Assembly: GCF_002831665.1 (NCBI RefSeq)
Contig: NZ_CP025118.1
Coordinates: 806,001-870,000, forward strand
Length of the DNA: 64,000 bases
Origin: Lacinutrix sp. Bg11-31
Lineage (GTDB): Bacteria; Bacteroidota; Bacteroidia; Flavobacteriales; Flavobacteriaceae
Direction: 5' to 3'
The notes under the pieces are model-generated. The model was not told the origin of the DNA. It made no database searches and saw nothing but the letters and a program-made list of their open reading frames with translations. This document shows, in pieces, positions 1-64,000 of this stretch. How positions within the stretch are numbered: position 1 is the first letter of the stretch; each line of letters starts with the position of its first letter. A program made the translations under genes and the position numbers.

Positions 1-16
1 TAATAAAAGAATACAA

Positions 17-1036
17 ATGAAAATTGATTTAAGAAGCGATACTGTTACAAAACCATCTAAAGGCATGCTAAATGCAATGATGAACGCAAAAGTTGGAGAT
101 GATGTATATAAGGAAGATGAAACCGTTAATGAACTTGAAGCTAGAGTTGCTAAACTATTTGGGAAATCTCATGCTATGTTCTTTCCTAGCGGAACCATGG
201 CAAACCAAACAGCAATAAAACTACATACCAATCCTGGAGATCAAGTAATTTGCGATAAATATGCACATATATATAATTACGAAGGAGGAGGAGCGTCCTT
301 TAATAGTGGAGTGTCTTGTAAACTTCTAGATGGAGAAAGAGGCATGTTTACTGCACAACAAGTTGAAGAGGCTATAAATCCACCAGATTTTTACCATAGC
401 CCATTAACAACATTAGTAGAAATAGAGAATACAACTAATAAAGGAGGAGGAGCGTGTTGGGATTTTAATGAATTAAAAAAAATTAAAAAAGTATGCACTG
501 CTAATAACTTAGGATTTCATTTAGATGGAGCAAGACTCTGGAATGCTCTAGTTGTAAAGGAAGAAACAGCTAAAGACTATGGTGAATTATTCGATACTAT
601 TTCTGTTTGTTTTAGTAAAGGATTAGGTTGCCCAATTGGGTCCATATTAATAGGAGACGAATATTTAATGAAAAACGCCATAAGAATTAGAAAAATTCTT
701 GGTGGAGGTATGCGACAAGTTGGTTTTTTAGCAGCTGCTGCATTGTATGCTTTAGAACACAATATGGAAGCTTTAATAGAAGACCATAAAAAAGCAAAAG
801 AAATAGCGTCTGTTTTAAAAAAAGCATCTTATGTAGATAAGGTTGAGACAGTAGAAACCAATATTGTAATATTTACATTAAATAATGAATTTGGAGAAGA
901 AGTGTTTTTACAGTTGCTAAAAAATAAGAATATACATATAAGTAACATGGGACAAGGTAAACTAAGAATTGTTACGCATTTAGACTATACAAATAAAATG
1001 CATAAAGTTTTTTTAAATGAATTAATAGGGTTGTAA
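17..1036 (+). CDS. ltaE: Low-specificity L-threonine aldolase
   Basis: This is a cytoplasmic PLP enzyme that splits L-threonine or allo-threonine into glycine and acetaldehyde. The 339-residue length is normal for the family. The N-terminus carries the family signature IDLRSDTVTKPS, the motif HLDGARLWNA (Asp170 should contact the PLP ring nitrogen) is present, and the PLP lysine is K201 in FSKGLGCPIGS. The ATG at 17 is the first start and sits directly before the conserved N-terminal signature. The next gene is 223 bases away and probably has its own promoter. Function is assigned from family motifs; substrate preference (L versus allo) cannot be read from the sequence. Confidence 0.93.
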   Translation: MKIDLRSDTVTKPSKGMLNAMMNAKVGDDVYKEDETVNELEARVAKLFGKSHAMFFPSGTMANQTAIKLHTNPGDQVICDKYAHIYNYEGGGASFNSGVSCKLLDGERGMFTAQQVEEAINPPDFYHSPLTTLVEIENTTNKGGGACWDFNELKKIKKVCTANNLGFHLDGARLWNALVVKEETAKDYGELFDTISVCFSKGLGCPIGSILIGDEYLMKNAIRIRKILGGGMRQVGFLAAAALYALEHNMEALIEDHKKAKEIASVLKKASYVDKVETVETNIVIFTLNNEFGEEVFLQLLKNKNIHISNMGQGKLRIVTHLDYTNKMHKVFLNELIGL

Positions 1037-1075
1037 ATTGAAAAAAGGCATTAACGTAAACCATTGATTATTAGA

Positions 1076-1116
1076 GTTGAAAAACGTTAACTAAATGTTA
1101 AACGGAGTTTTTCAAC
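1076..1116. repeat. Perfect 10-bp inverted repeat
   Basis: GTTGAAAAAC (1076-1085) and GTTTTTCAAC (1107-1116) are exact reverse complements. Between them is GTTAAC...GTTAAAC, so the whole forms a long imperfect stem. It lies 40-80 bases after ltaE with no T-run behind it, so it is either a weak ltaE terminator or an operator or leader structure for the OmpA-family gene downstream. Confidence 0.5.
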
Positions 1117-1150
1117 ACTTCATCGAATTGTTATAGAAATATAATAATTA

Positions 1151-1182
1151 TTTGAATTAATAATTTGTTTGCAATTATTTTT
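1151..1182 (+). promoter_or_regulatory. Probable promoter of the OmpA-family repeat gene
   Basis: TTTG at 1151-1154, a 20-base spacer, then TATTTTTA at 1175-1182, which is one base off the Bacteroidetes -7 consensus TAnnTTTG. It would give a leader of about 70 bases before the ATG at 1260. The spacing fits the known -33/-7 arrangement; transcription itself is inferred. Confidence 0.4.
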
Positions 1183-1259
1183 ACCCGAAATTAGAGAAAG
1201 GCTGAATACTTATTTAGCCTATTTAACATTAAAAATAACCATTTAAAATTATTAAAAAA

Positions 1260-3491
1260 ATGAAAAAAGCATTACTAACAATCTTATCTTTTGTTATCTG
1301 TACAGTGGCAATCGCACAAGATTTACCTACAAATCCTGAACCAGGAAAATGTTACGTACGTTGTGTAACACCAGATGTATGGGTAAATCAAGATGTGACT
1401 ATTCAAGTTGCACCAGCTTACAAAAAATTAAAAGTAGTACCTGCACAGTACAGAACAGAGAACGAAGAAGTTGTTGTTCAGTCTGCTGGTCAAGAATTAT
1501 CAGTTGTGCCTGCACAGTACGAAACACAAACTTTCGAGGTTACTGTTCAAGGACCTGCTCAAAGACTTGAGAAAGTAGCTGGATCTACAGATTCTACTAC
1601 TGAGGAAATGATTATCCAACCAGGATATCAAGAATTAGCAGTAGTACCTGCACAGTACGAAACTCAATCTTTTGATGTTACTACATCTGAAGGAGGACAA
1701 ACTTTATCTGTTGTACCTGCAAAACTAGGAACAGAAATGTTTGAAGTTGTTGTTACTGAGGCTAGTCAGCGTTTAGAAGTTGTGCCTGCTCAATACGAGA
1801 CAAGAACAGAAACTGTTATTGTACAACAAGCTTACCAAAAACTACAAACAGTACCTGCTCAATACGAGACAAGAACAGAAACTGTAGTTGTTACTGCTGC
1901 TGGTCAGCGTATGGAAGTTATACCTGCAAAATGGGGAACTGAAAGTGTAGAGATTGTTGTTCAACCAGCATCTTCTAGATTAGAAATTATTCCTGCTCAA
2001 TATGGTAGCGAAACTGAAACTGTTGTAGTACAAAATGCTAGCCAACGTTTAGAAGTTATACCTGCAAAATGGGGAACTGAAACTTTATCTTATAAGAAAA
2101 GAGAATTTGGAAATACTTTAAAAGTAGTTCCTGCTAGTTTTTCTACAGATTACCAAGTTATTGAAACTAAGCCAGCTACTGCTAAATGGGGAATGAGTGA
2201 TACTCCTGCTGCAGATTGTCAGTCTAGTGATCCTAACGATTGTAGATACTGGTGTTATAAAAATGTACCAGCTCAAAACATTACAGTTAATACTACTACT
2301 TTATCTAATGATGCGTCTGTAGTTACAACTCCTGGTTGTGATAATGGAAGTTCAAATTCAGCAGATTGTGGTATGGGAACTTATACAAGAAGAGTTGTGC
2401 AAACTCCAGCAACTACAAGAGTAATTGATATTCCTGCTGTAACTAAAGAAGTTAAGCGTACTGTAATGACTCAGCCTGCTACTACAAGAACTATAGCTAT
2501 TCCTGCTGTAACTAAAACTATCAAGAAGACAGTATTAGTTTCTCCTGCAACTACAAGAGTTATTGATATTCCTCAAGTTACTAAAGAGGTTACTAGACAA
2601 GTAATGGTAACTCCTCCAACTACAAGAGCTATCGATGTTCCTGCTGTAACTAAAGAAGTTAAGCGTACTGTAATGGTAACACCTCCAACTACAAGAGTTA
2701 TTGCTATTCCTGCAGTTACTAAAACAATGAAGCGTACTACATTAGTAACGCCTGCTACAACAAGAGTAACAGAAATTCCAGCTACTACTAAAACGTTAAA
2801 GCGTACTGTTATGGCAACACCTCCTACAACAAGAGCTATCGATATTCCTTCTAAGTCAACTACAATTAGAAAAACTGTTGTTACTCCAGAATCTACAAGA
2901 TCTATAGATATTCCTGCTGTAACTAAAACTATGAAGCGTACAGTAATGAGTACTCCTCCTACAACTAGAGTAATTGATATAGCGCAAAAGACTTCGTCTT
3001 TAAAGAGAACGATATTAGCTAGTGATGCTAGAGTAGAAGAAGTTACTATTCCTGCTGTTAATAAAACAGTTACTAAAGAAGTTTTACAAACAAAAGGTGG
3101 TTTAACTACTTGGAAAGAAGTTGATTGTAAAATCGTTGAGTATAACGATCTTAACATAAACTGGTTATTAGGTTCTGCAACTTTAACTCCTGCTGCTAAA
3201 GCTGAGATTAATGCTAAATTATTACCAGTATTACAAAACGGAGTTTCTGTAGAGATTGCATCTCACACAGATTCTAGAGGTTCTGCTTCATCTAACAGAT
3301 CTTTATCTGAAAGAAGAGCACAAGCTGTAACTAACTACTTAATCTCTAAAGGAATCAATTCTTCAAGAATTGTTTCTAATGGATATGGTGAGTCTAGATT
3401 AGCTAACAGATGTTCTGATGGTGTTTCTTGTACAGAAAGAGAACACTTAGCAAATAGAAGAACTCAATTTAGAGTTATCAATGCTAACTAA
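1260..3491 (+). CDS. OmpA-family outer-membrane protein with two 23-residue repeat arrays
   Basis: This 743-residue protein begins with a Sec signal peptide (MKKALLTILSFVICTVAIAQ). Residues 55-307 are eleven tandem 23-residue units with the core LxVVPAQYxTxTxxVVV. Residues 308-373 form a Cys-containing linker. Residues 374-602 are ten further 22-23-residue units with the core TTRVIDIPAVTKxxKRTVM. Residues from about 625 to the end form an OmpA peptidoglycan-binding domain with HTDSRGSASSNRSLSERRA, holding the expected Asp and Arg. The protein is probably anchored to peptidoglycan with an extended beta-rich stalk. Both repeat families share the same period and an hPA core, so they look like one ancestral unit that diverged. 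It is monocistronic, with a strong terminator at 3518-3547. The role of the stalk is not known. Confidence 0.85.
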   Translation: MKKALLTILSFVICTVAIAQDLPTNPEPGKCYVRCVTPDVWVNQDVTIQVAPAYKKLKVVPAQYRTENEEVVVQSAGQELSVVPAQYETQTFEVTVQGPAQRLEKVAGSTDSTTEEMIIQPGYQELAVVPAQYETQSFDVTTSEGGQTLSVVPAKLGTEMFEVVVTEASQRLEVVPAQYETRTETVIVQQAYQKLQTVPAQYETRTETVVVTAAGQRMEVIPAKWGTESVEIVVQPASSRLEIIPAQYGSETETVVVQNASQRLEVIPAKWGTETLSYKKREFGNTLKVVPASFSTDYQVIETKPATAKWGMSDTPAADCQSSDPNDCRYWCYKNVPAQNITVNTTTLSNDASVVTTPGCDNGSSNSADCGMGTYTRRVVQTPATTRVIDIPAVTKEVKRTVMTQPATTRTIAIPAVTKTIKKTVLVSPATTRVIDIPQVTKEVTRQVMVTPPTTRAIDVPAVTKEVKRTVMVTPPTTRVIAIPAVTKTMKRTTLVTPATTRVTEIPATTKTLKRTVMATPPTTRAIDIPSKSTTIRKTVVTPESTRSIDIPAVTKTMKRTVMSTPPTTRVIDIAQKTSSLKRTILASDARVEEVTIPAVNKTVTKEVLQTKGGLTTWKEVDCKIVEYNDLNINWLLGSATLTPAAKAEINAKLLPVLQNGVSVEIASHTDSRGSASSNRSLSERRAQAVTNYLISKGINSSRIVSNGYGESRLANRCSDGVSCTEREHLANRRTQFRVINAN
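1422..2180 (+). repeat. Array A: eleven 69-bp coding repeats
   Basis: Eleven consecutive 23-codon units without gaps encode residues 55-307 of the OmpA-family protein. The most conserved positions are V/I-P-A followed by QY or KW. Unit 3 (KVAGSTDS) has lost the VPA core. Units 6 and 7 share the segment PAQYETRTETV. Confidence 0.85.
2379..3065 (+). repeat. Array B: ten ~69-bp coding repeats
   Basis: Ten units of 23 codons (one of 22) encode residues 374-602 of the same protein. The core is P-x-TTR-x-I-x-IPAVTK-x-hKRTV. The last unit (LASDARVEEVTIPAVNK) is degenerate and leads into the OmpA domain. Confidence 0.85.
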
Positions 3492-3517
3492 GATGTAATT
3501 CTTATTTCATTTATATA

Positions 3518-3547
3518 AAAAAAGAAGCCTTCGGGCTTCTTTTTTTT
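3518..3547 (+). terminator. Intrinsic terminator of the OmpA-family gene
   Basis: Stem AGAAGCC (3523-3529), tetraloop TTCG, GGCTTCT (3534-3540), flanked by an A-run and an eight-T run. It starts 30 bases after the stop codon. Confidence 0.93.
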
Positions 3548-3666
3548 GTTATATACTTAAAAGCCTATAACTTGGTGTAGTTAGATATATACTTTTTGGT
3601 ATTATAGAAGTATTTACTTTAATGCCCTTAAATAGCATACTCTAATATTCGTAATTGTATTTATAA

Positions 3667-3708
3667 AATAAAGCCTCATTCAATATTTATATTGAGTGAG
3701 GCTTTATT
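3667..3708 (-). terminator. Terminator downstream of ybaB
   Basis: A 20-bp stem with one G-T wobble (AATAAAGCCTCATTCAATAT / ATATTGAGTGAGGCTTTATT) around a 2-base centre. It lies 30 bases past the ybaB stop on the minus strand. The tail is only moderately T-rich on either strand. Confidence 0.75.
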
Positions 3709-3738
3709 AATAATAGTATTATTTAATGCTTAAACTAT

Positions 3739-4062
3739 TTATTTAAACATATCCATTCCTGGAATACTAGGCATACCGTCTTTTGCTACCGCAGCTAATT
3801 CTGCTTCATTAATTTGAGAGGCCTTTTCGATCGCTTTGTTTAGAGTTAGTATTAAATAATCTTCTAATTGCTCTTTATCTTCTAATAAAGAATCTTCTAT
3901 TGTAATAGCTTTTATTGTTCTATTTGCAGTTAAGGTTACTTTTAATAAACCGTCGTTGCTTTCTTCATCTACTAAAACAGTGTTTAATCTTATTTTAGTG
4001 TCCTCTACTTTTTGTTGAGTTTCTTTAAGTTTACCCATCATTCCTGCTAAATCTCCAAACAT
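3739..4062 (-). CDS. ybaB: YbaB/EbfC family nucleoid-associated protein
   Basis: The 107-residue length is typical of the YbaB/EbfC family of small dimeric DNA-binding proteins. Visible hallmarks are the helical N-terminus with [17 protein letters not shown], the central strand region ([18 protein letters not shown]) and a C-terminal Gly/Pro/Met-rich tail ([10 protein letters not shown]). In many bacteria this gene lies beside dnaX and recR, but here it stands alone between an OmpA protein and oligopeptidase B. The start is the first ATG and gives the usual family N-terminus [11 protein letters not shown]. Confidence 0.9.
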
Positions 4063-4166
4063 AATTTTATTTTGTATTAATGTAGCTGCAAATTTATAAA
4101 ATTCAATAGTTAATAACCAATATAATATCTATTGAAAAATCCAACACTTTTATTAGCTTTAAGTTT

Positions 4167-4174
4167 TACTTTTG
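4167..4174 (+). promoter_or_regulatory. -7 box upstream of oligopeptidase B
   Basis: TACTTTTG matches TAnnTTTG 58 bases before the ATG at 4232. No TTG is seen at the right distance for a -33 element. Confidence 0.35.
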
Positions 4175-4231
4175 TTGCATGTTAAATCTTTTATTAATGA
4201 TGTAACATAATCTTGTAATCAAAATCAAAAC

Positions 4232-6301
4232 ATGTCAGAATCTACAATAGTAATCAATCCTCCAATTGCAAAAAAAATAGCGAAGTCTCTAGAGAAACAT
4301 AACGATATACGTATCGATAATTATTTCTGGATGAACGATAGAGAAGATCAAAATGTTATAGATCATCTTAATGCAGAAAACACTTATACTAAATCTGTTT
4401 TAAAGCATACAGAAACATTTCAAAAAGACCTTTTTGAGGAAATGAAAGGTAGAATAAAAGAGGATGATAGTTCTGTGCCATACAAACTAAATGGATATTG
4501 GTACGTTACTAAATTCGAAAAAGGAAAAGACTATCCTATTTATACAAGAAAAAAAGAAACTTTAGAAGCACCAGAAGAAATTATTTTCGATTGTAACGAA
4601 ATGGCTAAAGATCATGCTTATTTTAAGTTAGGAGGAGTGTCAATAAGTCCCGATAATACAATGGCTAGTTTTGCCTTAGATACAGTGAGTAGAAGACAAT
4701 ACACGCTTCAAATTAAGAGTTTAAAGACAGGTGAAGTTTTTCCAGATAAAATAGAAAATACAACTGGGAGTTCTACTTGGGCAAACGATAATAAAACATT
4801 GTTTTATACCAAGAAAGATGAAGTAACCTTGCGTTCAGACAAAATATACAAACATAAATTATATACCGAAGCATCAAAAGATATTTTGATCTTTAATGAG
4901 ACAGATGATACATTTAATTCATTTGTGTATAAAACAAAATCTAAAAAGTATATCGTTATTGGATCTTCGAGTACATTAACTTCAGAATATCGCATTTTAA
5001 AAGCAGATACACCTGATGGTGAATTTAAAGTATTTCAAGAAAGAGAACGCGAATTAGAATACTCAATCGCACATTATAAGGATAGTTTCTATATTATTAC
5101 GAATAAGGATGATGCCACTAATTTTAAGCTTCAAAAAACATCTGAAATCAATACCGCAAAGGAAAATTGGAATGATGTGCTACCACATAGAAAAGAAGTT
5201 CTACTAGAAGATATAGAAATCTTTAAAGATTATCTTGTAGTAAGTGAACGTGAAAACGGGCTAAATAAAATAAGAATTATTAGCTGGAATGGTGAAGAAG
5301 ATTATCATTTAGCATTCGATAACGAAACCTATACCGCTGGTTTAGGTAACAACCCGGATTTTAATAGTAACGAATTGCGTTATGGATATAACTCATTAAC
5401 AACACCAAGTTCTGTAATAGATTACAATTTTAAAACAAAGGCTAAAACGGTAAAGAAAGAACAAGAAGTTTTAGGAGGTGAGTTTAATAAAAATAATTAT
5501 GAATCTAAGCGTATTTGGGCAACAGCTCGTGATGGTGTAAAAGTACCAATGTCTATAGTTTATAAAAAAGGAATAGAATTAAACGGTAAAAATCCTGTTT
5601 TACAATATTCTTATGGCTCTTACGGTTCAACAATAGATCCATATTTTTCTACCATTAGATTAAGTCTATTAGATAGAGGCTTTATTTATGTAATCTCACA
5701 TATAAGAGGAGGAGAGTATTTAGGCAGAGAATGGTACGAAAATGGTAAATTACTTACTAAAATGAACACTTTTACAGATTTCATAGATTGTTCTAATTTT
5801 TTAATAGAAGAAAATTATACATCTCCACAGCATTTATATGCTATGGGAGGAAGTGCAGGTGGCTTATTAATGGGAACTATAATTAACTTAAATCCAGAGT
5901 TATATAATGGCGTAATTGCCGCAGTACCTTTTGTAGATGTTGTAACGACAATGCTAGACGATACTATACCATTAACAACGGGAGAGTACGATGAATGGGG
6001 AAACCCAAATGATAAAAAATACTATGATTATATGAAATCGTACTCACCTTACGATAATGTGACGCCTAAAAATTATCCAAACATTTTAGTTACAACAGGT
6101 TTACACGATTCTCAAGTACAATATTTCGAACCAGCAAAATGGGTAGCAAAATTAAGAGAATTGAAAACAGACACTAACAAATTATTGTTTTATGTAGACA
6201 TGGAAGCTGGACATGGTGGAGCATCAGGGCGTTTTGAAAGTTTAAAAGAAGTAGCATTAGAATATGCGTTTTTACTTGATTTAGAAGGAATTAACTGTTA
6301 A
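4232..6301 (+). CDS. ptrB: Oligopeptidase B (S9 family serine peptidase)
   Basis: This 689-residue S9A peptidase should cleave oligopeptides after Arg or Lys. The first ~400 residues form the beta-propeller and the C-terminal third is the alpha/beta hydrolase. The catalytic Ser541 lies in AMGGSAGGLLMG, the predicted Asp is D626 (GLHDSQV) and the His is H661 (AGHGGASGR). The acidic segment TTGEYDEWGNP is characteristic of oligopeptidase B rather than prolyl oligopeptidase. No signal peptide is seen at the start chosen, so it is probably cytoplasmic. It stops 71 bases before the cysteine-synthase-like gene. Confidence 0.92.
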   Translation: MSESTIVINPPIAKKIAKSLEKHNDIRIDNYFWMNDREDQNVIDHLNAENTYTKSVLKHTETFQKDLFEEMKGRIKEDDSSVPYKLNGYWYVTKFEKGKDYPIYTRKKETLEAPEEIIFDCNEMAKDHAYFKLGGVSISPDNTMASFALDTVSRRQYTLQIKSLKTGEVFPDKIENTTGSSTWANDNKTLFYTKKDEVTLRSDKIYKHKLYTEASKDILIFNETDDTFNSFVYKTKSKKYIVIGSSSTLTSEYRILKADTPDGEFKVFQERERELEYSIAHYKDSFYIITNKDDATNFKLQKTSEINTAKENWNDVLPHRKEVLLEDIEIFKDYLVVSERENGLNKIRIISWNGEEDYHLAFDNETYTAGLGNNPDFNSNELRYGYNSLTTPSSVIDYNFKTKAKTVKKEQEVLGGEFNKNNYESKRIWATARDGVKVPMSIVYKKGIELNGKNPVLQYSYGSYGSTIDPYFSTIRLSLLDRGFIYVISHIRGGEYLGREWYENGKLLTKMNTFTDFIDCSNFLIEENYTSPQHLYAMGGSAGGLLMGTIINLNPELYNGVIAAVPFVDVVTTMLDDTIPLTTGEYDEWGNPNDKKYYDYMKSYSPYDNVTPKNYPNILVTTGLHDSQVQYFEPAKWVAKLRELKTDTNKLLFYVDMEAGHGGASGRFESLKEVALEYAFLLDLEGINC

Positions 6302-6313
6302 AAAAAAAAGTCT

Positions 6314-6321
6314 TATTTTTG
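6314..6321 (+). promoter_or_regulatory. -7 box upstream of the cysteine-synthase-like gene
   Basis: TATTTTTG matches TAnnTTTG 51 bases before the ATG at 6373, just after the ptrB stop. No good -33 element is visible. Confidence 0.4.
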
Positions 6322-6372
6322 CAAGGTTTTAAGTTGCATTTCTAACTAAAAGTAACTGATCAAATATTGTTT

Positions 6373-7413
6373 ATGACACACGACAAACAGGTTTTTGATA
6401 ATGTATTGGACTTAATTGGCAATACACCAATGATAAAACTAAAAAAAATGACTTCGGAATTTAAAGGAAATTTTTTAGCTAAGGTTGAAGCTTTCAATCC
6501 AGGACATTCTTCAAAAGACAGAATAGCACTATACATTATTGAACAAGCAGAAAAGCAAGGTATATTAAAGCCTGGTGACACTATTATTGAGACTACTTCT
6601 GGTAATACAGGGTTTAGTATTGCAATGGTAAGTGTTATTAAAGGTTACGATTGTATTCTTGCAGTAAGCTCAAAATCTTCAGCAGATAAAATAGATATGC
6701 TAAAGAATATGGGAGCCAAGGTTTATGTTTGCCCAGCAAATGTTAGCGCAGACGATCCAAGGTCTTACTACCAAGTAGCAAAACGTTTACACGATGAAAT
6801 GAAAGGTTCAGTTTATATAAACCAATATTTCAATCAGTTAAATATAGATGCACATTATGCTTCAACTGGACCAGAAATTTGGAATCAAACTGGAGGTAAA
6901 ATAACACATTTAGTAGCTTGTAGTGGTACTGGAGGAACTATTTCGGGTACTGCTAAGTATTTAAAGGAACAAAATCCAAATATTAAAGTTATTGGTGTTG
7001 ATGCTTTTGGTTCTGTATTAAAAAAATATCATGAAACTAGAGAGTTCGATGATAAAGAAATTTATCCATATCGTATTGAAGGTTTAGGTAAAAATTTAAT
7101 TCCAACAGCAACAGATTTTGACGCTATTGATAAGTTTGTAAAAGTTACAGACGAAGAAAGTGCACATACAGCAAGAGAAATAGCAAAAACCGAAGGCCTT
7201 TTTGTAGGCTATACTTCTGGAGCAGCAATGCAAGCTATAAAACAACTAAGTGCATCTGGTGAGTTTAAAGATTCAGATAATATAGTTGTTATTTTTCCAG
7301 ATCATGGATCACGCTATATGAGTAAGATTTATAGCGATAAATGGATGAGAGAACAAGGCTTTTTTGATAGCGTAAATGCGGAAGCAGCACAAAGTATTCA
7401 ATTCATAAAATAA
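6373..7413 (+). CDS. PLP-dependent cysteine synthase family enzyme, candidate cysteate synthase
   Basis: This is a fold-type II PLP enzyme of 346 residues. The PLP lysine is K48 in NPGHSSKDR and the phosphate/substrate loop is TTSGNTGFS (residues 74-82). The C-terminal half has the family motif [14 protein letters not shown] start it at the ATG at 6373 (MTHDKQ) rather than the TTG two codons upstream. It is longer than typical CysK (~310-320) and is followed 140 bases later by an alpha-oxoamine synthase. In Bacteroidota this pairing has been linked to capnine synthesis, where a CysK-like enzyme makes L-cysteate from phosphoserine and sulfite. That role is inferred; O-acetylserine sulfhydrylase or cystathionine synthase activity remains possible. 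Confidence 0.8.
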
Positions 7414-7520
7414 AAGTGATTTTATAATAAATATCGAAGCTGATACTAGTAAAATGGTGTCAGTTTTTTTTATGTTGTTAATTGAGTGTGAAAATATTAT
7501 GCAAAAAACGTAGAATTGCT

Positions 7521-7528
7521 TAATTTTG
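7521..7528 (+). promoter_or_regulatory. -7 box upstream of the alpha-oxoamine synthase
   Basis: TAATTTTG matches TAnnTTTG and lies 26 bases before the ATG at 7554. No -33 TTG at standard spacing is seen. Its presence suggests this gene can be transcribed separately from its upstream neighbour. Confidence 0.4.
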
Positions 7529-7553
7529 TAAATTCTAAACTAACAAAGTACAG

Positions 7554-8813
7554 ATGAAAGATTTATTCGCAAAAATATATAAAGATAAAGGACCATTAGG
7601 AAAATGGGCTGAGCAAGCTGAAGGTTATTTTGTTTTTCCAAAGCTGGAAGGACAAATATCTAACCGAATGAAATTCCAAGGTAAAGATGTTATTACATGG
7701 AGTATTAACGATTACTTAGGTTTAGCAAATCATCCAGAAGTGCGTAAGGTTGATGCTGAAGCAGGAGCTGCATATGGTTCGGCTTACCCAATGGGAGCTA
7801 GAATGATGTCTGGTCATACGGAGTTACACGAACAACTTCAAAATGAATTAGCAGCCTTTGTTAACAAAGAAGCTTCATATTTATTAAATTTTGGATACCA
7901 AGGTATGGTATCTACTGTAGATGCTTTAGTAGCTAAAGACGATGTTATTGTTTACGATGTAGATGCACATGCATGTATTATTGATGGTGTGAGATTACAC
8001 CACGGTAAACGCTTTACTTACAAGCACAACGATATTGAAAGTTTAGAAAAAAACTTAGAGCGTGCTACAAAAATGGCAGAAACAACTGGAGGAGGAATTT
8101 TAGTAATTTCTGAAGGTGTTTTTGGTATGCGTGGAGAACAAGGACGTTTAAAAGAAATTGTTGCTCTTAAGAAAAAATATAACTTTAGATTTTTTGTTGA
8201 TGATGCTCACGGTTTTGGTACACTTGGTAAAACAGGTGCTGGAGCAGGAGAAGAGCAAGGAGTTCAAGATGATATAGACGTTTATTTTGCAACTTTCGCA
8301 AAATCTATGGCTAGTACTGGAGCTTTTATTGCTGCAGATAAAGAAATTATAGACTATTTAAAGTATAACTTGCGTTCTCAAATGTTTGCAAAATCTTTGC
8401 AAATGCAATTGGTAGTAGGTGCTTTAAAGCGTTTAGATATGTTACGTACAATGCCTGAGTTAAAAGAAAACTTATGGAAAATTGTAGATGCATTACAATC
8501 AGGACTAAAAGAAAGAGGATTCGATATTGGTACAACACAAAGTTGTGTTACACCAGTTTACTTGAAAGGAAGTATTCCTGAAGCTATGGCTTTAGTAAGA
8601 GATTTACGTGAGAATTACGGTATTTTCTGTTCTATTGTAGTATATCCAGTAATACCAAAAGGATTAATATTATTACGTATGATTCCTACAGCAACACATA
8701 CAATTCAAGATGTAAATGAAACATTAGATGCTTTTGATGCTATTAGAACACGTTTAGAAAATGGAACTTATAAAAGAATGTCTGCTGCTTTAATAAAAGC
8801 AATGGGAGAATAA
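7554..8813 (+). CDS. Alpha-oxoamine synthase, candidate cysteate C-acyltransferase (capnine synthesis)
   Basis: This 419-residue fold-type I PLP enzyme belongs to the family of serine palmitoyltransferase, KBL and BioF, which condense an amino acid with an acyl thioester and release CO2. Visible motifs are the VDDAHGFG motif (residues 215-222, PLP-binding Asp) and the Schiff-base lysine K250 in ATFAKSMASTGAF. The N-terminal extension (MKDLFAKIYKDKGPLGKWAE) is typical of the Bacteroidota enzymes. The homologue in Flavobacterium johnsoniae has been reported to be a cysteate-fatty acyltransferase needed for capnine and efficient gliding. The CysK-like neighbour supports that function here. Serine palmitoyltransferase activity (sphingolipid) is the main alternative. 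Confidence 0.82.
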   Translation: MKDLFAKIYKDKGPLGKWAEQAEGYFVFPKLEGQISNRMKFQGKDVITWSINDYLGLANHPEVRKVDAEAGAAYGSAYPMGARMMSGHTELHEQLQNELAAFVNKEASYLLNFGYQGMVSTVDALVAKDDVIVYDVDAHACIIDGVRLHHGKRFTYKHNDIESLEKNLERATKMAETTGGGILVISEGVFGMRGEQGRLKEIVALKKKYNFRFFVDDAHGFGTLGKTGAGAGEEQGVQDDIDVYFATFAKSMASTGAFIAADKEIIDYLKYNLRSQMFAKSLQMQLVVGALKRLDMLRTMPELKENLWKIVDALQSGLKERGFDIGTTQSCVTPVYLKGSIPEAMALVRDLRENYGIFCSIVVYPVIPKGLILLRMIPTATHTIQDVNETLDAFDAIRTRLENGTYKRMSAALIKAMGE

Positions 8814-8835
8814 TTTCTATTTCAACCTATTATAA

Positions 8836-8869
8836 AAAAAATCCAATTCGTAAGAATTGGATTTTTTTT
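8836..8869 (+). terminator. Terminator of the alpha-oxoamine synthase gene
   Basis: ATCCAATTC (8841-8849), GTAA tetraloop, GAATTGGAT (8854-8862), flanked by an A-run and T-run. It also sits just past the 3' end of the convergent gene on the minus strand, so it may serve both. Confidence 0.92.
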
Positions 8870-8885
8870 ATTTTGTTAAAAAGTC

Positions 8886-10013
8886 TTAAATAATATTCTT
8901 TCTAAATGTTTTTCTACGTTTTACTACAACAGTTTCAATATGTTTCCAAATTTTATGGATAGCTTCATTATCTTCTAACTCTGGAGTTCTGTAGCAATTA
9001 ATAATTCCTTTTTGCCTGAATGTTTCATAGTATTCATTAAATATCACGGCATGAATACCTTTGTTTTGATATTCTGGATGCACACCAATTAAGTAGAAAA
9101 CTACATCTTTGCTATGTTTTTTTGCTTTTAATAATTTAGCAAAACCAAAAGGAAACAATTTGCCATTCATCTCTTGTAATGCAGATGCAAATCTTGGCAT
9201 TACAATAGCAAAGGCGACCATATCATCATTTTCGTCTACTACAAACTTTATGTATTCGGGATTTACAAATGAGATAAATTTCTTTTTAAAATACGCTTTT
9301 TGTATGTCTGTTATTTCAACAAAAGAAGATAAACTTTCATAAGAAGCATTAAACAAATCGAACATTTTATCGACGTAAGGCATCACTTCAGATGTTTTAG
9401 TAAGTTGTAATGCAGTTAATTTGTAGCGTCTTTTTATAAGCTCTTGCGCTTTTTTAAAATTTTCAGGTTTTACGTTTACAAAAGGAAATTTGCTTTCAGA
9501 ATAACTTTTTTCTACAGTAAAACCATGTGCTTCGTAATGTTTTACATAATACTCATGGTTGTACCAAGTTATCATATTACTAATTTGGTCGAAACCTTCG
9601 GTCATCACTCCAACTTTATCTAAATTCGAAAACCCAACTGGGCCTTCAGTATATTCTAGATTATGTTGTTTTCCAATTCTATTTACTTCATTTAATAGCG
9701 CTTTAGACACTTCTAAATCATCTATGAAATCGAACCAACCAAAACGCATTTTAAGATGTTTTTGGTTTTTTACTTCCAACCAATTAATAATGGCTGCTAC
9801 GCGACCAACAAGTTTATCGCCTTTATAGGCAAGAATTAATGTGGTTTCAGCATCATTAAAAATAGGGTTCTTGTCTTTGTTAAAAGTCTCCATCTCTTGG
9901 CTAATAATAGGAGGGACCCAGTATTTAGAGTCCTTATATAGCGAAAACGGAAATTTAACAAAGGTCTTTAAGTCCTTTTTGGTAGTTACTAGTTTAGTTG
10001 TAATCATAGGCAT
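8886..10013 (-). CDS. GNAT-superfamily-like conserved protein
   Basis: The 375-residue soluble protein has no signal peptide. The N-terminal segment ending TLILAYKGDKLVGRVAAII resembles the strand-turn-strand of a GNAT acyltransferase, and the C-terminal half contains VVFYLIGVHPEYQNKGIHAVIF, a recognisable acetyl-CoA pyrophosphate-loop-like motif (Q-x2-G). It therefore looks like one or two GNAT folds. The substrate is unknown. Its ATG overlaps the stop of the upstream barrel gene in TAATG, so the two are translationally coupled; that overlap decides the start at 10013 rather than the Met two codons later. Confidence 0.7.
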   Translation of the reverse strand: MPMITTKLVTTKKDLKTFVKFPFSLYKDSKYWVPPIISQEMETFNKDKNPIFNDAETTLILAYKGDKLVGRVAAIINWLEVKNQKHLKMRFGWFDFIDDLEVSKALLNEVNRIGKQHNLEYTEGPVGFSNLDKVGVMTEGFDQISNMITWYNHEYYVKHYEAHGFTVEKSYSESKFPFVNVKPENFKKAQELIKRRYKLTALQLTKTSEVMPYVDKMFDLFNASYESLSSFVEITDIQKAYFKKKFISFVNPEYIKFVVDENDDMVAFAIVMPRFASALQEMNGKLFPFGFAKLLKAKKHSKDVVFYLIGVHPEYQNKGIHAVIFNEYYETFRQKGIINCYRTPELEDNEAIHKIWKHIETVVVKRRKTFRKNII

Positions 10014-11038
10014 TACTCATCATCAAAATCTATGTCCTGAGTTTCTTTTTTACGTTTGTTATCGCTGTCAGGAGAAGCATCATCACCTTTCTTTTTATTC
10101 TTCTTACGTTTTTTATTGGCTTTACGTTCTGCCTCTTCTTCTGCAGATGTTCCATTATCCATTCCTGGATCTTTATGGAAATCTAAACGATAAGAAACTC
10201 CTAAATTTAATCCGAAAACTGAAGGCGTATCTTTAGTATTAAACGTTACGGCTGTATCTAACTGAAAATCTTTGCCCCAAAGATAAGCGCCACCAAATCT
10301 AAAAAGATTGTCTGCATAAAAATCACTATGTATTCCTTGTGTTTCTCCAAACAAAACCCATTGCTCATTAATAGCTTTTGTTAAAGTAATTATGTATTGA
10401 AAATCTGAAAAATCGGTTCCAATTCTATCTTTAGAAAAGTTCATTACCAATACCCAACCGCTAGCAAAATTATTTTGTGTTGCAACCATTACTTTAGGGC
10501 TAAAACCTTCTACTCCAGGAGCAGTGTATGGATTATCTGCAGAATCAAAGTTTGCGCCAACATAAACGGCAACAGCAGGAATTAAATTACTCCATTTAAA
10601 ACGTTTGTTCGCATGGTAACTAAAAATATTTGGTTTTTCTTCACCTGCATTTTTATAAGGATCGTAAACTAAATATTTAGCACCAAGTGTTAGGTTTTTA
10701 AAATTAGAACGCTTTAAGTCTAAAGGTATTGTAGAACGGTAATCTGTTTGTGTATCATTTTGATAAACACCTTCTATATTAATTTCTAATTGAGGAAAAA
10801 GTAAGCCATAACGTGCTGCAAAATCAACTCCAAAACCAGATACATCATATTTTAAAGGTGTGTGTTCTTCTTTTACTGTATATGGACCAGCTTCAAACTG
10901 GACAACATTTGTACCAACGGAAAAAGCAGACCTAGAAACACCAGGTCGATTAGAATTAATAACTTCTGTATATTGCGCATGTGCTGTTAAACCAGCAATA
11001 CACAGGACTATAGTTAAATAGGTTTTATTTAAAAACAT
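10013..11038 (-). CDS. Outer-membrane beta-barrel protein (transporter-like)
   Basis: I start this at the Met giving the signal peptide MFLNKTYLTIVLCIAGLTAHAQ; a Met seven codons upstream is possible. The ~341-residue product alternates aromatic and polar residues as in outer-membrane barrels and resembles the MetA-pathway/phenol-degradation-like transporter family common in flavobacteria. The C-terminus is a charged tail, first Lys/Arg-rich (KKRKKNKKKGDD) and then Asp-rich. It is translationally coupled (TAATG) to the GNAT-like gene. The substrate is unknown. Confidence 0.65.
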   Translation of the reverse strand: MFLNKTYLTIVLCIAGLTAHAQYTEVINSNRPGVSRSAFSVGTNVVQFEAGPYTVKEEHTPLKYDVSGFGVDFAARYGLLFPQLEINIEGVYQNDTQTDYRSTIPLDLKRSNFKNLTLGAKYLVYDPYKNAGEEKPNIFSYHANKRFKWSNLIPAVAVYVGANFDSADNPYTAPGVEGFSPKVMVATQNNFASGWVLVMNFSKDRIGTDFSDFQYIITLTKAINEQWVLFGETQGIHSDFYADNLFRFGGAYLWGKDFQLDTAVTFNTKDTPSVFGLNLGVSYRLDFHKDPGMDNGTSAEEEAERKANKKRKKNKKKGDDASPDSDNKRKKETQDIDFDDE

Positions 11039-11056
11039 AAGTTCTAGGTTTAGCTT

Positions 11057-11126
11057 CAAATATAGAGATTTTATATATTTTTTAAGTAAATAAATCTGAA
11101 ATTACTCAACAAGAGTTGTATTTTTG
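11057..11126. promoter_or_regulatory. Divergent -7 boxes between the barrel gene and DUF4834
   Basis: On the minus strand TATATTTG (plus positions 11057-11064) precedes the barrel gene by about 20 bases. On the plus strand TATTTTTG (11119-11126) lies 30 bases before the DUF4834 start. Both match TAnnTTTG exactly; -33 elements are not clear. Confidence 0.45.
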
Positions 11127-11156
11127 TATAACAACATTTAATATTTTGATTTTTCT

Positions 11157-11423
11157 ATGGGATTACTAAAGACCATACTTATAATATTGTTATTTTATTA
11201 CGGATTCAAAATCTTATCTAGATTTTTTGGACCCTTTATACTTAAATATTTCACAAAAAAAGCAACCGAGCGTTTTGGAGGACAATTTCGTGGTTTTGGC
11301 AATCAACAAAAACAGGAACAACCAAAGCAACAAGAAGGTGAAATCTCTATAGATAAAATGCCTGAAAATAAATCTTCAAACAAAACGGTTGGTGAATATG
11401 TAGATTACGAGGAAATTGATTAA
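11157..11423 (+). CDS. DUF4834 family small membrane protein
   Basis: An 88-residue protein with one N-terminal membrane helix (LLKTILIILLFYYGFKILS), a short basic segment, then a Gln/Glu-rich cytoplasmic tail ending NKTVGEYVDYEEID. The layout and the closing motif match DUF4834, a family found in Bacteroidota usually directly upstream of a YfhO-like gene, as here (30-base gap). Function is not known; an envelope-glycan accessory role is inferred only from its neighbours. Confidence 0.75.
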   Translation: MGLLKTILIILLFYYGFKILSRFFGPFILKYFTKKATERFGGQFRGFGNQQKQEQPKQQEGEISIDKMPENKSSNKTVGEYVDYEEID

Positions 11424-11453
11424 TTTTCGGTTTTAAGAATCATACTATTATTT

Positions 11454-13964
11454 ATGCAATTAACTTTAAAAAAAATCTTACCACATTTACTTGTGTTTGT
11501 AGGGTTTGTTATTCTGTCATTAGCCTATTTTAGCCCTGTCTTACAAGGTAAACAAATATTACAAAGTGATATTTTGCAATATAATGGTATGGCTAAACAG
11601 CAACGCGATTTTAAAGCGAATACTGGTGAAGAAGCGTATTGGACTAATAGTGCTTTTGGTGGTATGCCAACCTATCAATTAGGAGCTAGATATCCACATA
11701 CTTATATTAAAAATCTTGATTTAGGACTTCGTTTTTTACCACGTCCAGCAGATTATCTTTTCTTATATTTTGTTGGGTTTTATATTCTATTATTATGTTT
11801 AAAAGTAGATTATAAACTTGCAGCACTTGGCTCATTAGCTTTTGGTTTTTCAACCTATTTAATTATTATTTTAGGTGTAGGACATAATAGTAAAGCACAT
11901 GCTATTGCCTATATGCCTTTGGTTTTAAGCGGAATAGTTTTAACCTTTAGAAAGAAATATATACTTGGTTTTATTGTTACTGCTATTGCCATGGGATTAG
12001 AATTGGTGGCGAATCATTTTCAAATGACGTATTATTTAATGCTACTAGTTATTGTACTTGGCATTGTGTATTTAATTGATGCTTATAAGAAAAAAGTATT
12101 ACCACATTTTTTTAAATCGGTTGGTATTTTATTTACTGCAGTAATTCTTGCTATTGGTTTAAACGCTGCCAATATTATGGCAACACAAGAATATGCTAAA
12201 GAAAGTACACGTAGTAAGACAGAGTTAACCATAAATCCTGATGGCTCACCTAAAAAAGACATTAGTTCTGGTTTAGCAAAAGAAAAAATAACAGAATACA
12301 GTTACGGATATCTTGAGACCTTTAATCTTTTTATTCCTAGATTTTTAGGTGGCGGAATGGGAGAAGACTTAGGTAAAGAATCTGCTTTTTATGAATTTTA
12401 TAGAAGTCAAGGTGTTCCTCCTTTGGATGCTGCTGAAGCTGCTAAATCTGTTCCTACTTATTGGGGAAACCAACCAATAGTAGAAGCGCCAGCTTATGTT
12501 GGAGCTGTAGTATTATTTCTTTTTGTATTTGCATTATTTCTTGTGAAAGGAAGATTAAAATGGTGGTTAGTTGCTGGTTCAATTTTGGCGTTGTTGTTGT
12601 CTTATGGAAAAAACCTAGGTTTCTTAACAGACTTCTTCATTAATTTTGTGCCACTTTACGATAAATTTAGAGCAGTTACCTCAATACAAGTGCTTTTAGA
12701 ACTTTGTATTCCTGTTTTAGCAATCTTTGGATTAGTTAGACTATTTAATGACTACGAAAAAGATGAAGATAAATTTAAAGCTTTAAAATTTTCAGCAATA
12801 ATCACTACAGGATTATGTTTATTGTTCTTATTATTAAGATACACAGGAATTGTTTTAGATTTTGAAGGTATAAGAGATACAGGTTGGTCTCAAGGTGGTG
12901 GACAACCATTTGTAGATGCGATTGTAGCAGATAGAAAATCTATTTTCACAAAAGATACGTTGCGTACTTTATTACTAGTATTACTTTCAGCAGGAGCTAT
13001 TTATATGTTTTTAAAACAAAAGCTTTCCGAAGGAAAAGTTATTATTGTCTTCGCTGCTTTAATTCTTTTCGACTTGGTTGGTGTAGATAGACGCTATGTA
13101 AATACTGAGAATTTTGTATCAAGCAGAGAGGTGCAAAGACCTTTTCAAGCTAATAATGCAGATAAGAAAATATTAAGCGAATCTGGACATTTTAGAGTGT
13201 ACGATGTTAGCTCTGGTACAGGACGAGCAATTTCTCAAAAAGTAAATGCTATGGCAACAGGTTCAACATCTGCGCCATATTTTCATAACACTATAAATGG
13301 TTATCATGCAGCAAAGCTGAAACGTTTTGATGAGCTTTCAAATTTCTTCCCATTTACAAGACATCCCGAAATGCTTAATATGTTTAATGTTAAGTATATT
13401 ATTAGTGAAGATGAAAATAAACAACCTTATCCATTTTTAAATACAGATGCCAATGGGAATGCTTGGTTTGTAGACAATATTACTGAAGTTAATTCAGCAG
13501 ACGAAGAGATGCTTTCTTTACTAGATTTGAATACTAAGAAAACAGCTGTGGTAGACAGAAGTTCTATAGAAACTTATGAGACTGTTTCACAAGCAGTACC
13601 TAATAAAGCTATAACACAATTTAATCATGTTGTAGATTCGTTAGCTTCAATTAAAGTTTTAGAATACCAACCTAACTATATTAAATACGAGTCCAACAAT
13701 TTAAATAATGGTTATGCCGTATTTTCAGAAATGTATTACGCAAACGGTTGGAATGCTTATATAGACAACGAAATAACGAATTACAATCGTGTAAACTACC
13801 TTTTAAGAGGTATGGAAATGCCTAAAGGAAAACATACAATTGAGTTTAAGTTTGAACCACAAGTTGTAAAAACAGGAGGTTCAATAGCTTTAACGAGTTC
13901 TATTTTATTAGGGCTAATTGTTTTGGGAGGATTGTTTTTTCAGTTTAAAAAGAAAAATGAATAA
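11454..13964 (+). CDS. YfhO family polytopic membrane protein
   Basis: This 836-residue protein has about a dozen predicted transmembrane helices in the first ~530 residues and another at the C-terminus (IALTSSILLGLIVLGGLFF), with a large non-cytoplasmic domain between. The early motif SDILQYNGMAKQQ and the later FFPFTRHPEMLNMFNVKYII and NGYHAAKLKRFDEL segments are typical of the YfhO family (GT-C-like fold). In Firmicutes YfhO is implicated in glycosylating lipoteichoic acid; the flavobacterial substrate is unknown. The last codons overlap the next gene by 8 bases. Confidence 0.85.
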   Translation: MQLTLKKILPHLLVFVGFVILSLAYFSPVLQGKQILQSDILQYNGMAKQQRDFKANTGEEAYWTNSAFGGMPTYQLGARYPHTYIKNLDLGLRFLPRPADYLFLYFVGFYILLLCLKVDYKLAALGSLAFGFSTYLIIILGVGHNSKAHAIAYMPLVLSGIVLTFRKKYILGFIVTAIAMGLELVANHFQMTYYLMLLVIVLGIVYLIDAYKKKVLPHFFKSVGILFTAVILAIGLNAANIMATQEYAKESTRSKTELTINPDGSPKKDISSGLAKEKITEYSYGYLETFNLFIPRFLGGGMGEDLGKESAFYEFYRSQGVPPLDAAEAAKSVPTYWGNQPIVEAPAYVGAVVLFLFVFALFLVKGRLKWWLVAGSILALLLSYGKNLGFLTDFFINFVPLYDKFRAVTSIQVLLELCIPVLAIFGLVRLFNDYEKDEDKFKALKFSAIITTGLCLLFLLLRYTGIVLDFEGIRDTGWSQGGGQPFVDAIVADRKSIFTKDTLRTLLLVLLSAGAIYMFLKQKLSEGKVIIVFAALILFDLVGVDRRYVNTENFVSSREVQRPFQANNADKKILSESGHFRVYDVSSGTGRAISQKVNAMATGSTSAPYFHNTINGYHAAKLKRFDELSNFFPFTRHPEMLNMFNVKYIISEDENKQPYPFLNTDANGNAWFVDNITEVNSADEEMLSLLDLNTKKTAVVDRSSIETYETVSQAVPNKAITQFNHVVDSLASIKVLEYQPNYIKYESNNLNNGYAVFSEMYYANGWNAYIDNEITNYNRVNYLLRGMEMPKGKHTIEFKFEPQVVKTGGSIALTSSILLGLIVLGGLFFQFKKKNE

Positions 13965-15243
13965 AAAGAAAGTTTTAATCATTACTTATTATTGGCCACC
14001 TGCTGGAGGACCAGGAGTACAACGCTGGTTAAAATTCGTAAAATATTTACCTAAATTTGGTATAGAGCCTATTGTTTATTGTCCTTCGAATCCTATCTAT
14101 CCGCAAACAGACGATAGTTTATTAGATGAAGTATCAAGCGATATAACAATACTTAAGCAGCCAATTAATGAGCCTTATAAGCTTGCTAATTTCTTTTCTA
14201 AAGACTCTAAAGCTATTAGTAAAGGTGTTATTCCAGAACAAAAGAAGCAAAGTCTTGTTCAAAAAGCAATGCTTTTTGTTCGTGGCAATTTTTTTATTCC
14301 AGATGCTAGAAAAAATTGGATAAAACCATCTGTAAGATATCTGTCTACTTATATTCAAGACTTTGGGATAGACACCATTATTACAACAGGTCCACCACAT
14401 AGTTTACATATTATTGGTTTAAAATTAAAACAGCAATTAGGTGTTAATTGGATTGCAGATTTTAGAGATCCATGGACAACCATTGGTTACCATAAGCAAC
14501 TAAAACTAACACAAGCCTCTAAAAACAAGCACAAAAAACTAGAGAGTGAAGTACTTAATACAGCAGACACTATTATAGTTACTAGTGCAGTTACTAAAAC
14601 AGAATTTCAAGAGTTAACTAATAAGCCAATAGAAGTTATAACAAATGGTTACGATGTTACAAAAAGCAGCGTTGTAACATTAGATTCGGAATTTACTTTA
14701 GCTCATATTGGTTCGTTTTTATCTAAACGAAATCCAGAAATTTTATGGCAAGTTTTAAAAGAATTGGTGAATGAGAACCAAGACTTTGCAAAGTGTTTTA
14801 AGCTTAATTTAGTAGGATTAGTTAGTGAAGAAGTTATAAGAAATATAAAAAAATATGGTTTAACTAATTATGTAAATAATGTTGGATATGTTTCACATAA
14901 TCAATCTATTAATTTTCAAAAAAAATCACAATTATTATTATTAATTGAAATAGATTCTGAAGATACAAAAGCAATTATTCCAGGAAAGTTATTTGAGTAC
15001 ATGATATCTAATAGACCAATAATTGCTATTGGACCAACTGGCTCAGATGTCGAAAAAATAATCAAGAAAACCAACACTGGAGATTACTTTTATTATAATG
15101 CTTTAGAATCTTTAAAATCCAAAATTTTAAATCATTTTGAAGCCTTTAAAGTTGGAAATTTAAAAACGAATTCAATAGGATTAAGCCAATATAGTAGAGA
15201 AAATTTAACTAGAAAACTATCCGAAGTTATTCTTAAAGAGTAA
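13957..15243 (+). CDS. Glycosyltransferase, family 4-like
   Basis: A 428-residue GT-B-type glycosyltransferase. The N-terminus LIITYYWPPAGGPGVQRW is the Gly-rich acceptor-domain signature of this subfamily. The second domain contains the nucleotide-sugar site region (LFEYMISNRPIIAIGPTGSD) with the conserved Glu of the EX7E-like segment. I start at the ATG at 13957 (MNKKKVLI), which overlaps the YfhO stop by 8 bases. A longer frame begins upstream inside yfhO but adds only out-of-family residues. The donor and acceptor are unknown; the context suggests cell-surface glycan. Confidence 0.85.
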   Translation: MNKKKVLIITYYWPPAGGPGVQRWLKFVKYLPKFGIEPIVYCPSNPIYPQTDDSLLDEVSSDITILKQPINEPYKLANFFSKDSKAISKGVIPEQKKQSLVQKAMLFVRGNFFIPDARKNWIKPSVRYLSTYIQDFGIDTIITTGPPHSLHIIGLKLKQQLGVNWIADFRDPWTTIGYHKQLKLTQASKNKHKKLESEVLNTADTIIVTSAVTKTEFQELTNKPIEVITNGYDVTKSSVVTLDSEFTLAHIGSFLSKRNPEILWQVLKELVNENQDFAKCFKLNLVGLVSEEVIRNIKKYGLTNYVNNVGYVSHNQSINFQKKSQLLLLIEIDSEDTKAIIPGKLFEYMISNRPIIAIGPTGSDVEKIIKKTNTGDYFYYNALESLKSKILNHFEAFKVGNLKTNSIGLSQYSRENLTRKLSEVILKE

Positions 15244-15286
15244 GTTTATAAAATTTGAAACTTTAATTTTGGAATTTTAAAAAGCT

Positions 15287-16741
15287 ATGGGAATTGTAAT
15301 AAAACAGTCTATTCAAAACACTATCACAACCTATTTGGGTTTTGCTATAGGTGCTGTAAATACATTATTTCTCTACACAGAGTTTATGACTCCCGAATAT
15401 TACGGTTTAGTTGGGTATTTGTTATCTACTGCTAATGTAATGATGCCGTTTTTTATGTTTGGTGTTAGTAATACGTTAGTAAAATTCTATTCGTCTTATA
15501 AAACAAAAAAACAACAAAACAGTTTTCTTACACTAATGCTCTTTTTGCCTTTAATAGCTATTATACCTATTGGTTTTATTGGTGTTTTTAGTTATGAGGC
15601 TATTAGTAATTGGTTAGCTTCAGAAAATGCAATTATTAAAGATTATACATACTTAATTTTTGTTATTGCTGTTGCAATGGCCTATTTTGAGGTGTTTTTT
15701 GCGTGGAGTAAAATTCATTTTAAAAGTGCTTTTGGTAACATAATGAAAGAGATTTTTCATCGTGTTTGTATTTTGTTTTTATTACTAGCGTTACATTATC
15801 AATTACTCACTGTAGAACAGTTTATTACTGCGATTGCAATAGTTTATGTAGTGAGAATGGTGATTATGAAACTTTATGCTTTTAGTATAAGATTCCCAAA
15901 GCTCGATTTTAAATTTAATTTTGAGGTGTTTTCTGTTTTAAAGTATAGCTTTCTTATTATTATCGCTGGATCTGTGGCTATGCTTATGCTAGATCTAGAT
16001 AAAACGATGTTAGGAAAACTTATTGAAATAAAAAAAATTGCTTATTTTAATGTTGCTGTATTTGTAGCTGCTGTAATTGCAGTACCTGCAAGAGCTATGC
16101 ATCAAATTACATATCCTTTAACAGCTAAGTATTTAAATGAGAATGATAAGATTTCATTAGCAGATTTATATAAAAAATCTTCTTTAAACCTTATAATTGT
16201 TAGTGGTCTTATTTTTATATTAATTATAGTAAATATCAATCAATTATATGAGATGTTAAAGCCAGAATATAGTCAGGCTTTGTATGTAGTTATAATAATT
16301 GCAACCGTAAAATTATCTGATAATCTTTTGGGTATTAATAATTCTATCATTTTTAATTCTAACTACTATAGAATCATACTCTTTTTTGGCGTATTAATTA
16401 TTGTAGTAGCAGTTATTCTAAATTACATATTAATTCCAATATACGATATTAATGGAGCAGCAATAGCTACATTTTTAGCAATGCTATTATATGGAAGTTT
16501 AAAAGTGTGGTATGTAAATTTGAAGTTTAAAATGCACCCATTTTCGGTAAATACATTGTATTCATTATTGCTAATCTTAGTACTGTCAGCTTCGTTTTAC
16601 TTTTGGGAATTCAGTTTTCATCCTATAATTAATATCATTATTAAATCTTTTATAGTTACTGTTATTTATGGATTTGTAGTCTATAGGTTTAGATTTTCAG
16701 AAGACATTTCTAATATTCTAAATAAAATACTGAGAAGATAG
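15287..16741 (+). CDS. Polysaccharide flippase (MATE/MOP superfamily, Wzx-like)
   Basis: A 484-residue integral membrane protein with about 12-14 hydrophobic segments spread over the whole length. The N-terminus NTITTYLGFAIGAVNTLFLY and the motif TPEYYGLVGYLLSTANVMMP are typical of the polysaccharide biosynthesis/oligosaccharide flippase group in the MOP superfamily. It follows the glycosyltransferase by 43 bases and ends the run DUF4834-YfhO-GT-flippase, so lipid-linked glycan export is a reasonable inference. Confidence 0.85.
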   Translation: MGIVIKQSIQNTITTYLGFAIGAVNTLFLYTEFMTPEYYGLVGYLLSTANVMMPFFMFGVSNTLVKFYSSYKTKKQQNSFLTLMLFLPLIAIIPIGFIGVFSYEAISNWLASENAIIKDYTYLIFVIAVAMAYFEVFFAWSKIHFKSAFGNIMKEIFHRVCILFLLLALHYQLLTVEQFITAIAIVYVVRMVIMKLYAFSIRFPKLDFKFNFEVFSVLKYSFLIIIAGSVAMLMLDLDKTMLGKLIEIKKIAYFNVAVFVAAVIAVPARAMHQITYPLTAKYLNENDKISLADLYKKSSLNLIIVSGLIFILIIVNINQLYEMLKPEYSQALYVVIIIATVKLSDNLLGINNSIIFNSNYYRIILFFGVLIIVVAVILNYILIPIYDINGAAIATFLAMLLYGSLKVWYVNLKFKMHPFSVNTLYSLLLILVLSASFYFWEFSFHPIINIIIKSFIVTVIYGFVVYRFRFSEDISNILNKILRR

Positions 16742-16778
16742 TTTCAGGTTATAGAGATACTGAAACAAGTTTTGCGTA

Positions 16779-16823
16779 AAAAAACCTGCTACTTGCTTTG
16801 GGAAACAAGGCAGCAGGTTTTTT
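16779..16823 (+). terminator. Terminator of the glycan gene cluster
   Basis: AAAACCTGCT (16781-16790) pairs with AGCAGGTTTT (16812-16821), with an inner CTTG/CAAG stem. It is followed by T's on the plus strand and is A-flanked for the convergent gene on the minus strand, so it is probably bidirectional. Confidence 0.9.
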
Positions 16824-16842
16824 GGTATAAATACCTTTTGTT

Positions 16843-17955
16843 TTATCTACGACTAGATTTGTTTCTAGACGATGAGCGATTAGTACTTGAAGAAGGTCTA
16901 GATGTTCTAGATTGTGTACTTCTACTTGTAGATGCAACTCTATTTTGAGTTCTAGAAGTGCTACGTTGTGTTGTTCTAGTTCTTGGTGTAGATGTCTTTG
17001 ATTTAGTACGAGTTTGCGTTCTTGGTTTTGTTGCTGTATTTACTCTAGGTCTTGATGTAGATGTTGTTGTATTACCACGAGTTTGCGTTCTTGGTTTTGT
17101 TGCTGTATTTACTCTAGGTCTTGATGTAGATGTTGTTGTGTTACCACGTGTTTGCGTTCTTGGTGCTGTTACATTATTACCTCTAGTTCTAGGTGTAGAA
17201 TTAGTAGAATTGTTACGTGTTCTAGTTCTTGGAGTAGAAGCTACACGAGTTCTACCTTCTGTTCTAGAAGCATAGCTTCTGTTTCTTGTTACTGTATTAC
17301 CTCTTCGGCTTGCAACAGCAGTACTACGTCTGTAATTGTTTGTATAAGGTCTATTGTAGTTATAACGAATAGGTGTGTAATATTGTCTGTAAGGACTGTT
17401 AAAAACTACACAATAGTTAAAACTTGGTGCTGCATAATACATGTGCCATGGTCTGTAAACATAAGCTCTATTGTAAACGTTTATGTAACCAGAACAGTAA
17501 TCGAATGCATTGTATCTGTTATAATGGACATATAATCCACCAACACTAGTAATATAACCTCTACTATTGTAGTTTATGCGTACATCTCCAGCTTGGCTTA
17601 TTCTTCCATAATAATCATAATAAATAGGTGTGTTTTCAATTTGAATAATGGCTCCAAACTCATCGTATTGTACATAAGAACCATAATCGTAACCAGAGTT
17701 AAAACTAATATTTACATTTGGAGAACCAACAGTTACATTTACTTTAGGACCATAATTAGGCATGTAAAAATCAAACTGACCATCTGCATAAATAGAAAAT
17801 TCTATACCTTGTTCATTAAAAATAAAAGATTTTCCATAACCTCTATAAGAGGTTGATATATTGCTTTCTAAAGCGTCTAGGTTATTAGTTTCGTCTGCAT
17901 TAACAGTAAAACTCGTAAGGAGTAAAGCTGAGAATAGGTAGATTAAGTGTTTCAT
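16843..17955 (-). CDS. Secreted protein with a Y-N-R repeat domain and an Arg/Thr/Ser-rich tail
   Basis: The 370-residue protein has a signal peptide (MKHLIYLFSALLLTSFTVNA). Residues ~40-130 share a domain with the product of 18772-19494: both contain an F-x-E-x-G-[IV]-E-F-x-I-[YF]-x-D-G-x-F-D-F segment and strands of the form vGgLYVHYNR. A Tyr/Asn/Pro-rich middle follows (YRPWHMYYAAPSFNY). The last ~150 residues are a very basic low-complexity tail rich in Arg, Thr, Ser and Asn with two near-identical 23-residue units. Function unknown; a surface, nucleic-acid or polyanion-binding role would fit the charge but is a guess. Confidence 0.7.
   Translation of the reverse strand: MKHLIYLFSALLLTSFTVNADETNNLDALESNISTSYRGYGKSFIFNEQGIEFSIYADGQFDFYMPNYGPKVNVTVGSPNVNISFNSGYDYGSYVQYDEFGAIIQIENTPIYYDYYGRISQAGDVRINYNSRGYITSVGGLYVHYNRYNAFDYCSGYINVYNRAYVYRPWHMYYAAPSFNYCVVFNSPYRQYYTPIRYNYNRPYTNNYRRSTAVASRRGNTVTRNRSYASRTEGRTRVASTPRTRTRNNSTNSTPRTRGNNVTAPRTQTRGNTTTSTSRPRVNTATKPRTQTRGNTTTSTSRPRVNTATKPRTQTRTKSKTSTPRTRTTQRSTSRTQNRVASTSRSTQSRTSRPSSSTNRSSSRNKSSRR
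17009..17164 (-). repeat. 69-bp tandem repeat in the secreted protein gene
   Basis: Two almost identical 69-base units (17009-17077 and 17078-17146) and the beginning of a third (from 17147) each encode a 23-residue stretch starting around PRTQTRGNTTTSTS. The near-identity at DNA level implies recent duplication or homogenisation, so copy number is likely to vary between strains. Confidence 0.85.
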
Positions 17956-18003
17956 AATGTTTGTTTTTAAGATTGAATATTAGCTAAAATGCAAGCATCG
18001 TGC

Positions 18004-18027
18004 CAAAACTAAAAGGATGTAGTTTTG
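18004..18027. promoter_or_regulatory. Back-to-back -7 boxes forming an inverted repeat
   Basis: CAAAACTA (18004-18011) and TAGTTTTG (18020-18027) are exact reverse complements, separated by 8 bases. Read on each strand they are TAGTTTTG, a match to TAnnTTTG: the left copy faces the secreted protein gene on the minus strand, the right copy faces the DEAD-like gene at 18082. Confidence 0.5.
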
Positions 18028-18081
18028 TAAACCGAAGAATAACACGTAGTTTCGCACCATACTTAACGATAGTAAGCATTT

Positions 18082-18696
18082 ATGTCTTTTAAAAAATTAA
18101 ACCCAGAAATTTTAGAAGCTTTAGAAATCAACGATTTTGAAGCACCAACACCATTGCAAAAGAAAGCATTACCTGTAATTAAAGGAGGTGCTAACGTATT
18201 CTGTATTGGTAGTAAAGGCTGCGGGAAAACTACTACTATTGTAATTAGCGTTTTACAAAAATTAAAATGTAAAGCTGTTGGTGATGCGCCTCGTGCTTTA
18301 ATTTTAGTAGAGACAAAAGCTCAAGCTCTAAAACTTAAAGAAGAATTCGAGAAGTTTATAAAACCAAGAACGCTTAGAGTTTACACAGCTTACGATGAGC
18401 AAACACTAGATCAACAACGTGAAGAAATTTATTACGGACAAGATATCTTAATTGCAACGCCAAAACGGTTAAACAAGCTCTATTTAATGAATAGTTTAGA
18501 CTTAAGTCAATTAAAATTATACATTATAGAAGATGCAGAATTTGCTGAAAAAGGACTCTATTTTGCCGCAATTAACCGTATTCCAGAAAGTATAGATAAA
18601 TGTCAATATCTTGTTTTTGCCGAAAAATTAAGCCCAAGATTGAAACGTTTTGAAGATACCTTTATGTATCGTGCGCAGGTTGTTTCGGTTAAATAA
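18082..18696 (+). CDS. Single-domain DEAD-box-like protein with degenerate motifs
   Basis: The 204 residues cover only the first RecA-like domain of a DEAD-box helicase. A Q-motif is present (FEAPTPLQ, residues 19-26), as are a Walker A-like GSKGCGKTT (43-51) and a TPKRL motif Ib (126-130). Motif II reads EDAE instead of DEAD (150-153), and motif III reads FAE instead of SAT (179-181). The second RecA domain with motifs IV-VI is absent and a terminator follows at once, so this is not an interrupted full-length gene. The protein may bind nucleotide or RNA without unwinding. Standalone short DEAD-like proteins occur in flavobacteria; their role is unknown. Confidence 0.8.
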   Translation: MSFKKLNPEILEALEINDFEAPTPLQKKALPVIKGGANVFCIGSKGCGKTTTIVISVLQKLKCKAVGDAPRALILVETKAQALKLKEEFEKFIKPRTLRVYTAYDEQTLDQQREEIYYGQDILIATPKRLNKLYLMNSLDLSQLKLYIIEDAEFAEKGLYFAAINRIPESIDKCQYLVFAEKLSPRLKRFEDTFMYRAQVVSVK

Positions 18697-18710
18697 ATAA
18701 TATCAATTAT

Positions 18711-18747
18711 AAAAAATCCCACAAGCCATAAGCCTGTGGGATTTTTT
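18711..18747 (+). terminator. Terminator between the DEAD-like gene and its convergent neighbour
   Basis: AAAAAATCCCACA (18711-18723) pairs with TGTGGGATTTTTT (18735-18747) around an 11-base loop. The A-run and T-run make it usable from both strands. Confidence 0.92.
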
Positions 18748-18771
18748 CTATTTTAATAATTACAGAAGAAA

Positions 18772-19494
18772 TTATCTTTTTCTCTTTTCGTTATTAAGTT
18801 TTTTCTGCTTCGTTACTTTTCCGTTTTTCTTATAATAGTAATGGTCGTCGTCATTATCCCAATTGTTATCCCAATCGTTATCTTGTTGGTGAGAACTACC
18901 AAAATGGTTTGTAGAACAAGATGTTCCTCCACATATACCACAACCATGATTATGGTGGTTTACTTGACCAATAATTCTTATTAATTGTCCACGCCTATTA
19001 TACTTTAAATGTAGACCACCAACTTGTGTTAAAACGCCTCTTCGGTTGTATCTCATGTAAACACTGCCTAAGCGTTTAACTTGCCCAATACGGTTATAAT
19101 TTACAAATACATTACCAATGCGTCTTACTTTTCCGCTAGCGTCATGTGTAATAATTGTTCCTCTACTTCTTGGAGTTGTATATCTTACTCGAGTTCCAGG
19201 AGCACCAAAAGTGGTATTAATAGAACGTCTTTTTGTATTCGATTTTCTGTAATATTCAGTGTCGTAACCAGTATCATAATGGTTGTCTTCAATATGTGTA
19301 TTAAAATCGAAAGTTCCATCCGGGAAAATTAAAAATTCTACACCACGCTCTGTAAATTGAATTGGTTGTGTGTAATTGTTGTAGCGATTACTTGTTAAAT
19401 CTTTACCTTTCGATGCAGATTCAACTTTTTCTGCTGCTGTTACAGTTGTTAATCCAATTAACAAAGCTGTAAATAATAGTACTAGTTTTTTCAT
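18772..19494 (-). CDS. Secreted protein with 16-residue YNRRG repeats, paralogue of 16843-17955
   Basis: The 240-residue protein has a signal peptide (MKKLVLLFTALLIGLTTVTA). The segment F-x-E-R-G-V-E-F-L-I-F-P-D-G-T-F-D-F matches the corresponding region of the 370-residue secreted protein 800 bases away. It then carries three 16-residue repeats (RIGNVFVNYNRIGQVK, RLGSVYMRYNRRGVLT, QVGGLHLKYNRRGQLI), which look like short beta-hairpins. The tail is His/Asp/Asn-rich with CGICGG and HNHGCGIC-like metal-binding potential, ending in a Lys/Arg-rich stretch. The two paralogues flank the DEAD-like gene. Function unknown. Confidence 0.7.
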   Translation of the reverse strand: MKKLVLLFTALLIGLTTVTAAEKVESASKGKDLTSNRYNNYTQPIQFTERGVEFLIFPDGTFDFNTHIEDNHYDTGYDTEYYRKSNTKRRSINTTFGAPGTRVRYTTPRSRGTIITHDASGKVRRIGNVFVNYNRIGQVKRLGSVYMRYNRRGVLTQVGGLHLKYNRRGQLIRIIGQVNHHNHGCGICGGTSCSTNHFGSSHQQDNDWDNNWDNDDDHYYYKKNGKVTKQKKLNNEKRKR

Positions 19495-19646
19495 AGTATT
19501 AAGGTTTTAGATTTTGTGCCTACTCTTTAGCTTTTCGGCTTACGCTATTTGCTTTTAATGTTTCAATACGCGTGCCAAACTTGTTAACTATTGATTTTGT
19601 TGATGTTTTAAAAGGTTTTAATGAAAGGATAATAGTGGATTTAATA

Positions 19647-19676
19647 TTGAAAAACTCGATTTTAATATTATATTTA
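19647..19676 (+). promoter_or_regulatory. Probable promoter of the DUF3667 gene
   Basis: TTG (19647-19649), a 19-base spacer, then TATATTTA (19669-19676), one base off TAnnTTTG. It lies 22 bases before the ATG at 19699. Confidence 0.45.
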
Positions 19677-19698
19677 CATTTATCAACATAACCAATCT

Positions 19699-20766
19699 AT
19701 GTCAATTCAATACAAAAACTGTAAAAATTGTGAAAACGATTTTAGAGAGAATTTCGATTTTTGTCCACATTGTGGAATGAATGAAAAAGAGGAATTGACC
19801 TTAGGTGTTTTGTTTTATAATACTGTTAGTAATTATTTTTCTTTCGACGCTCGTTTTTTTAAGAGCTTTATTCCTTTATTATTAAGACCAGGTTATTTAG
19901 CTACAAAATTTGTTTCAGGAAAGCGTTTATTGTATTTACATCCAGGGCAAATGTATCTTTTTGCAGCCGTTTTGTTTTTCTTTTTATTTTCATTTAGTGC
20001 AAAAAAAGGAGCAAATGAATTTGATAAAGGATTATCACAATCGTTTGAAAAAAACACAAAAATTGATTCATTGTCTGTAAAGGCGTTGGAGGCAAAAGTA
20101 ATGGTCGATTCTGTTTTAATAGAAGAAGCACGAATAGCACTTAAAAAGAATTCAAATCTTACAGGAATAACAGATAAACAAGTCGATTCTTTAGTTAATA
20201 ATGAAAATTTTAATAATGAAAAAAACACCTTTAGTTTTTCTGGTAAGAAAATAGATTCTTTAATTGAAGCTAAAGTCCCTGATAGTGAGATTTTAAAAGA
20301 AATGGGTTTAAAAGAAGATGATAGTGCTTTTGCAAAAAGACTTTACAGCCAAGCACTAAAGTTTATTAAATCTAAACAAGGAGGAGGTATTCTTTTAGCA
20401 TTTTTAGACGCAGCTCCAATAGCAATGTTTTTTATACTACCAATTTTTGCTTTAATATTGATGTTGTTTTATAGAAAACGCGGACTTTATGCACACCATT
20501 TAGTGTTTAGTTTTTATTATTTTGCGTTCTTATTTACAGTGTTTAATCTTGTTATTATTACTAACTTTATTGTAGATATTCCAGATTACATAGACTCTTT
20601 AATTGTTCTATCTGTTTTCTTTTATCTTATAATAGCATTAAAAAAGTTTTATAAACAAGGATGGTTTAAAAGCTTTTTAAAAGGAAGCTTATCTACAATG
20701 ATGTTTTTTCCGATTCTAATTATCGTTTCAGCTTTAGTGCTATTATTTTCTTTTATGTTTTATTAG
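19699..20766 (+). CDS. DUF3667 family zinc-ribbon membrane protein
   Basis: The 355-residue protein starts with a zinc ribbon (C8-x2-C11...C22-x2-C25, ending CPHCG). The next part, with LLRPGYLATKFVSGKR and a following LYLHPGQMYLFAAVLFFFLF helix, is the DUF3667 signature. A hydrophilic, coiled-coil-like central region follows, then about four membrane helices at the C-terminus. Function is unknown. Its last 14 bases overlap the 3' end of the convergent minus-strand gene. Confidence 0.85.
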   Translation: MSIQYKNCKNCENDFRENFDFCPHCGMNEKEELTLGVLFYNTVSNYFSFDARFFKSFIPLLLRPGYLATKFVSGKRLLYLHPGQMYLFAAVLFFFLFSFSAKKGANEFDKGLSQSFEKNTKIDSLSVKALEAKVMVDSVLIEEARIALKKNSNLTGITDKQVDSLVNNENFNNEKNTFSFSGKKIDSLIEAKVPDSEILKEMGLKEDDSAFAKRLYSQALKFIKSKQGGGILLAFLDAAPIAMFFILPIFALILMLFYRKRGLYAHHLVFSFYYFAFLFTVFNLVIITNFIVDIPDYIDSLIVLSVFFYLIIALKKFYKQGWFKSFLKGSLSTMMFFPILIIVSALVLLFSFMFY

Positions 20767-21346
20767 ATTCGGCGTGCCAAATAGGGATATTTAAGAATTC
20801 GCTTAAAATTTCAGCATCGTTAATAATACCTCTAAGATTAGAATGGTCAATAACATTTAATCTTTCCGCATTATTTAAAATGATATTCAGTTCAAAACTT
20901 TTAAAGTTACCGTCTTCGTCTGAGACTGTTTCTCCAATTATTTGTATTGCAACAATGGTTGTTAATTTTATATCTACAGACATTTTAGTTTGAATACTTT
21001 TAAAGCCTCTGTAATATCTATTGGAAGTTTTATCAAAGCCATGTGGCGAGAAATAATTGAATAGTAAATACATACTAACACAGAAAAAAATCAACCCTAC
21101 TGCAACAAACAAAAGTGTGTTGAATTCCCAAGAGCCTGTTTTGTTATGTATTAATTTGTAAAGTGGAAATCCTGTAAAACAGATGCTAAATATTGTAAAG
21201 ACAGCTACAAATAAAGCGAGTCCAAATGTAGGTTTAATAACAAGTTCACTATTATTTTTTTTAAAGAGAACGTGAGTTTCAAAATTAGAACCACCTTTAG
21301 ATAGTGGACTTATTTTAGTTTTTATTTTTATGTCTTCAATATCCAA
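20753..21346 (-). CDS. Hypothetical membrane protein coupled to uvrA
   Basis: A 197-residue protein with two membrane helices (PTFGLALFVAVFTIFSICF and TLLFVAVGLIFFCVSMYLLF) and a ~90-residue soluble C-terminal domain. There is no ATG near the beginning, so the start is a TTG (21346) four bases after the uvrA stop; the next Met is about 120 residues in. The tight spacing suggests translational coupling, but no link to DNA repair can be read from the protein. I do not recognise the family. Confidence 0.7.
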   Translation of the reverse strand: MDIEDIKIKTKISPLSKGGSNFETHVLFKKNNSELVIKPTFGLALFVAVFTIFSICFTGFPLYKLIHNKTGSWEFNTLLFVAVGLIFFCVSMYLLFNYFSPHGFDKTSNRYYRGFKSIQTKMSVDIKLTTIVAIQIIGETVSDEDGNFKSFELNIILNNAERLNVIDHSNLRGIINDAEILSEFLNIPIWHAESNKT

Positions 21347-21350
21347 AAGA

Positions 21351-24137
21351 CTATAATTTTTCTTTCAAATATTTGCCTGTTTCAGATGCTCTAACTTTCA
21401 CAACTTCTTCAGGAGTACCAAAAGCAACAAGTTGCCCACCATATTCGCCACCAGTTGGACCTAAATCGATAATATGGTCTGCACATTTAATAAGTTCTAA
21501 ATTATGCTCTACTACAATTATAGAATGGCCTTTTTCAATTAAAGCATTAAAAGACTTTAATAGCTTTTTAATATCATGAAAATGTAATCCAGTTGTAGGT
21601 TCATCAAAAATAAAAAGAGCAGTTTCTTTAGTGTTTCCTTTTCCTAAAAATGAAGCTAATTTAATACGTTGTGCTTCTCCGCCAGAAAGCGTAGAAGAAC
21701 TTTGTCCAAGTGTTACATACCCTAAGCCAACATCTTGCAAGGGTTGTAGTTTGTTTTTTATTTTGGTAACATGGTTATCGTTAAAAAACGAAATAGCATC
21801 ATCAATAGTCATGCTTAAAATATCATCTATATTTTTATCTGCAAAAGTGACTTCCAATACTTCCTTTTTAAAACGCTTGCCTTTACAAGTTTCACATTCT
21901 AAATGCACATCTGCCATAAACTGCATTTCTATAGTTACTTCACCATCTCCTTTACAGGTTTCGCAACGTCCTCCATCCACATTAAAACTAAAATGTTTTG
22001 CAGCATAATTTCTAATAGTACTTAGTTTTTGCTTGCTGTAAAGTGCACGAATATCATCGTAAGCCTTAATATAAGTTACAGGATTTGAACGCGAAGAACG
22101 ACCAATAGGATTCTGGTCTACAAACTCAATATGTTTAATATTACTAAAGTTTCCTTTTAATTCTGAAAATTGTCCAGGTTTATCTCCAAATCCAGTAAGC
22201 TTCTTTTGTATTGCAGGATATAAAATTTTTTTTACTAAAGTACTCTTTCCGCTTCCAGAAACACCTGTAATAACAGTTAGCATTCCTAAAGGAAAACTTA
22301 CATCTATATTTTTTAAGTTGTTCTCTCTAGCACCTTTTATTTCAATACTGTATTTAGAAGTGCGTCGTTTCTTTGGGACTTCAATTTTAAGCGTTTCATT
22401 TAAATATTGTGCAGTTAACGAATCTGAAGCTAAAATGTCTTTAAACGTTCCTGTGGCAACTACATGTCCACCAAGAGTTCCGGCTTCTGGTCCAATATCT
22501 ATAATTTCGTCGGCTTCTTTCATAATGTCTTCATCATGCTCGACAACAATTACTGTATTTCCTAAATCGCGTAATGCTTTCAATACTAAAATAAGTCTTT
22601 CAGTATCTTTAGGATGTAAGCCAATGCTAGGTTCGTCTAAAATATACATAGAGCCAACAAGGCTACTACCAAGTGATGTTGCTAAGTTTATTCGCTGACT
22701 TTCTCCACCAGATAAAGTATTCGATTTTCTGTTTAATGTTAAATAATCTAAACCAACGTTAGATAAAAAAGCCAAACGGTTTTCAATCTCTTTTAATAAT
22801 CGTTTTGCAATAGTTGTATCGTGATCGTTAAGTTCTAATTCTTTAAAGAAAACGGTTAGTTTATCTAAAGGCATTTCTACCAAATCGGTTAAAGTAGCAC
22901 CTGCTATTTTTACATAATTTGCTTCAGGTCTTAAACGTTTACCATTACAAATTTTACATTTCGTTTTACCTCTGTAACGCGATAACATTACTCGATTCTG
23001 TATTTTATAAGCTTTACTTTCTAGCTCAGTAAAAAAAGAGTTTAAACCTTCAAAATACTTATTCCCTGTCCAAATTAAGTCTTTGTCTTTTTGCTCTAAT
23101 TCAAAGTATGGTTTGTGTATAGGAAAATTGAATTTATGACAATTATTAACCAGTTGATCGCGATACCAACTCATACTTTCTCCTCTCCAAGGAAAAATAG
23201 CATTTTCGTAAACAGATAATGCTGTATTTGGAATTACTAAATCGTCGTCAATACCAATAACATCTCCATAACCTTCACATTTTGGGCAAGCGCCATAAGG
23301 ATTATTAAAACTAAATAAATGTACGTTAGGTTCTAAAAAAGTAATGCCATCTAATTCAAATTTATTAGAAAACTGTCGCGTTGTGTTATCACTTAATTGT
23401 TCTATAAAACATTCGCCTTTACCTTCAAAAAATGCAGTCTGTATAGCATCTGCTAATCTATTGTAGAAATCTTCGTCATCTTTTGTTACAATTCTATCAA
23501 CTACTAAAAAGAGATTTTTGGTTTTTTCGGTAATACCTTCAGCTTTATCCAATCGTAAAACCTCTCCATTGGCTTTAATTCTAGCATAACCTTGCGCATT
23601 CAATGCTTTAAGTTTGTCATTCATTTCACGCCCTTCTTCTAAATGAATAGGAGCGAGGAGTAGTAGTTTTTCGCCTTGAGCTATAGATTTTATATAATTT
23701 AAAACATCTGTAACGCTATCTTTTTTTACTTCTAGCCCAGAAACTGGCGAAATGGTTTTACCAATTCTTGCGAATAATAACTTAAAATAATCGTAAATTT
23801 CTGTAGTTGTACCTACGGTTGAACGCGGATTTGTAGAATTCACTTTTTGCTCAATGGCAATAGCTGGTGCAATGCCTTTTATATAATCTACTTTCGGTTT
23901 ATTTAAACGCCCTAAAAATTGCCTAGCGTAGCTTGAAAGGCTTTCTACATAGCGTCTTTGACCTTCTGCATACAAAGTATCGAACGCTAAACTAGACTTT
24001 CCAGAACCAGATAAACCGGTAATTACAACTAATTTGTTTCTTGGTATTACAACATCAATATTTTTTAGGTTGTGCAATCTAGCACCTTTTATAATAATAT
24101 TATGTTTAGGGTTTACTTCGGAAAGCTTAGTGTTCAT
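21351..24137 (-). CDS. uvrA: Excinuclease ABC subunit A
   Basis: UvrA is the damage-recognition ATPase of nucleotide excision repair. The 928 residues contain two ABC modules: Walker A GLSGSGKSS and GVSGSGKST, signatures LSGGESQRI and LSGGEAQRI, and Walker B segments ILDEPSIGLHP and IFDEPTTGLHF. Zinc-finger cysteines are visible as CPKC...CKIC in module I and CETCKGDG...CETCKGKRF in module II. Length is close to the usual ~940. No uvrB or uvrC lies in the window, which is normal for Bacteroidota. It leads an apparent two-gene operon with the small membrane protein downstream. Confidence 0.96.
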   Translation of the reverse strand: MNTKLSEVNPKHNIIIKGARLHNLKNIDVVIPRNKLVVITGLSGSGKSSLAFDTLYAEGQRRYVESLSSYARQFLGRLNKPKVDYIKGIAPAIAIEQKVNSTNPRSTVGTTTEIYDYFKLLFARIGKTISPVSGLEVKKDSVTDVLNYIKSIAQGEKLLLLAPIHLEEGREMNDKLKALNAQGYARIKANGEVLRLDKAEGITEKTKNLFLVVDRIVTKDDEDFYNRLADAIQTAFFEGKGECFIEQLSDNTTRQFSNKFELDGITFLEPNVHLFSFNNPYGACPKCEGYGDVIGIDDDLVIPNTALSVYENAIFPWRGESMSWYRDQLVNNCHKFNFPIHKPYFELEQKDKDLIWTGNKYFEGLNSFFTELESKAYKIQNRVMLSRYRGKTKCKICNGKRLRPEANYVKIAGATLTDLVEMPLDKLTVFFKELELNDHDTTIAKRLLKEIENRLAFLSNVGLDYLTLNRKSNTLSGGESQRINLATSLGSSLVGSMYILDEPSIGLHPKDTERLILVLKALRDLGNTVIVVEHDEDIMKEADEIIDIGPEAGTLGGHVVATGTFKDILASDSLTAQYLNETLKIEVPKKRRTSKYSIEIKGARENNLKNIDVSFPLGMLTVITGVSGSGKSTLVKKILYPAIQKKLTGFGDKPGQFSELKGNFSNIKHIEFVDQNPIGRSSRSNPVTYIKAYDDIRALYSKQKLSTIRNYAAKHFSFNVDGGRCETCKGDGEVTIEMQFMADVHLECETCKGKRFKKEVLEVTFADKNIDDILSMTIDDAISFFNDNHVTKIKNKLQPLQDVGLGYVTLGQSSSTLSGGEAQRIKLASFLGKGNTKETALFIFDEPTTGLHFHDIKKLLKSFNALIEKGHSIIVVEHNLELIKCADHIIDLGPTGGEYGGQLVAFGTPEEVVKVRASETGKYLKEKL

Positions 24138-24161
24138 AAGTGTTTTAATCTAAAAGGAGAA

Positions 24162-24169
24162 CAAAGATA
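24162..24169 (-). promoter_or_regulatory. -7 box of uvrA
   Basis: On the minus strand TATCTTTG matches TAnnTTTG exactly, 25 bases before the uvrA ATG. No clear -33 element. Confidence 0.4.
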
Positions 24170-24232
24170 ACACTTAAATAGGAGCTTATAAAACAGTTTA
24201 TTGCACAATAAAATGTTAAAAATTTAATTTTT

Positions 24233-24265
24233 TTTGTTTTTACGGAATGATTGTCGTTATATTTA
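24233..24265 (+). promoter_or_regulatory. Probable promoter of the ECF sigma gene
   Basis: TTTG (24233-24236), a 21-base spacer and TATATTTA (24258-24265), close to TTTG/TAnnTTTG. The leader to the ATG at 24364 would be about 90 bases. Confidence 0.4.
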
Positions 24266-24363
24266 CCTCAATATTAATAATCTTATTACAAAGCCTATAA
24301 CGCAACATTACTTTTTAAATTAATTAACCCAAGCTGAAGCCCTAACTTCTGCTATTAAAAGTA

Positions 24364-24954
24364 ATGATTATGCGTAAAGAACTTATCTCAGATGCTACTC
24401 TAGTAAGTAGTTATATGAAAGGCGACGAATCTTCTCTAGAAGTTTTAATTAAAAGACACAAACAACGTATTTACAGTTTTATCTACTCGAAAGTTTACGA
24501 TAGAGATGTTGCTGAAGATGTTTTTCAAGACACGTTTATTAAGGTTATTCGTACACTTAAATTAGGGAAATATAACGAAGAAGGTAAATTTTTACCTTGG
24601 GTTATGCGTATTTCACATAATTTGGTAATCGATCATTTTAGAAAGAGTAATCGTATGCCAAAGTTTCAAAATAGTGGAGATTTTAGTATTTTTTCTGTAT
24701 TAAGTGATACGAGTTTAAATGCTGAAAAAGCAATTATTAAGGAGCAGGTTGAGGAAGATGTAAGGCGTTTAATAGAAGAATTACCAGACGACCAAAAGGA
24801 AGTTTTGGTAATGCGTATGTATCAGGATATGAGTTTTAAAGAAATATCAGAACGTACTGGAGTTAGTATTAATACAGCTTTAGGACGTATGCGTTATGCA
24901 TTAATTAATATGCGTAAAGTTATAGAAAAGCATAATATTATTTTAACCAATTAG
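24364..24954 (+). CDS. ECF-type RNA polymerase sigma factor
   Basis: A 196-residue sigma-70 family protein with region 2 (IKRHKQRIYSFIYSKVYDRD...VFQDTFIKV and PWVMRISHNLVIDHFRK) and region 4 (ELPDDQKEVLVMRMYQDM, then SFKEISERTGVSINTALGR, an HTH). Sigma regions 1 and 3 are missing, as in the ECF group. No anti-sigma FecR gene follows; instead a 47-residue ORF starts 60 bases downstream. Either ATG 24364 or ATG 24370 could be the start. The regulon cannot be predicted from sequence. Confidence 0.92.
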   Translation: MIMRKELISDATLVSSYMKGDESSLEVLIKRHKQRIYSFIYSKVYDRDVAEDVFQDTFIKVIRTLKLGKYNEEGKFLPWVMRISHNLVIDHFRKSNRMPKFQNSGDFSIFSVLSDTSLNAEKAIIKEQVEEDVRRLIEELPDDQKEVLVMRMYQDMSFKEISERTGVSINTALGRMRYALINMRKVIEKHNIILTN

Positions 24955-25013
24955 GAATAATACAATATTAGAATAAATACTGCGTTATCTATTTGAAATA
25001 AACAAATAAATAC

Positions 25014-25157
25014 ATGGCGAAAATTTACTCTGAGAATTCTAAAACAAATAATAAAATGATCCCTAAAGAAGAAACCATTAGTTTCATTCTTAATTATTCC
25101 AAGGCTTTAAGTGTTATAAATTATAAAAAAATGAAGTTTGAAGCACTTCTGAATTAG
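25014..25157 (+). CDS. 47-residue small protein downstream of the ECF sigma factor
   Basis: An ATG at 25014 opens a 47-codon frame that reads MAKIYSENSKTNNKMIPKEE and continues with TISFILNYSKALSVIN and a Lys-rich end. The core P-K-x-E-T-I-x-F-I-L-N-Y-S-K-x-L is, as I recall it, found in small proteins encoded just after ECF sigma genes in other flavobacteria, so I treat it as real. It is soluble, basic and predicted helical. A terminator begins 5 bases after its stop, which places it at the end of the sigma transcript. It could modulate the sigma factor or be unrelated to it; nothing in the sequence decides this. Confidence 0.6.
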   Translation: MAKIYSENSKTNNKMIPKEETISFILNYSKALSVINYKKMKFEALLN

Positions 25158-25161
25158 ACTG

Positions 25162-25194
25162 AAAAAGCCCTGATGAGAATCAGGACTTTTTTTT
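25162..25194 (+). terminator. Terminator of the sigma-factor transcript
   Basis: CCTGAT (25169-25174), GAGA loop, ATCAGG (25179-25184), extended past one mismatch by AAAAAG/CTTTTT and followed by T's. Its right arm covers the stop codon of the convergent lipoprotein gene. Confidence 0.85.
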
Positions 25195-25728
25195 GAATTG
25201 TAATTCTAAATAGTTTTGAGTCCTTAAGTATTCTTTTCTAATTGCTTCTAAATATAAAACCACTTTTTTATTATTTGTATACTCTGGTTTTAAACAGTTG
25301 TTAAAATCATCATCGTAAACAGTTAATAAAATATACCATATACCTACTCTTTTAGAGTAATCATCTTCAAAAAGTCTTGAATTTCCATTAGATTCTCTTT
25401 TAGCATCTATAGCTGCTAATGCTAGATTAATAGTTTTCGTTTCTCTTTCTGCTTCTCTATATGATAAATAATAGGTTTCATTACCAATATTAAAAGGTGT
25501 ATTTGCTCCTACATTAACATGATCTAAATTATATTTAGCATTTAAATAATCGTAGAATTCTCCAGCATTTTTAGGATCATTAAAAATAAAAGAAGCCTCT
25601 TTTGGGAGTTTTCTTTTAAACTTTTTAGCTGTTGTTATTTTATGGGTTTCAATATTTGGAGCAATTTTTACAGGGAAGCAAGAGGTCGTAAATAATAGTA
25701 TTGCAAGTATTATAAGAACGTTTTTCAT
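25180..25728 (-). CDS. Hypothetical lipoprotein
   Basis: The 182-residue protein starts with a lipoprotein signal (lipobox FTTSC, Cys17). The mature part is mixed helix/strand with no membrane segments. I recognise no catalytic motif. It is convergent with the sigma-factor transcript and lies 54 bases downstream of nth on the same strand, so co-transcription with nth is possible. Confidence 0.65.
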   Translation of the reverse strand: MKNVLIILAILLFTTSCFPVKIAPNIETHKITTAKKFKRKLPKEASFIFNDPKNAGEFYDYLNAKYNLDHVNVGANTPFNIGNETYYLSYREAERETKTINLALAAIDAKRESNGNSRLFEDDYSKRVGIWYILLTVYDDDFNNCLKPEYTNNKKVVLYLEAIRKEYLRTQNYLELQFKKKS

Positions 25729-25782
25729 TGGTTAGATTTTCTTCATAACATCAATTATTAAGCCACTATATTTGATGTTTCG

Positions 25783-26439
25783 TTATCTTTTAGACTTCTC
25801 ATAATCCTTTAAAACAGTACTTCTTCCAATAGTCTTAGTTATAATATCCTTATCTAAATCCCAACCGCGAGCAGGAGAGTACTCTCTGCCATACCAAATA
25901 ATTTGAAGATGTAAGTCGTTCCAAGTTTCTTCAGGAAACAATCGTTTAGCGTCTTTTTCTGTTTGGGTAACGTTCTTTCCGTTTGTTAAGTTCCATCTAT
26001 ACATTAACCTGTGTATATGTGTGTCTACTGGAAATGCTGGGACATCAAAAGCTTGAGACATCACTACACTTGCTGTTTTATGTCCAACGGCAGGAAGTTC
26101 TTCCAAGTATTTAAAACTTTGTGGTACTTCACCATTATGTTTGTCAATTAATATATGGGATAAACCATGAATCCCTTTACTTTTCATTGGTGATAATCCG
26201 CAGGGTCTAATAATTTCTTTGATTTCTTCTACGCTCATTTTTATCATATCATGAGGATTATCTGCTTTTGCAAATAGCAAAGGTGTAATTTTATTTACAC
26301 GAACGTCTGTACATTGTGCAGATAATAATACAGCAATTAAAAGAGTGTAAGGGTCTTTATGGTCTAACGGAATAGGAATTTCGGGATATAATTTATTTAA
26401 CGTTTCTATAACGAAATCTACCTTTTCTTGTTTAGTCAT
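25783..26439 (-). CDS. nth: Endonuclease III homologue lacking the [4Fe-4S] cluster
   Basis: A base-excision-repair DNA glycosylase/AP lyase of 218 residues. The helix-hairpin-helix is LEELPAVGHKTASV with the lyase Lys121, and the catalytic Asp139 lies in FPVDTHIHRL. The family's C-terminal Cys-x6-Cys-x2-Cys-x5-Cys cluster loop is missing: the region after WYGREYSPARG contains no cysteine. The rest of the fold is complete, so this looks like a cluster-less variant rather than a truncation. Substrate range (oxidised pyrimidines) is inferred from the family. Confidence 0.9.
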   Translation of the reverse strand: MTKQEKVDFVIETLNKLYPEIPIPLDHKDPYTLLIAVLLSAQCTDVRVNKITPLLFAKADNPHDMIKMSVEEIKEIIRPCGLSPMKSKGIHGLSHILIDKHNGEVPQSFKYLEELPAVGHKTASVVMSQAFDVPAFPVDTHIHRLMYRWNLTNGKNVTQTEKDAKRLFPEETWNDLHLQIIWYGREYSPARGWDLDKDIITKTIGRSTVLKDYEKSKR

Positions 26440-26445
26440 TAGTTG

Positions 26446-26453
26446 TATTTTTG
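26446..26453 (+). promoter_or_regulatory. -7 box of bcp
   Basis: TATTTTTG matches TAnnTTTG. A TTG at 26428-26430 lies 15 bases upstream, a little close for a -33. A start about 7 bases downstream (near 26460) would leave almost no leader for an ATG at 26464, which favours the ATG at 26485 for bcp. Confidence 0.45.
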
Positions 26454-26484
26454 AGACATATAAATGAAAAGCAAAATTACAACT

Positions 26485-26940
26485 ATGAATACATTAAAGC
26501 AAGGCGATAAAGTACCAGGTTTTACAGTAAATAATCAAGATGGTAATCCAGTGTCTTTATCAGATTTTAAAGGAAAAAAATTAGTAATATTTTTTTATCC
26601 TAAAGCAAGTACACCTGGTTGTACAGCAGAAGCTTGTAATTTAACAGATAATTATAAAGCTTTACAGGATAAAGGCTACGAGATATTAGGTGTAAGTGCA
26701 GATTCTGAAAAACGCCAAACTAAATTTAAAGAAAAGTATGGTTTTCCTTTTGATTTATTAGCAGATGAAAACAAAGAAGTTCTTGAAGCTTTTGGAGTTT
26801 GGGGAGAAAAGAAATTTATGGGTAAAACTTATGATGGCATCCATAGAAAAACTTTTTTAGTAGATGAGAATGGAATAATAGTTCATGTTATTGATAAGGT
26901 AAAAACTAAAGATCATGCTGCGCAAATTCTTGAGTTATAA
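26485..26940 (+). CDS. bcp: Thioredoxin-dependent thiol peroxidase (Bcp/PrxQ)
   Basis: A peroxiredoxin of the BCP/PrxQ class that reduces hydroperoxides in the cytoplasm. From the ATG at 26485 it is 151 residues with peroxidatic Cys46 in TPGCTAEAC and the resolving Cys51 five residues later, the PrxQ pattern. Other family landmarks are FFYPKASTPG and LADENKEVLEAFGVWG. An in-frame ATG at 26464 adds seven residues (MKSKITT) not typical of the family. It is divergent from nth with a 45-base gap. Confidence 0.92.
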   Translation: MNTLKQGDKVPGFTVNNQDGNPVSLSDFKGKKLVIFFYPKASTPGCTAEACNLTDNYKALQDKGYEILGVSADSEKRQTKFKEKYGFPFDLLADENKEVLEAFGVWGEKKFMGKTYDGIHRKTFLVDENGIIVHVIDKVKTKDHAAQILEL

Positions 26941-26966
26941 TCTACAGAAGTAAATAAATATATAAA

Positions 26967-26994
26967 TGAAGCACTCTTTTTAGGGTGCTTTTTT
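26967..26994 (+). terminator. Terminator of bcp
   Basis: AAGCACTC (26969-26976), loop TTTTTA, GGGTGCTT (26983-26990), then a T-run. The stem contains one G-T pair. Its end touches the stop of the convergent CDP-alcohol phosphotransferase gene. Confidence 0.85.
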
Positions 26995-27757
26995 AGTAGA
27001 AAATCTTTCTAATACCAATAAACACAAAAACCATTAGAGTATAGATTAAAAAGAAAGGAATAATAAATTGCTTAAACCCTAATACTAACATTACAGCAAT
27101 TATTAGTAATTGAAAGCCTAATCCAAAGGTAGAAATGCTAGACATTAACCAATTAGGGAATATTTTGCCTTTGCTAGCATTATGGTCTAGTTTATAGATA
27201 ATACTATCAAATGCACCATATAATATTTTATATAACTTAAAAAGGAAAGTAACATGTTTTTGTTTTTCACCAGGTAAGGCAATTGGTATTTTGTCTTCAA
27301 ACACACGACTTGTTGTGTCTCCATCAAATTTGTTCCTTAAAATAACATAATAGTAATTGTATAGTGTGCCTTGCAATTGTATTCCTAAAAAAGCAAGTAT
27401 GGTAAGCCAGATACTGGTATCTGTGATATAGCAGATTGTAATGAAAATTAAAAAGTTTAAAATAATGTCTGAGATTGAATCTAAAAACCGTCCAGTATAA
27501 GATGGTGTTTGTTTAACACGAGCTAGTTCACCATCTGCAGCATCTAAAATAGATTTTAAAATTAGAAAAAATGCAGCTAATTCATAGTGGTTATTAAGAA
27601 TACAATAAATGGCTAATAATCCAGAAATTATAAAGCCAATAGTAACATGAATAGGAGTGAGTGTTGTGTTTTTTAAGCTGTTTGCAATAACTCTGGCTAT
27701 TGGTCTTCCATAATCTGAAAGATCAATAAATTTATGCTCCTTGGGTAGTTTTGACAT
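26993..27757 (-). CDS. CDP-alcohol phosphatidyltransferase family protein
   Basis: A 254-residue integral membrane enzyme with about six helices. The family signature D-G-x2-A-R-x8-G-x3-D-x3-D is complete at residues 75-97 (starting DGELARVK). Such enzymes transfer a phospho-alcohol group from a CDP-linked donor to an acceptor alcohol during phospholipid synthesis. The substrate (serine, glycerol phosphate, inositol or other) is not evident. It is monocistronic and convergent with bcp. Confidence 0.85.
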   Translation of the reverse strand: MSKLPKEHKFIDLSDYGRPIARVIANSLKNTTLTPIHVTIGFIISGLLAIYCILNNHYELAAFFLILKSILDAADGELARVKQTPSYTGRFLDSISDIILNFLIFITICYITDTSIWLTILAFLGIQLQGTLYNYYYVILRNKFDGDTTSRVFEDKIPIALPGEKQKHVTFLFKLYKILYGAFDSIIYKLDHNASKGKIFPNWLMSSISTFGLGFQLLIIAVMLVLGFKQFIIPFFLIYTLMVFVFIGIRKIFY

Positions 27758-27818
27758 ATGTTTTCATAGAAATCTGTACTGTGGAATATACCTGTTTACA
27801 AGATTGTGTAAGTCACTT

Positions 27819-27850
27819 CAAAGATACAACATCACAATTGATTACCCCAA
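27819..27850 (-). promoter_or_regulatory. Probable promoter of the CDP-alcohol phosphotransferase gene
   Basis: On the minus strand TTG (plus 27848-27850), a 21-base spacer, then TATCTTTG (plus 27819-27826), an exact TAnnTTTG. It is 60 bases upstream of the ATG. Confidence 0.45.
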
Positions 27851-27862
27851 TAGTAAAACAAT

Positions 27863-27898
27863 AAAACCCAATAATTAAAAATGAAACTATTGGGTTTT
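27863..27898 (-). terminator. Terminator of the His-rich TonB receptor gene
   Basis: An 11-bp perfect stem AAAACCCAATA (27863-27873) / TATTGGGTTTT (27888-27898) with a 14-base AT-rich loop, 19 bases past the receptor stop on the minus strand. Confidence 0.85.
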
Positions 27899-27916
27899 GT
27901 TAAAATTTTGAACTCG

Positions 27917-30124
27917 TTATATTTTATAGCTCAATCCAACGTTAATGTTGCGTCCTATATTAAAAACACCGTCACCTTTTAAACGCGATAAATGATTAAT
28001 GTATGTTTTATTAGTTAAATTATTACCAGAAACAGATAATGATAACCGATTGTTAAACACCGTAAAATCACCACCAAATCCTGCGCTTAACAAAGTGTAA
28101 CTACCTGTTGGAGTTTCAAAATTACTTACATTATTTTGCTGGAAAGTGTTTTTTAGTTTTACAAAAGCATAGCTTTTATTAATCCATTTTTTATCAAATT
28201 CTACACGAATAGTGTTTGTTAAACTATTAGCAGGAATTAATGGTAAATAATCGCCATTGTCTTGTTTTCCAGTTACAGTCTCGAAACTACTCTCGAAGTG
28301 TAACCAATCTAAAGGATGAGGATGAAAATGTAAACCAAACTCTCCTCCATATAAATTTGCATTTTGCTGTAAGTAATTAAAAACAGGATCTTCGTTTATA
28401 AAAGTCCCGTTTGGAGTAAGATAAATGTAGTTATTTATACTATTATAAAATCCGTTAGCAAAAACTTCAACATGTTCATTTTTATATTCTAAAGCTAAAT
28501 CTGCTTGGAAGTTCTGCTCATTTTTTAAGTTAGTATTTCCTATTTCAAATCGGTTTGTACCTTCGTGAGATCCAAAACTAGTGAGTTCTGCTAAATTTGG
28601 AGCTCTAAAACCAGAAGCAATATTTAATCTTGCTACTACTTTTTCTGTGAGATTTGTTTTTGCTCCTATAGCAGCATTTATACTATTAAATTCTTTGTTT
28701 AGACCGTCAATCACATTTATATTTCGGTTATCGTAACGCGCTCCTAATTGCACATCTACTTTATTAAAATGAATATGTGATGTTGCTAAAATGCCAAAAT
28801 CGTTAGTTGTTGCATCAGGAATTAATTGCTCTTCACCATAATTAGAATTGATTTGGTGCATGCCTTGAACACCAACTATAGTTTCAAATTTACCAAGTGT
28901 TGGTAAATTATATTTAATATTATAATTCGCTGTTTTTAGTTTCATATGTAAAGCAGCAGCTAGCACTTCATCTTCATGTGCTTCGTCATGTTCCTCTTCG
29001 TCATGGTGTTCTTCAAACTCCTTCCTATCATTATAAGTGTAGCCTAAGTTTACATCTAGACTAGAATTATTAAAAAACACTTTAGATTTAGAGCTAAAAA
29101 TATGATTTGTTAAATCTTGATAAGGTAACAATGGCGTTTTTGCAGTAGATTGTTCTCCAATTTCTTCAGGTAATCCTAATTTTGAATGATTGACGTTGTA
29201 ACGGAAATCGGTTTTAAATCCTTCTTTTTGGTAGCCTAAACCAGCCTTAAAATCTTGTTCTCTAAATCGCGTGTTTGTAACACGATAATCTTCAGTTTTA
29301 TAATCGGAATGTTCAGCCAGACTTCCTCTAAACAGAAATTTAAAATTATCTGATGACGATTTGTAACCTACATTTGTGCTATAGCCTTTAGTATTACTAT
29401 AATAATTGGTATTAAAATCGGCTGAAGAAGTATTTTGCACAGCAAAACGTTCTGGGTTAATGTATAATACACCACCAATCGCATCGCTACCATAGAGTAG
29501 AGAAGCAGGTCCTTTTATAATTTCTACACTCTCAATTCCTGAGCCATTTATTCCTAATCCATGTTCGCCTCCAAATTGTTGATTTTCTAATCTAACGCCT
29601 TGTGCATAAACTAAAACACGGTTAGAACTTAAGCCACGAATTACAGGTTTACCAATGCTTAATCCTGTAGAAATACTTTCTACTCCTGCAATACTTGTAA
29701 TACCATCTGCTAATGTTACAGCTCCGTTTTGTTTTAAAGCAGACATGCTTTCGCGTTCTACTTTCATAACGTTGTCACTTTGTAATCTATGAAAAGGAGT
29801 AGAAATAATGAGCTCTTCCATTTCTATTGCGGAAGAGTTAAGTGCTATATTTAAAGTACCTTTTAATGGAAGATTTATGGTTTTTGAAACGGTTTCAAAA
29901 CCAAGAATAGAAAAAATAATGGTTTGATTACCTTCTGGTAATCCAGAAAGATTAAATAATCCTTCACTATTTGTAATTGTGCCTTTTTCAAGTTGTGCAA
30001 AATATACAGTTACATCCTCTAAAGGTTCTTGAGTGAAATTGTCTGTAACTTTACCTGTTATTGTTTGTTGCGCTAATACGCAGTTAGTTGCCATGAATGC
30101 GACAACTAAAATTAAATATTTCAT
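27917..30124 (-). CDS. TonB-dependent outer-membrane receptor with a His/Glu/Asp-rich loop
   Basis: The 735-residue receptor has a signal peptide (MKYLILVVAFMATNCVLAQ), a carboxypeptidase-regulatory-like domain (~20-105, starting TITGKVTDNFTQEPLEDVTV), a plug (~120-225 with IESVEIIKGPASLLYGSDAI) and a 22-stranded barrel ending in a typical C-terminal strand (NIGRNINVGLSYKI). Around residues 367-384 a loop holds a run of His, Glu and Asp (EFEEHHDEEEHDEAHEDEV), which points to a divalent metal such as zinc or copper as substrate. The small His/Cys-rich protein upstream (66-base gap) strengthens this. No Fur- or Zur-type site could be identified by eye. Confidence 0.88.
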   Translation of the reverse strand: MKYLILVVAFMATNCVLAQQTITGKVTDNFTQEPLEDVTVYFAQLEKGTITNSEGLFNLSGLPEGNQTIIFSILGFETVSKTINLPLKGTLNIALNSSAIEMEELIISTPFHRLQSDNVMKVERESMSALKQNGAVTLADGITSIAGVESISTGLSIGKPVIRGLSSNRVLVYAQGVRLENQQFGGEHGLGINGSGIESVEIIKGPASLLYGSDAIGGVLYINPERFAVQNTSSADFNTNYYSNTKGYSTNVGYKSSSDNFKFLFRGSLAEHSDYKTEDYRVTNTRFREQDFKAGLGYQKEGFKTDFRYNVNHSKLGLPEEIGEQSTAKTPLLPYQDLTNHIFSSKSKVFFNNSSLDVNLGYTYNDRKEFEEHHDEEEHDEAHEDEVLAAALHMKLKTANYNIKYNLPTLGKFETIVGVQGMHQINSNYGEEQLIPDATTNDFGILATSHIHFNKVDVQLGARYDNRNINVIDGLNKEFNSINAAIGAKTNLTEKVVARLNIASGFRAPNLAELTSFGSHEGTNRFEIGNTNLKNEQNFQADLALEYKNEHVEVFANGFYNSINNYIYLTPNGTFINEDPVFNYLQQNANLYGGEFGLHFHPHPLDWLHFESSFETVTGKQDNGDYLPLIPANSLTNTIRVEFDKKWINKSYAFVKLKNTFQQNNVSNFETPTGSYTLLSAGFGGDFTVFNNRLSLSVSGNNLTNKTYINHLSRLKGDGVFNIGRNINVGLSYKI

Positions 30125-30190
30125 ATTTATAATTTTAATTTAATAATTATGTAGCTGAATGTTAAGTGTTTCAGCGAAAAAAAACGATTA

Positions 30191-30523
30191 TTAAATTAAT
30201 TGTGGAGGTCCACGAAGAGAGAATGGTAAACGTTGAAAATCACTTATAAAATGATATTGTGATTTAGTTATTTTATGATTGTTTTCTACAATTATTACTT
30301 CTGAAGGAATTGCCTCAAATGCAAATACTGTATTTAATTTAAACTTGTAAAATTCACAGTCTACTTCAACTTCATGAAAATGGCTGTCTGAAGGATTAGT
30401 GCATACCTCATGTTTGTGATTTTCAAAAATATGGGCAAATTTCACAACAGAAGGTAAGACAACAGCAAACAATAGCAGTATTGCAATACTCTTAATTATT
30501 ATATGTTGAATTTTGTATTCCAT
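30191..30523 (-). CDS. Small membrane-anchored His/Cys protein upstream of the TonB receptor
   Basis: A 110-residue protein with one N-terminal hydrophobic segment (IKSIAILLLFAVVLPSVVKF) followed by a putative metal-binding stretch: H-K-H-x-V-C, then H-F-H and a second D-C within about 25 residues. It begins directly after the stop of the DUF6787-like gene (TAAATG) and precedes the TonB receptor by 66 bases, so all three are likely co-transcribed. A role in metal handling is inferred from the residues and the neighbour; I do not recognise a named family. Confidence 0.7.
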   Translation of the reverse strand: MEYKIQHIIIKSIAILLLFAVVLPSVVKFAHIFENHKHEVCTNPSDSHFHEVEVDCEFYKFKLNTVFAFEAIPSEVIIVENNHKITKSQYHFISDFQRLPFSLRGPPQLI

Positions 30524-31018
30524 TTAATCTAAAAAGCGTCCTAAGCCAAAACGACGTAACATTTTCTTTTCGAATTCCCAGAAAAACTTGCCTTGACCAA
30601 GCAAGTAACCAATAATTACTAATAAAATTTGGTAGAAAATAATGCCAATAGTAACGTATAATAACCAATAAACAAAGACATTTAAGTTTTCTTTAGTAAT
30701 TCCTAAAAACTTAATAAAAGGTCTGCCTACAAGCAAAGACGAAGAACCAGTAATAGAAAAAACAATAAATATTCTAATTATTTCCCAGCGTTGTTTAACT
30801 ACCCACTTATTTTCTAGTTTTTTGAAGATTACTAGAACTAGGCGTAAAAGGATAAAAGAAATTAGGAGCGCAAATGCAATTTGGAAGGCTATATGGTTTT
30901 CTTCTCTAAATAATCCTGCTATTTTAAAGCTAGAATAAAAAAGGCCTAACAAACCTATTAAAGGAAATAGTAATTGCCAGTTTTTTGTGATTTCCCAACT
31001 TTTTTTAAATTGCTTCAT
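30524..31018 (-). CDS. Four-helix membrane protein (DUF6787-like)
   Basis: A 164-residue protein with about four membrane helices (WQLLFPLIGLLGLFYSSF, ISFILLRLVLVIF, IFIVFSITGSSSLLVG and a long YWLLYVTIGIIFYQILLVI segment) and a basic C-terminus. The helix-III motif V-F-S-I-T-G-S-S-S-L-x-V-G and the closing FFWEFEKKMLRRFG match what I recall of DUF6787 in Bacteroidota; the name is tentative. Its stop abuts the ATG of the next gene with no spacer. Confidence 0.65.
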   Translation of the reverse strand: MKQFKKSWEITKNWQLLFPLIGLLGLFYSSFKIAGLFREENHIAFQIAFALLISFILLRLVLVIFKKLENKWVVKQRWEIIRIFIVFSITGSSSLLVGRPFIKFLGITKENLNVFVYWLLYVTIGIIFYQILLVIIGYLLGQGKFFWEFEKKMLRRFGLGRFLD

Positions 31019-31047
31019 TGCCTTTTTTTAGAAGCTGCAAATATAAA

Positions 31048-31488
31048 TTAATTTTGAGGGACTCTGCCGCCTAAAAGGTTTTGATTGTATCTGTTTTGAA
31101 AATAAATAAAGTAGTTATATATTTTGTAATTAACATCGTAACCATAATCGGTTCCATAAGTATAATTAATTTCCATTTCGTATAAATTGGAGTTGTATTG
31201 TCCAGGCTGTAATACGCGTCTATTCCATTCTTGAACGTAACGAATATTCTTGGTTTCTAAGTAGTTTTGTGTATAGAACCCTTCAGGTTTAGCATTAGAA
31301 GCAAGGTATGAGCCAAATCCAGCTTCAATAATTATAACATCGTACTCAATAGTGTCTCCCGAAATTTTAATGGTATCACCTTTTTTTACTTGAACTTCTT
31401 CATTTTTTTGTGATCTTGTCGTTTCTTTAGAAGAATTACAAGCAAAAATAAGAACCATAATACTAAGTAATAGAAGTGTATTTTTCAT
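31048..31488 (-). CDS. Small lipoprotein (DUF6146-like)
   Basis: The 146-residue protein has a lipoprotein signal (lipobox LIFAC, Cys17), then a Lys/Glu linker and a compact domain containing GDTIEYDVIIIEAGFGSYLA and a Tyr-rich end (YEMEINYTYGTDYGYDVNY). This arrangement matches DUF6146 as I remember it. No enzymatic residues are evident. It lies 29 bases upstream of the membrane gene at 30524-31018 on the same strand and probably heads that transcript. Confidence 0.65.
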   Translation of the reverse strand: MKNTLLLLSIMVLIFACNSSKETTRSQKNEEVQVKKGDTIKISGDTIEYDVIIIEAGFGSYLASNAKPEGFYTQNYLETKNIRYVQEWNRRVLQPGQYNSNLYEMEINYTYGTDYGYDVNYKIYNYFIYFQNRYNQNLLGGRVPQN

Positions 31489-31542
31489 GAGTTTAATTTT
31501 TAAAAAAATACGAATTTTAGAGGTGAGTTTAGTTGTAAAACA

Positions 31543-31572
31543 AAAAGAGCCAAACCTTAATTTGACTCTTTT
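31543..31572 (-). terminator. Terminator of the DUF937 gene
   Basis: AAAAGAG (31543-31549) pairs with CTCTTTT (31566-31572), with an inner CAAA/TTTG stem past one mismatch. It is 28 bases beyond the DUF937 stop on the minus strand. Confidence 0.75.
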
Positions 31573-31599
31573 ATATATTATTTCAATTTTTGATAAATA

Positions 31600-32250
31600 T
31601 TATTTTCCAAAAAGACCACCTAATAATCCACCAAGACCACCTTTTCCTTTAGTTGCTTGACCTAATACCATTCCGGCAACATCATCTATAATACTACCAT
31701 CTCCATCACTATCTAACATTTTTTCAAGGAAAGTTTGTTCTTGTGTTCTTCCTCCTGCAGAACTAGCTCCACCAAGTAAACCACCAAGTAAACCACTTAA
31801 GTCTCCTGCAGAACTTACATTGTTTTGACTTGCTTGTTTTCCTAAAACACCCATTAGAATTGGTGCTGCAACTTTTAAAATATCTGCAACTGCACTTGCG
31901 TCCATACCAGCTTTTTGACCTAGTACTTGTTCAACGTTTGTTTTTTTATTTCCTAAAATATGACCTAATATCTTATCTCCATCATTTTTAACATCGTCGT
32001 TAACACCACCACCAAATAATCCACCAAGATTATCTAAGATATTTCCATTGTGCTTACCATTAATTGCTCCCATTAATCCTTCTGCTCCTTCTGGAGTAGA
32101 TGCATTACGTTCCATTGCTTTCATTAAAACAGGTAAAGCCATACTTAATAAACTACCTGTTTTTCCTTGGTCTTGTCCTGTTGATCCGGCAACACCACTA
32201 ATTATTGATTTTCCTAAATCACTTCCTAATAAATCTAAAATTCCCGACAT
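31600..32250 (-). CDS. DUF937 family protein
   Basis: A 216-residue Gly/Leu/Asp-rich soluble protein without a signal peptide. It contains the DUF937 hallmarks: SLLSMALPVLMKAMERNAST, LGHILGNKKTNVEQVLGQKA, then VADILKVAAPILMGVLGKQA, ending in repeated GGLLGGLFG. An acidic D-S-D-G-D-G-S segment near residue 185 resembles a single Ca-binding loop. Function is not established. It is a single-gene transcript with terminators on both sides. Confidence 0.8.
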   Translation of the reverse strand: MSGILDLLGSDLGKSIISGVAGSTGQDQGKTGSLLSMALPVLMKAMERNASTPEGAEGLMGAINGKHNGNILDNLGGLFGGGVNDDVKNDGDKILGHILGNKKTNVEQVLGQKAGMDASAVADILKVAAPILMGVLGKQASQNNVSSAGDLSGLLGGLLGGASSAGGRTQEQTFLEKMLDSDGDGSIIDDVAGMVLGQATKGKGGLGGLLGGLFGK

Positions 32251-32297
32251 TCTTTAATATTTTTTAAGTTGTTATTGTGTTGAAAAGGTACATAAAA

Positions 32298-32325
32298 AAA
32301 GCCTTAACGTTAATATTAAGGCTTT
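32298..32325 (-). terminator. Terminator downstream of serA
   Basis: AAAGCCTTAA (32298-32307), 8-base loop, TTAAGGCTTT (32316-32325), with A- and T-rich flanks. It lies 38 bases past the serA stop on the minus strand. Confidence 0.88.
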
Positions 32326-32362
32326 AGATTTTATTTTGTTTTGAAATTTAAACGACAAACGG

Positions 32363-33325
32363 TTAGTTTTTGTCGGTGAGTAACAAGTTTTTGATTTGTG
32401 TCGCCAATTCAACACCAATACGATCTTGTGCTTCGTTAGTTGCAGCGCCAATATGTGGTGTTAAAGATATTTTCGGATTCATAAGTACTTGAACAGCAGG
32501 AGTTGGTTCGTCTTGAAACGTGTCTAAACCTGCGAATGCAATTTTACCACTATCTAAAGCTTTTACTAACTCTACTTCATTTACAACACCACCACGAGCA
32601 GCATTTATTAAAGCAGAACCATCTTTCATCAGATCAAATTGGGCTTTACCAATTACATAGTCTTTTTGTGCAGGTACGTGAAGCGTAACAAAGTCCGATT
32701 CTTTTAAAACGTCATCCATTGGTTGCGTTTTAATATTGAAGTTTGCAGATTGTCCATCGAAAAAAGTAACAGATACATCTGCAGTATCCATAAATTTATC
32801 GGCAGCAATAACTTTCATACCAACACCTAAACCTATTTTTGCAACTTCTTGTCCAATACGTCCAAAACCAATAATACCAAGAGTTTTCCCTCTTAATTCA
32901 ACTCCTTTTGCGTAGTTTTTCTTAAGTTTCTTAAATTGAGTATCACCATCTAACGGCATGTTTCTATTAGAATCGTATAAATAACGCACACCTGTAAAAA
33001 GGTGAGCGAATACTAATTCAGCGACAGATTGAGAAGAAGCAGCAGGTGTGTTAATTACGTGTAATCCTTGTTCACGTGCATAATCTACATCTATATTATC
33101 CATACCAACACCACCACGTCCAATAATTTTTAAATCTGGACAAGCATCAATAACTTCTTTTCTTACTGTTGTTGCACTACGTACTAAAACAACACTAATT
33201 TTATTTTCGTTAATATAGTTTGCTAATTGCTCTTGTGCTACTGTTGTTGTAGATACTTCGAATCCCGCGCTTTCTAAAGCGTCAATTCCACTTTGAGAAA
33301 TACCATCGTTTGCTAATACTTTCAT
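32363..33325 (-). CDS. serA: D-3-phosphoglycerate dehydrogenase
   Basis: This enzyme oxidises 3-phosphoglycerate to 3-phosphohydroxypyruvate, the first step of serine synthesis. The 320-residue form has the Rossmann motif GIIGFGRIGQEVAK and the catalytic Arg/Glu/His set of D-2-hydroxyacid dehydrogenases (NAARGGVVNE; DTFQDEPTP; LTPHIGAAT). It lacks the C-terminal ACT and intervening domains of longer SerA forms, so serine feedback control is not expected. It lies 112 bases after serC on the same strand; a REP-like hairpin sits between them. Phosphoserine made here could also feed the cysteate synthase-like enzyme at 6373. Confidence 0.92.
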   Translation of the reverse strand: MKVLANDGISQSGIDALESAGFEVSTTTVAQEQLANYINENKISVVLVRSATTVRKEVIDACPDLKIIGRGGVGMDNIDVDYAREQGLHVINTPAASSQSVAELVFAHLFTGVRYLYDSNRNMPLDGDTQFKKLKKNYAKGVELRGKTLGIIGFGRIGQEVAKIGLGVGMKVIAADKFMDTADVSVTFFDGQSANFNIKTQPMDDVLKESDFVTLHVPAQKDYVIGKAQFDLMKDGSALINAARGGVVNEVELVKALDSGKIAFAGLDTFQDEPTPAVQVLMNPKISLTPHIGAATNEAQDRIGVELATQIKNLLLTDKN

Positions 33326-33345
33326 TGAAAAAATTTATTTTTTCA

Positions 33346-33363
33346 TTTCCGTGAAGACGGAAA
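33346..33363. repeat. REP-like hairpin between serC and serA
   Basis: TTTCCGT (33346-33352), GAAG, ACGGAAA (33357-33363), preceded by TTTCA and followed by TCTC. The form CATTTCCG...CGGAAATCTC resembles dispersed extragenic palindromes in flavobacterial genomes and is related to the elements at 45805 and 57429. Confidence 0.5.
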
Positions 33364-33437
33364 TCTCTTTAATTAATATTTTATTTAAATAAGTTTGGGT
33401 AAGGCTGCCAAGTAAAGACTGCTCACTGCCAACTGTT

Positions 33438-34499
33438 TTAAGCTTTACTCTCTAATTCACTCATAATCTCTACCAATACCTTTACACTGTCAAGTGATAA
33501 AGCATTGTACATTGATGCTCTGTAACCACCAACACTTCTGTGGCCATTAATACCGTTAATACCGCCTTCTTTACACATAGCATCGAAAGTTTCTTTAAGG
33601 TTTTCGTTCTCTAGTGTAAAGGTTGCATTCATTTTAGAACGGTCTTCTTTAGCAGCATAACCTTTAAAAAGTGGATTTAAATCTATTTCAGAATACATTA
33701 CAATTGCTTTCTTATCGTTTTCTTTTTCTATTGCTTTAATTCCACCTAAATCTTTTAACCATTGCATAGTTAACATAGAAGTATAGACAGCAAATACTGG
33801 AGGAGTATTAAACATACTACCTTTATCGATATGCACTTTATAATCCATCATAGATGGCATTTTACGAGATACTTTACCAAGAATATCTTCTTTAATTACA
33901 ACTAAAGTTGTTCCTGCAGGTCCCATATTTTTTTGAGCTCCAGCATATATTAAATCAAATTTTGAAAAGTCTAATGTACGAGAGAAAATATCACTACTCA
34001 TGTCACAAACCAACGGAATATCTACTTTTGGAAAACTTTTCATTTGTGTTCCAAAAATGGTATTGTTAGACGTACAGTGAAAATAGTCGTAATCTGAAGG
34101 TACATCGTAACCTTTAGGAATGTAATTGTAGTTAGCATTTTTTGAAGAAGCTACTTCGTAAACATCATCGTAAATTTTAGCTTCTTTAATTGCTTTATCA
34201 CTCCAGGCACCTGTATTTAAGTATCCTGCTCTTTTTTCTAGTAAATTAAGTGCAACCATTAAAAACTGCGTACTTGCTCCACCTTGTAAAAATAAAGCTT
34301 TGTAGCCTTTTCCTTCTAAGCCTAAAAGTTCTAAAGCTAAAGCTCTAGCTTTTTCCATAACATCTACAAAAGGTTTACTTCTATGCGATATCTCTATTAA
34401 AGATAATCCGTTATCGAAATCTAATAAGGCTTCCGAAGCTTTTAAAATTACTTCTTTAGGTAATACGCAAGGTCCTGCGCTAAAATTGTGTCTTTTCAT
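33438..34499 (-). CDS. serC: Phosphoserine aminotransferase
   Basis: A PLP enzyme that converts 3-phosphohydroxypyruvate and glutamate to O-phosphoserine. The 353-residue protein shows the canonical start KRHNFSAGPCVLP, the HRS motif (ISHRSKPF), and the PLP lysine K190 in YAGAQKNMGPAG. Length is normal. It precedes serA on the same strand, so two successive enzymes of serine synthesis are probably made together. Confidence 0.95.
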   Translation of the reverse strand: MKRHNFSAGPCVLPKEVILKASEALLDFDNGLSLIEISHRSKPFVDVMEKARALALELLGLEGKGYKALFLQGGASTQFLMVALNLLEKRAGYLNTGAWSDKAIKEAKIYDDVYEVASSKNANYNYIPKGYDVPSDYDYFHCTSNNTIFGTQMKSFPKVDIPLVCDMSSDIFSRTLDFSKFDLIYAGAQKNMGPAGTTLVVIKEDILGKVSRKMPSMMDYKVHIDKGSMFNTPPVFAVYTSMLTMQWLKDLGGIKAIEKENDKKAIVMYSEIDLNPLFKGYAAKEDRSKMNATFTLENENLKETFDAMCKEGGINGINGHRSVGGYRASMYNALSLDSVKVLVEIMSELESKA

Positions 34500-34916
34500 G
34501 GTATGCTGAATTTATTTCAGGATGTATTAATATTTCATTTTCTTTTAAAAATGATTTGAATAACAAGAATACAAAGGTGCTAAATATTGAATTGTTTTCT
34601 GTTATTAATATGATAATTTATTAGCGTTAATTTTAAGAAATGTTAATATTTAACTTTGCGCAAAAGAACAATAATAATATTATAACCTAAATTAAATACT
34701 GTTTTTGGTACAGTTTTTAACTTGGTGAAATTAGTTTTAATGTACTGACATTTAGTGTGTTTGGCTTTTAAACGATACGCTGTTCAAAAATCTAAACAAA
34801 ATGCATTAATGAGTTTTGTGAATTTTGTTTAAAATTATTTTTAAATAAATTGTCAAGTGTTTTAATAATTAAGCCAAAAGTAAAGCTGTGTAAAAACTGA
34901 ACGCTATTTATATATT
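34500..34916. other. 417-bp AT-rich intergenic region
   Basis: No ORF of note. The right part lies downstream of the luxC-like gene and the left part upstream of serC. On the plus strand TAACTTTG (34651-34658) matches TAnnTTTG, and a 5-bp hairpin ACTGT...ACAGT followed by T's is at 34698-34719. Together these could mark a short transcript, but the evidence is thin. Confidence 0.3.
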
Positions 34917-35975
34917 CTATAATTTTAACAAAAAAGCAATAGTATCTACAGTATCTGCATAATCCCAAAGTTCTGGTTTTTGTGTGTTGCCAAATTGAAT
35001 TTCATTTTTTGTAAAACCCTTAGCGACTATGCATTGTATGTTATCTTCTTCATTTTTTAATGTATTTTCAAGCGCTTTAGTATCATCATAAAACTCGTAA
35101 AACACTGTTGCTATTGGAGACGAAAAGCTTTTATCTTCTTTAATCATAAGAAAACCATTTTCTAGCATATCGAACTCGCTCATTATATAAACGGCTTTGT
35201 TATAATCGTAATTATTAGCGTATTTAGATTCGTTAATAATAGGATTCCACTTGTACATCGCTTTAAAAAAAGCATCAAAGTTATAGTCTTTTGGTAAGAA
35301 TAGCTTAGAAACGTTTCTACAACCTAAACCATAATATCTAAAGATGTCTTCGGAAAGATTTTCAAGCTCTTCATGAGATTCTTTTCCTGTTAGAACAGCA
35401 ACCGAATTTCTGTTTTTTCTAATTATTGAAGGCTTGTCTTTAAAATAATATTCAAAATAACGTGCTGTATTAGAGCTTCCTGTAGCAATTACTGCATCGA
35501 AATTCTCCATTTTTCCTTCGGTAAATTTTATCATTCCTTTAAACCCAGGTTCAACATGTTCTAAATATTTAGAAAGAAAAGGTAATAAATGCTTATCGTT
35601 AGACGATTGCTTTACTAAAACTGAATGTCCCGAAAGTAAAACAGAAATAAAGTCGTGAAAACCAACTAAAGGAATATTTCCGGCCATAATAATGGCTACG
35701 TTTTGAGGTGAACGTTCTGTAAAATTATACGAAGAAGTCCATTTTGTTAATTGCTTTTCTGTTAAAGAACTAATCCATCCGTTTAAAGCAAAAACAATAT
35801 TAGTTTTTGTAAACCAGCCATTATATTCTTGTGCTAATTTTATTTGATGCTTGAATCCATCGAAAAATAAATCGTTATGCGGAATGTTGTCATGTTTTTC
35901 GAATTCTTCCGAAGAAAACTGACTAATAAAAGTACCTAATTTTGTGAAAGCGTTAATTCTTTGTTCTAAAGTCAT
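34917..35975 (-). CDS. Acyl-CoA reductase, LuxC-like
   Basis: From the ATG at 35975 ([10 protein letters not shown]) the protein is 352 residues. An upstream in-frame Met adds 19 residues that overlap the promoter region and are not family-like. It belongs to the LuxC/aldehyde-dehydrogenase-like acyl-CoA reductase family: the core contains [17 protein letters not shown] (NAD-site region), [15 protein letters not shown], and the catalytic Cys in [13 protein letters not shown]. It is divergent from the ferredoxin gene, 76 bases away; this LuxC/ferredoxin neighbourhood is common in Bacteroidota. Luminescence is not implied, since luxAB are absent. Confidence 0.82.
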
Positions 35976-35981
35976 TCTGTA

Positions 35982-36013
35982 TTTGGTTATGAATGGTTTT
36001 GGCTTTATTTTTG
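35982..36013 (+). promoter_or_regulatory. Promoter of the ferredoxin gene
   Basis: TTTGG (35982-35986), a 19-base spacer and TATTTTTG (36006-36013): a full match to the Bacteroidetes TTTG/TAnnTTTG promoter. It is 38 bases before the ATG at 36052. This is the best promoter in the window. Confidence 0.65.
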
Positions 36014-36051
36014 CAATTGCAAATTTACGCAAACAAAATAAAACAATTACT

Positions 36052-36405
36052 ATGGCAATTATTATAACAGACGAATGTATAAATTGTGGAGCATGCGAGC
36101 CAGAGTGCCCGAATACTGCAATTTATGAAGGTGCTGACGATTGGAGATATAAAGATGGAACAAGTTTAGAAGGAAGTATTGTGCTTACAGATGGTAAAGC
36201 TGTAGATGCAGATGAAGCTCAAGAGCCTATTAGCGATGAGATATATTACATTGTACCAGATAAGTGTACAGAGTGTGTTGGGTTTCATGAAGAGCCACAA
36301 TGTGCTGCTGTTTGTCCTGTAGACTGTTGTGTTCCTGATGATGACCACGTTGAAACAGAAGATGTATTATTAGGAAAGCAGAAGTTTATGCATCCTGATG
36401 GATAG
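36052..36405 (+). CDS. 2[4Fe-4S] ferredoxin (Alvin type)
   Basis: A 117-residue electron-transfer protein. The first cluster motif is C9-x2-C12-x2-C15-x3-C19 ([12 protein letters not shown]). The second is C72-x2-C75-x8-C84-x3-C88, the extended spacing of Alvin-type ferredoxins. The ~50-residue insertion between clusters is longer than in classic clostridial ferredoxins but usual in Bacteroidota. I start at the ATG at 36052, directly before the conserved [11 protein letters not shown]; a longer in-frame extension runs into the divergent luxC-like gene. The electron partner is unknown. Confidence 0.92.
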
Positions 36406-36456
36406 TTGGTCGATACTGGAATAAATTCAGGATTATTAATCGACATTTAATTATAT

Positions 36457-36491
36457 AAAAAAGCCGAACATGTAAAATGTTCGGCTTTTTT
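36457..36491 (+). terminator. Terminator of the ferredoxin gene
   Basis: A 15-bp perfect stem AAAAAAGCCGAACAT (36457-36471) / ATGTTCGGCTTTTTT (36477-36491) around a 5-base loop. It ends just before the stop of the convergent lipoprotein gene and is usable from both strands. Confidence 0.95.
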
Positions 36492-36509
36492 AATGCTAGT
36501 ATTTTGTTT

Positions 36510-37637
36510 TTATTCTATATCTGTCATTTCAAATACTAAATATTCCATAACTCGATCTGTTGTTGTAAAATCGAATTCATCGTTTTCTGTATGAAAAGAA
36601 GAGTAAAAAATGGCGCCTTGCCCTAATAAGAAGGTAAATGCTAAGTCTTTATTCTCTGTAATAATTGTAGCACTGTCATCTCTATAATCAACAGAGCCAC
36701 TTAACCAAGAAATTGTAGTTGCAGGATCGTAAGAATCTACAACTTGCCAACCTGGTAAGAATTCATCAATTACTACAGTACTATTAACAGATATTCCAAA
36801 ATTTAATAATAACCAAGCGCTTAAATTGCTATCTAAAATGGTTGCTGTTGTTGTTAAAGATTGTCCGCTACGTCTAGGAGTGTAGAAAGATAAATAATCT
36901 GTATCGCTATCTGTAATTGTATTTAATAGGCTTGATGACCAATCTGTAACATATAAAAAGCCTCCATTATTAACGTAGTCCATTAGGTTTTGCTCGTATG
37001 TAGGATTCTCTGAGTGACTACTGCAGTTAATAAATAAAATATCATAAGATGCTAAAAGCGCTGGGTCAGACATTAAATCTATGTAAGAAAAGCTTACATT
37101 GGGATCTAATAATGAGTTTTTCATTTGGTTACCACTTTTATTGGTTCCATGTGAATGCTTAGCGTGAATTGAAGAAGCATTTTTATTTGTAGAAATTCCA
37201 TCTATAATATCGAATAATGGTTCTCCAGTAATAGGGTTTACTATACCTATACCATATAGTACACTTTCTATATTATCGTAACTTCCTGTAATCACTCCTA
37301 TATTAGGAAGTGTTTCTATTTTGTAACTTTCTAAGGTTGCTTCTTGTTCAACAGTGATTTGTTTTTGAGTAGTAAATAAACCTTTAGCTAGTTTTAAATT
37401 ATAATCACCTTTTTCAAGAGATAATTGAAAATTACCTTGAGCATCGGTTGTGGTTTCATAAGAAATTATATTATTCTGTGATGCAGAAATTTTAGCATTT
37501 ACTATAGGATCTACATTGTTTGGAGCAAGTAGTTTGCCAGAGATATTAATACTTTCAGGAGTTGTACTTGGTTTTTCATCTTCAGAACAAGAGAAAACAA
37601 ATAATAGTAATAATGCTGATAAAATAATTGGTCTCAT
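36510..37637 (-). CDS. Lipoprotein with a carboxypeptidase-regulatory-like domain
   Basis: The 375-residue protein carries a lipoprotein signal (lipobox FVFSC, Cys17). Residues ~28-110 form a carboxypeptidase regulatory-like beta-sandwich (ISGKLLAPNNVDPIVNAKIS, then TTDAQGNFQLSLEKGDYNL). The rest has features of a class-I glutamine-amidotransferase-like fold used in ThuA-type proteins: SYDILFINCSS, MDYVNNGGFLYVTDW, and a late LLGQGAIFYSSFHTEND strand with a Ser-x-His-Thr motif. No catalytic Cys-His-Glu triad is obvious. Probably periplasmic or surface-exposed; function unknown. Confidence 0.7.
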   Translation of the reverse strand: MRPIILSALLLLFVFSCSEDEKPSTTPESINISGKLLAPNNVDPIVNAKISASQNNIISYETTTDAQGNFQLSLEKGDYNLKLAKGLFTTQKQITVEQEATLESYKIETLPNIGVITGSYDNIESVLYGIGIVNPITGEPLFDIIDGISTNKNASSIHAKHSHGTNKSGNQMKNSLLDPNVSFSYIDLMSDPALLASYDILFINCSSHSENPTYEQNLMDYVNNGGFLYVTDWSSSLLNTITDSDTDYLSFYTPRRSGQSLTTTATILDSNLSAWLLLNFGISVNSTVVIDEFLPGWQVVDSYDPATTISWLSGSVDYRDDSATIITENKDLAFTFLLGQGAIFYSSFHTENDEFDFTTTDRVMEYLVFEMTDIE

Positions 37638-37688
37638 AGTGGTTGGTTTTAGTGATATATAAATAGAACAACTTTAATATTAAAACTC

Positions 37689-38429
37689 CTACCTTTTTTT
37701 GGCTACAACTATATAAGTGTCAAACATATATGCAGGTTTGTCGATAAACTCGATAAGTTTAAAATTACTGAGGTGCAAAAATATTTCCCATTCGTTTTTT
37801 GTAAATGCTCGAACTTCAGAATTATCTTTGGCTATTAATTGTTTCTTTTTGTTTTGAGTTTCATAATACTTAGACTCCCAATTAAACATAAAATTATTAG
37901 AGGTTGTTGGTATTAAAAAGCTATCTCTATTATACTTTTTATTATTGAATGTAGCAGAATGTTTTATTTTTAAACCACCTTTAATATCTTTAAAAAAACG
38001 ATTAGCATCTATAAAGTCGAAGCATAGTATGCCATCTTTTTTTAGGTTTTTATGAATTGCTTTTAAAGTACTATCAACATCCTTGTTAGAAAGTAGGTAA
38101 CTAGAGGTTCTTCCTGTTATAATAATACTCTCAACTGTTTTTTTTAGATTAAAAGAACACATGTTTCCTTGTAAAAAACAATCCTTATTAAGCTTTGATT
38201 TTGCAAGATTTACCATGTCTTGACTATAGTCTATACCTAAATAATTAAAATCATTTTTTATAAAGTGGTTTGCTAAATTACCTGTGCCTGATCCAATTTC
38301 TAAAACTTCTTTTTTATTGTATTTAGATAAGATGTTATTATAAAAATGATACTCTTCATTATAATCTATAAAGGTTTGGTGCATTTCGTCGTAAATAGCT
38401 TCAAAACCATTGGAGTATAAGCTTTGCAT
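37689..38429 (-). CDS. Class I SAM-dependent methyltransferase
   Basis: A 246-residue soluble protein with SAM-binding motif I VLEIGSGTGNLA (residues 43-54), the following acidic residue in NYLGIDYSQDMV, and motif IV-like LCFDFIDANRF. It starts one base after the stop of the upstream SDR gene, so the two are translationally coupled. The methyl acceptor is not evident. Confidence 0.82.
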   Translation of the reverse strand: MQSLYSNGFEAIYDEMHQTFIDYNEEYHFYNNILSKYNKKEVLEIGSGTGNLANHFIKNDFNYLGIDYSQDMVNLAKSKLNKDCFLQGNMCSFNLKKTVESIIITGRTSSYLLSNKDVDSTLKAIHKNLKKDGILCFDFIDANRFFKDIKGGLKIKHSATFNNKKYNRDSFLIPTTSNNFMFNWESKYYETQNKKKQLIAKDNSEVRAFTKNEWEIFLHLSNFKLIEFIDKPAYMFDTYIVVAKKR

Positions 38430-38430
38430 A

Positions 38431-39033
38431 TTATTCGTAGTGCCTTATTACTTTTCCATTTATTTTGCCTTCAATGCTTCTTATATAAGCATTAACAACT
38501 TTACGCATTGGTATTGGATTATGACCTGGAAAGTAACCTTTATATTTATCGTAAGCAGCTTCAACCATGCCAAGTGATACAACATTTAATCTAGTTCCTG
38601 TAGGTATTTCTAAAGCAGCAGCCTTTACGAAGCTGTGAATACCACCATTTACCATCGCTGCACTTGCAGTTTTTAGCACTGGATCGTCTGCTAAAATACC
38701 TGTAGATAAAGTTATAGACCCATTTTCGTTGAGATAATCTTTACCAATACGTACTATGTTTACTTGTCCCATAAGTTTGCTCTTTAGGCCAATATAGTAA
38801 TCGTCTTCAGTAAGTTCGTTAAAAGGTGCCCATTTTGCTTCTCCAGCAATGCAAACAATAGCATCTACTTTGCCAACTTCTTGAAACATTGCTTTTATAG
38901 AATTGCTATTGGCAATATCAACATTAACATCTCCATTAGTTCTAGCTGCTACAATAACATTATTATTTGCTTTGTAATGTTCTGTTACTGTACTACCAAT
39001 TGTACCATTTCCTCCAATTATTAATAATTTCAT
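38431..39033 (-). CDS. Short-chain dehydrogenase/reductase-like protein
   Basis: A 200-residue Rossmann protein with the dinucleotide motif GGNGTIG (residues 7-13). It is shorter than classical SDRs (~250) and, where the catalytic Y-x3-K should be, it reads AMVNGGIHSFVK, with the Lys but no Tyr. This variant occurs in a subgroup of short SDRs whose activity is uncertain. It is followed with a one-base gap by the methyltransferase. NAD(P)H dependence is likely; the substrate is unknown. Confidence 0.78.
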   Translation of the reverse strand: MKLLIIGGNGTIGSTVTEHYKANNNVIVAARTNGDVNVDIANSNSIKAMFQEVGKVDAIVCIAGEAKWAPFNELTEDDYYIGLKSKLMGQVNIVRIGKDYLNENGSITLSTGILADDPVLKTASAAMVNGGIHSFVKAAALEIPTGTRLNVVSLGMVEAAYDKYKGYFPGHNPIPMRKVVNAYIRSIEGKINGKVIRHYE

Positions 39034-39061
39034 ATTTGTTTACTTTGTTTAAAGTTAAAAA

Positions 39062-39094
39062 AAAAGCTGCAACTTAAGTTAAGTTGCAGCTTTT
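39062..39094 (-). terminator. Terminator of the large TonB receptor gene
   Basis: A perfect 16-bp inverted repeat AAAAGCTGCAACTTAA / TTAAGTTGCAGCTTTT with a one-base centre, 29 bases after the receptor stop on the minus strand and just before the SDR gene. Confidence 0.92.
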
Positions 39095-39122
39095 AATAAA
39101 AAAATATAAATTAATTAATTAA

Positions 39123-41951
39123 TTAGAATTTATAGTTTAACGATAAGTTAAATAGAGTTCCTAATTGACTAAAGTGAGAACCATCGTAAGTCATTTGAGA
39201 ATAACGTTGGTTAAATGTAATTGCATTAGACTCATTTTGGATTGGTGTTAATCCAGAACTAGTTATTGTCGTATCATTCATTATTGCTTGACCTTCAGCA
39301 TTATTAGCTTTAAATTCCCATTCAGGTAAAACATTTAATAAGTTGTTAATGTTTAAAGCAATAGTTAGCTTTTCTGTTGCATTATAATTAACACCTAAAT
39401 CTGTTACGACCTTTGGAATAAATTCAGTACGAATATTTTCATTTAAATCACCTTGTTGAAAAGTAGTCTTACCGAAGTAAGTGTTATTTAAAGAGAATCC
39501 AAATTTACCAATATCGTAATTAGCACCTAAAATCCATTTTGTTTCAGGACGAGAAGTAAAGAATAAAGCTTCTTGTGTTGCGTTAACTACAGATTGTCCT
39601 GCGTCTTCAACAATTTTAGGGTTTTTAACAGCACCATCTCTTTCGTTCTGTAAAGTAATGTTACCAGAAAGATTTAAATCTAGTTTACCGTTTCCTATTG
39701 CAATATTTCTTTTGCTTACTACAGCATCAATACCTGAAGTTCTTGTGTCTATTGCATTAGCAAAGAAACTAAGATCGCTAATACCACCATCTCTTAATAC
39801 ATCATCTAAGGCTGTTGTACCTATATTATTTCCATCTGTATCGAAAGCAGTACCAGTTATTTCTGTACTTAATACAATTCTATCTTTAACAACAATATTG
39901 TAATAATCTAATGTAAATGAGATACCATTACCAAGTTTACCACCAAAACCAATAGTAAAGTTGTTTGATTCTTCAGCATCTAATTTAGGTATGCTTAAAG
40001 CATTAGCTTGAGGAGATACATTATTAACTAAACCACCAACAACAATTCCACCACCACTAAAGCTATATTGTGCTTTTTGAGTATATATTTGGTGAAGTGT
40101 AGGAGCTCTAAATCCTGTAGATAGAGAAGCTCTTGCTGTTAAATTGTCTGTTAATTTATAACGAGAACTTAATTTATAAACAAATGTGTTACCGAAATCT
40201 GAATAGTTCTCTGTTCTAACAGTACCACTTAATAAAAAGGCATCACTTACGTCATAATCTAAAGAAAAATAACCACCTAAATTATACCTGCTAAATTTAC
40301 CTGAATTCTCTGGCGCATTACCAGCGAAAGAATCTGCTCCACCACCTTGATGAGATGCAGCACCACCTTCAATAACTTCAAATATTTCACTTCTAAACTC
40401 AGCACCAAAACCAATACTTACTTTGTCAGATAATACTCTAGAGATGTCAATATTCCCTACGTTATGTGAAAAACGAGTTCCACCTGGATCAAATGATCTT
40501 GGGCTGTTTTCTCTGTATAATGGAGTAAAGCTTATTTCTCCTGGATCTACTTCATGGTTTTCGTTAGCATCTGTCCAAACTGGATCAGAGGATACATCGT
40601 TTCTATTGTGAGAGTTGTTTACTTTATATGTTTGTGTGTTTCCACCGGTTGTAAAACTTAAATCTAAATTCCAATCATTTATCTTAGATTTAAAACCAAT
40701 TGTACCGTTATAATCACTTAAGTCTCCTTCAAATGTTGGTACATAACCATCGTATCCACCTGCATTTGTTGGGTGGTCTCCAGGGAAGAATGTTGCTAAA
40801 TAAGGCATTGATTCAACAGTTCTCCAATAAGGAGTTCTGTAGTTTGCAAAACTATTTACTTTTTTAAATACATAAGCTGCATTAGCATATAATTGTGTGC
40901 TTTCAGATAAATCATATCCAGCATTTACAGAAAACTTAGAAGCAGCAGTTTCTGGAGAACCATTAATATTGTTTGCATCAGGATTCCTAGATAAGAATTC
41001 TCTAACAACATCTATATCAGCTCCAAATCCAGTATTTCCATCAGCTTCACCTTCGGCACTAACTGTACCTGGTCTATTTGCTAACTCTTTTTTAGAAAAA
41101 TCTACTGTATAATTAATAAAACCTTTATCGTCTCCAATTTCAGTTCCATTGTTAAGAGAAATACCAATCATTTCACCATCACCTTCAGAAGTCATTCCAG
41201 TTCTTAATGTTGCAGAACCTTTGTTAACATCGTCTTTTAAGATAATGTTCATTACACCTGCAATGGCATCAGAACCATACTGTGCAGAAGCACCATCACG
41301 TAATATTTCAACTCTTTTAATCGCGTCTGTTGGTATTGCAGAGATATCTGCGCCAGTTTCACCACGACCAGGAGAAGTTTGTGTGTATAATAAAGCACTT
41401 AAGTTTTTACGTTTACCGTTAATAAGGATTAAAGTTCTACTAGGACCCATGTTTCTAATTTCGTAAGGATCTAGTAAAGAAGTTGCATCATTAACAGGAG
41501 TTTGTACCGTGTTAAATGATGGTATTCTATATTGTAATGCTTTATCGAAAGTTGCTTGACCTGTAGAGATTAGTTCGTCAGAACCAACGATATCTACTGG
41601 TAAAGCTGTGTCAGCATTACTTCTTGGTGCAGTACGAGATCCTACAAGAACAATTTCTTCTAAAGCTTCACCATCTGCCATTGTTACATTGATAGTAGAT
41701 TTTCCTTTTACTTTTATTTCTTGTTTCGCATAGCCTACAGAGCTATATACTAATGTGGCATTATCACCAACATTTATAGTGTAGTTTCCATCGAAATCTG
41801 TAGCAGTTCCGTTTTGTGTGCCTTTTTCCACAATGTTAATACCAGGAAGAGCAGAGCCATCGACATCTGTTACTTTTCCTGTAAGGGATTGTTGTGCAAA
41901 AGTAAATGCCGAACAAAGTAGTAAGGCAAATAATAAGTTAATTTTTTTCAT
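39123..41951 (-). CDS. TonB-dependent outer-membrane receptor
   Basis: A 942-residue receptor with a signal peptide (MKKINLLFALLLCSAFTFAQ), a carboxypeptidase-like domain (~20-100, with LTGKVTDVDGSALPGINIVE), a plug (~115-230, with RTLILINGKRKN and IKRVEILRDGASAQYGSDAI) and a large barrel with many Gly/Asn-rich loops, ending in the strand GTLFNLSLNYKF. No SusD-like lipoprotein gene is adjacent, so this is not a polysaccharide-utilisation SusCD pair; the plug resembles siderophore or small-molecule receptors. The substrate is unknown. Confidence 0.9.
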   Translation of the reverse strand: MKKINLLFALLLCSAFTFAQQSLTGKVTDVDGSALPGINIVEKGTQNGTATDFDGNYTINVGDNATLVYSSVGYAKQEIKVKGKSTINVTMADGEALEEIVLVGSRTAPRSNADTALPVDIVGSDELISTGQATFDKALQYRIPSFNTVQTPVNDATSLLDPYEIRNMGPSRTLILINGKRKNLSALLYTQTSPGRGETGADISAIPTDAIKRVEILRDGASAQYGSDAIAGVMNIILKDDVNKGSATLRTGMTSEGDGEMIGISLNNGTEIGDDKGFINYTVDFSKKELANRPGTVSAEGEADGNTGFGADIDVVREFLSRNPDANNINGSPETAASKFSVNAGYDLSESTQLYANAAYVFKKVNSFANYRTPYWRTVESMPYLATFFPGDHPTNAGGYDGYVPTFEGDLSDYNGTIGFKSKINDWNLDLSFTTGGNTQTYKVNNSHNRNDVSSDPVWTDANENHEVDPGEISFTPLYRENSPRSFDPGGTRFSHNVGNIDISRVLSDKVSIGFGAEFRSEIFEVIEGGAASHQGGGADSFAGNAPENSGKFSRYNLGGYFSLDYDVSDAFLLSGTVRTENYSDFGNTFVYKLSSRYKLTDNLTARASLSTGFRAPTLHQIYTQKAQYSFSGGGIVVGGLVNNVSPQANALSIPKLDAEESNNFTIGFGGKLGNGISFTLDYYNIVVKDRIVLSTEITGTAFDTDGNNIGTTALDDVLRDGGISDLSFFANAIDTRTSGIDAVVSKRNIAIGNGKLDLNLSGNITLQNERDGAVKNPKIVEDAGQSVVNATQEALFFTSRPETKWILGANYDIGKFGFSLNNTYFGKTTFQQGDLNENIRTEFIPKVVTDLGVNYNATEKLTIALNINNLLNVLPEWEFKANNAEGQAIMNDTTITSSGLTPIQNESNAITFNQRYSQMTYDGSHFSQLGTLFNLSLNYKF

Positions 41952-42028
41952 GTAATATGGTTTAAGTTAATTTCTGCTAAATTATGTTAAAGAAATCACA
42001 ATTTAACTATGCAAGCATAATAATTTTT

Positions 42029-42080
42029 AAAAAAAACACCTAAACCCTAAACATATGTTAAGGATTTAGCGTTTTTTTTA
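42029..42080. other. Orphan terminator-like hairpin between divergent genes
   Basis: CTAAACCCTAAACAT (42040-42054) and ATGTTAAGGATTTAG (42055-42069) pair with two mismatches, flanked by an A-run (42029-42036) and a T-run (42072-42079). The genes on both sides point away from it, so it cannot end either. It could close an unseen small transcript or act in the receptor's leader. Confidence 0.5.
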
Positions 42081-42149
42081 TGTAAAAATCAGTGTTTGTA
42101 TTAATATTTTAAATAATATTTATTACCTGTACTTTAATATATAGTGTGT

Positions 42150-42157
42150 TATATTTG
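42150..42157 (+). promoter_or_regulatory. -7 box of ychF
   Basis: TATATTTG, an exact TAnnTTTG, 20 bases before the ychF ATG. A CTG at about 42127 is the nearest candidate for a -33. Confidence 0.45.
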
Positions 42158-42177
42158 CAGCTTTAAAATTTTATAAA

Positions 42178-43272
42178 ATGAAAGCAGGAATAGTAGGCTT
42201 ACCAAACGTAGGAAAATCAACTTTATTTAATTGTTTATCTAATGCAAAAGCGCAAAGTGCAAACTTTCCTTTTTGTACTATAGAACCAAATATAGGTGTG
42301 GTAAATGTACCAGATCTAAGACTTCAAAAATTAGAAGAATTAGTAAATCCGGAACGTGTTTTACCAGCAACTGTTGAGATTGTTGATATTGCAGGTCTTG
42401 TAAAAGGAGCTAGTAAAGGAGAAGGTTTAGGAAACCAATTCTTAGCGAATATTCGTGAGACTGATGCTATTTTACACGTATTACGTTGTTTTGATAACGA
42501 TAATATTATTCATGTAGATGGAAAAGTGGATCCTATTAGTGATAAAGAAACTATCGATATAGAATTACAGCTAAAAGATTTAGATACAGTAGATAAGAAG
42601 CTTGATAAAGTAAAGCGTGCTGCAAAAACAGGAAATAAAGAAGCTCAGAAAGAAGAAGCTGTACTTTTAAAACTAAAAGCAGGATTAGAAGCAGGAGTAT
42701 CTGTTCGCGCTTTAGAGTTTACAGAAGATGAGGATAGAGAGTTTGTAAAACCATCTCAGTTAATTACAGATAAACCAGTAATGTATGTTTGTAACGTAGA
42801 TGAAGGTGCTGCAGTTAATGGAAACGAGTATGTAGATAGAGTTAGAGAAGCAGTTAAAGGTGAAGGTGCTGAGGTTTTAGTGCTTGCAGTAGGAACGGAA
42901 GCTGATATTACAGAATTAGATGATTACGAAGAGCGCCAAATGTTTTTAGGAGATATTGGTTTAGATGAGCCAGGTTCAGCTAAATTAATACGTTCGGCTT
43001 ATAAGTTATTAAACCTACAAACCTATTTTACAGCAGGAGTTAAAGAAGTGCGTGCTTGGACAATAAATATTGGATCAACAGCACCTCAGGCAGCAGGAGT
43101 TATTCATACAGATTTCGAAAAAGGTTTTATTCGTGCTGAAGTTATTGGTTATGATGATTACGTAGAGTTTGGAAGTGAAGCTAAAGTAAAAGAAGCTGGT
43201 AAAATGAGAGTAGAAGGTAAGACTTATACTGTTAAAGATGGAGATGTTATGCATTTCTTATTTAATGTGTAA
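42178..43272 (+). CDS. ychF: Redox-regulated ATPase/GTPase YchF (OLA1)
   Basis: A 364-residue translation-factor-class P-loop ATPase of the Obg group. Walker A is [12 protein letters not shown] (residues 7-18), the switch region is [19 protein letters not shown], and the base-recognition motif reads NVDE instead of NKxD, as expected for the ATP-preferring YchF branch. A coiled-coil insertion follows at ~125-165 and a TGS-like C-terminal domain ([14 protein letters not shown] to the end). Length is normal. It is probably transcribed from its own promoter. Confidence 0.95.
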
Positions 43273-43274
43273 AA

Positions 43275-43603
43275 ATGTTATTTGCATCTATTTCTTCTGA
43301 AAAGTATAAAAGTTTTAATAGTATCAATGAAGTTCCATTTATAGGTTCTTTAATTGTTTTTTTTATTGCTTTAATGCCTACTGTAATAATTCAATATTTA
43401 GTAGAGTTGTTTTTGGAGAAATACCTGCTTTCGATTTAGGTTTAGTTTTTTGGTTTAATACTATTTTTATTCATCTTTTCATTTTAATTTATTTTAAAAT
43501 TGAAATAAAACTTTTCTTCCTTCCTTCTTACATTTCTTGTTTATTATTTATTTTGCTAAACCTAGCAACAGATTTTGAAACAATTTCGAGTTATTTTACT
43601 TAA
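43275..43603 (+). pseudogene. Frameshifted small membrane protein gene
   Basis: An ATG at 43275, just after ychF, opens a 54-codon frame (MLFASISSEKYKSFNSINEV, then PFIGSLIVFFIALMPTVIIQ) that stops near 43439. From about 43400 the -1 frame continues without a stop to TAA at 43601-43603 and encodes GEIPAFDLGLVFWFNTIFIH and two more hydrophobic stretches. Joined, they give about 108 residues with three membrane helices. This pattern fits a single-base deletion (or a sequencing error) around 43390-43415. A terminator follows 20 bases later. Programmed frameshifting is possible, but no slippery heptamer with a downstream structure is obvious. Confidence 0.5.
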
Positions 43604-43622
43604 TATTATTCAATAAAAAACT

Positions 43623-43656
43623 AAAAAGCCAATGTTCTCAACAACATTGGCTTTTT
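43623..43656 (+). terminator. Terminator downstream of ychF and the frameshifted gene
   Basis: AAAAAGCCAATGTT (43623-43636) pairs perfectly with AACATTGGCTTTTT (43643-43656) around CTCAAC. Confidence 0.95.
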
Positions 43657-43744
43657 ATTGTTAATTACTTTATCGACGCAGTGTTTCATTTTTTAAAGCG
43701 TTACATTATATTAGCAGTTCGATCTTAATTTCGCTCTCAATTCT

Positions 43745-45604
43745 ATGGCTGAAGAAACTAAATATACCGAAGATAATATACGCTCGCTCGACTGGAAAGA
43801 ACACATTCGTATGCGTCCAGGAATGTATATTGGTAAATTAGGTGATGGTTCTTCGCCAGACGATGGTATTTATATTCTACTTAAAGAAGTGTTAGACAAC
43901 TCTATAGATGAGTTTGTAATGGGAGCAGGTAAAACCATTGAGATTTCTGTTCAAGGTACAAAAGTGATTGTTCGCGATTACGGTCGAGGTATTCCACTTG
44001 GAAAAGTTGTAGATGTAGTGTCTAAAATGAATACTGGTGGAAAGTACGATTCTAAAGCCTTTAAAAAATCGGTAGGATTAAACGGTGTTGGTACAAAGGC
44101 AGTAAACGCATTATCATCTTACTTTAGAGTAGAATCTTCTCGAGATGGTAGAAGTGCCTCTGCAGATTTCGAGCAAGGTAACCTTATAGATCAAGAGCTT
44201 TTAGAAGAATCGAGTAGAAGAAAAGGAACAAAAGTATCTTTCGTTCCAGATGAAGTTATCTTCAAAAATTATAAATACAGACCAGAGTACATAGTGAAAA
44301 TGCTAAAAAACTATGTATACCTAAATCCAGGTTTAACTATAGTTTTTAATGGCGAAAAATATTTCAGTGAAAACGGTTTAAAAGATTTATTATCTGAAAA
44401 AATAGCAGAATCAGATTTGCTCTATCCAATTATTCATCTTCGTGGTGATGATATAGAAGTTGCATTAACACACAGTAAAACACAATATAGCGAAGAGTAT
44501 AACAGTTTTGTAAACGGACAAAACACAACACAAGGAGGAACACACTTAATAGCTTTTAGAGAAGCCATTGTTAAAACCATTCGTGATTTCTTTGGGAAGC
44601 AATACGATGCATCAGATATTAGAAAATCTATTGTATCAGCCATTGCAATAAAAGTAATGGAGCCTATTTTCGAAAGTCAGACAAAAACAAAGTTAGGTTC
44701 TACAGATATGGGAGGCGAGTTGCCAACCGTTAGAACTTATATAAACGACTTTTTAAAAACACAACTAGATAATTATTTACACAAGAATACAGATACAGCA
44801 GAGAAAATTCAGCGTAAAATTATGCAAGCAGAACGCGAGCGTAAAGAATTATCTGGTATTAGAAAATTAGCCAAAGACAGAGCTAAAAAATCTAATTTAC
44901 ACAATAAGAAGTTACGCGATTGTCGTGTGCACTTTGGTGATGCAAAAAATCCTAGAAATTTAGAGTCGACGCTTTTTATCACAGAGGGAGATTCCGCATC
45001 TGGTAGTATTACCAAATCTCGAGATGTAAATACACAAGCTGTTTTTAGTTTAAAAGGAAAGCCGCTTAACTGTTATGGATTAACAAAGAAAATTGTTTAC
45101 GAAAACGAAGAATTTAACTTATTGCAAGCTGCACTTAATATAGAAGAATCTCTTGCCGATTTGCGTTACAATAACGTAGTAATAGCAACAGATGCAGATG
45201 TCGATGGTATGCATATTCGTTTGTTATTGATTACATTTTTTCTTCAGTTTTTTCCAGAAGTAATAAAAGAAGGACATTTGTATATTTTACAAACACCTTT
45301 GTTTAGAGTGCGTAACAAGAAGAAAACAATTTATTGCTATTCTGATGAAGAAAAAAGAAACGCATTAGAAGAATTAAAACCAAAACCAGAAATTACCCGA
45401 TTTAAAGGACTTGGTGAGATTTCGCCAGACGAATTTGTGCATTTTATTGGCGACGATATTCGTTTAGATCCAGTAATGTTAGACGATAATATGTCTATAG
45501 ATGAATTATTATCTTTCTATATGGGAAAAAATACACCAACACGACAAGAATTTATTATAAATAATTTGAAGGTTGAGGTTGATTTAATTGAGGAGGAAAA
45601 ATAA
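43745..45604 (+). CDS. parE: DNA topoisomerase IV subunit B
   Basis: The ATPase subunit of a type IIA topoisomerase, 619 residues. It has the GHKL ATP site ([35 protein letters not shown]), the transducer domain, and a TOPRIM domain with [12 protein letters not shown] and [10 protein letters not shown]. The compact length and the close partnership with parC 270 bases downstream support topoisomerase IV (chromosome decatenation) over gyrase B. The N-terminus ([20 protein letters not shown]) is typical of Bacteroidota ParE. Confidence 0.93.
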
Positions 45605-45623
45605 AAGAACCATTTATAATCAA

Positions 45624-45800
45624 ATGAAGATATTTAAAATAGTAGGTTGGATTGCGCTAATATGTTATTGGGTTTATAAAATATATACAAACGACTTACA
45701 GGTTAAAACTAATACAATGTATTATGTAGCAGTATTAATTTCGGTATTAGGTTTAGCTAAAAATGTATACGATTATAAAACTACATTAAAAGATAAATAA
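45624..45800 (+). CDS. Two-helix small membrane protein between parE and parC
   Basis: From the ATG at 45624 the product is 58 residues with two membrane helices (FKIVGWIALICYWVYKIY and MYYVAVLISVLGLAKNVYDY) and a Lys-rich end. An in-frame start at 45588 inside parE would add twelve basic residues. It is in the same direction as both topoisomerase genes and sits in their intergenic space, so it is probably co-transcribed. I know of no function. Confidence 0.6.
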   Translation: MKIFKIVGWIALICYWVYKIYTNDLQVKTNTMYYVAVLISVLGLAKNVYDYKTTLKDK

Positions 45801-45804
45801 CGTT

Positions 45805-45879
45805 TGTCATTTCGTATTTGATACGGAATTCACAAAAAAGAATAAAGTTCTACTTATGTAGGAATAGAGAAATATGACA
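45805..45879. repeat. Composite REP-like element before parC
   Basis: Two stem-loops are enclosed by TGTCAT (45805-45810) and ATGACA (45874-45879). The first is ATTTCGTAT/ATACGGAAT (45809-45829), the second TTCTAC/GTAGGAA (45848-45864). The right outer arm includes the parC start codon. The sequences TCATTTCG...CGGAATTC and TTCTACTTATGTAGGAAT resemble dispersed extragenic palindromes of flavobacteria. Confidence 0.55.
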
Positions 45880-48600
45880 GAAGACCAAAACGACGATTTA
45901 GAAAACTTAACTAACGAAGAAAACCAAGAACCACAAGAAACCATTACCAGAATTACTGGAATGTATAAAGAGTGGTTTCTTGATTATGCTTCGTATGTAA
46001 TTTTAGAACGTGCAGTGCCAGCTATTGAGGATGGTTTTAAGCCTGTGCAACGTCGTATCATGCATTCTATGAAGGATCTTGACGATGGTCGTTACAACAA
46101 AGTAGCAAACATTGTAGGTCACACCATGCAGTATCATCCACATGGAGATGCGAGTATTGCAGATGCTATGGTTCAAATTGGCCAAAAAGATTTACTAATA
46201 GATACACAAGGAAACTGGGGAAATATATTAACAGGAGATAGAGCAGCAGCTTCACGTTATATTGAAGCACGAATTTCTAAATTTGGATTAGATGTTGTTT
46301 TTAATCCTAAAATTACAGAGTGGCAGCAGAGTTACGATGGTAGACGTAAAGAGCCTACCAATTTACCTGTAATGTTTCCGTTATTATTAGCGCAAGGAGG
46401 AGAAGGAATTGCAGTAGGTTTATCGACTAAAATATTACCACACAATTTTATTGAATTGATTGACGCTTCAATAAAACATTTACAAGGCAAGCGTTTTACT
46501 ATTCTTCCAGATTTCCCAACGGCTGGTGTTGCAGATTTTTCAAATTATAATGATGGTTTAAGAGGCGGAAAAGTACGTGTTCGTGCTAAGATTTCTCAAA
46601 CCGATAAAAACACGTTGGTAATTACCGAAATTCCTTTTGGTACCACAACATCATCACTTATCGATTCTATATTAAAAGCCAATGATAAAGGAAAGATTAA
46701 GATTAAAAAGATTGAAGACAATACAGCTGCTAACGTAGAAATATTAATTCAATTACCATCTGGTTTATCACCAGATAAAACTATAGATGCCTTATTTGCT
46801 TTCACAAGTTGTGAAAGTTCAATTTCACCTTTAGGTTGTGTTATTGAAGATAACAAGCCGTTATTTGTTGGTGTTACCGAAATGCTTCGTAGAAGTACAG
46901 ATAACACAGTCCAACTCTTAAAACAAGAACTTGAAATTAAATTAGGAGAGTTTGAAGAGCAATGGCATTTTGCAAGTTTAGAACGTATTTTTATAGAAAA
47001 TAGAATCTATCGTGATATTGAAGAAGAAGAAACTTGGGATGGTGTAATTACTGCTATCGATAAAGGGCTTCAGCCACATATAAAACATTTAAAACGCGCA
47101 ATAACTGTAGAAGATATTACACGTTTAACTGAAATTCGAATCAAGCGTATTTCAAAATTCGATATTGACAAAGCACAACAAAAAATTGATGCTTTAGAAG
47201 AGCAAATAGCAGAGGTAAAGCATCATCTTGCAAATCTTATAGATTATGCAATTGCATACTTTACTAGGTTAAAAAAGGAATATGGAGAAGGTAGAGAGCG
47301 TAAAACGGAAATCCGTACGTTTGGAGATGTAGATGCTACCAAAGTTATTATTAGAAACACGAAACTTTACGTTAATAGAGAAGAAGGTTTTATTGGTACT
47401 TCTTTGCGTAAAGATGAGTATGTTGGTGATTGTAGTGATATTGATGATATTATTGCATTTACAGGAGACGGAAAAATGATGGTTACTAAAGTGGATTCTA
47501 AAACCTTTATTGGTAAAGATATTATTCACGTCGCAATATTTAAAAAGAAAGACAAGCGTACTATTTATAACCTAATTTATCGAGATGGAAGTAAAGGTGC
47601 GTCTTATATAAAGCGTTTTGCAGTTACCTCAATTACTAGAGATAAGGAATACGATTTAACAAATGGAACAAAAAGTTCTAAATTATGGTATTTCTCTGCA
47701 AACCCTAATGGAGAAGCAGAAGTTATTTCGATTTCTCTGCGTCAAGTTGGTAGTGTGAAAAAATTAAAATGGGATGTCGATTTTACAGATATTTTAATTA
47801 AAGGCCGTGCTTCAAAAGGTAATGTGGTTACTAAATATCCAATTAAATCTATAGAATTAAAGGAGAAAGGAATTTCAACATTAAAACCACGTAAAATATG
47901 GTTCGATGATACTGTGCAACGTTTAAATGTTGATGGTAGAGGAGAATTAGTAGGTGAATTTAAAGGCGAAGATATGCTGTTAACTATCAACCAAAAAGGT
48001 ATGGTAAAAACAGTAACTCCAGAAGTGACGCTTCATTTTGATGATGATATGATTGTTATGGAAAAGTGGATTCCGAAGAAACCAATTTCGGCTATTTATT
48101 TCGATGGCGAAAAAGAGAAATATTACGTTAAGCGTTTTGTAATTGAACATGAAGGCAGAGAAGAGAGTTTTATTACAGAGCACGAAAAGTCGCAATTAGA
48201 AATTGTATCTACAGATTGGAAACCTATGGCAGAAATTGTATTTGCCAAAGAAAGAGGTAAAGATAGAAGAGAAGACGAAGCGGTTAATATTGAAGACTTT
48301 ATTTCGGTTAAAGGAATTACTGCTTTAGGAAACCAATTAACGAAATATAAGGTAAACCAGGTTAATTTGTTAGAGTCTTTGCCATACGAAGCTCCGGAGG
48401 AAATTCCTGTTGAAGAAATTAACGTTGTTGATGCCGTTGTGGTAGAGGATACTTTGCCAATAGATGTTCCTGTTGTTGACATTGAAAAGCCTACAAGAGA
48501 ATTTAAAAACAAAGAAGACAAAGCTAAAAAGGCTTTAGAAAGGGCTATACAAAAGAAAAAAGATGATCAAGAAGAAAAGGATCAAACTTCATTGTTTTAA
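45874..48600 (+). CDS. parC: DNA topoisomerase IV subunit A
   Basis: The DNA-cleaving subunit, 908 residues. The winged-helix region is recognisable (DGFKPVQRRIMHSM), and the catalytic Tyr129 lies in DRAAASRYIEARI. A coiled-coil gate follows (~340-480) and then a beta-pinwheel C-terminal domain. The last ~120 residues are an acidic/basic low-complexity tail (PVEEINVVDAVVVEDT, then a Lys-rich helix). No gyrase-type GyrA box could be found by eye, which supports ParC. It is paired with parE upstream. Confidence 0.93.
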   Translation: MTEDQNDDLENLTNEENQEPQETITRITGMYKEWFLDYASYVILERAVPAIEDGFKPVQRRIMHSMKDLDDGRYNKVANIVGHTMQYHPHGDASIADAMVQIGQKDLLIDTQGNWGNILTGDRAAASRYIEARISKFGLDVVFNPKITEWQQSYDGRRKEPTNLPVMFPLLLAQGGEGIAVGLSTKILPHNFIELIDASIKHLQGKRFTILPDFPTAGVADFSNYNDGLRGGKVRVRAKISQTDKNTLVITEIPFGTTTSSLIDSILKANDKGKIKIKKIEDNTAANVEILIQLPSGLSPDKTIDALFAFTSCESSISPLGCVIEDNKPLFVGVTEMLRRSTDNTVQLLKQELEIKLGEFEEQWHFASLERIFIENRIYRDIEEEETWDGVITAIDKGLQPHIKHLKRAITVEDITRLTEIRIKRISKFDIDKAQQKIDALEEQIAEVKHHLANLIDYAIAYFTRLKKEYGEGRERKTEIRTFGDVDATKVIIRNTKLYVNREEGFIGTSLRKDEYVGDCSDIDDIIAFTGDGKMMVTKVDSKTFIGKDIIHVAIFKKKDKRTIYNLIYRDGSKGASYIKRFAVTSITRDKEYDLTNGTKSSKLWYFSANPNGEAEVISISLRQVGSVKKLKWDVDFTDILIKGRASKGNVVTKYPIKSIELKEKGISTLKPRKIWFDDTVQRLNVDGRGELVGEFKGEDMLLTINQKGMVKTVTPEVTLHFDDDMIVMEKWIPKKPISAIYFDGEKEKYYVKRFVIEHEGREESFITEHEKSQLEIVSTDWKPMAEIVFAKERGKDRREDEAVNIEDFISVKGITALGNQLTKYKVNQVNLLESLPYEAPEEIPVEEINVVDAVVVEDTLPIDVPVVDIEKPTREFKNKEDKAKKALERAIQKKKDDQEEKDQTSLF

Positions 48601-48660
48601 AATGTAACATTTTCCAAGTTTTGTTGTCTTATATAATAAGTCAATCAAACCAATCAATCA

Positions 48661-49773
48661 ATGAAAACTAAAACCAAAAAGCGACTATTAATAGTAGTAG
48701 CAATTATTACTGCATTATTTTTTTACGGATGCTATAATTTCGAAAAAGACAAACAAGAGCTAATTCGTATAAAAACATTAGCTTTAAATGCAGATTCCAA
48801 AACAATATTTAACGAATTAAAAAAACCTAATAATTTCACTAATCCTATAGTAAGTTTAGTTTATAATAAATGGAAAGGTGAAATGTATTCTAGATTTATA
48901 GATAAAGACGAAGTTTTTAAAAACACGTCTGATAATACAATGGTTAACGGTCTTTCAAAAATTTATCGTAATTATTATGCAGACGAGTTTTTAAAAGAAA
49001 ACTTAAAAGATAGAAGTAGTGAAAAACTATATAAAAAATTAGGCAATTATCTCAATACTAATAAATTAACGACACATCCTAAAGACAGTTTAAGCGATCC
49101 TGATTTTATTATAGATGAAATTGCAAGTTTGCTAAGAAAAGATGATTTTGAATATAGGTTTCTTGCTAGAAATGGTATTGATGAATTGCTTATTTGGAAT
49201 GATATTACTAAAAAGGAATACACTGTGGTTTTACCAAAAGACACTATAAACACTACTGTTGTTTTTATTAATAGTTTTCATTTAGAAGATTTCGATAACT
49301 TTGTAACTTATGGCTCATCAAACGTTGGTGGTTGGGCAATAGAGGAAAAGGCAACATTGTATTGTAATAAGACAGCCTATGCTTTAGGTACAGAAGAATT
49401 TAATATTTCTTATTTAAAACACGAAACATTACATTTTACAGACCTAAATGATTATCCAAATTTAAGTACTGCGGACTTAGAATATAGAGCTAAACTTGTT
49501 GAGCTTATGTATTTAACAGAAGAAACGATGTACAGCAAATTGTTTGAGTTTTTAAACAGTGCTTCTAATAAAGATAGAAACTATTCTCATAATTATGCTA
49601 ACTACATATTAATTGGTGATTTATCTAAAACAATTTTTAATTCGGAATATGAAAACGATTTTGATAAATGGAAAGCAGTTAAAGTTGAAGCTATTAATAA
49701 CGTAGCCAAAGAGCTTTATTATTCAAGCAATGCTAAATTAGCTGAAAGCACAGAGGTTAAAGAAATTATTTAA
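48661..49773 (+). CDS. Lipoprotein with a HExxH motif (putative metallopeptidase)
   Basis: A 370-residue protein with a hydrophobic N-terminus ending in a lipobox-like FFYGC (Cys24). The C-terminal half contains YLKHETLHFTDLNDYP, with HETLH at residues 254-258, the zinc-binding HExxH pattern, in a predicted helix. E274 and E281 are candidates for a third ligand. The preceding region ends GGWAIEEKATLYCNKTAYAL, resembling the strand before the active-site helix of gluzincins. I do not recognise the family; peptidase activity is an inference. It begins 60 bases after parC, in the same direction. Confidence 0.65.
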   Translation: MKTKTKKRLLIVVAIITALFFYGCYNFEKDKQELIRIKTLALNADSKTIFNELKKPNNFTNPIVSLVYNKWKGEMYSRFIDKDEVFKNTSDNTMVNGLSKIYRNYYADEFLKENLKDRSSEKLYKKLGNYLNTNKLTTHPKDSLSDPDFIIDEIASLLRKDDFEYRFLARNGIDELLIWNDITKKEYTVVLPKDTINTTVVFINSFHLEDFDNFVTYGSSNVGGWAIEEKATLYCNKTAYALGTEEFNISYLKHETLHFTDLNDYPNLSTADLEYRAKLVELMYLTEETMYSKLFEFLNSASNKDRNYSHNYANYILIGDLSKTIFNSEYENDFDKWKAVKVEAINNVAKELYYSSNAKLAESTEVKEII

Positions 49774-49802
49774 AGCTACTAAGCACGCTATATAAATAGG
49801 AA

Positions 49803-49841
49803 GAAAGAAGACAATTAAAATAGTTTTAATTGTCTTCTTTC
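49803..49841. terminator. Bidirectional terminator overlapping the end of the terC gene
   Basis: An 18-bp perfect stem GAAAGAAGACAATTAAAA / TTTTAATTGTCTTCTTTC with a TAG loop. It follows the HExxH lipoprotein gene by 29 bases. Its right arm contains the last five codons and the stop (49826) of the convergent TerC gene. Confidence 0.85.
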
Positions 49842-50620
49842 GTTTTACTAACTTTCTGATTCAAAAACTCTACCAATAAAGAAAAGGCAATTGCAAAATA
49901 TAAATAGCCTTTAGGTATTGCTCCAACAGTGTTTCCAAAAAATTCTGTATGAGATAAGTGGGCAGCTTCTGTAAGAAGCATAAAGCCAATTAATATTAAA
50001 AACGATAAGCCTAATATTTGAATACTTGGGTTTTCGTCTATAAAGCGTCTAATCTTGTTTGCAAAGCCAATCATTATTGCAATGGAGATAACCACAGCAA
50101 TTATCATTAAAATTAAGTTATGGTCTTGGTTGTCGGATAACCCGTTAGTCATTCCAACAGCAGTTAAAATAGAATCAATAGAAAAAATAAAATCAATAAT
50201 TAGTATTTGTACAATAGCTTGCTGAAAAGACTTTATCACTTTTCCTTTTACTTCGTTTTCATCATGTTTTGGTGTTTCTACTTTTTCTCTTATTTCTGAA
50301 GTAGATTTATAAATTAAAAATAAACCACCACAAAACAGTATCAATGCTTGCCAGCTAATTTCAAGGTGAAACCAGTTCGTTTCAATTATTTTAAAAGGTT
50401 TAGATAAGCCAACTAAAAACGATACAAAAAATAGTAAAATTATACGTTGTACCATCGCAAACAGTAATCCTATGTTTGTTACTTTTCCACGTTGCTCTTC
50501 TGGTAGTTTATTTGCAGCAATAGAAATAAATACAATATTATCTATACCAAGAATAATTTCAAGAAAGGTTAAAGTTAATAAAGCAAAAATAGCATCTGAA
50601 GTTAGAAGAAAGTCAAGCAT
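49826..50620 (-). CDS. TerC family integral membrane protein
   Basis: The 264-residue protein has about seven membrane helices and the TerC-type intramembrane acidic residues in FLEIILGIDNIVFI (near residues 19-32) and LIIDFIFSIDSILTAVGMT (mid-protein). The family is linked to metal-ion export (manganese in characterised members) and to tellurite resistance by name only. No other ter genes are nearby. It starts four bases after the upstream small lipoprotein and is probably coupled to it. Confidence 0.88.
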   Translation of the reverse strand: MLDFLLTSDAIFALLTLTFLEIILGIDNIVFISIAANKLPEEQRGKVTNIGLLFAMVQRIILLFFVSFLVGLSKPFKIIETNWFHLEISWQALILFCGGLFLIYKSTSEIREKVETPKHDENEVKGKVIKSFQQAIVQILIIDFIFSIDSILTAVGMTNGLSDNQDHNLILMIIAVVISIAIMIGFANKIRRFIDENPSIQILGLSFLILIGFMLLTEAAHLSHTEFFGNTVGAIPKGYLYFAIAFSLLVEFLNQKVSKTKEDN

Positions 50621-50624
50621 ATAT

Positions 50625-51002
50625 TTAGTCTTTAATTAATTTAGTTTTTGTAACAGTGCCTTTTTGCTTTTCAGATTTTCCAACATAAGAATATTCAAAA
50701 GTATAACCAGAATCTGTAGTGCTTAGAATTTTTAAATGAATATCATTTTTATCAGCCATACGTTTTGGGTTGATGGTTTTAAATACCACTTCGCAATCGT
50801 TAATCCATCTTACTTCGGATGAATCTATTTTATTATCGTAAGTTTCTATTTGGAGCTTTTCTGTCCTTAATATGTGTCCCGTTTTTTCGACGCCATTATC
50901 ATTGTAATTAAATTCAAAAGAACCTGTTTTATAATCAGTACAATTTCGTTCTGGTTGTTGGCAACTAACAATAAGAATAAATAGGAAGAGTAAGTGTTTC
51001 AT
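50625..51002 (-). CDS. Small lipoprotein upstream of terC
   Basis: The 125-residue protein has a short lipoprotein signal (lipobox LIVSC, Cys14) and a beta-rich mature part with NCTDYKTGSFEFNY, SEVRWINDCEVVFKTINPK and SGYTFEYSYVGKSEKQKGT. The family is widespread in flavobacteria, where I recall it sometimes carrying the product name DNA topoisomerase IV, which the sequence does not support. Two Cys in the mature part could form a disulfide. Function unknown. Confidence 0.7.
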   Translation of the reverse strand: MKHLLFLFILIVSCQQPERNCTDYKTGSFEFNYNDNGVEKTGHILRTEKLQIETYDNKIDSSEVRWINDCEVVFKTINPKRMADKNDIHLKILSTTDSGYTFEYSYVGKSEKQKGTVTKTKLIKD

Positions 51003-51302
51003 TTTAATAATTTGCTTTTAACAAAATTACAAAATGAATAGATTAAAAAAGGGCTTTTTTTTGATTCTCTTAGAATCGCGTATTTAAATTTTTCCGAAGC
51101 TTTGTTTGTAATTCGTGAAATTCTAAAAAAACAAAAAATATTTATATAAAATCGTAAAACGATAGATTTTTACTATAATTGAGTTTGTTGTTTTTAATCT
51201 GTATGATTTTGAAAATAAAATTAGAGTGAAGAAAAAAAAGGTTTCTATTAGAAAAGTGGAATTTGGTTTTTAAGAAAATTATGTGTTATAAAAAAATAAT
51301 TC
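51003..51302. other. 300-bp AT-rich region, no gene seen
   Basis: Between the small lipoprotein and the 3' end of the XRE regulator. It is rich in A and T with homopolymer runs. I see no ORF with coding character, no clear terminator stem and no repeat. Confidence 0.5.
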
Positions 51303-51719
51303 TTAATTCTCAAAATTTGAGAAACTACCATCTTTGTAGAAAATAATAATGCGATCAATTTCTTTTTTAGAATTTGAAGTAATTTGTTTTACTTCAGAAA
51401 TTTCAGTTGGATTTTTTTTAGTTTGAGATTCTGAAAATAAATCTTCATTTTCAGGTTTTGGTTTTTGTTCTACTTTTTGTTCTTCATTTTTATCAGAAGG
51501 AAAATTTCCTTTTCCATTCATCAACCAATACAATTCTACTTCCGGAAAAGAGGAGAGTACTTTTAATACAAATTCCAAACTTGGTTTATTTCTACCAGAA
51601 AGTATATGCGAAATACTTGAGCGTTGCACACTAATTTTTTCGGCAAAAGAAGACGCGCTTTCACCATAGTAATCTATAACTTTTTTAAGTCTTTTAGTAA
51701 ATTCTTCGTTGTTTATCAT
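51303..51719 (-). CDS. XRE-family helix-turn-helix transcriptional regulator
   Basis: A 138-residue protein with an N-terminal XRE HTH (~6-63): SASSFAEKISVQRSSISHIL, where the recognition helix is QRSSISHILSGRN. A Lys/Glu/Pro-rich linker follows (~75-110), then a short C-terminal strand motif DRIIIFYKDGSF that recurs at the ends of such flavobacterial regulators. There is no peptidase or ligand domain of the phage CI type. The gene is divergent from an M14 peptidase gene, and six copies of TTACAWWTGTAA lie between them, one overlapping its own probable promoter. Autoregulation plus control of the peptidase is the likely role. Confidence 0.85.
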   Translation of the reverse strand: MINNEEFTKRLKKVIDYYGESASSFAEKISVQRSSISHILSGRNKPSLEFVLKVLSSFPEVELYWLMNGKGNFPSDKNEEQKVEQKPKPENEDLFSESQTKKNPTEISEVKQITSNSKKEIDRIIIFYKDGSFSNFEN

Positions 51720-51723
51720 TGTT

Positions 51724-51770
51724 GTACAAATGTAAACAATATAAAAGAAACAGAGTGTTTACATTTGTGT
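51724..51770 (-). promoter_or_regulatory. Two operator palindromes at the XRE gene
   Basis: GTACAAATGTAA (51724-51735) and TTACATTTGTGT (51759-51770) are imperfect copies of TTACAWWTGTAA. The first contains TACATTTG on the minus strand, a match to the -7 box TAnnTTTG, only 8 bases from the XRE ATG. Regulator binding there would block its own promoter. Confidence 0.6.
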
Positions 51771-51946
51771 ATTTAACAGTGTAATTATAATTTTAGGCAT
51801 ATTAATACGAGTGTATTTTTTAAATAATTACTTTAACATTAACAATTTAAATCTCTGAAATTGAAATATTTATTATTTAAAACAAAAACAGAAGTATGAT
51901 TTTGTTAAAATGGATACCAACTGCATGTGATTTTTTAAACTATTGG

Positions 51947-52017
51947 TTACACTTGTAAATTACATTTGTAACAATCATTGGTTACAAATGTAAAACAGAT
52001 ATTGTTTACATTTGTAA
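51947..52017 (+). promoter_or_regulatory. Four operator palindromes upstream of the M14 peptidase
   Basis: TTACACTTGTAA (51947-51958), TTACATTTGTAA (51960-51971), TTACAAATGTAA (51982-51993) and TTACATTTGTAA (52006-52017). The last three are perfect 12-bp palindromes up to the central pair. Centre-to-centre spacings are 13, 22 and 24 bases. The fourth contains TACATTTG (52007-52014), a TAnnTTTG -7 box 20 bases before the peptidase ATG. The arrangement suggests cooperative repression by the divergently encoded XRE protein. Confidence 0.7.
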
Positions 52018-52033
52018 CATAAACAAAACCTAT

Positions 52034-53176
52034 ATGCAAGAGAAAGCGTTAAAGACTATATTTAATACACATAAAGAGAAGGCTCTTTTTGGGCGATATA
52101 TTCACACAAAACATATAACTCCTCTTTTAGAGAAGCATGCTAATAGTTTTAAAATTACCGTTATTGGACAGTCGGTTTTAGAAGAAAATATTTATTCTAT
52201 AACTATAGGGACTGGTAAAAAAAAGATATTAATGTGGTCTCAAATGCATGGAAACGAATCGACGACCACTAAGGCTATTTTCGATTTACTTAACTTTTTT
52301 CTGGAAAACAGTCTTGCTAAATCTATTTTAAAAGCTTGTACGATAGTAGTAATTCCTATTTTAAATCCAGATGGAGCAAAAGCATACACGCGATTAAATG
52401 CTAATGCAGTCGATTTAAATAGAGATGCACAAACTCTAACACAACCAGAAAGTAAGGTGTTAAAAAGTGTCTTTAATAGCTTTAAACCGCATTATTGCTT
52501 CAATTTACATGGTCAGCGAACTATATTTAGTGTAGGGAAAACTAATAATTCGGCAAGCTTGTCTTTTTTATCACCTGCTCAAGATAAAGACTGTACAATT
52601 ACTGATAATAGAAAGGTGGCTATGTCTATTATAGTTAAAATGAATGCAATGCTGCAAAAGGAGATTCCAAACCAAGTTGGAACATACGATGATGCCTTTA
52701 ATGTTAACTGCGTTGGAGACGCTTTCCAGAGCTTAAATGTGCCTACTGTTTTGTTTGAAGCTGGCCATTGTGCTAACGATTATGATAGAGAAGAGGTAAG
52801 GCGCTATGTTTTTCAGTCTTATATAGTTGCTTTAAAAACGATTACAGAAGAAGTTATTGATTTAGAGGACTATCAAGATTATATATCAATTCCGCAAAAC
52901 AAAAAGCTGTTTTTTGATGTAATAATAAAAGATGCAATTCATGATAATAAACGATTAGACATCGCTATTCAGTATCAAGAAAGATTAATAGGTGAAAAAT
53001 TACATTTCATTCCAAAAATAGAAAAAACAGGTAATCTTAGTCCTTTTTTTGCACATAACCATTTGAATGCTAGTGATAATGTGGTGTTAGACGTTAAAAG
53101 TAATCCTCTAACAATAGGTAGCGAAAACGATTTCGTGATTATAAATAATGTAAAATTTTCATTAAAATTTGATTAA
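52034..53176 (+). CDS. M14 family zinc carboxypeptidase
   Basis: A 380-residue metallopeptidase without a signal peptide, so probably cytoplasmic. Zinc ligands are H72 and E75 (MHGNEST) and H159 (FNLHGQR). Arg130 in VDLNRDAQ fits the substrate-carboxylate Arg, and the general base is probably E242 in VLFEAGHC. The last ~110 residues form an extra beta-rich domain. The substrate could be a peptide, a peptidoglycan fragment or an acylated amino acid. Four operator palindromes lie in its immediate upstream region, which is unusually dense control for a single peptidase gene. Confidence 0.85.
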   Translation: MQEKALKTIFNTHKEKALFGRYIHTKHITPLLEKHANSFKITVIGQSVLEENIYSITIGTGKKKILMWSQMHGNESTTTKAIFDLLNFFLENSLAKSILKACTIVVIPILNPDGAKAYTRLNANAVDLNRDAQTLTQPESKVLKSVFNSFKPHYCFNLHGQRTIFSVGKTNNSASLSFLSPAQDKDCTITDNRKVAMSIIVKMNAMLQKEIPNQVGTYDDAFNVNCVGDAFQSLNVPTVLFEAGHCANDYDREEVRRYVFQSYIVALKTITEEVIDLEDYQDYISIPQNKKLFFDVIIKDAIHDNKRLDIAIQYQERLIGEKLHFIPKIEKTGNLSPFFAHNHLNASDNVVLDVKSNPLTIGSENDFVIINNVKFSLKFD

Positions 53177-53247
53177 TCTGTATTTTTGATGAAGATAATT
53201 CAGTAAAAATGTATTATTTTTGATTTTTATTTAAGAAAACAGACGAA

Positions 53248-53727
53248 ATGGCAAAATTTAAATTAGACGAAATAGATCACCAAATTCTTGATATGTTGAT
53301 CGATAATACAAGAGTTCCTTTTACAGATATCGCAAAAAAACTATTAATATCTGCAGGAACTGTTCATGTTAGAGTAAAGAAAATGGAGGACGCTGGAATT
53401 ATTAAAGGTTCTTCACTTACATTAGATTATAAAAAACTAGGATATTCATTTATAGCCTACGTTGGTGTTTTTCTTAAAAACACATCGGAAACAACATTTG
53501 TTTTAGAGCGTATTAACGAAATTCCTTTTGTTACTGTAGCTCACGTTACTACAGGGAAGTTTAATGTTTTTTGTAAAATTAGAGCAAGAAATACTGAGCA
53601 CGCTAAAGATGTGATTTTTACGCTTGATGCAATCGAAGGTGTTTATAGAACAGAAACAATGATTTCTCTAGAAGAGAGTATAAACGATAAAAAACGTTTA
53701 ATGCACGATATTTTTAATTCTTTATAG
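53248..53727 (+). CDS. Lrp/AsnC family transcriptional regulator
   Basis: The 159-residue protein has an N-terminal winged HTH (~8-52: IDHQILDMLIDNTRVPFTDI, recognition helix in SAGTVHVRVKKMEDAG) and a C-terminal RAM ligand-binding domain (~70-150). Such proteins sense amino acids and act locally or globally. Two TATTTTTG boxes (53181-53188 and 53215-53222) lie in the 71-base gap upstream. A terminator follows at 53748. Ligand and regulon are unknown. Confidence 0.92.
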   Translation: MAKFKLDEIDHQILDMLIDNTRVPFTDIAKKLLISAGTVHVRVKKMEDAGIIKGSSLTLDYKKLGYSFIAYVGVFLKNTSETTFVLERINEIPFVTVAHVTTGKFNVFCKIRARNTEHAKDVIFTLDAIEGVYRTETMISLEESINDKKRLMHDIFNSL

Positions 53728-53747
53728 AAACAAAACTATTATATATT

Positions 53748-53783
53748 AAAGTCCTTTGGCTATCTTGCTGGAGGACTTTTTTT
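53748..53783 (+). terminator. Terminator of the Lrp-family gene
   Basis: AAAGTCCT (53748-53755) pairs with AGGACTTT (53772-53779) around a 16-base loop, followed by a T-run. The next gene starts 20 bases later, so its promoter must be inside or beside this element, or read-through occurs. Confidence 0.8.
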
Positions 53784-53803
53784 ATGAATAAAATTTTAAA
53801 AAA

Positions 53804-54325
53804 ATGAAAGCAGCAGATTTAAATAAAAGTGAGTATTTACCATATTTTCAACCGTATATCAATAAAATTAGCGATTTAATACTTTTGGAAGGTTTGGAAG
53901 CTGGGTTAAAAAAAACGACTAGTTTCTTAAAGTCTATTCCTGTAGAGAAGTTAGAGTACCGTTATGAGGCTAATAAATGGACTATTAAAGAGGTAGTAAG
54001 CCACTTAATAGACTCTGAACGTATTTTTGCTTACAGAGCATTGCGTTTTGCGAGAAAAGACAAAACTCCTGTTGCTGGTTTTGATGAAAACGACTATGCT
54101 TTAGAAAGTGCTGCGAATAATAGAGCTATAGAAGATTTATTAGAAGAATATACCTTGGTAAGGCAAGCTTCAATAGCGCTTTATAAAACGTTTGGTAGTG
54201 ATAGTGAAATATTAAAAAGAACTGGTATTGCAGGAGGAGGAGAGGTTTCTGTTCGTGCATTAGGGTTTTTAATTGCTGGGCACGAAAAGCACCATTGCGA
54301 TATAATAAGAGAGCGTTATTTGTAA
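53804..54325 (+). CDS. DinB family protein
   Basis: A 173-residue four-helix-bundle protein of the DinB/YfiT type. The three metal-binding histidines expected for the family are H67 (VVSHLIDSER) and two of H160, H163 and H164 (GHEKHHCDI). Members are thiol-S-transferase-like or unknown metal-dependent enzymes. It is convergent with the small protein at 54333, with a 7-base gap and no clear terminator. Substrate unknown. Confidence 0.85.
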   Translation: MKAADLNKSEYLPYFQPYINKISDLILLEGLEAGLKKTTSFLKSIPVEKLEYRYEANKWTIKEVVSHLIDSERIFAYRALRFARKDKTPVAGFDENDYALESAANNRAIEDLLEEYTLVRQASIALYKTFGSDSEILKRTGIAGGGEVSVRALGFLIAGHEKHHCDIIRERYL

Positions 54326-54332
54326 ATTTCTG

Positions 54333-54623
54333 CTATTCTTCTTCCTCGTTACTAAAGGATTCTTTAATTAAAATGTGTCCTTCGTCGTTTAAGACTAAAT
54401 CGTCTGTGTCTCCAAAATTTGCCATAGTGTAATGTAGCTTACTGCTTATTTTTACTAGGTAAATAATGTCTTCTGTTTTTACTTCTACAGCTTCAATGGT
54501 TTCATTTCTATGGTTGTCGAAAATAAGAATATCATCGTCTCCATAGCCATCAGGATACTTTTGAGTAAGTAATGTTAGTACTTCTGGTGTTAACTTTTTG
54601 TAATCTACAATAACTCTACGCAT
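54333..54623 (-). CDS. Hypothetical acidic small protein
   Basis: A 96-residue soluble acidic protein starting RRVIVDYKKLTPEVLTLLTQ and containing FPDGYGDDDI-like turns (KYPDGYGDDDILIF), then strands TIEAVEVKTEDIIYLVKIS and an Asp/Glu-rich end. No signal peptide or membrane segment. It is common in flavobacteria next to aroB in my recollection, but no function is known. The start is the first ATG, 88 bases downstream of the aroB stop. Confidence 0.65.
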   Translation of the reverse strand: MRRVIVDYKKLTPEVLTLLTQKYPDGYGDDDILIFDNHRNETIEAVEVKTEDIIYLVKISSKLHYTMANFGDTDDLVLNDEGHILIKESFSNEEEE

Positions 54624-54710
54624 AACAATAAAGGTTTAAGTTAGAGGCTTCATTTAGTTTAGAACGTGGTTGTTAGTTATAAAATTACAAATTTTTATTC
54701 ACAAATCATA

Positions 54711-55778
54711 TTATGATTTGTAAAATTTAAAAGCTTCTAGTATGGCTTCATTTTCTACTGTGCAATCTGTTTTTGGTTTACCTATAGCTTCTAATAAGAC
54801 AAAGTTAATATTGCCATGTTCGTTTTTTTTATCGTATTTTAATAGCTCGATAATAGGTGAATAGTCTGCCTCGTTAATTTCAACATGACCATAAACAGCT
54901 TTAATGACGCTCTTAATGGAGTTACTTTTTTCTTCGGAAAAACCACAGTATTTAACCGAAAGATAATTAGCTAATATAATCCCAATAGCAACAGCTTCGC
55001 CATGTAACAAGCGTTCTTTACCGTCATTGTCCATGTAATAAGACTCTATAGCGTGACCTAAGGTGTGACCATAATTTAAAGTCTTACGCAAGCCTTGCTC
55101 TGTTGGATCTTGTTCAACTATTGTTTTCTTTATTATAATTGACTCGTATATTAAGTTGTCTAAATCATCTATTGTAGATTGAGATAAATCCTTAAGTTTG
55201 TTCCAATATTTTTCATCGTAAATTAAGCCGTGTTTTAACATTTCGGCCAAGCCAGATCGCATTTCTAATTGTGGTAGTGTCTCTAAATACGAAGTGTCAA
55301 TAATAATTAGTTCCGGAGTATTAATAACACCAATTTGGTTTTTTAAGGTACCTAAGTCTATTCCTGTTTTACCGCCAATAGAGGCGTCAACCATTGCTAA
55401 TAATGATGTCGGGATGTTTATAAAATCGATACCTCGTTTAAAAGTTGAGGCTACAAAACCACCCAAATCTGTAACAACTCCGCCACCAATATTAATAATA
55501 AGACTTTTTCTATCTGCACCATATTCAGACAAGGCTTCCCAAAGTCCTAAACAAATGTCAAGGTTTTTAGACTCCTCTCCTGGATCAATTTCTAAAATGT
55601 CGTAAGCAATATCTGTATCAATATTTGCTAGAAAAAAGGGCACGCAATCTATATTAGTATTAGTATCGCATAAAATAAAAACTTTAGAATAATTTGAAGC
55701 TTTTAAATGTTGATTTAGTGCCTTGTAGCCTTCGCTATTAAAATGAATAGTATAATCTTGAGTTGTAATCGTTGTCAT
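54711..55778 (-). CDS. aroB: 3-dehydroquinate synthase
   Basis: The second step of the shikimate pathway: DAHP to 3-dehydroquinate, NAD- and zinc-dependent. The 355-residue protein shows the NAD-binding segment INIGGGVVTDLGGFVAST, the motif IPTSLLAMVDASIGGKTGID, and the zinc-ligand region LNYGHTLGHAIES with two His. Length is normal. It is divergent from proline dehydrogenase, with 91 bases between the starts. Confidence 0.96.
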   Translation of the reverse strand: MTTITTQDYTIHFNSEGYKALNQHLKASNYSKVFILCDTNTNIDCVPFFLANIDTDIAYDILEIDPGEESKNLDICLGLWEALSEYGADRKSLIINIGGGVVTDLGGFVASTFKRGIDFINIPTSLLAMVDASIGGKTGIDLGTLKNQIGVINTPELIIIDTSYLETLPQLEMRSGLAEMLKHGLIYDEKYWNKLKDLSQSTIDDLDNLIYESIIIKKTIVEQDPTEQGLRKTLNYGHTLGHAIESYYMDNDGKERLLHGEAVAIGIILANYLSVKYCGFSEEKSNSIKSVIKAVYGHVEINEADYSPIIELLKYDKKNEHGNINFVLLEAIGKPKTDCTVENEAILEAFKFYKS

Positions 55779-55839
55779 TAAAAGTGTTTTAATATGATGT
55801 AAAAATAAGAAGTTTTTAAAGAAATATGACTTAGTTAAT

Positions 55840-55847
55840 TTATATTT
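55840..55847 (+). promoter_or_regulatory. -7 box of the proline dehydrogenase gene
   Basis: TATATTTG, an exact TAnnTTTG, 22 bases before the ATG at 55870. No -33 TTG at standard distance. Confidence 0.45.
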
Positions 55848-55869
55848 GTGTAAATAATTTTTCTTAAAA

Positions 55870-57042
55870 ATGATATCAAAAAATATCTTCGATAATACAG
55901 AAGTTGCTTTCTCTTTAAAAAGTGATTCGCAATTAGAACGCGCTTATTTTTTATTTAAAATGATTGCTAACGAACCATTGGTTCGTATTGGTACAGCAGC
56001 AACAAGATTTGCTTTAAACGCTAAGTTGCCAGTAGAAGGTTTAATTAGAGCCACTGTTTTCGATCATTTTTGTGGAGGTGTAAGTGAGGAAGATTGCTTA
56101 CCAGCTATAGATAAAATGTTTACTGTAGGTGTATGTTCTGTTTTAGATTATTCGGTTGAAGGTAAAGCATCAGAAAATCAATTTGATGATGCAACTGCGC
56201 GTTTAGCAAAAATTATTGAGTTTTCAGATAAAAAAGAAGCGATGCCAATTGTTGTTTTTAAGCCAACTGGTTTAGGTCGTTTTGCTTTATTTCAGAAAAA
56301 AGGAGAAGGAAAAGAGTTTACTACCGAAGAAAATGAAGAGTGGAATAGAATTGTTGGACGTTTCAAGACGCTTTGTGGTTTAGCAAAATCTAAAGATGTT
56401 GAAGTGTTAATTGATGGCGAAGAAAGTTGGATGCAAGATGCTGCAGATGATTTAATCGAGGAAATGATGGAGCTTTATAATAAAGATGTGCCTATTGTTT
56501 ACAATACAATACAAACCTATCGTTGGGATAGGTTCGCTTATTTAAAAGACTCTCATAAGCGAGCTAAAGAAAAAGGGTATAAACTTGGTTTTAAGATTGT
56601 TCGTGGTGCTTATATGGAAAAAGAGCGCGAAAGAGCTAAAGAAAATGGATACGATTCTCCAATTTGTGCAGACAAGAAAACTACAGATGATAATTTTAAT
56701 AATTGCCAACGCTATATTTTAGATAATCTTGAAGATATTTCTATATTTATTGGTACTCATAATGAAGAAAGTACTTATATGGCTTTAGAGTTAATGGAAA
56801 CCTTAAGTATTGCAAAAGAAGACAACCGTGTGTGGTTTGGCCAATTATATGGCATGAGTGATCATATTAGTTTCAATCTTGCTAAAAGCGGCTATAATGT
56901 AGCAAAATACTTGCCTTTTGGACCTGTAAAAGATGTGATGCCTTACTTAATTCGTCGAGCTGAAGAGAATACATCTGTTGCTGGACAAACAAGTAGAGAA
57001 CTAGGTTTGCTAAAAAAAGAGCGTAAGCGTAGAAAAAATTAA
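55870..57042 (+). CDS. Proline dehydrogenase
   Basis: A 390-residue single-function FAD enzyme oxidising L-proline to pyrroline-5-carboxylate, equivalent to the PRODH domain of PutA. Visible family segments include GFKIVRGAYMEKERERA, ISIFIGTHNEEST, GQLYGMSDHISFNLA and the closing FGPVKDVMPYLIRRAEEN with the substrate-binding Arg pair. There is no P5C dehydrogenase domain and none of its genes is adjacent. Its last 4 bases overlap the stop of the convergent DUF4258 gene. Confidence 0.94.
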   Translation: MISKNIFDNTEVAFSLKSDSQLERAYFLFKMIANEPLVRIGTAATRFALNAKLPVEGLIRATVFDHFCGGVSEEDCLPAIDKMFTVGVCSVLDYSVEGKASENQFDDATARLAKIIEFSDKKEAMPIVVFKPTGLGRFALFQKKGEGKEFTTEENEEWNRIVGRFKTLCGLAKSKDVEVLIDGEESWMQDAADDLIEEMMELYNKDVPIVYNTIQTYRWDRFAYLKDSHKRAKEKGYKLGFKIVRGAYMEKERERAKENGYDSPICADKKTTDDNFNNCQRYILDNLEDISIFIGTHNEESTYMALELMETLSIAKEDNRVWFGQLYGMSDHISFNLAKSGYNVAKYLPFGPVKDVMPYLIRRAEENTSVAGQTSRELGLLKKERKRRKN

Positions 57043-57413
57043 TCTAAAAATTCAACAGAATATATAGTTGCGGTTTTTTCGCAATTTTCTACTAAAACAC
57101 CTGTATCTAAACCATCGATGTTGCCTTCAACAAAATAAATACCACATGGTTTTTTTCTTGTATCGCTTTTAGAGAAGTTAATATCGCCTTTAAATAAGAT
57201 ATAGTTAATTTTAGTAGTGTCTATCTTTTTCGAAGACATAAATACTGTAGCTTTTTCAGAATAAACTAATGGTTTGTTTCTAATGTTTTTTAAAACTCTT
57301 GCATCTGGACCATAATCACAAGATGCTTTCTTTCCGTTTAAAAAAAAGGCTAAAAGCACTAGACCTATAGCAAAACCTCCAAAATAATAACCAAATCTTT
57401 TAAGTAAACTCAT
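57039..57413 (-). CDS. DUF4258 family membrane-anchored protein
   Basis: The 124-residue protein has one N-terminal membrane helix (FGYYFGGFAIGLVLLAFFL) followed by the conserved NGKKASCDYGPDARVLKNI. A beta-rich domain follows with three more Cys including KKPCGIYFVEG and VLVENCEK. The arrangement matches DUF4258 in flavobacteria. Function unknown. It is convergent with, and overlaps by 4 bases, the proline dehydrogenase gene. Confidence 0.7.
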   Translation of the reverse strand: MSLLKRFGYYFGGFAIGLVLLAFFLNGKKASCDYGPDARVLKNIRNKPLVYSEKATVFMSSKKIDTTKINYILFKGDINFSKSDTRKKPCGIYFVEGNIDGLDTGVLVENCEKTATIYSVEFLD

Positions 57414-57428
57414 CTAAAAATTTCTTTG

Positions 57429-57457
57429 TGTTATTCTGAAGCTGTTTCAGGATAACA
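57429..57457. repeat. REP-like hairpin between ald and the DUF4258 gene
   Basis: TGTTATTCTGAA (57429-57440) and TTCAGGATAACA (57446-57457) pair with one G-T wobble around GCTGT. It closely resembles the flavobacterial repeat of the form TTCTGAACTTGTTTCAGAAT. It has no T-run on the minus strand, so it is probably not a simple terminator. Confidence 0.55.
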
Positions 57458-57522
57458 TTAATTTCAACAAAATTCGTGAATAAAACTGGTTTAAAATAGA
57501 GAAAAACCTAATAAAATGGAAT

Positions 57523-58722
57523 TTAAAAAATAAGGAGATTTATGTCATTATAACTCATGTCAAACCATTCGCCAACAGCACGATTGGTTAAAATACCATG
57601 ATAGAAGTAGAGTCCGTTTTTAAGCCCATGATCCATTCTTAGTGAATGTTCTAAGCCGCCATCCTCTCCAATTTTAAGTAGATAAGGTGTAAAAATATTA
57701 CTTATAGAAGCAGACGCTGTTCGCGAATAACGAGCAGGAATATTAGGAACACAATAATGTATTACACCATGTTTTTCGAATACTGGGTGCTTGTGCGTTG
57801 TAACGTCGCTAGTTTCAAAACAGCCACCCATATCTATACTTACATCGATAATAACAGCTCCTTTTTTCATTTGCTCAACCATATCTTCCGTAACAATTAT
57901 AGGTGAACGATCTTTACCTCGAACGGCTCCAATAACTACATCACAGCGTTTTAATGCTTTTTTTAGATATTTAGGTTGAATGGTAGACGTGTAAAGTGTT
58001 CTGCCTAAGTTAGTTTGTACGCAACGTAGTTTGGTTATAGAATTATCGAAAATCTTCACATTTGCACCTAAGCCAATAGCACTTCTGGCAGCAAATTCTC
58101 CAACGGTCCCAGCACCAAGAATAACAACTTCTATTGGCGGAACACCACTAATGTTTCCAAACATTAATCCGTTTCCATTGGTTGTATTGCTTAATAATTC
58201 TGACGCAATTAAAACTGAAGCGGTTCCAGCAATCTCACTTAATGCACGAACAGCTGGGTAAGCACCATCTTCATCTCGAATAAACTCGAAAGCTAATGCA
58301 GTAATACGTTTGTTGGCTAAAGTTTCGAAATACTTTTTAGATTGTGTTTTTATCTGTAAAGCAGAAATTAATATGGTTTTTGGTTTTATTAATTTCAATT
58401 CCTCCAGAGTGGGAGGTTCTACTTTTAATAACATTGGGCAAGCATATACCTTTGCAACATCACTGGTTATCTCTGCTCCATTTTCGCTGTAATCTTTATC
58501 GCTAAATTTTGAACCTTTTCCTGCGCCAGATTCTACAAGCACGCGATGGCCGTTATTTACAATAGCTGAAACAGCATCTGGTGTTAGACAAACACGCTTT
58601 TCTTGAAAAGCGGTTTCCTTTGGTATGCCAATAAATAGTGAGCTTTTTTGCTTTGAAATTTCTAAAGTTTCCTCTTGTGGTAAGAGTTGCGCCTTAGAAA
58701 ATGGAGTAATGGGTTTTGCCAT
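57523..58722 (-). CDS. ald: Alanine dehydrogenase
   Basis: This NAD-dependent enzyme interconverts alanine and pyruvate plus ammonia. The 399-residue protein has the N-terminal substrate site with FQEKRVCLTPDAV and LLKVEPPT, and the Rossmann motif VVILGAGTVGEFAARSAIGL. The C-terminal segment HYCVPNIPARYSRTASASIS is diagnostic. It is slightly longer than the usual ~370 because of an N-terminal extension containing SKQKSSLFIGIPKE; the family start is ordinarily at about that point. It follows the membrane-protein gene by 86 bases on the same strand. Confidence 0.9.
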   Translation of the reverse strand: MAKPITPFSKAQLLPQEETLEISKQKSSLFIGIPKETAFQEKRVCLTPDAVSAIVNNGHRVLVESGAGKGSKFSDKDYSENGAEITSDVAKVYACPMLLKVEPPTLEELKLIKPKTILISALQIKTQSKKYFETLANKRITALAFEFIRDEDGAYPAVRALSEIAGTASVLIASELLSNTTNGNGLMFGNISGVPPIEVVILGAGTVGEFAARSAIGLGANVKIFDNSITKLRCVQTNLGRTLYTSTIQPKYLKKALKRCDVVIGAVRGKDRSPIIVTEDMVEQMKKGAVIIDVSIDMGGCFETSDVTTHKHPVFEKHGVIHYCVPNIPARYSRTASASISNIFTPYLLKIGEDGGLEHSLRMDHGLKNGLYFYHGILTNRAVGEWFDMSYNDINLLIF

Positions 58723-58808
58723 GTGTTGCTATTCGTTATTTTCAAAGATTTAAATTACGAATAAATAGTAAATTAACAAGTGTTTTATGTGGTATTAATG
58801 AAATATGA

Positions 58809-59351
58809 CTAAAAAAACTGTTTTATTTTTCCCCAAAGTGTATTTGGTTTAAATGTTAATTCGTCTTCAAGTTCTTGTGTGGTTTTATCAACTGTATTTA
58901 ACTTATTAAAAATTCTAGCTCTAACTAAATATATCGAAGGGATAATTATTGCCATCACAGGAATTAAGTATTTGAATTGATAATTATCTACATATGTTAA
59001 ATCATCATTAAGAACATTTCCTAATTGAAACATATACATGGTGATAGGAATCAATAAAACATGATGCCACCAATGACGACAAGTAAAAAACCAAATAAAA
59101 AGTAAAAATAAAGGAAAAGCTTTTCCCATTATTGTCCACCACGCAGTTAAGGCGCTTTCATAGTAATTACTATTATACGTAAATAAAAAGTTATCCCAAA
59201 TTTTAGTATCTGGGATAACCTCATATGAATAAAATATATATGGAGATACTGCGAGTATAGTAGCTACAATACTTCCTAATAAAAAATTCTTATTATTCTT
59301 GAGAAGGTCTTTTGATTTTACACCTTTCAATTCCTGTTTCTGTTTGGTCAT
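58809..59351 (-). CDS. Hypothetical four-helix membrane protein
   Basis: A 180-residue protein with about four membrane helices (FLLGSIVATILAVSPYIFYS, the Trp-rich AWWTIMGKAFPLFLLFIWFF, HVLLIPITMYMFQLGN and YLIPVMAIIIPSIYLV) and a soluble acidic C-terminus (TQELEDELTFKPNTLWG). Its first 59 bases lie inside the small secreted-peptide gene in another frame, so initiation is probably coupled to that gene. Homologues stand beside ald in related genomes as far as I recall. Function unknown. Confidence 0.7.
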   Translation of the reverse strand: MTKQKQELKGVKSKDLLKNNKNFLLGSIVATILAVSPYIFYSYEVIPDTKIWDNFLFTYNSNYYESALTAWWTIMGKAFPLFLLFIWFFTCRHWWHHVLLIPITMYMFQLGNVLNDDLTYVDNYQFKYLIPVMAIIIPSIYLVRARIFNKLNTVDKTTQELEDELTFKPNTLWGKIKQFF

Positions 59352-59436
59352 TTAAGTCAATAATGTTTGTCGCGTTTGCGGTGAACAATACACCTCCGAA
59401 AATAGCTAATGCTATTAAATACTTTTTACTTTGCAT
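59293..59436 (-). CDS. 47-residue secreted peptide overlapping the membrane-protein gene
   Basis: An ATG at 59436 on the minus strand opens a 47-codon frame with a clear signal peptide (MQSKKYLIALAIFGGVLFTA, then NA), giving a mature peptide of about 25 residues (TNIIDLNDQTETGIERCKIK followed by RPSQE). A -7 box (TAGATTTG) lies 32 bases upstream. Its 3' end overlaps the start of the membrane-protein gene by 59 bases in a different frame. The signal sequence, start position and promoter make it likely to be expressed, though no function is known. Confidence 0.55.
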   Translation of the reverse strand: MQSKKYLIALAIFGGVLFTANATNIIDLNDQTETGIERCKIKRPSQE

Positions 59437-59467
59437 AATTTATAGGGATTTAGATTAATTAATTACT

Positions 59468-59475
59468 CAAATCTA
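59468..59475 (-). promoter_or_regulatory. -7 box of the small secreted-peptide operon
   Basis: On the minus strand TAGATTTG matches TAnnTTTG. A TTTG 26 bases further upstream (plus 59502-59505) is somewhat too far for a standard -33. Confidence 0.4.
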
Positions 59476-59617
59476 AATAAATCTCTACTTGTATTTCGCG
59501 GCAAATGTTAAAATTTTGTTAAAAACAACGTTTTAAGCTTTTTTGGTTACTGTAAAAACCGTAATCGAGTCAAAAATACACTTTTTAGTGAGATAAAAAA
59601 ACGTTATAATTTTAATT

Positions 59618-60022
59618 TTAAGTCATTTTTAGTATCCTAGACGTGTCATTTTTCACGCTAATTGTAATACAATTATACGTTTCAATTAAATCTTTAGCTA
59701 GTTCTGGCCATTCTATAAACAGATAAGCACCGGAATTTAAATACTCTTCAATACCAAAATCGTAAAGTTCACTTTCATCTTCTACACGATAGAGATCGAA
59801 ATGATATATAGTTTCATTTTTAGACTGGTATTCGTTTACTAAAGAAAAAGTTGGACTACTAACAGTGTCATTACAACCTAAAATTTTAACTAAGGCTTTT
59901 ATTAGAGTGGTTTTGCCAGCTCCCATTTCGGCTTTAAAAAGAAAATACTTTGTGGTTGCATGTTTTAAAACTTGTTTAGCAACATTGTCTATATCTTTTA
60001 AGGTGTATTCTATTTCTAGCAT
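59618..60022 (-). CDS. tsaE: tRNA threonylcarbamoyladenosine biosynthesis ATPase TsaE
   Basis: TsaE drives the catalytic cycle of the TsaB-TsaD complex that makes t6A37 in ANN-decoding tRNAs. The 134-residue protein has Walker A EMGAGKTTLIKAL (~32-44), the switch-like SSPTFSLVNEY and HFDLYRVEDESEL, and the late YLFIEWPE that is diagnostic of the family. Length is normal. It follows porX on the minus strand with a terminator-like stem between, and precedes the small peptide gene by 181 bases. Confidence 0.94.
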   Translation of the reverse strand: MLEIEYTLKDIDNVAKQVLKHATTKYFLFKAEMGAGKTTLIKALVKILGCNDTVSSPTFSLVNEYQSKNETIYHFDLYRVEDESELYDFGIEEYLNSGAYLFIEWPELAKDLIETYNCITISVKNDTSRILKMT

Positions 60023-60136
60023 GTTGCAAAATTAAAGCTAAATCTCAAAAAACTAAAATTAAAGCGTTATAAAAAAAAAATAGAAATTAAAAACAACAAC
60101 AAGTTCTTTACCGTTAGAAGTGATATAGAAAAAGAA

Positions 60137-60177
60137 TGTGGTAATCTATCTAAATTGAAATTAGATAGATTACCACA
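60137..60177 (-). terminator. Long-stem terminator of porX
   Basis: A perfect 17-bp inverted repeat TGTGGTAATCTATCTAA (60137-60153) / TTAGATAGATTACCACA (60161-60177) with a 7-base loop, 30 bases past the porX stop. On the minus strand it is followed by TTCTTTTT, a moderate T-run. Confidence 0.8.
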
Positions 60178-60207
60178 GTTACTCCTTATTTATATAAGTA
60201 TTTGTTA

Positions 60208-61761
60208 TTACTTTGGATCTAATACTACAAAAGGAATAATCATTTCTTCTAAAGAAACACCTCCATGTTGGTATGTATTTCTATAATAACTCACATAATG
60301 ATTGTAATTATTAGGGTATGCAAAAAACAAATCACTTTTAGCAAATATAAAAGAGCTATTCATCGACATAGAAGGTAAGTGTATCGATTTTGGGTCTTTA
60401 GCAGCCAATACATCTTTATTTTCATAACTTAAACTGCGTCCTGTTTTATAACGTAAGTTTAAACTAGTATCACGATCTCCAACTACTTTAGAAGGGTTTT
60501 TTACATTAATAGTACCATGATCTGTAGTAATAATTAATTTAAAGCCCATTTGTTGTGCTTGTTGAATCATTTCTAAAAGCGGAGAGTTTTTAAACCAACT
60601 TTGTGTTAAAGAACGATACGCTTTATCGTTAGAGGCTAATTCTTTAACAACATCCATTTCTGTTTTAGAGTGCGAGAGCATGTCTACAAAGTTGTAAACT
60701 ACAACAGTTAAATCGTTGTCTTTAGTGCCCTTAAAGTTGTCTGCTAATTTTTTGCCATTCTTTAAATTAGTTATCTTGTAATACTCATGCTTATAATTAG
60801 ACAAGCCTAAACGTTTCATTTGTGCTTCAAGAAAATCGTTTTCATGCATGTTTTTACCACCTTCATCTATATCATTTTTCCAAAATTCAGGATGTAATTT
60901 TTCCATATCACTAGGCATGAGTCCAGAAAAAATTGCATTTCTAGCATATTGGGTAGCTGTAGGTAAGATGCTAAAAAATGCACTTTCGCTTTTCTTTTTG
61001 TAATGATTAGTTACAAAAGGTTCGAAAGCTTTCCATTGGTCGTAACGTAAATTATCTACAACTACTAAAAGTGTAGGCTGTTCTTTGCTTAATTCTGGAA
61101 CTATTTTATCTTTAAATAAATTATAAGATAGAGTAGGTGCATCTACATTAGGCTCAAACCAAGTTGGGTAATTTTTGTCAATAAATTTTCCAAATAACAC
61201 GTTAGCTTCATTTTTTTGCGACTCTAAGATCTCGAACATGCCAGTATCTTCAATATCTTCCAATTGCATTTCCCAGTAAATAAGTTTTTGGTAAAGTGCA
61301 ACCCATTCTTCATAAGTGTTTACCATTGCCATATCCATAGCAATTTTTCTAAACTCTTGTTGGTAATTAGAGGTTGTTTTTTCTGAAATTAATCGCGAAT
61401 GATCCAAATTTTTCTTTAAACTAAGTAAAATCTGATTTGGGTTTACTGGTTTTATAAGGTAATCTGCAATTTTATTACCAATCGCGTCTTCCATTATATA
61501 TTCCTCCTCACTTTTGGTAATCATAACCACAGGAAGTGTGTCTTGTTTCTCTTTTATTTCGTTAAGCGTCTCTAAACCTGTTAAACCAGGCATGTTTTCG
61601 TCTAAAAATACAATATCAAACTTTTCGTCATCTAAAATTTCAAGCGCTTCTGTACCGCTATTACATTTGGTAACAATGTAGTTTCTTTGCTCTAAAAAGA
61701 TAATATGTGGTTTTAGTAAATCGATTTCATCGTCAACCCAAAGTATTTTTATTTTATCCAT
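60208..61761 (-). CDS. porX: PorX: response regulator with a PglZ-type phosphatase domain (type IX secretion regulator)
   Basis: The 517-residue protein combines a receiver domain (~1-120) with phospho-acceptor D54 (VFLDENMPG) and the conserved Lys of YLIKPVNP, a helical linker, and a C-terminal alkaline-phosphatase-like PglZ domain (~205-517) with VVVDNLRYDQW and ITTDHGTINVK metal-site motifs. In Porphyromonas gingivalis, PorX acts with PorY and SigP to control type IX secretion, and its PglZ domain hydrolyses oligonucleotide second messengers. Conservation of the receiver Asp and metal motifs suggests the same activity here. It is divergent from the HD-hydrolase/lpxD side. Confidence 0.93.
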   Translation of the reverse strand: MDKIKILWVDDEIDLLKPHIIFLEQRNYIVTKCNSGTEALEILDDEKFDIVFLDENMPGLTGLETLNEIKEKQDTLPVVMITKSEEEYIMEDAIGNKIADYLIKPVNPNQILLSLKKNLDHSRLISEKTTSNYQQEFRKIAMDMAMVNTYEEWVALYQKLIYWEMQLEDIEDTGMFEILESQKNEANVLFGKFIDKNYPTWFEPNVDAPTLSYNLFKDKIVPELSKEQPTLLVVVDNLRYDQWKAFEPFVTNHYKKKSESAFFSILPTATQYARNAIFSGLMPSDMEKLHPEFWKNDIDEGGKNMHENDFLEAQMKRLGLSNYKHEYYKITNLKNGKKLADNFKGTKDNDLTVVVYNFVDMLSHSKTEMDVVKELASNDKAYRSLTQSWFKNSPLLEMIQQAQQMGFKLIITTDHGTINVKNPSKVVGDRDTSLNLRYKTGRSLSYENKDVLAAKDPKSIHLPSMSMNSSFIFAKSDLFFAYPNNYNHYVSYYRNTYQHGGVSLEEMIIPFVVLDPK

Positions 61762-61762
61762 G

Positions 61763-61770
61763 TATATTTG
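61763..61770 (+). promoter_or_regulatory. -7 box of the HD hydrolase gene
   Basis: TATATTTG, an exact TAnnTTTG, two bases beyond the porX start codon and 31 bases before the TTG start of the HD gene. Confidence 0.4.
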
Positions 61771-61800
61771 TTTATCTAAATCAGTAAAAAAATCATCAGC

Positions 61801-63024
61801 TTGCAGAAAAGTAACAAACTTAAAATATTAAACGACCCAATTTACGGTTTTATTACAATCCCTAATTCGTTAATTTTCGATTTAATCGAACATCGTTATT
61901 TCCAGAGGCTTCGTCGCATCACTCAAATGGGAATGAGTTATCTTGTTTATCCAGGAGCTCATCATACACGTTTTCAACACGCTATAGGTTGCATGCATTT
62001 AATGCAGAAAGCTGTGCAAGTGTTACGTTTTAAAGGTGTTAAGATTTCTGAAGAAGAAAAAAACGCGCTATATATAGCTATTTTATTACACGATATTGGT
62101 CATGGACCATTCTCTCACGCTATGGAACATAGCATTGTAAACGGTGTTTCTCACGAGCATATTTCTATGCTTTTTATGGAGAAATTGAATGCGGAATTTA
62201 ACAACGATTTAACGTTGGCAATACAAATATTTAAAGGAGAATATCCACGTCAGTTTATGTGCGAGCTTATTTCTAGTCAAATAGATATGGATAGAGCAGA
62301 TTATTTAAAGCGCGATAGTTTTTACACAGGAGTTGCTGAAGGTAACATTAATAGCGAGCGTTTAATTACGATGCTTAATGTTAAGGACGATAAATTAGTT
62401 GTTGAAGATAAAGGAATTTATAGCATAGAAAAGTTCTTGGTTGCTAGGCGTTTAATGTATTGGCAAGTGTATTTACATAAAACAAGCTTAACTGCAGAGC
62501 AGCTGTTAATTAGAGTACTAAAACGAGCTAAAGAGTTGTCAAAAAAAGGCGAGAAATTACCTGCTAGCAAACCACTTCAATATTTTTTAAATAAAGAAAT
62601 AACCCTTGATAATTTTAATACCGAAAGCCTTGAAACGTTTTCTAAATTAGATGATTATGATATTGTTTCAGCAATGAAAGAGTGGCAATATCATGATGAT
62701 TTTGTGTTGAAGAACCTCTGCCAGATGATAATTAACAGGGATTTACTGAAAGTTAAAATCAAGAAAAATGAGATTAAAGAATCGTTATTAATTCAGCATA
62801 AAAATGAATTAATTGAAAAGCATTCAATTTCTGAAGCAGAAGCGGACTATTTTGTATTCACAGGGAAAATATCGAATCAAGCCTATACACGTAAAAAACA
62901 AGGTATAAATATTTTACACAAAAACGGAAAGATAGAAGATATAGTAAAAGCAAGCGACCAATTAAATCTTAAAGCGCTCGCGAAACCTGTAACTAAATAT
63001 TATATCTGTTATCCTAAAAACTAG
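61801..63024 (+). CDS. HD-domain phosphohydrolase (dGTPase-like)
   Basis: The 407-residue protein has HD-superfamily metal residues H60 (TRFQHAIG), H97-D98 (LLHDIGHGPFSH), and a late Asp in QIDMDRADYLKRD. This set and the N-terminal KILNDPIYGFITIPNSLIFD match the dNTP triphosphohydrolase-like family common in Bacteroidota. No ATG lies between the preceding in-frame stop and the conserved N-terminus, so the start is the TTG at 61801. It lies upstream of lpxD, as in many Bacteroidota. The substrate (dNTP or other nucleotide) is inferred from the family. Confidence 0.88.
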   Translation: MQKSNKLKILNDPIYGFITIPNSLIFDLIEHRYFQRLRRITQMGMSYLVYPGAHHTRFQHAIGCMHLMQKAVQVLRFKGVKISEEEKNALYIAILLHDIGHGPFSHAMEHSIVNGVSHEHISMLFMEKLNAEFNNDLTLAIQIFKGEYPRQFMCELISSQIDMDRADYLKRDSFYTGVAEGNINSERLITMLNVKDDKLVVEDKGIYSIEKFLVARRLMYWQVYLHKTSLTAEQLLIRVLKRAKELSKKGEKLPASKPLQYFLNKEITLDNFNTESLETFSKLDDYDIVSAMKEWQYHDDFVLKNLCQMIINRDLLKVKIKKNEIKESLLIQHKNELIEKHSISEAEADYFVFTGKISNQAYTRKKQGINILHKNGKIEDIVKASDQLNLKALAKPVTKYYICYPKN

Positions 63025-63153
63025 TTTGTAGTCTTTTTTTTGCTACAACATTCTAAACAATCTTAATAAGTGCTAAAAACACCTTTTAAGCCAAGCCAAC
63101 AACAATACATCAAACAACTTAACAACTTTCCACAATATATGATACATTTTTTC

Positions 63154-63161
63154 TATTTTTG
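63154..63161 (+). promoter_or_regulatory. -7 box immediately before lpxD
   Basis: TATTTTTG ends only 6 bases before the ATG at 63168. A transcript starting about 7 bases downstream would have almost no leader. Confidence 0.4.
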
Positions 63162-63167
63162 CGAGAG

Positions 63168-64000
63168 ATGAAATTTACAGCAGAACAAATAGCTGGTATT
63201 TTAGAAGGTGACATTGTTGGTAATCCACAAGTAGAAGTTTCTAAATTATCAAAAATAGAAGAAGGTGTCGAAGGCGCATTAACATTTTTGGCTAATCCCA
63301 AATACACTCCTTATATATATAGTACAAAAGCATCAATTGCAATTGTAAATAAAGATTTCGAGCCAGAGCAAGAAATTACAACAACCTTAATTAAAGTTGA
63401 CGATGCTTATAAATCGTTTTCAAAACTATTAGAATACTACAATCAAGTTAAACTTAATAAGTTTGGAATTGAGCAGCCATCTTTTATATCAGACTCTGCA
63501 ACAGTAGGAGGTGATATTTACGTTGGAGCATTTTCTTACATCGGGAATAATGTAATTATTGGAGATAATGTTAAAATTTTTCCAGGATGTTATATTGGAG
63601 ACAATGTAACTATTGGTAATGATACAGTACTGTTTGCTGGAGCAAAAATTTATTCGGAATGCATTATCGGTAAAAACTGTGTAATTAATTCAGGAGTAAT
63701 AATTGGAGCAGACGGTTTTGGTTTTGCACCAAATGAAGCAGGAGAATATGATAAAGTACCACAAATAGGAAATGTAATCCTAGAAGATTTTGTAGATGTT
63801 GGAGCTGCTACCACAATAGATAGAGCAACATTAGGTTCTACAATTATTAGAAAAGGTGTTAAATTAGACAATCAAATTCAGATTGCGCATAATGTTGAAA
63901 TTGGCAAAAACACAGTAATTGCTGCACAAACAGGTATTGCAGGCTCGACTAAAATTGGTGAAAATTGCCAAATTGGAGGTCAGGTAGGTTTTGCTGGACA
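63168..64000 (+). CDS. lpxD: UDP-3-O-acylglucosamine N-acyltransferase (5' part, cut by the window edge)
   Basis: The first 277 codons of LpxD, the third enzyme of lipid A synthesis, which adds a hydroxyacyl chain from acyl-ACP. The N-terminal uridine-binding domain starts [21 protein letters not shown] left-handed beta-helix of hexapeptide repeats follows ([16 protein letters not shown] and [12 protein letters not shown]), and the catalytic His lies in [11 protein letters not shown]. The frame is open to the end at 64000, so the C-terminus is missing because of the window, not the gene. In Bacteroidota it is usually followed by an lpxC-fabZ fusion and lpxA. Confidence 0.94.

Follow-up and report, generated by a model that had tools for sequence, protein, structure and literature searches.

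Genes and palindromes at the XRE/M14 locus

The window, a 64-kb stretch (64,000 nucleotides) of the genome of Lacinutrix sp. Bg11-31, contains an XRE-type regulator gene (51303..51719, minus strand; 138 aa) and an M14 zinc-carboxypeptidase gene (52034..53176, plus strand; 380 aa), which diverge across a 314-bp intergenic region. The XRE protein is identified by the HTH_3 profile (PF01381; 27.1 bits against a gathering cut-off of 23) and by its AlphaFold2 model, in which an HTH domain of residues ~1–70 is followed by a low-confidence linker and a C-terminal β-hairpin (residues 123–137). The hairpin is conserved and approximates I-x-R-I-V-I-F-Y-x-D-G-[ST]-F. Readings of the gene as a defence, toxin–antitoxin or phage-repressor component were dropped because the family cut-offs were unmet, with 20.6 bits against an NCBIfam cut-off of 80 for the RstR phage repressor and 18.1 bits against 47.7 for the HigA antitoxin, and because PADLOC returned only weak HTH matches for the XRE protein and none for M14. 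The family-library search covered the XRE and M14 proteins; a small frame lies downstream of the XRE gene (50625–51002).

The M14 protein passes PF00246 (52.2 bits against a cut-off of 21.6), and no obvious signal peptide was seen by eye. All 20 aligned relatives share invariant residues H72, E75, N129–R130, H159 and E242, to which we assign zinc-binding and catalytic roles on the model of carboxypeptidase A. The fold is common to M14 metallocarboxypeptidases (3l2n and 4b6z, and MpaA by profile), although the solved M14 structures are only about 16% identical to the window enzyme, which differs from them by an extra β-rich C-terminal part (~288–376). An assignment as the murein tripeptide amidase MpaA was rejected (24 bits against an NCBIfam equivalog cut-off of 157), and the absence of AstE/AspA and MpaA structures among the 50 structure matches listed is uninformative either way. 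Retention of the gene in at least 20 genomes of ~0.3–0.6 Mb suggests a core role for the enzyme. Its retention in 0.6-Mb genomes prompted the question of whether it might be a desuccinylase of the lysine pathway, for which no evidence was found; PMC11191362 concerns other symbionts. Several family genomes (e.g., G119:C75, G239, G125, G001, G032 and G280) contain a second, longer close M14 paralogue in frames of ~490–507 aa. An Lrp/AsnC-type regulator gene (53248–53727) follows M14 in the window and in many relatives, and one adjoins the XRE gene in some loci that lack M14 (L141, L148, L155 and L156). The open-access literature, to which the search was confined (subscription journals and preprints lay outside it), yielded neither a name for the M14 enzyme nor a description of the XRE/M14 pair or its operator.

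The sequence-only reading reported six copies of a palindrome in the intergenic region. All six positions stand, but the wording was loose, since a scan of the 64-kb window finds exact TTACAWWTGTAA at only three of them, namely copies 4 (51960..51971), 5 (51982..51993) and 6 (52006..52017). Copies 1 (51724..51735; GTACAAATGTAA) and 3 (51947..51958; TTACACTTGTAA) each carry one mismatch, and copy 2 (51759..51770; TTACATTTGTGT) carries two. The copies are spaced by 35 bp (51724–51759), 13 bp (51947–51960), 22 bp (51960–51982) and 24 bp (51982–52006), with a further 35 bp between 51947 and 51982; copies 6 and 5 correspond to sites 1 and 2 of the relatives. Matches with up to two mismatches are at chance level over the whole 64 kb (50 found against 50.2 expected), so single weak matches carry no meaning. 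The intergenic region, however, holds five sites that deviate by one base or none, where 5000 dinucleotide shuffles average 0.11 and reach 2 at most, and three exact sites, where the shuffles average 0.007 and reach 1 at most. A site cluster far above chance is thereby confirmed. TAnnTTTG is present, as had been claimed, in the copy nearest each start codon and points at that gene: TACATTTG occurs on both strands, as a predicted XRE -7 box in copy 1 (51727..51734, minus strand; putative start at 51722, leader of ~3 nt) and as a predicted M14 -7 box in copy 6 (52007..52014, plus strand; putative start at 52019, leader of ~15 nt). The single Rfam match, to sau-66, is sub-threshold (30.6 bits against a cut-off of 80) and is attributed to the inverted repeats.

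An AT-rich, strongly conserved element of 57 bp (51818..51874) lies between the two operator clusters. Its score exceeds that of 99% of base shuffles in 96 of the 100 intergenics from which it was built, in 18 of 30 other intergenics and in four of six loci without a local M14; by this last count, it generally accompanies the XRE gene. The window copy contains no TAnnTTTG by eye.

Conservation of the pair and its sites

The XRE protein was matched in 142 of 149 family genomes representing 148 genera, and in 141 of 148 genera. Setting aside one weak match (G003), 141 of the 142 loci were analyzed. M14 is the next tested gene and divergent from XRE in 131 of them; of the remaining ten, four lie at a contig edge (L057, L068, L123 and L154), and the fetched stretch lacks M14 in the other six. 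A second set, of 80 loci from named organisms (Psychroserpens, Olleya, Bizionia, Winogradskyella, Flavobacterium, Christiangramia, Zobellia and others), which overlaps in part with the 141 and whose site counts were not used, has a divergent M14 in 77, the XRE gene being at a contig end in the other three. The synteny proposed for examination in other flavobacteria is thus kept, and the array control of one peptidase gene, which the sequence-only reading called unusual, is a common family arrangement. Since the divergent layout recurs across the whole family, it has the appearance of an established control circuit rather than of a local peculiarity.

The sites are conserved together with the pair. 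Counts were made in 130 family intergenics, with L121 (1.6-kb intergenic) and the ten loci without a local M14 left out. These intergenics hold 195 exact sites, against a mean of 0.5 and a largest count of 2 over 30 shuffles, and 372 when one mismatch is allowed, against a mean of 9.4 and a largest count of 18. At least one exact site is present in 107 of the 130, while four (L140, L151, L152 and L158; XRE identity 34–46%) show none even with one mismatch. Distances between sites cluster at 24 bp (68 pairs), 34–35 bp (45), 58–59 bp (27), 22 bp (8) and 13 bp (5). Among 20 order-level loci, both genes occur in the stretch in 15, not always adjoining, and 13 of these 15 have an exact site. The other five carry M14 without XRE in the stretch, and comprise L230, L233 and three reduced genomes of 0.34–0.63 Mb (L219, L220 and L221; 8–13 kb fetched), in which no exact site was found in the stretch. 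Outside the order, no M14 was found within 1.5 kb on each side of the XRE-type genes examined.

In all six family loci whose fetched stretch lacks M14, an exact site is nevertheless retained in the 800 nt upstream of the XRE gene, at 186–239 nt in L097 and L141 and within 46 nt in the other four. This observation bears on the proposal of the sequence-only reading that the locus forms a bistable or signal-cleaving circuit, in which M14 would cleave a signal controlling the XRE protein. The divergent pairing kept across the family accords with such a circuit, and multiple operators permit cooperativity. Nevertheless, XRE and its sites persist in these six loci with no M14 in the fetched stretch, M14 persists in the five order-level loci with no XRE gene in the stretch, and nothing was found in support of the proposal, which we regard as highly improbable. 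Negative autoregulation alone gives no bistability.

A probable operator over the -7 box and the start codon

A passage of PMC9723704 places the TAnnTTTG -7 box of F. psychrophilum at -12 to -5. A palindrome copy that is an operator alone leaves its two central bases free, whereas one that is also a -7 box must have TT on the strand of its gene. The XRE-proximal site carries TAnnTTTG toward XRE in 87 of 95 scored loci and in the opposite direction in 3, and at the M14-proximal site it points to M14 in 92 of 94, with no case of the opposite direction. At the next site 24 bp upstream, which serves as an internal control, the corresponding counts are 29 and 19 of 94. Fisher tests of orientation give 1.4e-24 for M14 and 6e-19 for XRE, uncorrected for relatedness; of the 130 loci, the scoring leaves out 35 without an XRE-proximal site of at most one mismatch within 60 bp and 36 without the 24-bp pair on the M14 side. 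In 47 of the 94 loci the M14-proximal palindrome is broken to TTACCTTTG or TTACTTTTG, yet the TTTG box is kept. In 32 of 87 loci, the XRE -7 box is preceded by a TTG at a distance of 19–20 bp; for M14, the nearest TTG is at 16 bp in 63 of 94, where it is part of site 2 and inseparable from it. The palindrome therefore overlaps the XRE gene's own predicted promoter, as in an autoregulating operator-over-promoter arrangement. Since the gene-proximal sites keep the box orientation far more often than the next site, the earlier suggestion that XRE autoregulates, controls M14 and excludes RNA polymerase through a -7 box within the operator gains comparative support, although each of these activities stays predicted.

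The same data bear on the reading that XRE binds the array but activates M14 or acts as a dual regulator. On the M14 side, further sites recur ~24 and 58–59 bp upstream of the proximal copy, at positions that could accommodate an activator. However, the proximal copy itself holds the -7 box in nearly all scored loci, and a protein bound there should block it; moreover, the M14 genes of the three reduced relatives, with no XRE gene in the fetched 8–13 kb, would appear to dispense with such an activator. Activation is accordingly improbable in our judgment.

The window's own group provides what is a natural experiment on the overlap between operator and -7 box. In L019–L021, the distance from the start codon to the two XRE-side copies is 11 nt greater than in the 27 loci aligned with them. 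The copy that is now proximal, at 4 nt from the ATG, carries the -7 box, and the copy that formerly did so has lost its orientation.

A further predicted operator, which the earlier reading missed together with the codons that it locks, lies over the XRE start codon in most relatives. Among 122 usable XRE starts (of 130, seven begin without ATG and L153 was left out as ambiguous), 99 have TTACA directly 5' of the ATG, compared with 162 of all 33,844 ATGs in these loci, the XRE ones included. The 12-mer over the start codon has one mismatch in 43 of the 122 and two in 54. Of these 97 start-codon sites, 69 lie 33–36 bp from the -7 copy, at a distance that recurs elsewhere; in 23 there is no -7 copy from which a distance could be taken. 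The second half-site coincides with XRE codons 2–3, NTA-AAC, where codon choice is nearly fixed: Val2 is GTA in 47 of 52 cases (background 30%), Ile2 is ATA in 53 of 57 (background 31%), and Asn3 is AAC in 114 of 117 (background 26%; binomial 2e-62). As a control, Asn at M14 codons 2–8 is AAC in 16 of 53 cases. At XRE codons 4–12 the proportion is raised (29 of 52), and some of the bias at codon 3 may accordingly be general to the start of the XRE gene. The near-total lock at codons 2–3 points to selection acting on DNA or RNA and not on protein, as judged from codon usage. In the window, the first three XRE codons, ATG-ATA-AAC (51711..51719, minus strand), represent the half-site of this operator in a decayed form, the 12-mer having four mismatches. 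The copy at 51724, 35 bp from copy 2, takes the place of the decayed copy, and the 11-nt shift in the window's own group freed the start codon from the operator. An operator that spans the start codon and locks the codons after it would illustrate cleanly how a binding site can shape coding sequence.

The probable binding protein and the reach of the operator

Most probably, an XRE dimer binds TTTACAWWTGTAAA, covers both gene-proximal -7 boxes and represses its own and the M14 promoters, with the other copies adding binding. The dimer would sit on the proximal palindromes and keep RNA polymerase off both boxes, resulting in negative autoregulation of XRE and repression of the divergent M14; copies 24 and 35 bp away would strengthen binding, possibly cooperatively. 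We infer binding, repression and cooperativity from the site sequences and their conservation, the -7 orientation, the codon lock and the retention of sites with XRE.

The link between site and regulator was also seen in another 67 loci with XRE-type genes, most of them from outside the family, for which the shuffle mean is 0.02 sites per locus. A site with at most one mismatch lies near the start in 28 of 37 genes with an RSxxSH helix (16 exact) and in 11 of 30 with other helices (4 exact). Because the helix groups were drawn after the loci had been inspected, and because the group with other helices plainly has sites too, this comparison offers support, not proof, and the link between the site and XRE appears looser outside the family.

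BlaI, MecI and CopY belong to a protein family unrelated to XRE. A winged-helix repressor of the BlaI/CopY type might nonetheless be the main binder of the array, whose core is TACANNTGTA, with the neighboring XRE gene incidental. The core is documented for CopY and said of BlaI/MecI in a passage of PMC7253601, together with repression through promoter-proximal operators, and the Lacinutrix genome has two BlaI-type genes, one with CTACATTTGTAG 41 bp upstream of its profile-match start. The outer bases differ, however: all 10 full cores at BlaI-type loci, which come from 7 of 32 loci (the other 25 have no full core), carry C..G, whereas the XRE array carries T..A, so that the array shares the core but not the outer bases of the BlaI form, CTACANNTGTAG. 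In addition, no BlaI gene was found in six of 24 genomes (G055, G136, G035, G067, G065 and G139; 84–91% complete), four of which keep a site near the XRE start (three exact, one with one mismatch). The array sites stay with the XRE gene, which argues against BlaI as the binder, and we consider this explanation unlikely. The CTACATTTGTAG just upstream of that BlaI-type gene of the Lacinutrix genome (L394; C1:2336294-2336632) is again a palindrome holding TACATTTG; possibly, the operator-over-(-7) arrangement recurs there in an unrelated repressor family.

Binding by XRE raises the question of how far the operator extends beyond the locus. In the Lacinutrix genome, TTACANWTGTAA is matched 18 times on the forward and 17 times on the reverse strand, compared with four times on each for the reversed pattern, and four of the forward matches are the array. 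The 14 outside loci, a count that leaves out sites 2947615, 3280624 and 3311340, comprise 11 inside open frames and 3 between genes (L009, L013 and L015). At L013 (C1:2256033), a copy with one center mismatch lies 44 bp upstream of a glutamate-synthase-like frame, and at L015 (C1:2525608) a copy lies 24 bp upstream of an acyltransferase-like frame, both frames being named from their translations; these frames are possible extra targets. Across 12 family genomes, the 14-mer TTTACAWWTGTAAA is matched 24 times and its reversed control 4 times. Half of its matches are at the XRE/M14 locus, and nine of the 12 others were examined: seven lie inside genes and two between genes (L328, and L329, 14 bp upstream of a 138-aa frame). 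No TTTACAWWTGTAAA match was found in eight genomes of the same class from other orders, not even at the XRE gene, so this stricter pattern is uninformative on regulons there. A wide regulon was rejected, as outside copies lie mostly in genes, and none is seen in the matches as far as tested. In the Lacinutrix genome, TTACANWTGTAA is in excess over its reversed control and occurs outside the array as well; scattering of the palindrome upstream of unrelated genes, which would have counted against the sequence-only reading and was checked in part, was not the pattern found.

The proposed mode of action resembles that of known regulators in part. In Foldseek comparisons of the HTH part, the XRE protein shares its fold with SinR, phage 434 repressor/Cro, C.BclI and C.AhdI (TMt 0.69–0.85; E 2e-3 to 2e-2, none below 1e-3). 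Small autoregulating HTH repressors use multiple short palindromes over divergent promoters, as in the window array. Unlike SinR, the 434 proteins and the C proteins, the XRE protein has a long linker and a conserved C-terminal hairpin, its partner is a peptidase gene, and its predicted operator overlaps a Bacteroidota -7 box and, in relatives, a start codon. A broader proposal, which we put forward as speculative and rather doubtful, is that of a Bacteroidota-wide class of small autorepressors, defined by an HTH and a C-terminal hairpin, in which a single operator would have been retained from a time before the orders diverged. This operator would overlap the -7 box and the class's own start codon, with DNA-level selection setting codons 2–3; a core cytoplasmic M14 would have been taken as partner in Flavobacteriales, and the product of the enzyme (e.g., a cell-wall peptide) would be the natural inducer.

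Gene regulation in Flavobacteriaceae is called understudied in the abstract of PMC9723704. At this locus, a regulator, its operator, the promoter logic and a likely target come together as a single unit open to testing, which recurs in almost all genera sampled from the family, and the sites of the array are candidate parts for repressible promoters in Bacteroidota.
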